Origin: a virus
DNA: 33,211 nucleotides
IMG/VR virus record: IMGVR_UViG_3300035184_000577
Location: 1 to 33,211 of that record
Direction: 5' to 3' (one strand)
This document shows positions 1 to 33,211 of the stretch, one piece after another. The notes under the pieces are model-generated. The model ran no database searches. It saw only the letters and a list, made by a program, of their open reading frames with translations, and had not been told where the DNA came from. Made by a program: the position numbers and the translations under genes. Position 1 is the stretch's first letter. Each line of letters starts with the position of its first letter.

Positions 1-637
1 ACAATGGCAGAGATTTGAGGTAAATACATCAATATCAACAGGTTCTACATCATTTTATGGAGCAGATTTTAGAGGAAGTGGAACTTTATCTGAAATAATC
101 ATATTTGGTGCAAATGCTACAAATGACCAAAATTACGCAACCTCATACATTCCAACATCGGGAGCAACAGCTACACGAAATCAAGAATTATGTAACAATG
201 CAACACCTGTTATTAATAGCGAGGAAGGAACATTGTATTTTGAAGGTAGTGCGTTGGCTGATGATGGTTCAACAAGAAGATTAAGTATATCGGATGGAAC
301 AAATAATAATAGGGTTTTAATTGGTTATTCTTCTTCAAATCAAATTCAATTTGTTGTTTCAGACGGAGGCTCTGTAGTAGTAAATCAATTAATAACAGTT
401 TCTGATATTACACAATTCAACAAAGTTGCGTTTAAATATAAATTAAACAGCTGTGCAATTTGGATAAATGGTCAAGAGGTAGGAACTGATACGACAGCTA
501 CTATGCCAAGTGGTTTAAATTTATTAAATTTTGACCAAGGTAATGGAACTGAAAATTTCTTTAGTAACACAAAAGGTTTAAAATATTATCCAAAAGCATT
601 AGCAGACGTACAATTACAGGATTTAACAACAATATAA
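1..637 (+). CDS. Tail adhesin/fibre, C-terminal part (5' truncated by window edge)
   Basis: Reading frame open from base 2 to a TAA at 635-637, about 211 residues. It has no start here because the gene enters from outside the window. The order is a TQWQRF segment, the hinge motif YATSYIPTSGA, then a beta-rich LamG/concanavalin-like domain (INSEEGTLYFE... FNKVAFKYK... IWINGQEV) and the C-terminal tip LTTI. The same hinge and LamG block occur near 32220-32700 in the gene that runs off the right end, so this is probably the missing 3' end of that gene, provided the molecule is circular. The role is inferred: a virion surface protein binding host glycans. The next gene (644) ends in the same LTTI tip. 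The alternative is a separate paralogue. Confidence 0.75.
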   Translation, partial: QWQRFEVNTSISTGSTSFYGADFRGSGTLSEIIIFGANATNDQNYATSYIPTSGATATRNQELCNNATPVINSEEGTLYFEGSALADDGSTRRLSISDGTNNNRVLIGYSSSNQIQFVVSDGGSVVVNQLITVSDITQFNKVAFKYKLNSCAIWINGQEVGTDTTATMPSGLNLLNFDQGNGTENFFSNTKGLKYYPKALADVQLQDLTTI

Positions 638-643
638 TTATTT

Positions 644-1828
644 ATGTCAACACCAATTTTAAAATTAATACCTTCAGGCTATAAATATGAAAAAGTTTAT
701 AATGTATTGCCTACAAGCGGAATTGGTGACTTTAGTTTTACGCGAGCAACTAAAGCGACAAGGGTTAATAGTAGGGGGTTAATTGAAGCAATAGAAACGG
801 GAATTCCAAGATTAGACCATTATAATGGAAGTTGCCCAAGTTTATTGTTAGAAACACAAAGAACAAATAAAGTATCTACATCAAATGATTTTAATGGTAG
901 CGGTTGGTCTTTATCTTACTTAAATGCAACCCCTAATCAATTAGTTTCACCTGATGGAACACTAAATGCGTCTAAATTAGAAATTATTGGAAATGGTCAT
1001 TTAAGAAATAATTTAGAGGCAAGTTTTAATATTGGATATGCTTATTCTATTTTTATTAAAAAAGGGAATTCAAGATTTATAACAATACGTTCCGTTTTTT
1101 TTACTCAATCCTTTAATGTCGGTTTCGATTTAGATACTTTAACCGCAGAAACTAACGGTAAGATAGAAAATTATGGTAATGATTGGTATCGATTATCAAT
1201 ATCAAAAAATATAAGTACGGATGCGGACAAAAGCGGTTTCTTTTATGTTTATCTGCCAAATAGTTTAGGTTCTCAAACATCCGTAAATGGTAATTATGCT
1301 TATTTTTATGGTGGCCAAATCGAAGATGGTAATTTTATTTCAAGTTATATACCAACCATAAATTCAGCAGTAACCCGATTAAAAGAAACAGTTAATAATT
1401 CGGGAAATCTAAATACAATTGCAAACACTAATACGGTAGTTTTAAAATTTATTCCTATGGGTTTTGATAATAATTTTTATGAATTATTGAGGTTTTCCGA
1501 TGGAACTAATCAAATAGCTTTAGAAGGTTTTTCTACTAATCTTTATAATATATTTGGTGACGGATTAACGGCTTCCGGAATGGTTAATGGTGGCTTACAA
1601 TTGAACGAAGGGAATATAAATATTATTTCATTTTCATATAGTGGTACATCTTTAAGGTTTTCGCACAATGGCAATACAATATTCACAACAACACCAACGG
1701 CAAATTTGCCAACAATAACAGAAATATCCCACAGTTTGGGTGGGTTAATTCCGATAAAAATATTGGCGTTAGATGTTTATAATGAATTTAAAACACAACA
1801 AGAATTAAATAGTTTAACAACAATATAA
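644..1828 (+). CDS. Second tail adhesin with LamG-like domain
   Basis: 394 residues starting 6 bases after the previous stop. The N-terminus carries the phage tail motif FTRATKATRVNSRGLIE (about residues 32-48), then SLLLETQRTN and a beta-rich central part. A hinge SSYIPTINSAVTR comes near residue 235, followed by a C-terminal concanavalin/LamG-like domain ending LTTI. The domain order matches the large gene at 30054 but without the intermediate carbohydrate-binding repeats, so the two are modular paralogues. Likely role: receptor or surface glycan binding at the tail tip or as a decoration fibre. The family assignment rests on motifs I recognise; the ligand is unknown. It is followed by a 63-base AT-rich gap with no clear terminator. 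Confidence 0.7.
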   Translation: MSTPILKLIPSGYKYEKVYNVLPTSGIGDFSFTRATKATRVNSRGLIEAIETGIPRLDHYNGSCPSLLLETQRTNKVSTSNDFNGSGWSLSYLNATPNQLVSPDGTLNASKLEIIGNGHLRNNLEASFNIGYAYSIFIKKGNSRFITIRSVFFTQSFNVGFDLDTLTAETNGKIENYGNDWYRLSISKNISTDADKSGFFYVYLPNSLGSQTSVNGNYAYFYGGQIEDGNFISSYIPTINSAVTRLKETVNNSGNLNTIANTNTVVLKFIPMGFDNNFYELLRFSDGTNQIALEGFSTNLYNIFGDGLTASGMVNGGLQLNEGNINIISFSYSGTSLRFSHNGNTIFTTTPTANLPTITEISHSLGGLIPIKILALDVYNEFKTQQELNSLTTI

Positions 1829-1891
1829 CCACTAATAGTTATAACTAAAAGAGTAACAATTACACACGTTTAATTAACAAGAGTAAATATT

Positions 1892-2230
1892 ATGAAAATA
1901 TACAAAACAGTATTCGACACAGAGCAACAAGGAAAACAAGTCTTAATTGATAAAGAAGTTTGGAAAGAAGTAACGGAAGAAAGCGTTACATCAATGCAGT
2001 ATATTAACGGCACAAAAGGAGTTGTTTATATTGGTAAGGTTGTAAAGGTTCAAGGTACTTACGGGCCTGATGGTCAAGAGATAACACCGCCAATTTATTA
2101 CGATGGTGTAGCTTACGACATAATGAGCACCGACGATTTAGATTTTGGAAATAATGAGGTTTATCCGGCTGATAATGCAGCACATCAATTTTATGGTTTT
2201 GCAAGAAATGCAGAAGTACCAAAAAAATAA
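1892..2230 (+). CDS. Hypothetical protein beside tail adhesins
   Basis: 112 residues, no signal peptide or membrane segment. The sequence is hydrophilic with Gly/Pro turns (VQGTYGPDGQEITPPIYYDG) and looks beta-rich. It starts at an ATG after an AT-rich leader (AGTAAATATTATG). It sits directly behind the adhesin genes and 3 bases before a small membrane protein gene, which suggests a virion accessory such as a fibre chaperone or tip protein. I recognise no family and the function is open. Confidence 0.6.
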   Translation: MKIYKTVFDTEQQGKQVLIDKEVWKEVTEESVTSMQYINGTKGVVYIGKVVKVQGTYGPDGQEITPPIYYDGVAYDIMSTDDLDFGNNEVYPADNAAHQFYGFARNAEVPKK

Positions 2231-2233
2231 ACA

Positions 2234-2482
2234 ATGAAAAAATTAGCTAATTTTATAAGCAGCATAAGAACAGACCACAAAGCGCATTTAATAGTAGGTG
2301 TTTTAAGTGGTTTCCCGATGGTTTTATTATTTGGTAACATTGGCGGATTAATTGCGATTATTATTTATGCATTAAAAGAGGTGGTTTTTGATAAATTATT
2401 AGGTAAAGGCAAAATGGAATTTTTAGATTGGCTTTATAGTTCAATACCCGTTTTTCAATTACTAATTATTCACAACCTTTAA
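2234..2482 (+). CDS. Small membrane protein, DHKxH type (possible holin/lysis accessory)
   Basis: 82 residues. After a short N-terminal helix comes the motif RTDHKAHLIVG (about 13-23), a hydrophobic segment (about 20-47, probably a hairpin with a Gly-rich break), KEVVFDKLLGKGK and a final hydrophobic stretch after FLDWLYSS. Small phage proteins with a DHK-H start, a KE pair and a D-W/F motif are common near lysis genes, but I cannot name a verified function. The main lysis cassette is elsewhere (28512-29548), so this may be a second membrane-acting protein. It starts 3 bases after the previous stop. A promoter-like site and the tail tube gene follow. Confidence 0.6.
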   Translation: MKKLANFISSIRTDHKAHLIVGVLSGFPMVLLFGNIGGLIAIIIYALKEVVFDKLLGKGKMEFLDWLYSSIPVFQLLIIHNL

Positions 2483-2519
2483 CATTTGAATATAAAAAAT
2501 AAAATAAATAAATATTTAG

Positions 2520-2536
2520 TATATTTACAAAAAATT
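2520..2536 (+). promoter_or_regulatory. Promoter-like TATATTTACAAAAAATT before tail tube gene
   Basis: A TAnnTTTA-type -7 box with an ACAAAAA run, 42 bases before the tail tube ATG. Nearly the same string precedes the portal (19172), prohead protease (22408), PD-(D/E)XK (26113) and DUF7210 (26548) genes, suggesting a shared promoter class for structural genes. No good -33 box is evident. Similar strings also occur by chance inside coding DNA (for example in terL), so this is tentative. Confidence 0.4.
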
Positions 2537-2561
2537 AAATAACAATTAAAATAATAAATAA

Positions 2562-2969
2562 ATGGCTACAACCGGAGTTTTTAACGGAACAAATTTAATC
2601 TTACAAGTTGAGGGCGCAACAGTTGGTCATACAACAAGTTGTTCACTTTCTTTGTCAATGGATACACCTGAAGCAACAACAAAAGATTCAAACGGATTTT
2701 CAGAATATATTGGCGGCGTAAAAGGCGGTGAATTATCTTTTGAAGGTTTAATTGCTTATGATGATGCATCAAATGCAATCGAAATGGCTGATTTTCTTTT
2801 GGCAAGAACACAATTAACTTGCGTTTTTGGAACTGCTGAAGCGGGTGATGCAATTTTTACGGCTGAAGGTTTTCTTTCAAGTGTTGAAATGAGCGCTGAA
2901 ATGGAATCTGCGGTGACTTATTCAGGTTCAATCACTTTAACCGGTGCAATCGTAAAATCATCAAACTAA
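2562..2969 (+). CDS. Major tail tube protein (TP901-1 type)
   Basis: 135 residues, beta-rich with few charged clusters. The pattern FNGTNLILQVEG..VGHTTSCSLSLSMDTPEATTKDSNG and the C-terminal VTYSGSITLTGAIV fit the phage major tail protein 2/TP901-1 family, whose members stack as hexameric rings to form the tube of long non-contractile tails. Length is normal for the family. Context agrees: a promoter-like site upstream, a strong terminator hairpin directly downstream (2993-3030), then the tail assembly chaperones and tape measure. High expression with its own terminator would suit an abundant structural protein (inference). Confidence 0.85.
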   Translation: MATTGVFNGTNLILQVEGATVGHTTSCSLSLSMDTPEATTKDSNGFSEYIGGVKGGELSFEGLIAYDDASNAIEMADFLLARTQLTCVFGTAEAGDAIFTAEGFLSSVEMSAEMESAVTYSGSITLTGAIVKSSN

Positions 2970-2992
2970 ATTAAATTTAGTTTTTACATAAT

Positions 2993-3030
2993 AAAAGGCA
3001 TCGTATTTAATGCGTTGCCTTTTTATTTTT
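2993..3030 (+). terminator. Intrinsic terminator after tail tube gene
   Basis: Arms AAAAGGCA (2993-3000) and TGCCTTTT (3016-3023) pair over 8 bases, extended by CG/CG across one mismatch, and the 3' arm runs into a T-rich tract. It lies 24 bases after the tail tube stop. Confidence 0.75.
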
Positions 3031-3051
3031 ATTAATCAAATCTTTTAAATA

Positions 3052-3426
3052 ATGACAAACAAAAAAAGGGGTTATATTGATATAACCATTGAGGGCAAAA
3101 AAAAGACTTTACATTTTTCGATGAACTTTTGGGCGGAATTTACCGAACAAATGGGCATTTCACTTCAGGAAATCGGTTCTGTTTTTGAATCCGGTATTTC
3201 ATTAAACGGTTTACGGGCCTTAATTTATTCAGCGGTTTTAGCAAACGACTTGGAAAAGGGAAATGACGTTGATTATACGTTATATTCTGCGGGTACGTGG
3301 TTGGATGATATAAGTGCCGAAACAATAAATGATATTGTTGAAACAATGGCACAATCTAAAATTTTAGGTAATTCATTGAATAATGATTCAAAGATTCCGG
3401 CAAAGCCGAAGCCGTCAAAGAAATAG
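3052..3426 (+). CDS. Tail assembly chaperone (gpG-like)
   Basis: 124 residues, with a short beta N-terminus (GYIDITIEGKKKTLHFSMNF) followed by helices. Position between tail tube and tape measure, size and character match the first tail assembly chaperone of long-tailed phages, which coats the tape measure during tail assembly. The gene ends in a Lys/Pro-rich tail (SKIPAKPKPSKK). The -1 frame is open from 3387 through this tail and continues as the second chaperone, so a fraction of ribosomes probably shift to make a longer fusion. Function comes mainly from position, as sequence similarity across this family is weak. Confidence 0.75.
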   Translation: MTNKKRGYIDITIEGKKKTLHFSMNFWAEFTEQMGISLQEIGSVFESGISLNGLRALIYSAVLANDLEKGNDVDYTLYSAGTWLDDISAETINDIVETMAQSKILGNSLNNDSKIPAKPKPSKK

Positions 3427-3761
3427 TAAATTTTGAAACTTTAACCGATTATTATATTGGGCAAATAGGTGTTTTGCCTGATGATTTTTGGCGGCAAACG
3501 TGGCGGGAAAATGGTTTAATTGCTGAATCTTACCATAATAAAATCAATTTAAATTGGGAGCAAACGCGATATTTGGCCGTTATGGTTTACAATGTTAATT
3601 GTCAAAAGAAATCACAAATGCTAAAACCTGAACAATTATTTGAATTACCTTCAGATGTTCAAAGGAAAAAGAAACGTTCAGAACCAAAATCCACACCTGA
3701 AGAAATGAAATCATTTTTGGATAAATATAATGCAATGACCAATAAAAAGACGTTTAAATAA
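3390..3761 (+). CDS. Tail assembly chaperone T part, probably made as a -1 frameshift fusion (G-T)
   Basis: This frame (-1 relative to the gene at 3052) is open from 3387 to the TAA at 3759 but has no ATG at its beginning; the first usable codon would be a TTG at 3474. Coding character begins before that TTG: NFETLTDYYIGQIGVLPDDF, then WRQTW, resembling the ..P.eFW..T.. motif of tail assembly chaperones. Three A_AAG slip tetramers occur in the overlap (3390-3393, 3402-3405, 3417-3420). A slip at the last one would give a fusion of about 236 residues. The C-terminus is Lys/Glu-rich. A terminator hairpin overlaps the stop codon. The start coordinate is arbitrary within the overlap. Confidence 0.65.
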   Translation, partial: KDSGKAEAVKEIVNFETLTDYYIGQIGVLPDDFWRQTWRENGLIAESYHNKINLNWEQTRYLAVMVYNVNCQKKSQMLKPEQLFELPSDVQRKKKRSEPKSTPEEMKSFLDKYNAMTNKKTFK

Positions 3762-3778
3762 AAGCGTCTTTTTTTTTG
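3744..3778 (+). terminator. Intrinsic terminator before tape measure gene
   Basis: A perfect 9-bp stem AAAAAGACG (3744-3752) / CGTCTTTTT (3765-3773) followed by more T residues. The stop codon of the T chaperone frame lies in its loop. Confidence 0.85.
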
Positions 3779-3786
3779 TATTTTTG
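3779..3786 (+). promoter_or_regulatory. -7 promoter box TATTTTTG before tape measure gene
   Basis: Bacteroidota-type TAnnTTTG box directly after the terminator and 25 bases before the tape measure ATG. Start of transcription near 3790 would leave a leader of about 20 bases. The -33 region is a T run and cannot be judged. Confidence 0.5.
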
Positions 3787-3810
3787 TCTAACTACATTTT
3801 TAATAATATT

Positions 3811-6459
3811 ATGGCACAACAAGAATTAAAAGTTAACATTTCCGGTGATAGTTCAAAGTTAAATTCGGCTTTATCTTCGGCAAGTTCAAAACTTTCAGCG
3901 TTTGGTTCAAAGATGCAAAACGTTGGAAAATCAATGACAACAAAATTAACTTTGCCATTGGTGGCGGTTGGTGGTGCTGCAATGAAAATGGCGTTTGATT
4001 TTGATAAATCTATGACGTCAATAACGGCCCTTGTTGGGGTTGGTGCAGATGAAGTTGCTAAAATGGGTGATACTGCTAAAAAAATGGCAGTTGATACCGG
4101 TAAAAGCGCAAATGAAGCCGCTGAAGCGTTGTTTTTTATAACTTCCGCGGGTTTACGTGGTGAAAAAGCGATGGGCGTGTTAGAAGCGTCTTTAAAGGCT
4201 GCGGCGGTTGGATTAGGTGAAACAAAAACAATTGCTGATTTATCTACTTCAGCATTAAATGCATACGGTGAAGAAAATTTAAGCGCTTCGGGTGCAACTG
4301 ATATATTAACGGCGGCGGTTCGTGAAGGTAAATTGGAGGCTTCACAATTAGCGGGCGCAATGGGCGGCGTTATTCCTATTGCTTCCAATATGGGGGTTCG
4401 ATTTGATGAAGTTGCTGCGGCAATGGCTGCAATGTCGAGAACGGGAACAAATGCCGCTGAAGGTGCAACGCAATTAAACGCAATATTAGCGTCTTTAAAG
4501 AAGCCAACAACTGACGCGGAAATGGCATTCCAAAAAATGGGAATGTCAACTGAAAGCGTTCAAAAATCATTAAGTGAACAAGGTCTTTTGGCAACCTTGG
4601 AAATGTTACAAAACGGATTAAAACAAACCGGCCAAGATACAACGGCAATATTTCCAAACATTAGAGCGTTAAAAGGGGTTTTGGATTTAACGGGTGCGGG
4701 ATTAGAGAGCAACAGACAAATTTTCGATTCATTAACCAAATCAATGGGCGCGACTGATGAAGCGTTTGAAAAAACATCACAATCAGCGTCTTTTAAAATG
4801 ACAAAATCATTGAATGCAATGAAAGCGTCTTTAATTGAGGTGGGAAATGTTATTTTGGTTGCATTAGTTCCGGCGGTTCAAAAAATAGCGGGTTTTTTAA
4901 CAAATATGTCAGATAAATTTAAATCATTATCGCCAACAATGCAAAATGCAATTGTAGGGTTTGCCGGAATTTTAACAATAGCCGGCCCGTTGATTATAGT
5001 TTTTGGAAAATTAGCGGTTGGACTTTCTGCATTAGGCCCTTTGTTGCCTATTGTGGCATCAGGTTTTAGATTATTAACTGCGGCAATGATTGCGAACCCA
5101 ATTTTAGCCGTTGCGGCTGCGATTGCTGCAATTGGAATTGCTATTTTATCATATAGTAAAGCGCAAAAATCCGCATTAAAAGACTCTTTAAATATTAGTC
5201 AAATAGAAGAAAAAATTTCTGAAAAAAGAAAAAAATTAGCTAAAGAACAACAAAAAATTACAGAAGGTTACGGCGGGCAAGTTATTAAAAACGTTGATAA
5301 TTTAAAAAAAGAAATTAAAGAACTACAAGAAAAGAAAAACGTTTTAGCTAAAATTGAAAAATCAACAAAAGAAACCGCTTCAGCAGAAACACCAACAACA
5401 ACACCAACAACAACACCAACAACAACACCAACCGAAATAACGATTACGCCGGTAATTGACCCGGAAGCGGCGGCAAAGTTAAAGGCTATTAGCGACGAAA
5501 TGAATAATGCGCTAATTACTAACGATGCTTTAGCGTACAAAGCGAGAAAAAACGAGGCTAAAAAATATTATGATAATTTAATTTCTTTATCTTCAAAAGA
5601 TGCCGAAAAACAAAAAGCATTAACAAAAGCAAAAAATGCAGCTATTGGAGCAATTGAAGCAGAAGAAGAAAGCCGTATTTTAGGCATAAAACAAAGAATT
5701 GCGGATTCAACTAATTCAAGCGATGAAGAACGTAAGAAGTTAGAAATTGAGGGCGTTAAACTGCATTACGCGGAACTTTTAAGATTAGCAACCGAAAACG
5801 GAATGTCTACGGCTGCATTATTAATTGCGCAAGGTGAAGCAATAGCTTTAATTAATGACGAACAAAGAGCGTCAGCAATGGAAAGGGCTTTAGCATTTAA
5901 CGAGGGTATGAATGAAATTATTACCGGCGGATTGAATAATTTAGCGGTCGGAATTGGTCAATCTTTAGGTAAAGCCTTGGCAAACGGTGGTAATTTGGCC
6001 CAAAGTTTATCAAAAGTGGTACTCGGAACAATCGGAAGTATGGCATCTCAATTAGGTAAATTAGCTATTGGAATTGGGATTGGGGTTAAAGGAATTGTGG
6101 CATCTTTAAAATCTTTAAATCCGGCCGTTGCAATTGCCGGGGGTATTGCATTGGTGGCATTAGGAGCGTTTGCAAGTGCGCAAGCCGGAAAAATTGGTTC
6201 CGGTGGTGGCGGTGGTGGTGGTGCAACTCCATTCGCAAAAGGTGGAATCGTTTCAGGCCCAACAATGGGATTGGTTGGTGAATATCCGGGTGCAAAATCA
6301 AATCCGGAAGTTATAGCGCCATTAAATAAATTACAAGCTATTATCGGAAAAAGTGGCGGTTCAACTAATGTAAATGTCGGCGGACAAATTAGATTGGAAG
6401 GGCAAGATTTATTGATTGCGATTGAAAGGGCGCAAGAAACGGCCGGAAGAATTTATTAA
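3811..6459 (+). CDS. Tape measure protein (TP901 core)
   Basis: 882 residues from the ATG at 3811. A TTG at 3784 could add nine residues but lies within the promoter box, so it is rejected. Domains in order: helical N-terminus; TP901 tape measure core (about 60-290, FDKSMTSITALVG... MAAMSRTGTNAAEGATQLNA); several hydrophobic segments (about 365-470); Lys/Glu coiled coil; a Thr/Pro linker built from a 12-base tandem repeat; a second coiled coil; a hydrophobic region; Gly run; and the conserved C-terminal motif FAKGGIVSGPTMGLVGEYPG followed by NPEVIAPL. It sets tail length and is released during DNA ejection, when the hydrophobic parts may enter the membrane (family knowledge). It is the longest complete gene here, as expected for a siphovirus. 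Confidence 0.92.
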   Translation: MAQQELKVNISGDSSKLNSALSSASSKLSAFGSKMQNVGKSMTTKLTLPLVAVGGAAMKMAFDFDKSMTSITALVGVGADEVAKMGDTAKKMAVDTGKSANEAAEALFFITSAGLRGEKAMGVLEASLKAAAVGLGETKTIADLSTSALNAYGEENLSASGATDILTAAVREGKLEASQLAGAMGGVIPIASNMGVRFDEVAAAMAAMSRTGTNAAEGATQLNAILASLKKPTTDAEMAFQKMGMSTESVQKSLSEQGLLATLEMLQNGLKQTGQDTTAIFPNIRALKGVLDLTGAGLESNRQIFDSLTKSMGATDEAFEKTSQSASFKMTKSLNAMKASLIEVGNVILVALVPAVQKIAGFLTNMSDKFKSLSPTMQNAIVGFAGILTIAGPLIIVFGKLAVGLSALGPLLPIVASGFRLLTAAMIANPILAVAAAIAAIGIAILSYSKAQKSALKDSLNISQIEEKISEKRKKLAKEQQKITEGYGGQVIKNVDNLKKEIKELQEKKNVLAKIEKSTKETASAETPTTTPTTTPTTTPTEITITPVIDPEAAAKLKAISDEMNNALITNDALAYKARKNEAKKYYDNLISLSSKDAEKQKALTKAKNAAIGAIEAEEESRILGIKQRIADSTNSSDEERKKLEIEGVKLHYAELLRLATENGMSTAALLIAQGEAIALINDEQRASAMERALAFNEGMNEIITGGLNNLAVGIGQSLGKALANGGNLAQSLSKVVLGTIGSMASQLGKLAIGIGIGVKGIVASLKSLNPAVAIAGGIALVALGAFASAQAGKIGSGGGGGGGATPFAKGGIVSGPTMGLVGEYPGAKSNPEVIAPLNKLQAIIGKSGGSTNVNVGGQIRLEGQDLLIAIERAQETAGRIY
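5389..5432 (+). repeat. 12-base tandem repeat ACACCAACAACA in tape measure gene
   Basis: Three full copies (5389, 5401, 5413) plus two thirds of a fourth, in frame, encoding a Thr/Pro linker (TPTT units). The unit keeps the reading frame, so copy number could vary without breaking the protein. Confidence 0.85.
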
Positions 6460-6471
6460 TAAAACAAAAAA

Positions 6472-8577
6472 ATGGCATACGGCGTAAAATATAGATTAGA
6501 ATTTTCCGATGTTTTAGGATACGGAAAAAAAGTTGAAATATTAAAAAAAGATTATACCGGCGAAGTTTTACCAATGATTGGCGGCGCTGAACCCGTAACA
6601 ATTAAATGGAATTCGTCAGATGATTTTTATAAACCGTTAATTGGTTCACAATGTACGTTGGAATTGATGGTGACAGATTCCGTTCAATATGATGATTTTT
6701 ATAAATTTGACGAACGAGAATTTAAAGTAAAAGTTTCATATTCTAAAAGTATTTCACAATCCTACGCCGATAGGGTTACAGATGATAACGGTATTTATGA
6801 AAATTTAAAATGTATTGATTCTGTTTTAGGTTATTTTGATACAACATCAATAAATTATGCCGATTATTGGGTTGGTTTTTTGGTTGTTGATAGGTTTACG
6901 GAACGAATAACATCAACGCCATATAGTATAAAATTCAACGCATTTGACGGAATCGGTACATTAGGCAATTATGATGCGCCTTTAAGTGTTTACAATCAAA
7001 GTTCTTCATATTTAGGGTTGACAGATTTAGAACGTATATCTAAAATATTAGAAAATTTAGATTTAGATTTGGATATTGTTTTTATGAACGATTTGAATTA
7101 TTTAATTCCTGAAGACCAAGTAAGTACGGCACAATTTCCAAATTCAGTAACTTTTGAAAAGGAAAATCTTGAATTATTTAAAGGATTGGATTTATATTCA
7201 GCTAAAAAACAATTAGAATTACTATTGTCTTTGTATAATATGAGGATTTACCAATCATTTGGGAAATGGTACGTTGTTGAGGTTACAAATAATTTTGATA
7301 CAACTGTAAAAAACAATATTGTTGATTTAAATTATTTCCAACAATCACCGGATAATATAAGGGAATTAATAACACGAAGATTAAATTCAATTAATGGTGA
7401 ATTTATATCATCAAAAAGGCATAATTATTTAGGAGTGTTACAAGGAACCGAAAACGTTTCAACAGTTAACACCGTACCGGAACAGTTAAAACCTATTAAA
7501 AACAATTTAAATAGGGAATATTTGCAACCTTTGCAAAGCATAACAAAAACATTAAGCACAACACAATTCGATAAATCATTTTACAACTCAAATCCGGGTT
7601 TTGAATACGGATTAAATGGTTGGAATGTAACATCGTCCCGGGCCGTAATTGCTACAAATACAATTGATAGGCAAGGCGCAAAATCCATATATTTAGACGC
7701 ATCAACTTCGGGTGATTTGGAATGTATTTCAAATATTGTTCCTAATACATTAATTTGGAATACCGTTTTGTCTGATATAAAATATCAATTTTCTTTTTAT
7801 GTTGATTCAACTGTTTCAAATTTAGGAATGAAAATAAGATTTCAAATATATTCGGAAGGTTTTTCAAGTGCGCCGGATATTTATTTTAATTCAACGACGG
7901 GAAATTGGCAATCTTTAGCAATTATTAATGAAATTGAAAATTTTGATAATAACCAATTTGTAAATGTTTCAAGAACATTAAAAAATCCTTTTGATGATGG
8001 TTTTGGTACTGAATCACAAAGAAGATATTTACAAATAAAAATATTTAATACAACTGCCGGACAGACGGGAACCGGTTATATTAAAACTTATTTTGATAAT
8101 GTTTCTTTTTCGCAAGATAGTTCCGTTTTTGGTTCCTTATTTAATACGAATCAACCAAAATCGACAAATATAATTGCAACAAGAACAACTAACAGTTTAT
8201 ATAGTTCAAATAAAAAAACAGATTCAATTTTGGCGCCGGGAATTGGTGTTTTTCAGAATTGGTACCGAAGCCGGGATAAATATATTTTTCAAGGTCAAAA
8301 CAAATATCAAACAATCAGCAACATAACAAATCAATCAATTATGAATGATTTCAGAGAGTTTTGCACCCGTTACAATGGAACTTTTAGGATTAACAATCCA
8401 ACGCCTTTAGCATTGGTAAATAAACTTTGGTTTAATTGGGTTGATGTTTTACAAGACCCTGAAGCGTCTATAATTGACGGGATGACGTACAAAGTTAAAT
8501 CCGGTGAATTTAATGTAATGGCACACCTTCCAAATAATGACAATGATTTAAATATTGATATAAGAATAACGAATTAA
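6472..8577 (+). CDS. Distal tail/baseplate protein with carbohydrate-binding-like module
   Basis: 701 residues, 12 bases after the tape measure gene, the usual place for distal tail or baseplate hub proteins. The N-terminal part (about 1-120) is a beta-rich domain (YRLEFSDVLGYGKKVEILKK... EFKVKVSY) of the type seen in tail-tip proteins of Bacteroidota phages. A middle region (about 374-545) starts NPGFEYGLNGWNV and contains YQFSFYVDSTVSNLGMKIRF and YFDNVSF, resembling a CBM4/9 jelly roll. A final conserved-looking part (FRINNPTPLALVNKLWFNWV... IDGMTYKVKSGEFNVMAHLP) probably anchors it in the tip. Likely role: host surface contact or structural hub. The tail location is secure, the exact protein class less so. 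Confidence 0.7.
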   Translation: MAYGVKYRLEFSDVLGYGKKVEILKKDYTGEVLPMIGGAEPVTIKWNSSDDFYKPLIGSQCTLELMVTDSVQYDDFYKFDEREFKVKVSYSKSISQSYADRVTDDNGIYENLKCIDSVLGYFDTTSINYADYWVGFLVVDRFTERITSTPYSIKFNAFDGIGTLGNYDAPLSVYNQSSSYLGLTDLERISKILENLDLDLDIVFMNDLNYLIPEDQVSTAQFPNSVTFEKENLELFKGLDLYSAKKQLELLLSLYNMRIYQSFGKWYVVEVTNNFDTTVKNNIVDLNYFQQSPDNIRELITRRLNSINGEFISSKRHNYLGVLQGTENVSTVNTVPEQLKPIKNNLNREYLQPLQSITKTLSTTQFDKSFYNSNPGFEYGLNGWNVTSSRAVIATNTIDRQGAKSIYLDASTSGDLECISNIVPNTLIWNTVLSDIKYQFSFYVDSTVSNLGMKIRFQIYSEGFSSAPDIYFNSTTGNWQSLAIINEIENFDNNQFVNVSRTLKNPFDDGFGTESQRRYLQIKIFNTTAGQTGTGYIKTYFDNVSFSQDSSVFGSLFNTNQPKSTNIIATRTTNSLYSSNKKTDSILAPGIGVFQNWYRSRDKYIFQGQNKYQTISNITNQSIMNDFREFCTRYNGTFRINNPTPLALVNKLWFNWVDVLQDPEASIIDGMTYKVKSGEFNVMAHLPNNDNDLNIDIRITN

Positions 8578-8605
8578 ATAAACTTTTTTTTGTTTTGTTT
8601 GTCAG

Positions 8606-8646
8606 CCGCTTATTTGTATTTATTTACATTTAGGCGGTTTTTTTTG
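8606..8646 (+). terminator. Intrinsic terminator closing the tail operon
   Basis: Stem CCGCTTA (8606-8612) / TAGGCGG (8631-8637), 7 bp with one T-G pair, followed by nine T. It separates the tail genes from the replication/regulation block. Confidence 0.75.
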
Positions 8647-8709
8647 CTTAAATGTTTTTTTTATTGAAAATTTATTTTTAATTTCGCAGTAAATAAAACA
8701 ACAAAAAAT

Positions 8710-8907
8710 ATGTTCGAACAAAAATTTAAAAACGAAATGAAGCGTTTAAATTTAAAACGCTATGACGTTTGTGCTTTATTAAGTTGCACAATGCCAACAT
8801 TAAAATCACGATTAAAAAACCCGATGACTTTCACAATTGCGGAAATTATTATTTTGCAACAAAATGATTTTCTTTTGTCGGGAATTTCTGAAAATTTAAA
8901 CATTTAA
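8710..8907 (+). CDS. Small helix-turn-helix DNA-binding protein
   Basis: 65 residues. LKRYDVCALLSCTMPTLKSR (about 15-34) reads as a helix-turn-helix in which the second helix (MPTLKSRLKNP) would contact DNA, and AEIIILQQNDFLLS gives a supporting helix. Such Cro/XRE-like mini-proteins are common early genes of Bacteroidota phages. It is the first gene of the replication block, after a terminator and an A-rich leader, and could regulate the repeated promoter boxes at 9822, 13810 and 16813 (inference). No other candidate transcription regulator is obvious in the window. Confidence 0.65.
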   Translation: MFEQKFKNEMKRLNLKRYDVCALLSCTMPTLKSRLKNPMTFTIAEIIILQQNDFLLSGISENLNI

Positions 8908-8923
8908 AACAAAAACAAAAACA

Positions 8924-9475
8924 ATGGAAAAATTACGACAAATTCAGGCCGAATTGAAAGCGCCAAAGAACCAAAGAAATAATTTTGGGAAATACAATTA
9001 CCGAAGTTGTGAAGATATTTTGGAAGCCGTTAAACCGCTTTTAAAAAAATACGAATGTACCTTGACAATTTCCGATGAAATAAAACAATTGGGTGATATT
9101 ATTTTTGTAGAATCTACGGTAATTATATCGGATGGCGATGATGAAATTCATACAATGGCGCAAGCGGGAATTGACCCAAACCGTAAAGGAATGGATATTG
9201 CCCAATCTTTTGGAAGCAGTAGCAGTTATTCGCGGAAATATGCGTTAAATGGATGTTTTTTAATTGACGACAGTAAGGATGCGGATTTTACAAATACACA
9301 CGAGAAAACACCTTCAAAAGCCGTTGAAACGGATGGCCGCAAATGGTTAACCGAAGCGCAATTGAATGCAACATTAAAATCAACGGAAGTTCAGGCCCAA
9401 AAGGTTTTGAATACTTTTAAGATGAAAAAAGAATATAAAGAAAAAATAATCAGTAAGTTTAATTTAAATAAATAA
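8924..9475 (+). CDS. erf: ERF-family single-strand annealing protein
   Basis: 183 residues. Family hallmarks are GKYNYRSCEDILEAVKPLLK (about 22-41) and SFGSSSSYSRKYALNGCFLI (about 95-114) followed by DDSKDAD. ERF proteins bind ssDNA and anneal complementary strands in phage recombination and genome circularisation. A C-terminal basic region (residues 130-183) follows the core. It starts behind an A-rich leader (AAACAAAAACAATG) and is co-transcribed with an SSB-like gene (9484). A RecE-type exonuclease lies at 10310, so annealase, ssDNA-binding protein and exonuclease form a two-component recombination set. Confidence 0.88.
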   Translation: MEKLRQIQAELKAPKNQRNNFGKYNYRSCEDILEAVKPLLKKYECTLTISDEIKQLGDIIFVESTVIISDGDDEIHTMAQAGIDPNRKGMDIAQSFGSSSSYSRKYALNGCFLIDDSKDADFTNTHEKTPSKAVETDGRKWLTEAQLNATLKSTEVQAQKVLNTFKMKKEYKEKIISKFNLNK

Positions 9476-9483
9476 GTAATATT

Positions 9484-9747
9484 ATGAGTACACAAACAGA
9501 AAAAGTTTTTGCAGATGGTTTTTTAGTAAAAAGAAATGATTCGGCGCCGGAATTTGTATTGGCATCGGTTTCATTAAAAGTTGATGAAGCGATTGGCTTT
9601 ATAAAAGCAAACGCCAACAATGGTTGGGTTAATATCGATTTAAAACGTGGCCAAAGCGGAAAATGTTATGCAGAATTAAATACTTGGAAACCTAAAACGC
9701 AAGGTGAAGGAAATTCAACAAGTAAAAAGGATGATTTACCTTTTTAA
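9484..9747 (+). CDS. SSB-like small protein with DDLPF tail
   Basis: 87 residues, 8 bases after the ERF gene. The body (about 7-70) is beta-rich with aromatic and Lys/Arg residues (GFLVKRND, NNGWVNIDLKRGQ, KCYAELNTWKPK). A short polar linker then ends in KKDDLPF, very like the acidic-hydrophobic C-terminal tip of bacterial SSB (DDIPF) that recruits partner proteins. No full-length SSB is visible elsewhere in the window. It is probably a reduced or divergent ssDNA-binding protein working with the annealase; this function is inferred from the tip and the neighbours. A terminator follows. Confidence 0.65.
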   Translation: MSTQTEKVFADGFLVKRNDSAPEFVLASVSLKVDEAIGFIKANANNGWVNIDLKRGQSGKCYAELNTWKPKTQGEGNSTSKKDDLPF

Positions 9748-9771
9748 GTAGTTAATTTTAAATTAAATTAG

Positions 9772-9802
9772 TGCGGTTCTTAATTGAATCGCATTTTTTT
9801 TT
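9772..9802 (+). terminator. Intrinsic terminator after SSB-like gene
   Basis: Stem TGCGGTTC (9772-9779) / GAATCGCA (9786-9793), 8 bp with one G-T pair and a 6-base loop, followed by a run of nine T. Confidence 0.85.
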
Positions 9803-9821
9803 AAATTATTTTTAAATAAAG

Positions 9822-9852
9822 TTGTGTAATTGAAAAAATTCTTTTACTTTTG
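9822..9852 (+). promoter_or_regulatory. Promoter with conserved spacer box, copy 1
   Basis: TTG (9822-9824), a 20-base spacer, then TACTTTTG (9845-9852), which is good Bacteroidota -33/-7 spacing. The stretch 9826-9852, containing AATTGAAAAAATTCTTTT, is repeated with few changes at 13810-13836 and 16817-16843. The leader TTAAACAAACAAAAACAAAT leads to the ATG at 9881. Confidence 0.7.
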
Positions 9853-9880
9853 AAGTGTTAAACAAACAAAAACAAATATT

Positions 9881-10105
9881 ATGAAAACATTTTTAGACAT
9901 CACAAACGAGTTAATGAAAGAAAAAAACCTTGCATACTCACCAAAAACTTTTAACAATATATTTAATGAAGTTAAGTCTACACCTAAATATATTGAAAGC
10001 AATGAAAAATGGAATAATTGGTTGTTAAGCATAGCGCCAAAACAAAAAGAGCAAACATTTTCTTTTATGAGTAATCATTTAACAACAGATAATAGATTAA
10101 AATAA
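9881..10105 (+). CDS. Hypothetical small protein
   Basis: 74 residues, mostly helical and charged, no membrane segment, Lys-rich with NNWLLSIAPKQKEQTFSF near the end. It starts with its own promoter (9822-9852) and an A-rich leader and is followed by a GGGGTGTAAAAACCCC hairpin that recurs at 24902. This promoter, leader, small gene, hairpin layout is shared with the accessory cassettes at 16813-17334 and 24446-25063. I recognise no family. Possibly an early host-takeover or regulatory peptide (inference). Confidence 0.65.
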   Translation: MKTFLDITNELMKEKNLAYSPKTFNNIFNEVKSTPKYIESNEKWNNWLLSIAPKQKEQTFSFMSNHLTTDNRLK

Positions 10106-10112
10106 AAACATT

Positions 10113-10132
10113 AAGGGGTGTAAAAACCCCTT
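10113..10132 (+). repeat. Intercistronic hairpin GGGGTGTAAAAACCCC, copy 1
   Basis: Stem AAGGGGT (10113-10119) / ACCCCTT (10126-10132) with a 6-base loop. There is no long T tract, so an RNA-processing or stability element is as likely as a terminator. The 16-base core at 10115-10130 is identical to 24902-24917. Confidence 0.7.
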
Positions 10133-10185
10133 TATAAAAACCGGGGTTCGATATCCCGTTAAGTATAAATAAAACAAAACAAATT

Positions 10186-10308
10186 ATGGATAAATTAATT
10201 GAATTTTTAGAATTTAGGGTTCAGGCTTTAGAGAAAAAAATAATAGAATTAGAGCAAACAGTAAAGGAACAAAACAATTATATATTAAGCGAAACACAAA
10301 ACAAATAA
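10186..10308 (+). CDS. Short coiled-coil protein
   Basis: 40 residues from the ATG at 10186, behind the A-rich leader AAATAAAACAAAACAAATT. Almost all of it is one amphipathic helix with Leu/Ile heptads (LIEFLEFRVQALEKKIIELE), so it should form a coiled coil, perhaps a small dimer or an adaptor. It ends one base before the exonuclease start at 10310. Too short for family assignment; kept because of leader, tight spacing and clear heptad pattern. Confidence 0.55.
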   Translation: MDKLIEFLEFRVQALEKKIIELEQTVKEQNNYILSETQNK

Positions 10309-10309
10309 A

Positions 10310-11071
10310 ATGAAAACAAAATTTGACTCAAACGAAATATATCATTCATCGCCCGGAATAAGTGCATCGGGTTTAAAAACAATCTTTAAAAAATCGGTTT
10401 ATCACTTTTTAAATCAAAAACGTTTTGAATCTTCTGCAATGGCTTTAGGTTCTGCGGTTCATTGCGCTATGTTAGAACCCGAATTGTATTATAAAGATTA
10501 TCACGTTATGCCTAAAATAGATAGGCGTACAAAAGCCGGAAAAGAGGCATTCGAAATTGAAACAAAAAAGGCTGAAGGGAAATTGTTGTTGGCAGCGGAT
10601 GAACACGATAAAATAACTAAAATATTAAATAATTTTAGAAATCACGATTTGGCGCAAAAGTATTGCAAAGGTGAAATCGAATTATCGCATTACAGACAAT
10701 ACGAAAACATTGATGTAAGAATTAGGCCGGACGCATTAAATAGAATTGAAAACTTTATTTCAGACGTTAAGACTTGCCAAGATAATGCACCAATGGCATT
10801 TAAAAGGGATGTTTACAAATATGGTTATCATTTACAAGCGGCATTCTATTCGGATATGTTGGGGGTTCCGGCTGAAAATTTCCGATTTATCGCCGTTGAA
10901 ACAAATTATCCTTTTTCAGTTGAGGTTTACGGGTTAAGTAGTGAAATGATTGAACAAGGTCGCAAGGGTTGGAAAAGGGCTTTTAACGATTGGAAAATAT
11001 ACGTTGAAACGGGTATTATTTCGGGTTACAATTGGAATGAATTTAATAATGACGGAAGTTTAGTTTTATAA
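10310..11071 (+). CDS. RecE-type PD-(D/E)XK exonuclease (DUF3799-like)
   Basis: 253 residues. The series HSSPGISASGLKTI (12-25), MALGSAVHCAMLEPE (44-58, His51), VRIRPDALN (136-144, Asp141), ISDVKTCQDNAP (150-161, Asp152 and Lys154 of the D-xK signature) and YGYHLQAAFYSDM (171-183) is the exonuclease VIII/RecE-like nuclease pattern. It would resect double-stranded ends so that the ERF protein can anneal strands. Size fits the catalytic domain alone. It lies in the recombination/replication block and is followed after 2 bases by the DnaA domain IV gene, implying one transcript. Confidence 0.85.
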   Translation: MKTKFDSNEIYHSSPGISASGLKTIFKKSVYHFLNQKRFESSAMALGSAVHCAMLEPELYYKDYHVMPKIDRRTKAGKEAFEIETKKAEGKLLLAADEHDKITKILNNFRNHDLAQKYCKGEIELSHYRQYENIDVRIRPDALNRIENFISDVKTCQDNAPMAFKRDVYKYGYHLQAAFYSDMLGVPAENFRFIAVETNYPFSVEVYGLSSEMIEQGRKGWKRAFNDWKIYVETGIISGYNWNEFNNDGSLVL

Positions 11072-11073
11072 AT

Positions 11074-11457
11074 ATGGTTTTAGATAATTTAATAAATAGG
11101 GTTAACAAACATTTTGATGTTGATATTACACAAAATTCAAGAAGGCGAGAAATAGTAATGGCGCGCGCTGCATTTTATTGGCTTGCAAGAAAAAAAACAA
11201 GACACACAACAACACGAATTGGTTCAATTGTTAACCGCGACCATAGTTCGGTAATATATTCAATGAATAATTTCGAAAATTGGATTAATTGCGATTTACA
11301 TTTTAAAAATGAATTCGAAAAGTTACGTAAAATAGTATTTAATGAATTAAGTGTTGAAGATTTAATGAAAAAAAAGGTATTAGTTAAGTATAAATTCCTT
11401 AAAATTGCAAAGAATCTTTTACTTGTTGAAGTTGACAAATTAAAAAAAGAGTTATAA
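11074..11457 (+). CDS. Stand-alone DnaA domain IV-like DNA-binding protein
   Basis: 127 residues. Residues about 23-66 match DnaA domain IV: RRREIVMARAAFYWLARK gives the long helix, TTTRIGSIVNRDHSSVIYSM contains the signature loop (RDHSSV, compare RDHTTV) that reads DnaA boxes. There is no AAA+ ATPase part, so it cannot act as DnaA itself. The C-terminal part (about 85-127) is Lys/Leu-rich helical. It may mark the phage origin, compete with host DnaA, or regulate transcription (inference). It lies between exonuclease and VRR-NUC genes, upstream of the replication initiator. Confidence 0.75.
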   Translation: MVLDNLINRVNKHFDVDITQNSRRREIVMARAAFYWLARKKTRHTTTRIGSIVNRDHSSVIYSMNNFENWINCDLHFKNEFEKLRKIVFNELSVEDLMKKKVLVKYKFLKIAKNLLLVEVDKLKKEL

Positions 11458-11469
11458 AATAAAAATATA

Positions 11470-11844
11470 ATGAAAAGAAATCCATTTGAAAAATATTTAA
11501 AAGGTGAAGATTTATTGCAAAGGGCCGTAATGAATTATATTATTATGCAATATCCAAAGGCAATTTTCACGCATCCAATGAATGAAGGAAAACGAACGCC
11601 ATTTGAACAATATAAAATGAAATATTTAGGTGCAAAACCCGGAATTCCTGATTTATTAATATTTACACCAAACGATAAAAAGAACGGATTAGCGATTGAA
11701 TTAAAATATAAGTATAATAAACCGACACCAAACCAAAAAGAATGGCTTAAATGGCTTGAAAATAGCAATTGGAAGGTTGAATGGCACAATAATTTTGAAG
11801 ATTGCGTAAAAACAATTGATAATTATTTTAATAATGAAGTTTAA
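11470..11844 (+). CDS. VRR-NUC domain nuclease
   Basis: 124 residues, a complete single-domain VRR-NUC protein. Visible elements: an N-terminal helix (EDLLQRAVMNYIIMQYP), HPMNEGKR (35-42), GAKPGIPDLLIF (54-65, Asp61), GLAIELKYKYNKPTPNQKEW (73-92, Glu77, Lys79 and Gln89) and a final WLENSNWKVEW helix-strand. This fold cuts branched or structured DNA and is common in phage replication modules, where it may resolve junctions before packaging. The catalytic set D-(15)-ExK-Q is intact. Confidence 0.85.
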   Translation: MKRNPFEKYLKGEDLLQRAVMNYIIMQYPKAIFTHPMNEGKRTPFEQYKMKYLGAKPGIPDLLIFTPNDKKNGLAIELKYKYNKPTPNQKEWLKWLENSNWKVEWHNNFEDCVKTIDNYFNNEV

Positions 11845-11856
11845 AATTTAGTAAAA

Positions 11857-12102
11857 ATGAAATACAACGATGTTTATTTTGATGACACAAACCAAAAAAT
11901 TAGATGGACACAATCAACGCCCGAAAATCTTCCAATTACATACGACTATGTAGGTAAGACAACAAGGGTTGAATTTGATTTGTTAATAGAATTACTTTGG
12001 CAGAGATACGAAGATTCAATTATTGACTTAAAAGATTTAAAAAAAATCTTCAATGATTTACGTGTTTTTTGTGATTCAATAAAAAATAACTATAATTTAT
12101 AG
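11857..12102 (+). CDS. Hypothetical protein
   Basis: 81 residues, acidic, with a short beta N-terminus (DVYFDDTNQKIRWTQ) and a C-terminal helix (DLKDLKKIFNDLRVFCDSIK). It lies 12 bases after the VRR-NUC gene and is last before the leader RNA of the initiator gene, so it probably shares the upstream transcript. No family recognised. Confidence 0.6.
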   Translation: MKYNDVYFDDTNQKIRWTQSTPENLPITYDYVGKTTRVEFDLLIELLWQRYEDSIIDLKDLKKIFNDLRVFCDSIKNNYNL

Positions 12103-12112
12103 TTAAAATATT

Positions 12113-12120
12113 TATATTTG
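12113..12120 (+). promoter_or_regulatory. -7 promoter box TATATTTG before leader RNA
   Basis: A good Bacteroidota -7 box whose expected start point (a few bases downstream) coincides with the first arm of the hairpin pair at 12122. The -33 region (around 12090) has no clear TTTG. Confidence 0.55.
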
Positions 12121-12121
12121 C

Positions 12122-12212
12122 ATTGTTATGTCGTGGTAACAATATAAAAAATTAATAGATACCCTATTGATGATGCGACCACGACCGCTGATTTGATAGG
12201 GTAATTCTTTTT
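12122..12212 (+). ncRNA. Structured leader RNA or small RNA with two kissing hairpins
   Basis: Hairpin 1 has arms ATTGTTA (12122-12128) and TAACAAT (12137-12143), 7 bp, loop TGTCGTGG. Hairpin 2 has outer arms TACCCTAT (12160-12167) and ATAGGGTA (12196-12203), extended by T-G, G-T and A-T pairs, then a symmetric TGAT/TGAT internal loop (12171-12174, 12189-12192) that could form tandem G-A pairs. An inner GCG/CGC stem (12175-12177, 12186-12188) closes the loop ACCACGAC (12178-12185). The two loops are complementary over 7 bases (GTCGTGG/CCACGAC). A U-rich tract follows (12205-12212). The RNA sits between a -7 box and the initiator ATG at 12218. Two tiny frames lie inside (12128: MSW; 12170: MMRPRPLI). 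The structure is read by hand; I recognise no known RNA family. Confidence 0.7.
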
Positions 12213-12217
12213 AAAAT

Positions 12218-13150
12218 ATGGAAATAAATAAAATTTACAAACCGAAAAAATTTGATTTTTTTACAGTAGTTCCAAATAATATTTTCAGGCACAAAGATAT
12301 TTCAGCAAGTGCAACCGGATTATATTGTTGGCTTTTTTCACACGAAGCAAAAACAGAAATGACAGTTCAATTTATTTGCGGCCATTTTAAAGACGGAAAA
12401 GACGCCATTAATAAAAGAATAAAAGAACTAATCGATGAAGGTTTTTTGGTACGTAAAGAGATGCGAAATGGCGGTAAATTTGCCGGATATAACTATTATT
12501 TGAATGACAAACCCAACAAGGCAACCAAAAACCACCGCAACCGGAAAAACCGCGACGGTAAAACCGCGACGGTAAAACCGGGCCCGGTTAATCCGCAACA
12601 AAGTAATACTATAAACACTAATGTAATAACTAATAAAAGAAATACTAATGTACGAAGTGCCACAAAATCAAAAACGCCTTTGTACAATGAAATAACATTA
12701 AAGGCATTTCCGCATTTTGTAGAATTATTTCCTATTCAGTACAAACCAAAAGGCGAAACTCAAAAAAACAAATGGTTGGATTGTTTAGACAAACTTCAAA
12801 GAATTGATAAATACAGTTTGCACGATGTTTATGAAGTTACAAAAACACTTCGAAATGATGAATTTTGGCAAACTAATTTTTTAAGTATTTTAAAATTTAG
12901 AAATTTAGACAAAAACGGAATTAAATACATTGACCGTTTTATGTTAAACCAAAAGGCAAAATCAAAACCGGTTGGTTATTCAAAAGTAAAGGGAATAATT
13001 GAATATTTTATTTACAATAGTGCTGCGGACGGAAACAAAGAATTGGGAGCAAAAACAAAAGGCGGAAACTTATTCGAATTTCATATTAAGCAATTAATGC
13101 ACACAAACGAATTTGATGAATTAAAAGAATATGTAATTATAAATAAATAA
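12218..13150 (+). CDS. Replication initiator / replisome organiser with winged helix
   Basis: 310 residues. The N-terminal part (about 12-95) fits a winged-helix initiator domain: FFTVVPNNIFRHKDISASAT, then GLYCWLFSH, MTVQFICGHFKDGKDAINKR (the helix-turn-helix) and LIDEGFLVRKEMRNGGKFAG (wing). A basic, low-complexity linker (about 100-150) is encoded by GC-richer iteron-like repeats at 12546-12589. The C-terminal half (about 160-250) has KWLDCLDKLQRID and FWQTNFLSILKFRNLDKNGI, resembling the helicase-loading end of phage replisome organisers. It lies upstream of the primase-helicase, behind the kissing-hairpin leader RNA. Initiation at its own gene is inferred by analogy with lambda O. Confidence 0.75.
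   Translation: MEINKIYKPKKFDFFTVVPNNIFRHKDISASATGLYCWLFSHEAKTEMTVQFICGHFKDGKDAINKRIKELIDEGFLVRKEMRNGGKFAGYNYYLNDKPNKATKNHRNRKNRDGKTATVKPGPVNPQQSNTINTNVITNKRNTNVRSATKSKTPLYNEITLKAFPHFVELFPIQYKPKGETQKNKWLDCLDKLQRIDKYSLHDVYEVTKTLRNDEFWQTNFLSILKFRNLDKNGIKYIDRFMLNQKAKSKPVGYSKVKGIIEYFIYNSAADGNKELGAKTKGGNLFEFHIKQLMHTNEFDELKEYVIINK
12546..12589 (+). repeat. Iteron-like direct repeats inside initiator gene (candidate origin)
   Basis: Two perfect 14-base units AAAACCGCGACGGT (12546-12559, 12560-12573) and a related third AAAACCGGGCCCGGTT (12574-12589), with a decayed unit just upstream (about 12527-12544). Each has a CCG...CGG inverted core. The block is much richer in GC than its surroundings and encodes the linker of the initiator protein. 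Initiator genes that contain their own iterons are known from lambdoid and lactococcal phages. Confidence 0.65.
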
Positions 13151-13153
13151 ATA

Positions 13154-13309
13154 ATGGAAATAAGTAAATATCAAATATTGGGTTTGTACAAATACAAAAA
13201 TGAATTTCAGGTAATTGATTCATTGAAAAGTATTGTTCAGTTTCAAGGCACTAAAAAAGAATGTAAAGAATATATAAAAATATATTACGAGAATATAAAT
13301 AGCAAATAA
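13154..13309 (+). CDS. Small hypothetical protein
   Basis: 51 residues from an ATG 3 bases after the initiator stop. Pattern: YQILGLYKYKNEFQVIDSLK, then VQFQGTKKECKEYIKIYYEN, a beta-hairpin followed by an amphipathic helix. Basic, no membrane segment. Translational coupling to the initiator is likely. No family recognised. Confidence 0.6.
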   Translation: MEISKYQILGLYKYKNEFQVIDSLKSIVQFQGTKKECKEYIKIYYENINSK

Positions 13310-13451
13310 CGCTTTAGAATATATTTAAAGACGTTTAGCGGTACTTTTAATAAATTTAGGTGCAATTATATAGATTTTAAAATATATACCCTTAAAAAGC
13401 ATTTATTAGTTTTCACAAAACATTAAATATTAAAAACAAAAACAAAACAAA
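13310..13451. other. AT-rich 142-base intergenic region
   Basis: No gene seen. It holds a weak hairpin near its start (CGCTTTA/TAAAGaCG), an AT-rich stretch with TATATA repeats (about 13366-13387), one 8-of-9 match to a DnaA box (GTTTTCACA, 13409-13417) and an A-rich translation leader before 13452. It could be an unwinding region belonging to an origin, but none of these signals is strong alone. Confidence 0.35.
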
Positions 13452-13799
13452 ATGAACAAACAAAACAAAGAATTAAAAAGCGGATTGGAACTTTTATTAT
13501 TATTGGATTTAACCTTGGCAACAATGGATGATTACCATTTAAAAGGCCCGGTAAAAAATAAGGCGAATTTATTCCGCAACGCTTTAGAAAAACAAATTAA
13601 TACTTCAGTTGATTACGTTATGGGTTACAATGAAGATTTTTTTCAAAACGCATCAAAAAGAAAAGAACGAATGATTAAACAATTGGCAAATTTAGATGAA
13701 GCCGATAATATTTTAATTAGTGAGTTTATAAATAAATTTATTGAAAATATTGATATTGCAAGAAAAAAAGGAATTGTTTTTTTTGATAAACTTTTGTAA
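13452..13799 (+). CDS. Hypothetical helical protein
   Basis: 115 residues, nearly all helix: a Leu-rich segment (SGLELLLLLDLTLATMDDYH, not long or hydrophobic enough for a membrane span because of the acids), then KANLFRNALEKQINTSVDYV and a Lys-rich C-terminus. It starts behind an AACAAAAACAAAACAAAATG leader. It lies between the initiator and the primase-helicase, so a replication accessory such as a helicase loader or inhibitor is conceivable, but no motif supports this. Confidence 0.6.
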   Translation: MNKQNKELKSGLELLLLLDLTLATMDDYHLKGPVKNKANLFRNALEKQINTSVDYVMGYNEDFFQNASKRKERMIKQLANLDEADNILISEFINKFIENIDIARKKGIVFFDKLL

Positions 13800-13809
13800 A
13801 AAAAGCTAT

Positions 13810-13836
13810 GTAATTAAAAAAATTCTTTTACTTTAG
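13810..13836 (+). promoter_or_regulatory. Conserved promoter/operator box, copy 2
   Basis: Nearly identical to 9826-9852, with AATTAAAAAAATTCTTTTAC and a -7 box degraded to TACTTTAG. It precedes the primase-helicase ATG by 21 bases. The conservation of the spacer beyond the polymerase boxes suggests a binding site for a regulator. Confidence 0.55.
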
Positions 13837-13856
13837 CCGAAACAAAAACAAAACAA

Positions 13857-15530
13857 ATGAAAACATTCAACGATTTTAATATTGATATCGGAAATAAAAA
13901 CGCCGGTAAAACAAAAACAAAATGCCCAAAATGTAGCGATACACGAAAAAATAAACGTGATAAATCTTTGTCAGTAGATATTGACCAAGGTTTATTTAAT
14001 TGCCACAACTGCGGTTGGAGTGGAACAACTAAATTCCAAAAGAAACCCGAATTTATTAAGCCAAGAAAAATTGATGTTAGTTTAAGCAAAGAACTAATTA
14101 ATTGGTTTGAATCACGTAAAATTTCTGAATCAACTTTGGTTCATTGGAAAATCGGCGAATCAAAAGAATATTTCCCGCAAGTTGGTAAAGAACGCCGCGC
14201 AGTTAATTTTAATTATTACCGAGAAAAAGAATTGGTAAACGTTAAGTTTAGAGATGCAGAAAAGAATTTTAAAATGGTTTCCGGTGCTGAACTTATTTTT
14301 TACGGATTGGATAACATCAAAGAAATGGAAACCGTTTATATCGTTGAAGGAGAAATGGACGCGCTTTCATTGCACGAATGCGGAATTTATTCTGTTTGTA
14401 GTGTACCAAATGGCGCATCAAAAGGAAATGCACGTTTAGAATATTTAGATAATTGTTTCGAATACTTTAAAGAAAAAAAACAAATTGTTTTATGTACTGA
14501 TAATGATGAAGCCGGTTTGGAATTACGTAATGAATTGGCCCGAAGGTTTGGCGCGTACCGTTGTAAATATGTTGAATTTGGCGATTTTAAGGATGCTAAC
14601 GAGGTTTTAATTGAAAAGGGTGCGCAAGCATTAAGGGATTTTATAAAAGACTCTAAAAACTTCCCTTTAGAGGGCGTTTTAAATATCAATGATATTTGGC
14701 AAAATGTATTAAATTTCAATGAAAACGGAATTAAAAATTATTCAATAGGTTTACCAAATTCAGATTCTTATTTTAAATTAGCATTGGGTGAATGGACAGT
14801 TGTAACGGGAATACCAAATTCCGGGAAATCGGACGTTGTAGACCAAATTTGCTGTAATATGGCGGTAAATTATGATATGCGTTGCGCTATGTTTGCGCCT
14901 GAATCATTTCCGTATGAAGGCCATATAAAAAGAATTGCAAATAAATTAAATGAAAAAAATTGTGATAATACCGATTTAAATAATACTAAAGATTTTATCG
15001 AGGACCATTTCTTTTGGATTAAAATTGATTTGGAAAATTTATCTTTAGAGGGAATTTTAAATGCATTTAGAGAATTGGTATTTCAAAAAGGAATTAACGT
15101 TGTAGTGATTGACCCTTGGAATATGTTAGACCATTCGGCCCAACGCGACCATTCATATATCGGAAAAGCGCTTTCACTAATTACGCAATTTTGCCAACAA
15201 ACAAACACGCATTTATTTTTAGTGGCGCACCCAAGAAAAATTGAATCTGAAAATGGTAATTATAAAAAACCAACTTTATATGATATTTCCGGAAGTGCGG
15301 ATTTCTTTAACAAAGCATATAATGGAATGATAGTTTTTAGATGTATTGGCCAAAAAACGCAATACAAATCAGATATCGTAAAAATGTATGTTGAAAAGGT
15401 AAAGCGTAAAGAAAACGGCCAATTGGGTGAATTTGAAATTGCACCTGATTTTGATTCCGGCGGTATTTATAAAGATATAAGTTTACAGAATAAAAAGTTT
15501 GAAGTAATAACCGATAACGTACCATTTTAA
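13857..15530 (+). CDS. Primase-helicase (T7 gp4-like)
   Basis: 557 residues. An N-terminal zinc-binding domain has CPKC (Cys23, Cys26) and CHNC (Cys49, Cys52). The TOPRIM primase core shows VEGEMDALSLHECG (163-176, Glu164) and CTDNDEAG (213-220, Asp215 and Asp217). The RecA-like helicase has Walker A GIPNSGKS (318-325) and Walker B VVVIDPWN (415-422, Asp419), then FLVAHPRK and later motifs. It would prime and unwind DNA at the phage fork. Length and order match T7-type bifunctional proteins. It begins behind promoter box copy 2 and its stop overlaps the next ATG by one base (TAATG), so the two are coupled. Confidence 0.93.
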   Translation: MKTFNDFNIDIGNKNAGKTKTKCPKCSDTRKNKRDKSLSVDIDQGLFNCHNCGWSGTTKFQKKPEFIKPRKIDVSLSKELINWFESRKISESTLVHWKIGESKEYFPQVGKERRAVNFNYYREKELVNVKFRDAEKNFKMVSGAELIFYGLDNIKEMETVYIVEGEMDALSLHECGIYSVCSVPNGASKGNARLEYLDNCFEYFKEKKQIVLCTDNDEAGLELRNELARRFGAYRCKYVEFGDFKDANEVLIEKGAQALRDFIKDSKNFPLEGVLNINDIWQNVLNFNENGIKNYSIGLPNSDSYFKLALGEWTVVTGIPNSGKSDVVDQICCNMAVNYDMRCAMFAPESFPYEGHIKRIANKLNEKNCDNTDLNNTKDFIEDHFFWIKIDLENLSLEGILNAFRELVFQKGINVVVIDPWNMLDHSAQRDHSYIGKALSLITQFCQQTNTHLFLVAHPRKIESENGNYKKPTLYDISGSADFFNKAYNGMIVFRCIGQKTQYKSDIVKMYVEKVKRKENGQLGEFEIAPDFDSGGIYKDISLQNKKFEVITDNVPF

Positions 15531-15769
15531 TGCCTAAAAAAAAGATTCAAAGATTTAAAGCAGTTACCGAAAGCCATTATAAGGCGATGCAATGGTGTTT
15601 AAAAAATAACATTAAAGTTTATGTAAAGCCAACTAAAAAAGGGTTAAAAGTTGAAATAAACGACAATGATAAAATAAATTGTTCGCCTATCTTTTACACA
15701 AACACCGATGCTTGCGATAAGTGTTGGGAACTTTATTTGTATATTTACAAGAAATATTGGACGGTATAA
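15530..15769 (+). CDS. Hypothetical basic protein
   Basis: 79 residues, Lys-rich. MPKKKIQRFKAVTESHYKAM is followed by a beta part (IKVYVKPTKKGLKVEIND) and a Cys pair CDKC in the C-terminal helix. Its ATG overlaps the helicase stop by one base, so it depends on helicase translation. Basic charge and location suggest a nucleic-acid-binding accessory of the replisome; no family recognised. Confidence 0.6.
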   Translation: MPKKKIQRFKAVTESHYKAMQWCLKNNIKVYVKPTKKGLKVEINDNDKINCSPIFYTNTDACDKCWELYLYIYKKYWTV

Positions 15770-15781
15770 AATGAATAAAAA

Positions 15782-15916
15782 ATGGAAATAAATTTAATTC
15801 TAATTGCACCAAATGCGATGTTGTTGGGTTGGCAATATTATAATCACGAACCCGGTTTTGAATTTAATGAAATAAATATTTATTTAATTTTTATGCAGTT
15901 TCAATTTAGATATTAA
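15782..15916 (+). CDS. Small conserved-type phage protein (WQYYNHEPGFEFNE)
   Basis: 44 residues from the ATG at 15782. It has a hydrophobic N-terminal patch (INLILIAPNAMLLGWQYYNH) and a beta C-terminus (EINIYLIFMQFQFRY). Short proteins with this WQYY..E..FE..E..IYL..M...F pattern are familiar to me from Bacteroidota phage genomes, always without known function. It lies 8 bases before the ParB-like gene. Confidence 0.6.
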   Translation: MEINLILIAPNAMLLGWQYYNHEPGFEFNEINIYLIFMQFQFRY

Positions 15917-15924
15917 AAAATCTT

Positions 15925-16368
15925 ATGCGTAAAATTGTAGATATAAAAACGATTAAAGAAACGCCAAACAATCCGCGTTTTATTAAAGACCCAAAATTTA
16001 AACTATTAGTTCAGTCAATTAAGAAATCACCTTGGATGATGGATATTAGGCCAATTGTAGTTGATGAAACAATGACAATACTTGGCGGAAATATGCGCTT
16101 AAAAGCGTGCAAATCGGCCGGGATGTTTGAAATTCCAATTCATATTGAAAGCGGATTGACTGAAGCACAAAAAAGGGAATTTATAATAAAAGACAATTCC
16201 GGATTCGGTGAATGGGATTGGGATATTTTAGCAAATGAATGGGATGTAAAACAACTAATTGAATGGGGTGTTGATTTACCGGTTTTTGATTTACCTTTAG
16301 ATGATGAACAACCAAAAGACGAAACAGATGATGATGATAAACACGTTTGCGAGTTGTGCGGACGTTAA
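15925..16368 (+). CDS. ParB N-terminal domain-like protein
   Basis: 147 residues. A ParB/Srx-like fold is indicated by NPRFIKDPKFKLLVQSIKK (16-34), RPIVVDETMTILGGNMRLKA (42-61, where GGNMRLKA corresponds to the GExRxxA loop) and IPIHIESGLTEAQKREFIIK. An acidic tail ends in CELCGR, half of a zinc knuckle. In phages this domain often sits next to or fused with a DNA methyltransferase; none follows here. Possible roles are nucleoside-triphosphate-dependent DNA binding or nicking. It is not a partition ParB, since no HTH domain or ParA is present. Confidence 0.75.
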   Translation: MRKIVDIKTIKETPNNPRFIKDPKFKLLVQSIKKSPWMMDIRPIVVDETMTILGGNMRLKACKSAGMFEIPIHIESGLTEAQKREFIIKDNSGFGEWDWDILANEWDVKQLIEWGVDLPVFDLPLDDEQPKDETDDDDKHVCELCGR

Positions 16369-16379
16369 AATAAATATCA

Positions 16380-16775
16380 ATGACTGAAAAATCTACAATA
16401 GAATTTCTAAATTCAAAAGGCCTAAATTTAGTTAAGGCAAAAAATCAATTTAGTTATTTTGATGCTTCAGATGATAGTTATTTAGTTGAAATAAAAAACA
16501 GAAAAAAATATTATAGCGACAAGTTAATCGAATCAATGAAACTTTATTCGAACTTTCAGCAATCAGTTATTCAAGGCAAAAAACTTCTTTACGTTGTTAC
16601 AGATGAAAAAGGTGTTTGGATTTTTAATATATCCGATTACATTGATGTAATTATAAAAACACCGCCTAAAGTATTAAATTTACCTAAAACAACGGAATTT
16701 GGTAATACTGATAAAATACCAAAATACTGCTACACTTTACCTGAATCAATAGCAAAGCATTTTAAGTTTTCGTAA
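16380..16775 (+). CDS. PD-(D/E)XK-like nuclease candidate
   Basis: 131 residues. FSYFDASDDSYLVEIKNRKK (24-43) gives an acidic residue followed by a beta strand with ExK (Glu37, Lys39), and LIESMKLYSNFQQSVIQGKK then LLYVVTDEKGVWIFNI supplies the helix and strands of a small restriction-endonuclease-like fold. It starts 11 bases after the ParB-like gene. It may process replication intermediates or host DNA. Catalytic assignment is by motif only. Confidence 0.6.
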   Translation: MTEKSTIEFLNSKGLNLVKAKNQFSYFDASDDSYLVEIKNRKKYYSDKLIESMKLYSNFQQSVIQGKKLLYVVTDEKGVWIFNISDYIDVIIKTPPKVLNLPKTTEFGNTDKIPKYCYTLPESIAKHFKFS

Positions 16776-16812
16776 AGTTTTCGTAAATAAATGAAAAAAT
16801 TCTTTTAAAAAG

Positions 16813-16843
16813 TTTGGTAATTGAAAATATTCTTTTATATTTG
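16813..16843 (+). promoter_or_regulatory. Promoter with conserved spacer box, copy 3
   Basis: TTTG (16813-16816), a 19-base spacer, TATATTTG (16836-16843): the best -33/-7 match in the window. The segment 16817-16843 repeats the boxes at 9826 and 13810. A partial copy (ATGAAAAAATTCTTTTA, 16791-16807) lies directly upstream, giving two tandem sites 30 bases apart. Confidence 0.75.
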
Positions 16844-16881
16844 TAGTGTCAATAAGACGAAACAAAACAAAAACAAACAAT

Positions 16882-17112
16882 ATGACTTTTAACAATTTTT
16901 TTAATACAGATTTTACAACTTTTAATAATAACGGAATTGAATTATTTAAATCTATGCTACAAAGCAAAGGTTTTAAAGAGGCAAGGTCTGATTGGTTTCA
17001 ATGTGGTTCTACATCTGCTATTAAGTATGTATTTAGAAATGAAACAAAGTTTGTTTCTTTTAGTCACGACAATAACAAAAGAATAGAAGTTTCTAATTAC
17101 GGATTAAACTAA
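16882..17112 (+). CDS. Small accessory protein, cassette A gene 1
   Basis: 76 residues from the ATG at 16882 after the leader AAACAAAAACAAACAATATG. Asn/Phe-rich start (MTFNNFFNTDFTTFNNNG), then a mixed alpha/beta part (LFKSMLQSKGFKEARSDWFQ, KFVSFSHDNNKRIEV). It is followed by a GGGCCG/CGGCCC hairpin and a second small gene. The cassette at 24446 has the same layout. Proteins of this kind are often early anti-host or regulatory factors, but nothing in the sequence proves that. Confidence 0.65.
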   Translation: MTFNNFFNTDFTTFNNNGIELFKSMLQSKGFKEARSDWFQCGSTSAIKYVFRNETKFVSFSHDNNKRIEVSNYGLN

Positions 17113-17121
17113 AAACAAACC

Positions 17122-17139
17122 GGGCCGTTAATTCGGCCC
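17122..17139 (+). repeat. Intercistronic hairpin GGGCCG-TTAATT-CGGCCC
   Basis: A perfect 6-bp GC stem with a 6-base loop, without T tract, between two small genes. A matching hairpin with the same stem is at 24701-24718, also followed by an ACAAATATTATG start. Confidence 0.75.
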
Positions 17140-17157
17140 ATTATAAAAACAAATATT

Positions 17158-17334
17158 ATGAAAGAATCATTAACAATTTTACACGAATACGCAATTGCAT
17201 CTGATAATTTGTGGCTTGCTTCTAAATTACAATTATTAGAAAAAGAAATTAAAATTGAAATTTTAAAAGAAAAACTTTTATTGCTTGACAAGTTTTCAGA
17301 GGAACAAAATTTAATTTTAAACGAACCAAATTAA
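17158..17334 (+). CDS. Small helical protein, cassette A gene 2
   Basis: 58 residues, ATG after AAAAACAAATATT. Entirely helical and Leu/Lys/Glu-rich (LASKLQLLEKEIKIEILKEK), probably a coiled coil. It follows the GGGCCG hairpin and is closed by a strong terminator at 17381. No family recognised. Confidence 0.6.
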   Translation: MKESLTILHEYAIASDNLWLASKLQLLEKEIKIEILKEKLLLLDKFSEEQNLILNEPN

Positions 17335-17380
17335 TAGACGTATTAATGTAAATTACCGTATGTATTTAGGCAACGGTTTT

Positions 17381-17405
17381 CCCTTTAGAAATAAAGGGTT
17401 TTTTT
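17381..17405 (+). terminator. Intrinsic terminator before terminase genes
   Basis: Perfect stem CCCTTTA (17381-17387) / TAAAGGG (17392-17398) with a GAAA tetraloop, then seven T. It separates the accessory cassette from the packaging genes. Confidence 0.85.
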
Positions 17406-17422
17406 ATATCCGTTAATTTATT

Positions 17423-17430
17423 TAACTTTG
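17423..17430 (+). promoter_or_regulatory. -7 box TAACTTTG directly before terS
   Basis: Good TAnnTTTG box only 4 bases before the terS ATG (17435). If used, the mRNA would be leaderless or nearly so. The -33 region lies in the terminator T tract. Confidence 0.4.
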
Positions 17431-17434
17431 CGTT

Positions 17435-17809
17435 ATGGCAGCAAAAACAAACATATTAAAAAGGAGTCTTTTAGATGCGTTGGAACAATCGCTTGGAATC
17501 ATCACAACGGCTTGCAAAATAGTTGGATGCAATCGTTCAACTTTTTACGGGCATTACAATCGCGATAGTGAATTCAGGGCCGCAGTAGATGATATTCAAA
17601 ACATTACTTTAGATTTTGCAGAATCGCAATTGCACAAACAAATAAAAGACGGGAACACAACCGCAACAATCTTTTACTTAAAAACTAAAGGAAAAAAACG
17701 TGGGTACATTGAAAGGCGTGAAGTTGAAATGACCGCCGAAGTATCAACAACCAAACTTTCATCTGAAGCACAAAAGAAAATAGACGATATTTTAAACGAT
17801 GAGTATTAA
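17435..17809 (+). CDS. terS: Terminase small subunit
   Basis: 124 residues. The N-terminal helix-turn-helix (LLDALEQSLGIITTACKIVG, CNRSTFYGHYNRDSEFRAAV, about 12-51) should recognise the packaging start site. A central helix (DFAESQLHKQIKDGNTTATI, about 66-85) would drive oligomerisation, and FYLKTKGKKRGYIER followed by an acidic C-terminus would contact TerL. Size is normal. The last 11 bases overlap the start of terL, the usual arrangement. A terminator lies upstream. Confidence 0.85.
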   Translation: MAAKTNILKRSLLDALEQSLGIITTACKIVGCNRSTFYGHYNRDSEFRAAVDDIQNITLDFAESQLHKQIKDGNTTATIFYLKTKGKKRGYIERREVEMTAEVSTTKLSSEAQKKIDDILNDEY

Positions 17810-19154
17810 CGAAATAATTAGGGAAAAATGCGAAAATTCCTTGTTATTCTTTACGCGTTATATTTTTAAAGAAAACACCGGGAAACGATTCGAAGCGGCT
17901 GAATTTCATAAAACGTTGGCTGATACACTTGAAAAAGTAAGCAACGGCGAAATCAAACGTTTGATAATTAACATTCCGCCAAGGTATGGGAAAACAGAAT
18001 TGGCGGTAAAAATGTTTATTGCTTGGAGTTTGGCAAAAAATCCTTCATCAAAATTTATTCATTTATCTTATTCGGATGCTTTAGCTTTGGACAATAGTTC
18101 GGCAACAAAAGAATATATAAATTCGGATGCGTTCCAACGTGTTTGGAATATAGGATTAAAAAAAGATTCACAAAGCCAAAAGAAATGGTACACAACCGAA
18201 GGCGGCGGAGTTTACGCAACATCTTCAGGGGGTGCAATTACGGGATTTGGTGCCGGAAGTGGTGGCGCAATTATAATTGATGACCCGTTAAAGCCTGATG
18301 ATGCTTTATCGGACGTTAGAAGGTCTTTTATTAATAATCGATACAATACAACCATTCGTTCAAGGGTTAACAGTCGTGACGTCCCTATTATCGTAATTAT
18401 GCAACGATTGCACGAGGAAGATTTATCCGGGTATTTGTTGGACGGTGGTTCAGGTGAACAATGGCATCATTTAAAATTGGCTGCATTGGATGATGAAAAC
18501 GTCCCGTTGTGGCCGGAAAAGCATTCGTTTGATGAACTCGAAGCAATTAGGCAAGCCGACAGATATACATTTTCGGGCCAATATTTGCAAATTCCTTCAC
18601 CGCCTGAAGGTGGCGAATGGCGAAAGGCTTGGTTTCAAAGCATTAATAAAGCAGAAATTCCGGGTGATGTTGTTTGGGAAATGTATATTGATGGAGCGTA
18701 TACAAAGGACACTAAAAATGACCCTACCGGAATACAAATCAGCGGTAAAAGTGGCGATAATTTATATATTTACAAAAGCATTGATAAATATTTGGAAATG
18801 CCTGAATTGAAATCTTTTATTGGTAATTTTGTTAAGTCGTGCGGGGTAAATGTTACGCAAATATTAGTCGAACCCAAAGCATCCGGTAAATCATTAGTTC
18901 AATTGTTAAGGCGTGAAACTAATTTCAATGTTTCAGAACTTAAAACAAACTTTGTTAGATATTCAAAAATAGAACGTGCGCGCGCATCTTCGCCATTTAT
19001 TGAAGGTGGTCGGGTTTATTTAGTGAAGGATAATTGGAACGAAGCATTTATTCAGCAAGTAAGTACTTTTCCGAATGCAAAACACGATGAACATATTGAT
19101 GTCACTTCATACGCTATTGAAAGGAACTTAATAAATAATTTCTTCATAGTTTAA
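17799..19154 (+). CDS. terL: Terminase large subunit
   Basis: 451 residues. The ATPase half has IPPRYGKTE (59-67, Walker A with Lys65) and AIIIDDPLK (157-165, Walker B). The RNase H-like nuclease half has MYIDGAYTK (Asp298), ILVEPKASGKS (Glu358) and KHDEHIDVTSYA (Asp434), all catalytic acids present. It pumps DNA into the prohead and cuts the concatemer. The Walker A form and length resemble Terminase_6/pac-type enzymes, which would agree with a circularly permuted genome. Overlaps terS by 11 bases. Confidence 0.93.
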   Translation: MSINEIIREKCENSLLFFTRYIFKENTGKRFEAAEFHKTLADTLEKVSNGEIKRLIINIPPRYGKTELAVKMFIAWSLAKNPSSKFIHLSYSDALALDNSSATKEYINSDAFQRVWNIGLKKDSQSQKKWYTTEGGGVYATSSGGAITGFGAGSGGAIIIDDPLKPDDALSDVRRSFINNRYNTTIRSRVNSRDVPIIVIMQRLHEEDLSGYLLDGGSGEQWHHLKLAALDDENVPLWPEKHSFDELEAIRQADRYTFSGQYLQIPSPPEGGEWRKAWFQSINKAEIPGDVVWEMYIDGAYTKDTKNDPTGIQISGKSGDNLYIYKSIDKYLEMPELKSFIGNFVKSCGVNVTQILVEPKASGKSLVQLLRRETNFNVSELKTNFVRYSKIERARASSPFIEGGRVYLVKDNWNEAFIQQVSTFPNAKHDEHIDVTSYAIERNLINNFFIV

Positions 19155-19171
19155 AACAATTATTAATTTTG

Positions 19172-19188
19172 TATTTTTACGAAAATTT
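19172..19188 (+). promoter_or_regulatory. Promoter-like TATTTTTACGAAAATTT before portal gene
   Basis: Same motif class as 2520, 22408, 26113 and 26548 (TAnnTTTAC followed by an A run and TTT), 33 bases before the portal ATG. Confidence 0.4.
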
Positions 19189-19204
19189 TACACTAAAATA
19201 AAAT

Positions 19205-20653
19205 ATGGCTTCATTTGTAGATAAATTAAAATCAATTTTAAGTAAAAACCAAACACAAAACACAAATTTAAATTATAACAAGGCGATTTATAATTGGTTA
19301 GGTGATTCAATTGTTTGGAATTCTGAAAATGATGATTCATATATAACCGAGGGTTATCAAAAGAATGCAACTATTTATTCGTTAATAAATTTAATTTCCA
19401 AAGCGGCAACAACAATTCCGTTTCAAGTTTATGAAATTAAAGACAAAAACAATTATAAACGTTATAAATCTTTAACAAGTGGAACAATTGACAGTACAAC
19501 AATAAACAAAGCGGCATTATTACAAAAGAAATCATTAGTTGAATTACAAGATACAGACTTGCACCAACTTTTAGAACGTCCAAATCCCGGTCAATCTTGG
19601 AATTCGTTTCTAACTGAAGCAATTTCATTTGGTAAATTAACGGGAAACAGATATATTTATGGAATTGGGCCGGATTCAGGGCCGAAGCAAGGTAAATTTA
19701 CTGAAATGTATGTAATGCCTTCGCAAGTAATGGAAATTGTTTCGGGCGGTATTATGGAACCGGTAAAGAGTTACAAGGTTAATTATAACGGGAATTTTGA
19801 AGTTCCCGCGTCTGAAATATGCCATATAAAAGATTTTAACCCGTATTATGATGGAACGGGTTCGCATTTATACGGACAATCGCCATTGCGTGCCGGATTA
19901 CGTTCATTAACAACAAACAATGAAGCGGTTCAGACGGGAGTTAAATATTTACAGAACCAAACGGCCCGAGGATTATTAATGTCTGAAGAGGGTGATTTAA
20001 ATGAAGTGCAAGCGCAACAATTAAAAGATAAATTCAGAAGGCAATTCCAAGGCTCTGAAAATGCCGGTGATGTTATTATAACACCAAAGAAATTATCGTG
20101 GGTTAACTTTGGTTTAAATGCTGCGGATATATCTTTAATCGAACAATATAATGCATCGGTAAAGGATTTATGTAATGTTTACAATGTACCCGTTCAATTA
20201 TTAAACAATACTGATTCAAGTTCTTACAACAATATGCGTGAAGCTAAAAAGGCTTTATATCAAAACGCCGTTATTCCTGAATTGCTTAAAATAAAAGACG
20301 AATTGAATCGTTGGTTGGCCCCAAAATACGGGAATGTCTGTATTGAGTTTGATTTTACTGTTATTCCTGAACTACAAGAAGAAACGGACAAAGTAGTTGA
20401 CCAATTATTGAAGGCGTGGTGGTTAACACCAAACGAAAAACGTTCTGTAATGTATTACGGGGTTGATGAAGAAAATGAAATATTAAATGATTATTTTATT
20501 CCGGCTAATTTAATCCCGGTGAACTCTAATCAAATCGATGAACCGGTTAAACCTATTGATGTTGATGTAAATAAGTTTTTAAAACAAACTGAAACACCTA
20601 AACAAGAAATAAAAGGAATTAAGGTTGCAACGTATGAAGATAAACAGAAATAA
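19205..20653 (+). CDS. Portal protein (HK97 family)
   Basis: 482 residues. Features of the HK97-type portal are an N-terminal AIYNWLGDSIVW and YSLINLISKAATTIPFQVYE, DTDLHQLLERPNPGQSWNSF, then GKLTGNRYIYG, HIKDFNPYYDG..GQSPLRAG, NVPVQLLNNTDSSSYNNMRE and the C-terminal helical part. It forms the dodecameric DNA gate at one capsid vertex. It follows terL and overlaps the MuF gene by 20 bases, in the classic order. Confidence 0.92.
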   Translation: MASFVDKLKSILSKNQTQNTNLNYNKAIYNWLGDSIVWNSENDDSYITEGYQKNATIYSLINLISKAATTIPFQVYEIKDKNNYKRYKSLTSGTIDSTTINKAALLQKKSLVELQDTDLHQLLERPNPGQSWNSFLTEAISFGKLTGNRYIYGIGPDSGPKQGKFTEMYVMPSQVMEIVSGGIMEPVKSYKVNYNGNFEVPASEICHIKDFNPYYDGTGSHLYGQSPLRAGLRSLTTNNEAVQTGVKYLQNQTARGLLMSEEGDLNEVQAQQLKDKFRRQFQGSENAGDVIITPKKLSWVNFGLNAADISLIEQYNASVKDLCNVYNVPVQLLNNTDSSSYNNMREAKKALYQNAVIPELLKIKDELNRWLAPKYGNVCIEFDFTVIPELQEETDKVVDQLLKAWWLTPNEKRSVMYYGVDEENEILNDYFIPANLIPVNSNQIDEPVKPIDVDVNKFLKQTETPKQEIKGIKVATYEDKQK

Positions 20654-22205
20654 GTGGCAAACCGCATTTGAAAAGGAATTAGACAAAGCAGAAAAGCGCC
20701 AATTATCAAAAGTAAAGCGATACTATAAAAGCGAATATGATAAAGGCGTTGTTTCTTTTTTAGCTGAAGGCCAAACGAATTTTCAATTGTTATTTGATAA
20801 CAAAGAATTACTAAATATTTACCGAGATTTATATTCAGATATTGGATTGCAGTTTGCAAAATGGTATGCAAAGAATTATGATAAATATTTATCTAAAGGC
20901 GTAAATCCTTCAGAATATGTTGGTGAATGGACAAATAAATTTGCTTCATTTGGTTCAGCGGTTGGAGCGCAACGCGTGACTTTAGTTTCGGGAACTGCAA
21001 AACAAACACTTATTAAAGTAACGCAAAATTTAATGCGCGACCCTGAATTTATGACTTTAGGGAATACAGAAAAAGGACGTATTTTAAAAAGCCAATTCAA
21101 TAGATATTCACAATATCAATCGGAACGTTTAGTTCGAACGGAAGCAACCAACGCCGCTAACTTTGCGACTATGGAATCGGCAACAACTATATTTCCGGGC
21201 GCACAAATGAAAAAAGAATGGATTGCATCGTTTGATGACAGAACGCGAAGCACGCATTCAGAAGCGGGTGCAAGTGAACCAATACCGTATAATGATGCGT
21301 TTATGGTTGGCGGTTCTTTAATGATGTACCCGGGCGACCCAAGCGGGCCGGCTGCTGAAGTTATTAATTGCCGTTGTAGTGTTGCACCATTTCCGGTGAA
21401 AGGAGCGCAAGCGGTTAGCGAAATAACAGATATAAATTTTGGAATAGGTGGCGCAGCTTCAACCGGGTTTGGTTTGGCTGATGTTGCTTCGGCTATTAGT
21501 TCAACGTTGGTTGGTGCCGCTGAAAATATTGTTGAAGGCGCAGCGAAAACAGTTAAGGAAGCAAAGAAAATGTTATTTGATTTGTTTGAACGTAATAATT
21601 TTAAAATTGATAAAGTTTCAATGGCGCGTTCATTGAGTGTAGAACAATATAATCAAAGATTAATTCAATTGGAAAAATTATTTAATGAATATAATTTTCG
21701 AGATGAAATGAATTCTATTCGTTCTATAAAATTATTAAATAAATCTTCCGATTCAAGTTATGGTTGGATTGGAAATAGGTCATTTGATGGTGCATTAAGT
21801 GAAATAAATTTAGGTGATATTAGCGACCCTTATTATGCAAGACAATTAAGTAAAAGCATTCAAAAATTTGTAAGAAGGTCAAAATCCGTTGTTGATGAAT
21901 CAAATATTAACTATGCAACTTTAGTTCACGAAATGGGCCACGTTTTAGCAAGGTATCAAATACGAGGACAAGCAAAGTTTTTTGATGAATTAAAACTGTT
22001 AAGAACGCAGTATAATAGTGAAATATTAAAATATTCAAAAAATAATAATTACAAATCATTTAATGAAATATTTTTAGGAAAGTATTCGCAAGTTAATTTA
22101 AATGAATTTATGGCCGAATCATTTACTGAATATAAATTACATTCAAATCCTTCAAAATATGCCAAATTAGTTGGTGAATTGATTGATAAATATTACAAAA
22201 ATTAA
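20634..22205 (+). CDS. MuF-type minor head protein fused to a zincin metallopeptidase domain
   Basis: 523 residues from the ATG at 20634, inside the end of the portal gene. An upstream TTG at 20625 is possible but unneeded. Helical N-terminus, then the Mu gpF/SPP1 gp7 domain (about 165-250) with RTEATNAANFATMESAT, SFDDRTRSTHSEA and INCRCSVAPFPV (Cys246, Cys248). After a small Gly/Ala stretch and a helical linker, a C-terminal domain carries LVHEMGHVLARY (HExxH, His432-His436) and NEFMAESFTEY (Glu491 or Glu495 as third zinc ligand). The MuF part is packaged in the head. The peptidase may be an ejected effector or may process virion proteins (inference). Confidence 0.85.
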   Translation: MKINRNKWQTAFEKELDKAEKRQLSKVKRYYKSEYDKGVVSFLAEGQTNFQLLFDNKELLNIYRDLYSDIGLQFAKWYAKNYDKYLSKGVNPSEYVGEWTNKFASFGSAVGAQRVTLVSGTAKQTLIKVTQNLMRDPEFMTLGNTEKGRILKSQFNRYSQYQSERLVRTEATNAANFATMESATTIFPGAQMKKEWIASFDDRTRSTHSEAGASEPIPYNDAFMVGGSLMMYPGDPSGPAAEVINCRCSVAPFPVKGAQAVSEITDINFGIGGAASTGFGLADVASAISSTLVGAAENIVEGAAKTVKEAKKMLFDLFERNNFKIDKVSMARSLSVEQYNQRLIQLEKLFNEYNFRDEMNSIRSIKLLNKSSDSSYGWIGNRSFDGALSEINLGDISDPYYARQLSKSIQKFVRRSKSVVDESNINYATLVHEMGHVLARYQIRGQAKFFDELKLLRTQYNSEILKYSKNNNYKSFNEIFLGKYSQVNLNEFMAESFTEYKLHSNPSKYAKLVGELIDKYYKN

Positions 22206-22208
22206 ATT

Positions 22209-22388
22209 ATGAGTCCAAACCCTGAAGATTTTATTTGTTTTAAATGCAAACATTTTAGAGAAATATTAGGCGGATGCGATGCTTTTCCTGAAGATATTCC
22301 TTTTGGTATGGGCGTATTGTTTCAGCACGATAAACCATTGGCCGAACAAAAGAATGATATTGTTTTCGAACCACTTGAATCAAATTAA
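22209..22388 (+). CDS. Small Cys-rich (zinc-binding-like) protein
   Basis: 59 residues from an ATG 3 bases after the MuF stop. CFKCKHFRE, GGCDAFPEDIP and FQHDKPLAEQKNDIVFE form a CxxC...C...H pattern that could hold one zinc. Similar short proteins are frequent behind head morphogenesis genes in many phages, without a fixed role. Co-translated with the MuF gene by position. Confidence 0.65.
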   Translation: MSPNPEDFICFKCKHFREILGGCDAFPEDIPFGMGVLFQHDKPLAEQKNDIVFEPLESN

Positions 22389-22407
22389 AACTAAAAATCA
22401 AAAACCG

Positions 22408-22424
22408 TATATTTACAAAAATTT
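22408..22424 (+). promoter_or_regulatory. Promoter-like TATATTTACAAAAATTT before prohead protease
   Basis: 22 bases before the protease ATG. The equivalent at 26548 has the same distance to its ATG and differs at few positions through the start codon. Confidence 0.45.
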
Positions 22425-22429
22425 TTTTT

Positions 22430-23119
22430 ATGAATCAAATTCTTTACAAAGCGGCCCCAATCAATGAATTAATTGATGCGGATGAAAACGCCGGAATTAT
22501 TAAAGGTTACGGAAGTATCTTTGGAAACAAAGATTCCGATAATGATATTATAACTAAAGGCGCTTATAAAAAAACAATAGCCGAAAACGGTGAACGTGTT
22601 AAGTACTTATATCAACACGATATGAACCAACCAATCGGGAAAATGCTCGAATTGTATGAAGATGATAAAGGTTTGGTGTTTGTTGCGCAAATTGCAAAAA
22701 CTCAATTAGGAAAAGACGTTGTGGAATTAATGAAATCCGGCGTAATTACTGAAAATAGTGTTGGAATTTTACCAATCCAAGGTAAAGACCGAGGCGATTA
22801 TCGCGAAATTAATGAAGTTAAACTTTATGAAATTAGTGCGGTTACATTAGCAGCAAACGACCAAGCAAAAATATTAGATGTTAAAGGAAACGTGGATTTG
22901 GATAAACTTTCAAAGCGCTACGATAATTTAGCAAAATTATTAAAAAAAGGACAAATTTCGGATGATATGGGTTTTGCCATTGAAGCGGAAATTTTAAAAT
23001 TGAAATCATTATTTATTGAATTCACAAAGCCGGTTGATAAAATCACTTTGCCGAATATTGAAGTAAAAAACAATGATTCTGAAGTGTATAAATATTTAAT
23101 TAACTCGTTAAAAAACTAA
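22430..23119 (+). CDS. Prohead protease (HK97/S78 family)
   Basis: 229 residues. Protease core about 20-145: IKGYGSIFGNKDSDNDIITK, LYQHDMNQPIG (His63), GVITENSVGI (Ser110) and VKLYEISAVTLAAN (Glu134). The C-terminal extension (about 150-229) is helical and Lys-rich and may serve as scaffold. It cleaves scaffold and capsid N-termini during head maturation. Followed after 2 bases by the major capsid gene. The catalytic His and Ser are both present. Confidence 0.9.
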   Translation: MNQILYKAAPINELIDADENAGIIKGYGSIFGNKDSDNDIITKGAYKKTIAENGERVKYLYQHDMNQPIGKMLELYEDDKGLVFVAQIAKTQLGKDVVELMKSGVITENSVGILPIQGKDRGDYREINEVKLYEISAVTLAANDQAKILDVKGNVDLDKLSKRYDNLAKLLKKGQISDDMGFAIEAEILKLKSLFIEFTKPVDKITLPNIEVKNNDSEVYKYLINSLKN

Positions 23120-23121
23120 AA

Positions 23122-24303
23122 ATGGACGAAAATTTAAAAAACCAATTAGACCAATTGAACAATGCAATTGATTCTAAAATTGAAAAATCAAACAAATTAC
23201 AAAGTGAAGATGTTTTAAAAGCAAACGAAATTGTAAAAGGTAAAATTACTGAAATCACTAACAAATTCAATGAGCGTATCGACGCAATGGAAGTTTCAAA
23301 CAAGAAACATTTCAGCGCTTCAAAAAGAATGTCTTTCAAAGGCGCTTTAAACGAAGCAATTGAAAACGGTGCAATCGAAGGAATATCAAAAGGAAATTCA
23401 AGAAGTGCATCTTTTGAAATTAAAGCTGATATGACTGTTGGTGCTGATTTTACGGGTGAAGTTATACCGGCTGACAGAGTAGCGGGATATAAATTTGACC
23501 CAACAAGACCGGTTCACATTAGACAACTTTTAGCAATGGGTTCAACTCAAAGCGATGTTGTAAGATTTGTAAAAGAATCAGGATATAGTAATGGAGCGGC
23601 TCCAACTGCTGAAGGTGTTACATTGACACAATCTGATTTCGATATGACTGCAAGTGATGCAAACGTGAGAAAAATCGGAACTTACTTCAGAATTTCTGAA
23701 GAAATGTTGGCTGATACGCCACAATTAACTTCTTACCTTTCAGCGCGTGCGCCGGAAAAATTATTAGAAGTTGAAGATACTCAAATCTTAAGTGGTGCGG
23801 GTACGGGTGCGCAATTAAGCGGAATTATCGGTGATGCTGCTGATTTTGCTGCGGGTTCTTTAGCGGGAACAGTTGAAAGCGCAAATGAATTTGATGTAAT
23901 TGTTGCTTCATTAAATCAATTAGCTTTATCAAACTATAACGCTGATACTATTTTATTAAATCCAAGTGATTTTCATAAAATCTTATTATTAAAAGATACT
24001 ACAAACAACTACATTAAAGACCAAGTTTATGGCGGTTTACAACCTTCATTTATGGGTGTTAAAGTTGTTTTAAATACTGCAATTTCTGCGGGTACATTCT
24101 TAATCGGAAACTTCGCAGTTGGAACACAACTTTGGGTTCGTGATGGCGTAAATGTTGAATTCTTTAGAGAGGATGGAACAAACGTAAGAGATGGATTCGT
24201 AACAGTTAGAGTATCTGAAAGAGTAGCATTAACAAACTATTTACCAAATGCGTTTGTAAATGGAACTTTTACAGTTGCAAAAGCGGCTTTAGAAACTGCA
24301 TAA
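23122..24303 (+). CDS. Major capsid protein (HK97 fold)
   Basis: 393 residues. The N-terminal about 75 residues are a Lys/Glu/Asn-rich coiled coil (the scaffolding delta domain, normally cut off by the protease). The HK97 body starts near FEIKADMTVGADFTGEVIPA and shows RQLLAMGSTQSDVVRFVKES, KIGTYFRISEEMLADTP, ILSGAGTGAQLSGI, LNPSDFHKILLLKD and WVRDGVNVEFFRED. It builds the icosahedral shell. Right after the protease and closed by a strong terminator, as fits a highly expressed gene. Its codon use and phrasing look more regular than neighbours (more ACT/GCT), consistent with high expression (impression only). Confidence 0.93.
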   Translation: MDENLKNQLDQLNNAIDSKIEKSNKLQSEDVLKANEIVKGKITEITNKFNERIDAMEVSNKKHFSASKRMSFKGALNEAIENGAIEGISKGNSRSASFEIKADMTVGADFTGEVIPADRVAGYKFDPTRPVHIRQLLAMGSTQSDVVRFVKESGYSNGAAPTAEGVTLTQSDFDMTASDANVRKIGTYFRISEEMLADTPQLTSYLSARAPEKLLEVEDTQILSGAGTGAQLSGIIGDAADFAAGSLAGTVESANEFDVIVASLNQLALSNYNADTILLNPSDFHKILLLKDTTNNYIKDQVYGGLQPSFMGVKVVLNTAISAGTFLIGNFAVGTQLWVRDGVNVEFFREDGTNVRDGFVTVRVSERVALTNYLPNAFVNGTFTVAKAALETA

Positions 24304-24326
24304 TTATTAAAATTTTATATTTTGAA

Positions 24327-24358
24327 GGGCCTGAATTAATTTTCGGGCCTTTTTTTTT
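24327..24358 (+). terminator. Intrinsic terminator after major capsid gene
   Basis: Stem GGCCTGAA (24328-24335) / TTCGGGCC (24342-24349), 8 bp with one T-G pair, 6-base loop, then nine T. The strongest terminator in the window. Confidence 0.9.
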
Positions 24359-24445
24359 GCCCTTTATTTATAGGGGTTTCAGAACTAAATGAAAAAAAAC
24401 TTTAAAATAAAAGTGAAAATATTTTTTTAATTCAATAATGCGTTA

Positions 24446-24453
24446 TATATTTG
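24446..24453 (+). promoter_or_regulatory. -7 box TATATTTG of cassette B
   Basis: Box followed by TATTGTCAATAAGGC and an AACAAAACAAAAACAAATATTATG-type leader, closely matching the cassette A promoter (TATATTTG, then TAGTGTCAATAAGAC). The -33 side differs from copies 1-3. Confidence 0.6.
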
Positions 24454-24491
24454 TATTGTCAATAAGGCACAACAAAACAAAAACAAATATT

Positions 24492-24692
24492 ATGACAACT
24501 CAATTTTTAGAATTAGCATCGTTAAAAGGATTACAAAACATTAAAGTAATTGAAAAAGATTCAGAATTAACAATAACATTTAATTTAATTTCAAGATGTT
24601 CAAAAATGAATAAAATAGGACAATCTTTTAAAAATGCTTTTGGTTCTGAAAAAATTGGATGGGGTGCAAATTGGATTTCTATTATAAAATAA
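24492..24692 (+). CDS. Small accessory protein, cassette B gene 1
   Basis: 66 residues from the ATG at 24492. TTQFLELASLKGLQNIKVIE then SELTITFNLISRCSKMNKIG and FGSEKIGWGANWISIIK: alpha/beta, ending in a beta strand. It has the same promoter, leader and downstream GGGCCG hairpin as the gene at 16882, but I see no clear protein similarity between the two. Function unknown. Confidence 0.6.
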   Translation: MTTQFLELASLKGLQNIKVIEKDSELTITFNLISRCSKMNKIGQSFKNAFGSEKIGWGANWISIIK

Positions 24693-24700
24693 AAACAACC

Positions 24701-24718
24701 GGGCCGTTTCGGCGGCCC
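24701..24718 (+). repeat. Intercistronic hairpin GGGCCG-TTTCGG-CGGCCC
   Basis: Same 6-bp stem as at 17122, with a different loop. No T tract. It is followed by AAAACAAATATTATG. Confidence 0.7.
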
Positions 24719-24734
24719 ATTTAAAACAAATATT

Positions 24735-24893
24735 ATGACAGTACACACAACGCAATTAGGAAACTCAACTTTTTACATTAACAAAACAGAAGATGGAAGT
24801 TATAATTACAACAAAGTGAATGAAAAAATAAACAAAACTTTTCATTACGAAACTGCATTAAAATATTACAAAGCATTAAAGAAATTTAAATAA
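24735..24893 (+). CDS. Small hypothetical protein, cassette B gene 2
   Basis: 52 residues, beta start (TTQLGNSTFYINKTEDGSYN) and a Lys/Tyr-rich helix (HYETALKYYKALKKF). Positioned between two intercistronic hairpins. No family recognised. Confidence 0.55.
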   Translation: MTVHTTQLGNSTFYINKTEDGSYNYNKVNEKINKTFHYETALKYYKALKKFK

Positions 24894-24901
24894 ATATTAA
24901 C

Positions 24902-24917
24902 GGGGTGTAAAAACCCC
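24902..24917 (+). repeat. Intercistronic hairpin GGGGTGTAAAAACCCC, copy 2
   Basis: Identical over 16 bases to 10115-10130. Stem GGGGT/ACCCC with loop GTAAAA. It lies between two small genes. Confidence 0.75.
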
Positions 24918-24934
24918 ATTTAAAACAAAACAAG

Positions 24935-25063
24935 ATGAAAGGAATTAAAAGAAAAATTATCGCGCAATTAGTAAAACTTAATATTAAGCCTATTAAGACA
25001 ATTATATTGCCAACGGGTATAATCTGCGAGCATTACGCAAATGGTAACGTAAAAGTTATTTAA
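24935..25063 (+). CDS. Very small basic protein, cassette B gene 3
   Basis: 42 residues: a Lys-rich helix (MKGIKRKIIAQLVKLNIKPI), then two short strands (TIILPTGIICEHYANGNVKV). ATG after AAAACAAAACAAG, stop one base before the next ATG (25065). Could bind nucleic acid; no family recognised. Confidence 0.5.
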   Translation: MKGIKRKIIAQLVKLNIKPIKTIILPTGIICEHYANGNVKVI

Positions 25064-25064
25064 A

Positions 25065-25400
25065 ATGGATAATTCAACGCATTTTCAATTCGAATTATCT
25101 ATTAAATTAAATAGAACCGGAATTCATTCTTTAAATGGTAAAATTATTACGCAAAATTTTACGGTACAAAGAGAATTATTAAACAAAGTTTTTAAGAATC
25201 AATATATTTTCGGAACGCCATACAAAAGAGATTTAAAGCAATTGGATTATTTAGTTCAGGGATTTAAAGAAAAAGTTTCTGAAAAGATTAGCGAAGAAAT
25301 TATGAAGGATATGGGCCGGATTGATTTAATTGTTACAAGGCAAAATCGTTTCGATGAATGGTTGGCAAATACTGAAGTAGCTATAAAAGAAATAGAATAA
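25065..25400 (+). CDS. Hypothetical protein
   Basis: 111 residues. An N-terminal beta sheet (HFQFELSIKLNRTG, KIITQNFTVQRELL) is followed by a helical C-terminus (YLVQGFKEKVSEKISEEIMK). No membrane or metal motif. Co-transcribed with its neighbours by spacing. No family recognised. Confidence 0.6.
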   Translation: MDNSTHFQFELSIKLNRTGIHSLNGKIITQNFTVQRELLNKVFKNQYIFGTPYKRDLKQLDYLVQGFKEKVSEKISEEIMKDMGRIDLIVTRQNRFDEWLANTEVAIKEIE

Positions 25401-25410
25401 AATTTGCGTT

Positions 25411-25638
25411 ATGAAAAAAGATTCAACCAAATTATATATAATTCATAAAAGAAAAAGAATTTTTATTCATAGTTTAGCGCAATTAAAAGAAATACAAAAT
25501 CAAACATTATTTAAAAGGCTAAAAAGAAGCGTTTTAAGAACTTTAAAATTACATTATGAGCAATACACCAAAACATTACGAAAGTGGAACAGATTACGAC
25601 TTAATAGACGTAATAAAGCATTACGAACTAAACTTTAA
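25411..25638 (+). CDS. Very basic small protein overlapping the DUF3310 gene
   Basis: 75 residues, Lys/Arg-rich throughout. It has an IIHKRKRIFIHSLAQLKEIQ segment and a C-terminal half dense in Arg. The last 83 bases overlap the DUF3310 gene in another frame. There the protein consists mostly of Arg/Lys/Leu, as an out-of-frame reading would, so the true end or even the gene itself is less certain than the neighbours. Confidence 0.45.
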   Translation: MKKDSTKLYIIHKRKRIFIHSLAQLKEIQNQTLFKRLKRSVLRTLKLHYEQYTKTLRKWNRLRLNRRNKALRTKL

Positions 25639-25771
25639 TTTAGGCAATGTTATAAAATACGTTTGTCGTGCCGGAAAAAAAGAAAATGAAATTCAAGACT
25701 TGGAAAAGGCTATTGATTATTTAGAGCGCGAATTGTATTATTTAGAAAACGAAATGAAATATAAAATATAA
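25556..25771 (+). CDS. DUF3310 family protein
   Basis: 71 residues, a complete DUF3310 domain: HYESGTDYDLIDVIKHYELN (7-26), FNLGNVIKYVCRAGKK (27-42), then EIQDLEKAIDYLERELYYLE. This small helical family is very widespread in phages and is sometimes linked with nucleotide metabolism, but its biochemical role is not settled. Its first 83 bases lie within the preceding frame. Confidence 0.85.
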   Translation: MSNTPKHYESGTDYDLIDVIKHYELNFNLGNVIKYVCRAGKKENEIQDLEKAIDYLERELYYLENEMKYKI

Positions 25772-25773
25772 TT

Positions 25774-25896
25774 ATGAACTACTTTGATGATAATAACCCG
25801 GTAGATGATAAAGAATTTACTTGCAACGTTTGCAACAAACTAATAGATGAACCCGGCTTTTGTTCTGCAAAATGTTGGCGAAACGATAATTTATAA
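25774..25896 (+). CDS. Small zinc-finger-like protein
   Basis: 40 residues, ATG 2 bases after the DUF3310 stop. CNVCNKLID (CxxC) and GFCSAKCW (CxxxC) form a four-Cys zinc-binding pattern with an acidic start (NYFDDNNPVDDKE). Probably a regulatory or adaptor mini-protein. No known family beyond the metal motif. Confidence 0.6.
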   Translation: MNYFDDNNPVDDKEFTCNVCNKLIDEPGFCSAKCWRNDNL

Positions 25897-25900
25897 TATT

Positions 25901-26050
25901 ATGGAAAAAAGAATTAAGATTATTTTATTTATGTTATTTATGTTTTTTGGAATTAGGCAACTTTTAATTTTTTGGGATTTATGGGCCGGAATATTTCTTT
26001 GCGTTTTAGGTTTAACAATATTTTTCAGTAAAAAAGAAGATGTTTTTTAA
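25901..26050 (+). CDS. Small membrane protein
   Basis: 49 residues from the ATG at 25901. Two hydrophobic segments (IIILFMLFMFF-like, about 6-22, and LWAGIFLCVLGLTIFF, about 27-42) with a basic N-terminus and a charged C-terminus (SKKEDVF). An inner-membrane hairpin is likely. Possible superinfection or lysis accessory. A terminator follows. Confidence 0.6.
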   Translation: MEKRIKIILFMLFMFFGIRQLLIFWDLWAGIFLCVLGLTIFFSKKEDVF

Positions 26051-26081
26051 AAATTAATTATTAATTTGTTTTGTTAATAGG

Positions 26082-26111
26082 CCGTTTTCTTTTTTGAAGG
26101 CGGTTTTTTTT
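26082..26111 (+). terminator. Intrinsic terminator
   Basis: Stem CCGTTTTC (26082-26089) / GAAGGCGG (26096-26103), 8 bp including two T-G pairs, 6-T loop, followed by eight T. Confidence 0.75.
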
Positions 26112-26112
26112 G

Positions 26113-26121
26113 TATGTTTAC
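26113..26121 (+). promoter_or_regulatory. Promoter-like TATGTTTAC before nuclease gene
   Basis: Directly after the terminator and ending 3 bases before the ATG at 26125. Same TAnnTTTAC-GAAA class as before the portal gene. The very short distance would make the mRNA almost leaderless. Confidence 0.3.
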
Positions 26122-26124
26122 GAA

Positions 26125-26487
26125 ATGGATTTTAACTTAATTGGTTGTATTGCTGAATACAAATTTGGAGTTATGGCAATGGAGCAAGAAATAAACGTTT
26201 CTTTTCCGCTTTTAGATGCTTCGCAATACGATTGCATAACCGATTCAAAAAACGGTCTTAAAAAGATTCAAATTAAATCCGCTTCAAGTGATGAAGATGT
26301 TGTTCGTTGTTATTTACACCACACAAATAAAAAACCCTATTCAATGGAATCAGTTGACTATTTTGCAATTTGGATTAAATCACACAAAGGTTTTTATATT
26401 ATTAAAAATAATGGAAAACTTCATTCACTTGTTATTCATAAAGATGGTAAATATTCAAAAAATTTTAATAACTTTGCACTATTGTAA
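26125..26487 (+). CDS. PD-(D/E)XK endonuclease-like protein
   Basis: 120 residues from the ATG at 26125. The order GCIAEYKFGVMAMEQ (Glu11), VSFPLLDASQYDCITDS (Asp36), LKKIQIKSASS (Gln49, Lys51) and YFAIWIKSHKGFYII is the PD-(D/E)XK pattern of resolvase-like and homing-type endonucleases (E, then D, then QxK). It stands alone between two terminators, so it is its own transcription unit. It may be a DNA-processing enzyme or a free-standing endonuclease. Confidence 0.7.
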   Translation: MDFNLIGCIAEYKFGVMAMEQEINVSFPLLDASQYDCITDSKNGLKKIQIKSASSDEDVVRCYLHHTNKKPYSMESVDYFAIWIKSHKGFYIIKNNGKLHSLVIHKDGKYSKNFNNFALL

Positions 26488-26513
26488 TGTTTTACATATT
26501 TGTTTTTGTTTAA

Positions 26514-26549
26514 AAGTGCCGCTATTTATTTAGTGGTACTTTTTTTTTA
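26514..26549 (+). terminator. Intrinsic terminator before connector operon
   Basis: Stem AAGTGCCGCT (26514-26523) / AGTGGTACTT (26532-26541), 10 bp with two G-T pairs, 8-base loop, then T run. Confidence 0.8.
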
Positions 26550-26564
26550 TCTTTACAAAAATTT
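26548..26564 (+). promoter_or_regulatory. Promoter-like TATCTTTACAAAAATTT before connector operon
   Basis: 22 bases before the ATG at 26570, same spacing and nearly the same sequence as before the prohead protease (22408). Confidence 0.45.
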
Positions 26565-26569
26565 ATATT

Positions 26570-26776
26570 ATGAATATAAAAATTAAACAATCAATTTTAC
26601 GAAACGGAAAACGATATAATGAAGGCGATAAAATAAATTTGCCTGAAAATATAGCAAAAGTTTGGATTCAAAAAGGTTTGGCCGTTAAAATATCTAAAAA
26701 GGTAAATAAATCGAAATTCGAAACAAAGGAATTAAAAGTTGAAAATATAGAAATCAAAGAAGATGCGACAAATTAA
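26570..26776 (+). CDS. Small DUF7210-like protein
   Basis: 68 residues. IKIKQSILRNGKRYNEGDKI, then LPENIAKVWIQKGLAVKI is the short beta/helix pattern found at the start of head-tail connector operons in many phages; the C-terminus is a Lys/Glu tail. Its stop lies 14 bases inside the next gene. Structural role at the neck is inferred from position. Confidence 0.65.
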   Translation: MNIKIKQSILRNGKRYNEGDKINLPENIAKVWIQKGLAVKISKKVNKSKFETKELKVENIEIKEDATN

Positions 26777-27290
26777 AATAAATTCAACATTAGGAAATGA
26801 AATATTAACCGGTCAAGATGTAAAAGATTTTGTTCGAATTGATACAACTGCGGATGATAATATCATTACGGCAATGATTTCCCAAGCGCGAATTTGGTCT
26901 GAAAACTATATTTCTCGCGATATTGTTTCTAAAAATCGAACTTACTATTTAGATTCTACAAATGGGCTTTTTGATTTACCATTTGGCCCGGTTTCAAGTA
27001 TTGTTGAAATTACAGTAAATGGAATTGTTACAAATGATTATGAAATTTTAGGTTTAGACAATGAAACGATTGAATTGGACGGTGGTTCGGCTGAACGTGT
27101 TAAAATAACATATATAACGGCGGGAATAAATGATTCGTTAGTAAAACAAGCGATGTTGCAATTGATTTCAACGTATTATGATAACCGCGCCGATTTTATT
27201 GAAGGCGCTTCAAAAGGTATTGGAAAAAATGTTGAAACTCCAACATCTTCAAGAACAATATTAACATCATATAAAGCAATGTTTCTATAA
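26763..27290 (+). CDS. Head-tail connector (HK97 gp6-like)
   Basis: 175 residues. LTGQDVKDFVRIDTTADDNI, then ITAMISQARIWSENYISRDI (helices of the gp6/gp15-like adaptor), a beta domain (FDLPFGPVSSIVEITVNG) and VKQAMLQLISTYYDNRADFI. This adaptor ring docks on the portal. It overlaps the upstream gene by 14 bases and starts the neck gene series. Confidence 0.87.
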   Translation: MRQIKINSTLGNEILTGQDVKDFVRIDTTADDNIITAMISQARIWSENYISRDIVSKNRTYYLDSTNGLFDLPFGPVSSIVEITVNGIVTNDYEILGLDNETIELDGGSAERVKITYITAGINDSLVKQAMLQLISTYYDNRADFIEGASKGIGKNVETPTSSRTILTSYKAMFL

Positions 27291-27291
27291 A

Positions 27292-27618
27292 ATGCAAAGC
27301 GGAAAACTAAATTCAAAGATTACAATTAAAAGATTAGTTAAAACCGATGATGGTTTTGGTGGTTTCAATTCTACTTTGTCGGATGTTGCATCTGTTTGGT
27401 GCGATTTAAAGCAAATTAGCGGTGGAATAAGCGACAATTTTGGTAAACGTGAACACGAAACAAAGATTGAAATTTTAATGCGTAAGAAAACCGCCGATTT
27501 AATTATAATAGGCGATATTTTTATTGTTGGTAATGGTTCGCAAAATTACAGAATTAACGAAAAGTTTGATTCTGAATTAGACTTTTTAACAAAGTTAACC
27601 GCTACAAAATCACAATAA
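27292..27618 (+). CDS. Head-tail stopper/joining protein (SPP1 gp16 family)
   Basis: 108 residues. GKLNSKITIKRLVKTDDGFG, SVWCDLKQISGG, HETKIEILMRKK, IIIGDIFIVGNGSQNYRINE are the beta-barrel elements of the phage head-tail joining family. One base after the connector stop. It closes the DNA exit channel after packaging. Confidence 0.85.
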   Translation: MQSGKLNSKITIKRLVKTDDGFGGFNSTLSDVASVWCDLKQISGGISDNFGKREHETKIEILMRKKTADLIIIGDIFIVGNGSQNYRINEKFDSELDFLTKLTATKSQ

Positions 27619-28056
27619 ATGAGCGTAAAAATTAATCAATCGGATTTGGCAAAACTTAAATCAAAGTTGAATAATTTACGCGCTTTTGATAAAAAAACTT
27701 TATCTAATGAATTAGGTAAAACGGCATTTGATATTGCAAGAAAAGCAAAACAATCTGCGCCGGTTGATAATGGAACATTAAAACAATCTATTAGAACCGA
27801 GTTGAAAGGAAAAACCGTTGAAGTTATAGCGGGCGCGCATTATGCACCATATATTGAATTCGGAACCGGTGGTCAAGTTAAATTGGATGATATGTTAGAA
27901 CTTGGAATTCCCGCAAGTTATGCCGAACAATTTAAAGGCAAGGGGTTGAGAAATGTTAATTTACCGGCAAGGCCTTTCTTTTTTAGTTCAGCGCGTGAAG
28001 GTTTAAAAAATTTATTAGTTCGATTAAATAACGAATTAAACAAAGCAATAAAATAA
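27619..28056 (+). CDS. Tail completion / neck protein (HK97 gp10-like)
   Basis: 145 residues, directly abutting the stopper gene. TAFDIARKAKQSAPVDNGTL, KQSIRTELKGKTVEVIAG, YAPYIEFGTGG and RNVNLPARPFFFSSAREG are the hallmarks of the HK97-gp10-like family (the YIEFGTG motif in particular). Joins tail to head. Confidence 0.9.
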   Translation: MSVKINQSDLAKLKSKLNNLRAFDKKTLSNELGKTAFDIARKAKQSAPVDNGTLKQSIRTELKGKTVEVIAGAHYAPYIEFGTGGQVKLDDMLELGIPASYAEQFKGKGLRNVNLPARPFFFSSAREGLKNLLVRLNNELNKAIK

Positions 28057-28065
28057 TATATATAT

Positions 28066-28506
28066 ATGTTAGAAGCAATTCATTTATTAAGGCGCGGAAT
28101 TATTGCAAAATTAAACAATGCAATTACTTTAAACGGTTCAATTGTACCGGTTTACAATAGAATTCCAACCGATGCAGTTTATCCAATGATTAGGGTTTAC
28201 GGCGTTTCAACTAATGAAACAGAAGAAAATCAAACTTCATTTATTACAGAAACAACAACGAGAATTGAATGTATTACAAGATTTTATTCGGATGATGGCG
28301 GTGAATTGGATGTTAATTTAATGGTTTCACAATGTTTAAATTTAATTAGAACGCGTTCAAGTGGTTACGTTGATTTAATTTCAGACGGTTTCAAAGTTTT
28401 TACTTCAGTAAGTGAAGGCGTTAAATACCTACAAGATGATTTGAGCGATTATACATATTTTAGGGCGATTATAGAAATATCGAACAAAATAGAACAAATA
28501 AATTAA
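28066..28506 (+). CDS. Tail terminator protein
   Basis: 146 residues. LRRGIIAKLNNAI, VYNRIPTDAVYPMIRVYG and TTTRIECITRF..GGELDVNLMVSQ fit the tail terminator/DUF3168 fold, which caps the tail tube. Last of the neck genes, in standard order. The tail tube gene itself is found far away at 2562 because lysis and adhesin genes are inserted between. Confidence 0.8.
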   Translation: MLEAIHLLRRGIIAKLNNAITLNGSIVPVYNRIPTDAVYPMIRVYGVSTNETEENQTSFITETTTRIECITRFYSDDGGELDVNLMVSQCLNLIRTRSSGYVDLISDGFKVFTSVSEGVKYLQDDLSDYTYFRAIIEISNKIEQIN

Positions 28507-28511
28507 CCAAA

Positions 28512-28685
28512 ATGAGTAATAACGATTTGAAATTAGCCTTTATAAATGCCCTAACGTTTGGAATTAGTTTTTCCGCAATTGAAAACAGTTTGAAAATTAT
28601 ACTTTTATTGGCTTCTATTATATACACTTTTCAAAAAATAATAGAATCACATAAAAAAAAGAAATTAAAAGAAAACGAAAAGTAA
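28512..28685 (+). CDS. Small membrane protein of the lysis cassette
   Basis: 57 residues. One hydrophobic helix (NSLKIILLLASIIYTFQKII), preceded by a weakly hydrophobic stretch (LAFINALTFGISFSAIE), then a Lys-rich tail (ESHKKKKLKENEK). Its stop touches the endopeptidase ATG. Likely a holin, antiholin or spanin-like partner; topology cannot be settled by eye. Confidence 0.65.
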   Translation: MSNNDLKLAFINALTFGISFSAIENSLKIILLLASIIYTFQKIIESHKKKKLKENEK

Positions 28686-29069
28686 ATGAAATTAACTTGT
28701 AATTTTTCAATGTCTGAATTTGAATGCAATTGCGGATGCAAAATGCCTGAAGATGTAAAATCAAATATTATTGAATTAGCTAATAATTTACAAGTTTTAA
28801 GAGATTTTTTAAATATGCCTATTAAAATAACAAATGCATTCCGTTGTGAATCAAAAAATAATAGTGTTAACGGCGTTAAAAATTCGCAGCATTTGGTGGG
28901 TAAAGCAGCGGATTTACAAGTGTTTCAATTATCACCTAATGAAGTAGCGGATGCGGTTAGTGAATTAATGGAAAAGAATTTATTAAAAATGGGCGGATTG
29001 GGCCGTTACAATTCATTTACCCACATTGATATAAGAGGAAACAAGGCCCGTTGGGGTTTAAAAAAATAA
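28686..29069 (+). CDS. Peptidase M15 endolysin (D-Ala-D-Ala carboxypeptidase-like)
   Basis: 127 residues. Peptidase_M15_3 pattern: FSMSEFECNCGCKMPEDV at the start, KITNAFRCESKNN (48-59), NSQHLVGKAADLQVF (67-80, zinc ligands His69 and Asp76) and YNSFTHIDIRGNKARWG (108-124, His113). Cuts the peptide cross-links of peptidoglycan during lysis. No signal peptide, so it needs the neighbouring holin for release. Flanked by two membrane protein genes. Confidence 0.88.
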   Translation: MKLTCNFSMSEFECNCGCKMPEDVKSNIIELANNLQVLRDFLNMPIKITNAFRCESKNNSVNGVKNSQHLVGKAADLQVFQLSPNEVADAVSELMEKNLLKMGGLGRYNSFTHIDIRGNKARWGLKK

Positions 29070-29071
29070 TT

Positions 29072-29548
29072 ATGGGCGATTATAAAGATAAAAAAGGAAC
29101 AACACGAATTGGCGATGCATTGCGTTGGTTGGTTAAACAAGGAAAAAGCGTTGCGCCTGAAATTCTTACAATTGCCGGTAATATTTCCGGGATTAAATCA
29201 TTAGAATCGTTGGCTAATAAAATAAAAAACGATGATAGTATTGATTCAAAAGATAAAGAATTATTATTAAAAGAATTGGAATTGGATATGTTGGAAATGA
29301 ATGAAGTTTCTAAACGTTGGGAATCCGATAACAAAACAGATAGTTTTTTAACTCAAAATATAAGGCCTTTAACGTTGGCATTCTTAACGTTAACCCTATT
29401 TATCTACATTATATTAGATAGTTCTTTAAATAGCTTTAAAATCAGCGAAAAGTGGATTGATTTATTAAGTTCATTATTACTTTTGGTTTATGGTGGTTAT
29501 TTTGGCGCACGTTCTGCTGAAAAAATTGTAAAGAGTTGGAAAAAGTAA
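29072..29548 (+). CDS. Holin of the 3-TM type
   Basis: 158 residues from the ATG at 29072, 2 bases after the endolysin stop. Soluble N-terminal part (about 1-95) with a Lys/Asp/Glu helix (KDKELLLKELELDMLEMNEV), then TQNIRPLTLAFLTLTLFIYI (first membrane segment) and WIDLLSSLLLLVYGGYFGAR (second), ending SAEKIVKSWKK. The QNIRPL motif before the membrane segments and the GGYFGARSAEK end match the GTA-type holin_3TM family. Forms the lysis pore. Confidence 0.85.
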   Translation: MGDYKDKKGTTRIGDALRWLVKQGKSVAPEILTIAGNISGIKSLESLANKIKNDDSIDSKDKELLLKELELDMLEMNEVSKRWESDNKTDSFLTQNIRPLTLAFLTLTLFIYIILDSSLNSFKISEKWIDLLSSLLLLVYGGYFGARSAEKIVKSWKK

Positions 29549-29595
29549 ATATTTACTTATAATTTAGATTTAATTTTCGATTATTTATATTTTTG

Positions 29596-29603
29596 TATTT
29601 TTG
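29596..29603 (+). promoter_or_regulatory. -7 box TATTTTTG before late structural genes
   Basis: TAnnTTTG box 20 bases before the ATG at 29623, with a leader GATAAATAAAAATTTATT. -33 region uncertain. Confidence 0.45.
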
Positions 29604-29622
29604 TGATAAATAAAAATTTATT

Positions 29623-29895
29623 ATGGGTTCAAATTTATATAATACAAGTGAGTTTCAAAAATTATCATTTGGTGATAAAGGTTTAAGAGTTTTAGCAAGC
29701 GGTAGTACTTCGGTTGTAGGTGAAAACTTTTGCGCTATTCAATCATTAGAATCGTCAGTAATTAGCTGCGATATTGATACCGTTGGGGGTGATGCTTTAA
29801 TTACTTCTTTAGCATTAGGCGCCGGCGTTGTTATTTATGGAAATTTTGATGATATTACTGTTACAAGTGGAAAAATTATTTCTTATTTAAGATAA
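29623..29895 (+). CDS. Small beta-rich structural-type protein
   Basis: 90 residues, Gly/Ser/Ala/Val-rich with repeated strands (GLRVLASGSTSVVGENFCAI, ITSLALGAGVVIYGNFDDIT, SGKIISYLR). The VVIYG-F..IT..SGK..SYL ending is a pattern I know from small phage virion-associated proteins next to fibre genes, possibly a trimeric tip or decoration protein. Own promoter, first of the adhesin operon. Confidence 0.6.
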   Translation: MGSNLYNTSEFQKLSFGDKGLRVLASGSTSVVGENFCAIQSLESSVISCDIDTVGGDALITSLALGAGVVIYGNFDDITVTSGKIISYLR

Positions 29896-29902
29896 AAAAT
29901 CT

Positions 29903-30052
29903 ATGATTGGATTAGGTTTAAAAATACAAGTAAACACTTCTATTGAAAATAAAATAGAAGTGTTATTGGATGCACTACAAGCAAGAGCAACTTATTACGA
30001 AAATATAACTTGTACAACTGCAACATTAACCGCTTTAGAAAACATAGTATAA
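29903..30052 (+). CDS. Small hypothetical protein
   Basis: 49 residues: MIGLGLKIQVNTSIENKIEV, then a helix (LLDALQARATYYENI) and TALENIV. Starts 7 bases after the previous stop and ends one base before the large adhesin ATG, so all three are probably translated together. No family recognised; perhaps a fibre assembly peptide. Confidence 0.55.
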   Translation: MIGLGLKIQVNTSIENKIEVLLDALQARATYYENITCTTATLTALENIV

Positions 30053-30053
30053 A

Positions 30054-33000
30054 ATGGCAAATTTATTAGACGAAGCATCGATATTACTTACACCTACCGC
30101 TTACGATAACGGTAGTATGTTAGCGGTTAAACCTGAAAACGGAGATGGCGATTTCACTTTCTCACGTAATTCAGCAGCTACAAGAGTAAACGCACAAGGT
30201 TTAGTTGAAAATGTACAAATACTTTCAAGTAATTTAGTATCAAATGGTAACTTTTCACAAGAGGGTGTTCAAGAGGTTTCTAATGGTTCTTTTAGTCAAG
30301 AGGGTGCGGAATTAATTACCAACGGAGATTTTGCTACTGATGCGGATTGGCTATTAGAAAATGGAGCAGTAATAAATAATGGAAGTGTAAATTTATTAGG
30401 TAACAATTCAAGATTTAGACAAACACCATTAATTTCGGGTAAAAGTTATAAACTTGTTTATGAAGTTATTTCAACTGATGGAGGCTCTTTTAGGTTTCAA
30501 GATGGTGTAACGGCTTTTATTGATGTACCTCAAACAATTGGTATTCATACTTATTATTTTAAATCAACAGGCGACAGAGTACAATTCCAAGCTACGAGCG
30601 CAATCGATGCAAGAATAGACAACGTAAGCGTTAAAGAAGTCGGTCAAGATTGGACTTTAGGTACTGGGTGGAGTATTGGAGAGAATAAGGCGATGCATAG
30701 TGGAACTGTTGCTGGAAACCTAACACAAAATACTTTTACGAGTGGTAAAAGTTATAAGGTAAAATGGACACAAACGGGTGGAAAGTTTATTAGTGTTTAT
30801 GGAGATGGGCTTTCTTCTTTAATATCTAATTCTGATACTAATAAAGATTATACAGTTTATTTTAATTCAGTATCGGGCGGTAATATATCTTTTAGAACTA
30901 ATGTAGATGGTGCTGAAGTCACAAACATCTCGGTTAAAGAAGTTGGGCAAGATTGGACATTGGGAACGGGTTTTAGTATTGGAAATAATAATGCTATTTT
31001 AACAAATGGTACAGATAGTACATATCAAATATTTCAAGGTATAAGTGGGTTAAATACAAAAAGATTAAAAGTTACTTTTGATATTTCAAACTTTAGTGGA
31101 AGTGCAGAGATTAGGTATCCATTAAGGTACAATATTACTGCTAATGGTAGTTATTCTTTTGAGGGTATAGGAGATTTTGATAGATTACAATTTCAAGCGA
31201 AAAGCGGTGCAACTACATCTTTTGAAATAACAAACATATCAGTATTAGAAATAACAGACGATACTAACCTCCCAAGAATCAACTACGAGGGTTTTAGTTA
31301 CCAAGATTCTTTAGGGAGTGAGGAAATTGTAAATGGAGATTTTGCTACTGATAGTGGATGGGTAAAAGGAACAAATATTACCATCTCAAATGGTAGTGCA
31401 GTATTTACTGATGTAACGCCTTATGCTGAATTAATACAAAATTCAGTTTTTACAATCGGTAAAACGTATAAAATTAATTTTACTGTAAGTGGTTTTAACG
31501 GAGGCTCTGTTTTAGTGCAAGAACGACCAAATGTAAATCCACAAATAACAGTAATTAATGCGTCAAATGATTATTCTATTTTATATACGGCACAAACAAC
31601 TACAGGTATTACTTTTAAAACTGTTAGTGGTACTGTTAGTATGAATTTAGACAACGTATCTGTAAAAGAGTATTTAGGTCAAGAAGTAGTACCTAATAGT
31701 GGATGCGGAAGTTGGTTATTAGAACCGCAGTCTACGAATTTAATAACTTATTCAGAAGCGTTTGACAATGCTTATTGGACTAAAAGTGGTGCAAGTGTTG
31801 TAAGTGGTTTTGTTTCGCCAAGTGGAGATTTAAATGCTTTTAAATTGGTTGAGGACACGAGTACGGGAGGACATAATATAAATAAATCAATAACAGTTAC
31901 AGCGGGGGCAGTTTCATTAAGTGTTAGAGCAAAAGCGGGAGAACGTGATTGGATTTTATTAAGAGATACGCAAAGCAATAGTGGAAGATATTTTGATTTA
32001 ACAAATGGAGTGGTTGGAAGCGTACAAGGTACAACACCTTTAAGTTCTAGTATAAAACCGCTTACAGGCGGTTGGTATGATATTTCTATAACTGTAACAG
32101 CCCCCGCAACTACTACTTCAGCTTATGTTTACGTTACAAATGCAGATGCAACTTTATCACACACAGGAAACGGAACATCAGGCATTTACATCTACGGCGC
32201 ACAATTAGAACAAAATTCTTACCCAACCTCATACATCCCAACTTCAGGAGCAATTTCCACAAGGTTACAAGATATAGCGAACAATAGCGGAAATGCAAGT
32301 TTGATAAATTCAGAAGAGGGAACATTCTATGCGGAGATTAGTGCGTTGAGTGATGATGGAACTTATAGAAATATTGCATTATCAGATGGGAGTTTAACAA
32401 ATAGAATTTTGCTTCAATATACACCTAATGCAAATCAAATAAATATTGTTATTGTTTTTAGTGGTGGTCAATATTCATTAAATCATACTGTTTCAAATGT
32501 AACAGAGTTTAATAAAATTGCTATAAAATATAAAGCTGGAGACAATGCTCTTTGGATTAATGGCCTTGAAGTAGATACAGATACAAATACACTTCTTCCA
32601 TCTTCATTAAATACATTATCGTTTGATAACACAATAGGAGATACGCTTTATTCTAAAACAAAAGCACTTGCAGTTTACAAAACCGCTTTAACAGACGCAA
32701 GTTTAAGAAGCCTTACATATCCACCTGCAGTAGCAACAACGTTTGATTTAAACTTTAACACAATAGCAGAAGACTTTACTTTTACGAGGGGTTCTGAGGC
32801 TACATTTGTTAATGCACAAGGATTAATACAAAGTACTAATGAGATAGGTTCGGAATTGGTTACTAATGGAGATTTTGCTACGGATAGTGATTGGACTTTA
32901 GGTACGGGTGTTACGATTAGTGGGGGTAAAGCAAATTGGACAAATACTATTAATAATGTAGGTGTTCAACAAATCGGAATAGTGACAAGTGGTAAAAATT

Positions 33001-33211
33001 ACAAAGTGATATTTACTGTTTCTAATTATTCTAGCGGTTCTGTACGTTTAAGATTTCCTTCAATAAACGAAAGAGTAACATCAAATGGAACTTATACATA
33101 TTATATAAATGCTACTGATACTAATTTATTTATACAAGGGGAAACTAATGGAGATGCTAATGTAAATTTATCAATAGACAACGTCTCGGTTAAAGAACAC
33201 ATAACTGCAAC
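30054..33211 (+). CDS. Large modular tail adhesin (runs off the right edge)
   Basis: At least 1052 residues, open to the window end. Modules: FTFSRNSAATRVNAQGLVE (about 35-53); CBM4/9-like repeats marked by ELITNGDFATDADW, GQDWTLGTGWSIG and GQDWTLGTGFSIG, each ending N(V/I)SVKEVG; SWLLEPQSTNLITYSEAFDN (about 552); hinge YPTSYIPTSGA (about 723); and a LamG-like domain (about 740-885). A second cassette then starts with FTFTRGSEATFVNAQGLI (about 908) and another NGDFATDSDW repeat. Likely trimeric surface fibre binding host polysaccharide. If the molecule is circular, the 3' end is at 1-637, giving at least about 1264 residues. Confidence 0.8.
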   Translation, partial: MANLLDEASILLTPTAYDNGSMLAVKPENGDGDFTFSRNSAATRVNAQGLVENVQILSSNLVSNGNFSQEGVQEVSNGSFSQEGAELITNGDFATDADWLLENGAVINNGSVNLLGNNSRFRQTPLISGKSYKLVYEVISTDGGSFRFQDGVTAFIDVPQTIGIHTYYFKSTGDRVQFQATSAIDARIDNVSVKEVGQDWTLGTGWSIGENKAMHSGTVAGNLTQNTFTSGKSYKVKWTQTGGKFISVYGDGLSSLISNSDTNKDYTVYFNSVSGGNISFRTNVDGAEVTNISVKEVGQDWTLGTGFSIGNNNAILTNGTDSTYQIFQGISGLNTKRLKVTFDISNFSGSAEIRYPLRYNITANGSYSFEGIGDFDRLQFQAKSGATTSFEITNISVLEITDDTNLPRINYEGFSYQDSLGSEEIVNGDFATDSGWVKGTNITISNGSAVFTDVTPYAELIQNSVFTIGKTYKINFTVSGFNGGSVLVQERPNVNPQITVINASNDYSILYTAQTTTGITFKTVSGTVSMNLDNVSVKEYLGQEVVPNSGCGSWLLEPQSTNLITYSEAFDNAYWTKSGASVVSGFVSPSGDLNAFKLVEDTSTGGHNINKSITVTAGAVSLSVRAKAGERDWILLRDTQSNSGRYFDLTNGVVGSVQGTTPLSSSIKPLTGGWYDISITVTAPATTTSAYVYVTNADATLSHTGNGTSGIYIYGAQLEQNSYPTSYIPTSGAISTRLQDIANNSGNASLINSEEGTFYAEISALSDDGTYRNIALSDGSLTNRILLQYTPNANQINIVIVFSGGQYSLNHTVSNVTEFNKIAIKYKAGDNALWINGLEVDTDTNTLLPSSLNTLSFDNTIGDTLYSKTKALAVYKTALTDASLRSLTYPPAVATTFDLNFNTIAEDFTFTRGSEATFVNAQGLIQSTNEIGSELVTNGDFATDSDWTLGTGVTISGGKANWTNTINNVGVQQIGIVTSGKNYKVIFTVSNYSSGSVRLRFPSINERVTSNGTYTYYINATDTNLFIQGETNGDANVNLSIDNVSVKEHITA

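Follow-up and report, generated by a model that had tools for sequence, protein, structure and literature searches.

The window analysed here is the whole of IMG/VR virus record IMGVR_UViG_3300035184_000577, a stretch of 33,211 bases whose genes include those for a tape measure protein, an exonuclease, a terminase and a primase-helicase. On its + strand, an 81-aa gene (11857-12102; the A1 family, used as a synteny anchor) precedes a replication initiator gene (12218-13150) with an N-terminal HTH and DnaD/O-like character, recognized by PHROGs matches to replication initiation proteins and DnaD-like helicase loaders and by Pfam HTH_36. The gap between them (12103-12217), which ends at the initiator ATG at 12218, holds a compact leader on the same strand, in the order TATATTTG box, hairpin 1 (H1), A/U linker, hairpin 2 (H2), U-rich run and initiator ATG. 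The box (12113-12120) conforms to TAnnTTTG, a promoter motif of Bacteroidota, and is a -7 element lying 1 base upstream of H1, where the 5′ end of the transcript is expected. H1 (12122-12143) consists of arms ATTGTTA (12122-12128) and TAACAAT (12137-12143) around the 8-nt loop TGTCGTGG (12129-12136), and is followed by an A/U-rich linker (12144-12159) whose length varies among the leaders compared. H2 (12160-12203), with outer arms TACCCTAT (12160-12167) and ATAGGGTA (12196-12203), comprises a lower stem UACCCUAUUGA/UUGAUAGGGUA, a symmetric internal loop of UGAU (12171-12174) facing UGAU (12189-12192) that is capable of tandem G-A pairs, an apical stem GCG (12175-12177)/CGC (12186-12188) and the 8-nt kissing loop ACCACGAC (12178-12185). 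The U-rich run UUCUUUUU (12205-12212) forms a terminator-like tail.

Within the two hairpin loops lie the strands GUCGUGG (12130-12136) and CCACGAC (12179-12185), which are complementary over 7 nt, or 8 when the H1 3′ arm contributes its first base; neither the kissing 7-mer nor its complement occurs a second time in the window. A sequence-only reading had described the kissing hairpins, the -7 box, the TGAT/TGAT loop and the U-rich run, all of which are in the sequence where it had placed them, and had proposed folding the region. By RNAfold, 12100-12230 reaches -25.9 kcal/mol (z = -2.57; 2 of 200 shuffles as good), with the kissing helix left uncounted. That reading was based on one phage; the feature proves to be a widespread class.

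A search of IMG/VR with the initiator returned 58 loci (given L numbers below), to which the upstream gene and a second initiator type added more. In the covariation alignment, whose 27 distinct sequences are phylogenetically related and not independent, 98.6% of cells are paired across 21 pairs, 10 of which change on both sides. The covariation score is 0.204 versus 0.080 ± 0.008 when shuffled, with 0 of 500 shuffles as good, and shifting the partner strand by 1-3 columns drops pairing to 31-55%. Because alignment members were picked by a regular expression requiring loop pairing, the 100% pairing of helix 2 is inflated. Compensatory changes, which the sequence-only reading had suggested seeking in other phages, were found in H1 (4 of 4 alignment pairs changed on both sides; 96.8% of cells paired), in the lower stem of H2 (CCCUGU/ACAGGG in L122; CUCUAC/GUAGGG in L065 and L081) and in the 7-bp loop-loop helix, whose middle three pairs covary (CG/UA/AU; GC/AU; CG/AU/UA/UG); the lack of covariation that it had named as grounds for giving up the structure is not what the relatives display. 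The kissing pair of the window is joined in its close family by GUCGCGG/CCGCGAC, GUUGCGG/CCGCAAC and GUCGAGG/CCUCGAC, and by GUAACGG/CCGUUAC in L096 and GUCAAGG/CCUUGAC in L122. In a set gathered by protein only, 26 of 28 unique long leaders contain an exact complementary GC-containing 7-mer, as opposed to 4.6% when shuffled; of the other two, L142 pairs using a G-U, leaving L197 alone without a complementary 7-mer. On these comparisons we regard the two-hairpin kissing structure as near certain.

The kissing helix of L004 has a U-G wobble, and wobble pairs also occur in the lower stem and at columns 50-51. Since these pair on the + strand only, the structure is that of an RNA transcribed with the initiator. 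Together with the compensatory loop-loop changes, the strand-specific wobbles speak against a function at the DNA level, in which a repressor would bind H1 as its operator and the remainder would form an origin structure: the H1 arms do make a perfect inverted repeat directly after the -7 box, but the probable origin iterons lie inside the initiator gene and do not track the loops, and this already disfavoured idea is highly improbable. Two further candidates were rejected. A kink-turn or hammerhead (UGAUGA...CUGA) is at odds with the pairing of columns 50-52 with 75-77 in 26-27 of 27 sequences, which makes the internal loop symmetric. A small protein encoded through H2 (PIDDATTTADLIG in the window) fails in that the frame is not conserved and the stem changes are compensatory, not synonymous. 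By eye, L013 and L020 keep possible frames open across the element, but in L022, L023 and the window these meet a stop or are shifted, and the lower-stem changes are non-synonymous yet compensatory.

The iterons in question are three 14-bp direct repeats, CGGWAAAACCGSGM, at 12542-12583 (+ strand), inside the initiator gene and outside the RNA. The initiator occurs with two unrelated N-terminal halves on one C-terminal half, and iteron-like repeats of two unrelated kinds (AAAACCGNNNCGGT and CCTATTRAAGAAAARTTYAA) switch with the N-terminal domain (window, L122, L175). The leaders of L159 (type A) and L175 (type B) are nearly identical despite their different N-terminal halves and iterons, a comparison on which we also rejected a link between loop and iterons (CCGCGAC recurs in the window iterons). 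More widely, the replication proteins behind the RNA belong to HTH_36, DnaD-like and DUF6291 families. In these arrangements the RNA is a module behind which the type of replication protein changes freely. Sister phages without the RNA show 18 distinct short gaps of 8-32 nt, with a TAnnTTTG-like box in 12 of 18. In L151, L160, L162, L201, L231 and other such loci, the gap measures 14-24 nt and the box often nearly touches the initiator ATG, so the initiator message there may be leaderless.

Searching known phages and plasmids with the DNA itself (blastn) gave chance matches only, and remote members therefore needed protein anchors and a covariance model. The model picked up a diverged copy in L059 (E 7e-6) and, marginally, another in Cellulophaga phage phi18:3 (E 1 in a large search; 0.026 on the two loci alone), both of which, on inspection, share the architecture and have 8-bp kissing of unrelated sequence, GAGUCUCA/UGAGACUC and CUUCUGAC/GUCAGAAG. 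The ORF beside the phi18:3 copy, a 69-aa protein of the A4 family, served as a search anchor and led to Olleya phage Harreka_1, Flavobacterium phages tooticki6-1, filifjonk9-1 and morran9-1, Tenacibaculum phage JQ, and Cellulophaga phages phi19:1 and phi10:1. A purpose-written descriptor, which requires an exact 7-mer and a U-tract, finds the element in the phages reached by this route; that of filifjonk9-1 was read from sequence, its leader being identical to that of tooticki6-1. Run on six phage sequences (whole or to 50 kb), the descriptor located a replication-leader copy in 6 of 6, with a strict promoter box in all except Tenacibaculum JQ (5 of 6), and returned 1 promoter-bearing match in 18 shuffled genomes; phi18:1 had no promoter-bearing match. 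Along with the compensatory changes in relatives, the six leaders bear out the earlier judgement that so many pairings exceed chance. Among IMG/VR loci gathered by A4 protein only, the element lies within ~420 nt upstream in 51 of 65, where mononucleotide shuffles lead to an expectation of 0.2. A 6-nt rule (shuffle rate 0) recovered 7 of the other 14, and most of the remainder have complementary stretches by eye, a reading that is no test. The phages bearing the element infect marine and freshwater Flavobacteria. A scan of GTDB host genomes with a pattern specific to the close family gave 15 matches, none in Bacteroidota and none read as the element; one of them, L127, has a stretch complementary to its loop lying upstream, though in a different setting.

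Across 78 curated elements, the layout is shared — promoter box, H1 within a few bases, A-rich linker, H2 and U-tract — and the distance from H1 start to H2 end is 72-106 nt (median 86.5). H2 recurrently has a lower stem of ~10 bp, an internal loop, a 3-5-bp apical stem and a loop of ~8-13 nt. Tandem G-A pairing, which the sequence-only reading had thought possible, gains from the relatives: GA is present on each strand of the first internal loop in 44 of the 78 elements, and that loop is 4x4 in 36, with examples such as UGAU/UGAU, UGAA/CGAU and GGAU/UGAA. Looking for an invariant core as a mark of a ligand riboswitch, we found none common to the groups beyond this tandem G-A loop, and a loose linker motif, RAARNATT, is present in 33 of 78. 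At least 47 distinct kissing 7-mers are represented; they are GC-rich (57% versus 32% in the loci) and pair with a median of -9 kcal/mol. H2 has a median of -16 kcal/mol, and its apical hairpin is weak when taken alone (median -1.25, half at -1 or above). Rfam, including its Bacteroidota motifs, likewise holds small structured RNAs of Bacteroidota and their phages, but none of its families matches the element, in keeping with the earlier failure to recognize a known family: there was no gathering-level match for the window or five other element-bearing loci, nothing credible at E <= 10 for the window, and in 16 further loci a sole match, DUF805b in L310, that is not the element. A description of the element was not found in the open-access library of papers searched, and we consider it a new RNA family that works like attenuators in a new form.

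Two features bracket the structure. Upstream, strict TAnnTTTG lies closely before 67 of 95 raw descriptor elements, some of which are chance matches, whereas between H2 and the next ORF it occurs in 1 of 82 raw elements. Downstream, 27 of 27 relatives in the A3 set, gathered without a U-tract criterion, have 7-9 U among the 10 nt after GGG; U-tract statistics derived from the descriptor are circular, since it demands one. The window's own run (UAAUUCUUUU) is among the least regular of the family. In L202, L059, phi18:3 and the A4 group, the U-tract stays beside H2 while the ATG is displaced, and it therefore belongs to hairpin 2. A consensus terminator scan made no call on the window element, owing to its loop limit of 3-8 nt and to the interruption of the H2 stem. 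A GC-containing stem is thus followed immediately by a U-tract and is placed between promoter and gene; with replication genes behind it and hardly any box between, this is the layout of an attenuator. Only 14 nt separate H2 from the ATG in the window, so H2 has to be traversed by any message that carries the initiator's 5′ UTR.

Taking these observations together, we favour, with a probability of roughly 0.6, a cis-acting transcription attenuator in which kissing organizes an intrinsic terminator, through which the replication operon is gated. Both stems, the loop-loop helix, the promoter box and the U-tract are shown computationally, as are the order in which they stand and their link to replication genes; from these we infer that transcription ends at H2, that kissing favours termination instead of blocking it, and that the extent of read-through is under control. 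Transcription would start from the TAnnTTTG promoter, at H1 or a few bases off. H1 would fold first, and the apical loop of the emerging H2 would then pair with the H1 loop over 7-9 bp, stabilizing the weak apical hairpin and pre-organizing H2. The lower stem of H2 would close against the U-tract to form an intrinsic terminator lying 14 nt upstream of the initiator's ATG, or ~40-60 nt before the first ORF in other phage groups, such that the replication genes would be expressed only from polymerases that read through. A terminator this near the ATG could also act at translation. Inspection revealed no alternative conserved (antiterminator) pairing, and no read-through factor was identified; candidates for the regulator are a protein that recognizes either the tandem G-A loop or the kissing helix, and titration by further copies of the RNA.

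Plasmid leaders are among the closest precedents. Attenuation in pIP501 involves loop-loop contacts. In that plasmid, RNAIII induces attenuation in the repR leader (PMC4981023), and both it and pT181 likewise have an intrinsic terminator in the leader of a replication initiator gene; they differ in using an antisense RNA in trans, whereas the kissing partner here is in cis, on the same strand. Antisense-type boxes near H2 occur in 16 of 47 elements versus a 15% background, but some derive from AAAATTATG start contexts, so the boxes do not establish a conserved antisense gene. The sequence-only reading had offered three functions, of which the attenuator fits best, favoured by a U-tract that adjoins hairpin 2 even where the start codon is displaced. 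Its analogy to repZ of IncI-type plasmids is weak. The IncI/IncB repZ leader also pairs a loop at a distance within a replication gene leader, but no conserved reading frame or leader peptide runs through our element, the loop's partner is a second hairpin loop, and the tail is terminator-like.

The third function, a free small RNA, persists as a rival. The element would then be a trans-acting phage RNA of ~85-105 nt with a target elsewhere, and its site before replication genes would be incidental. It does have its own promoter, 5′ hairpin and 3′ terminator, and terminated attenuator transcripts would look identical to such an RNA. Second copies before other genes also fit: one precedes an HNH endonuclease in tooticki6-1 (L314:11600-11678) and one gp059 in phi18:3 (L318:23588-23684), with a further second copy in an IMG/VR contig (L298:890-967). 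Yet the element stands directly before replication genes in every group, even where the replication proteins are unrelated, and its loops change with a partner inside the same RNA, so that it is an internal partner that is conserved. Each loop 7-mer appears a single time in the window, and in two-copy genomes the loop sequence of the second copy differs from that of the replication-leader copy. We judge the small RNA rather unlikely. Since copies with different loops are not expected to cross-pair, two-copy genomes fit a cis role or a private role in trans. In the latter, kissing between leaders of the same phage would sense genome copy number and exclude rivals, the fast-changing loop serving as a private lock and key in a widespread, hitherto undescribed class of attenuators usable with any replication protein. 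This extension recalls plasmid incompatibility loops, although both partners here are in one RNA, and we hold it to be unlikely and speculative.

Two further rivals were considered. The put RNA of phage HK022 has two hairpins, binds RNA polymerase and is not known to involve loop-loop kissing. It is made directly after a phage promoter, upstream of early genes, and suppresses termination (PMC9378689). Our element, also a two-hairpin RNA immediately after a phage promoter and at the head of a replication operon, might similarly stay on the polymerase and make it resist downstream pausing and termination. Here, however, the loops kiss and H2 runs into a U-tract, which makes it terminator-like, the reverse of what an antiterminator needs at this point, where put is two hairpins without a terminator; a put-like role is quite improbable. 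A translational operator, in which the kissing structure would control ribosome access or a phage protein would bind it and repress its own synthesis, draws on the spacing in the window group, where H2 ends 9-16 nt before the ATG, and on initiation in Bacteroidota, which is described as proceeding without a Shine-Dalgarno sequence and as sensitive to structure in the mRNA (PMC6847099). By contrast, the element keeps its form and U-tract at 27-60 nt or more from the ATG in the A4 group, phi18:3 and L059, and a swap of the initiator's N-terminal half and iterons leaves the RNA unchanged (L159 versus L175). Such an operator is about equally doubtful.

For the structure, the computational support is close to the most that sequence comparison can offer. 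The element is found in many phages of a bacterial class that matters ecologically, at the control point of phage DNA replication. If it acts as an attenuator, the known RNA switches would gain a kissing-loop terminator, and its at least 47 kissing sequences would give a natural library for RNA engineering. The proposal is testable now, given that cultured phages carry the element (Cellulophaga phi18:3, phi19:1 and phi10:1; Olleya Harreka_1; Flavobacterium tooticki6-1 and morran9-1; Tenacibaculum JQ).

Several neighbouring features deserve mention. The A4 family (L288:2309-2515 and relatives), which has no Pfam match, is encoded between RNA and replication gene in many phages of Flavobacteria, and its 69-aa protein is a candidate regulator. 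Just before the A4 ORF is a second conserved element, AGTT...GGTaATCTTaAAACC (L291:2960-2990, L288:2270-2308 and ~30 similar spacers), perhaps a small H-type pseudoknot; RNAalifold gave no consensus structure for the hairpin/pseudoknot at this site. The DUF805b RNA in Flavobacterium phage morran9-1 (52 bits; L310:1505-1539) lies upstream of gp040. Finally, these phages repeatedly encode small proteins carrying a DnaA C-terminal (DnaA-box binding) HTH: one at 11074-11457 in the window, and phi18:3 gp012, tooticki gp026 and Harreka_24.
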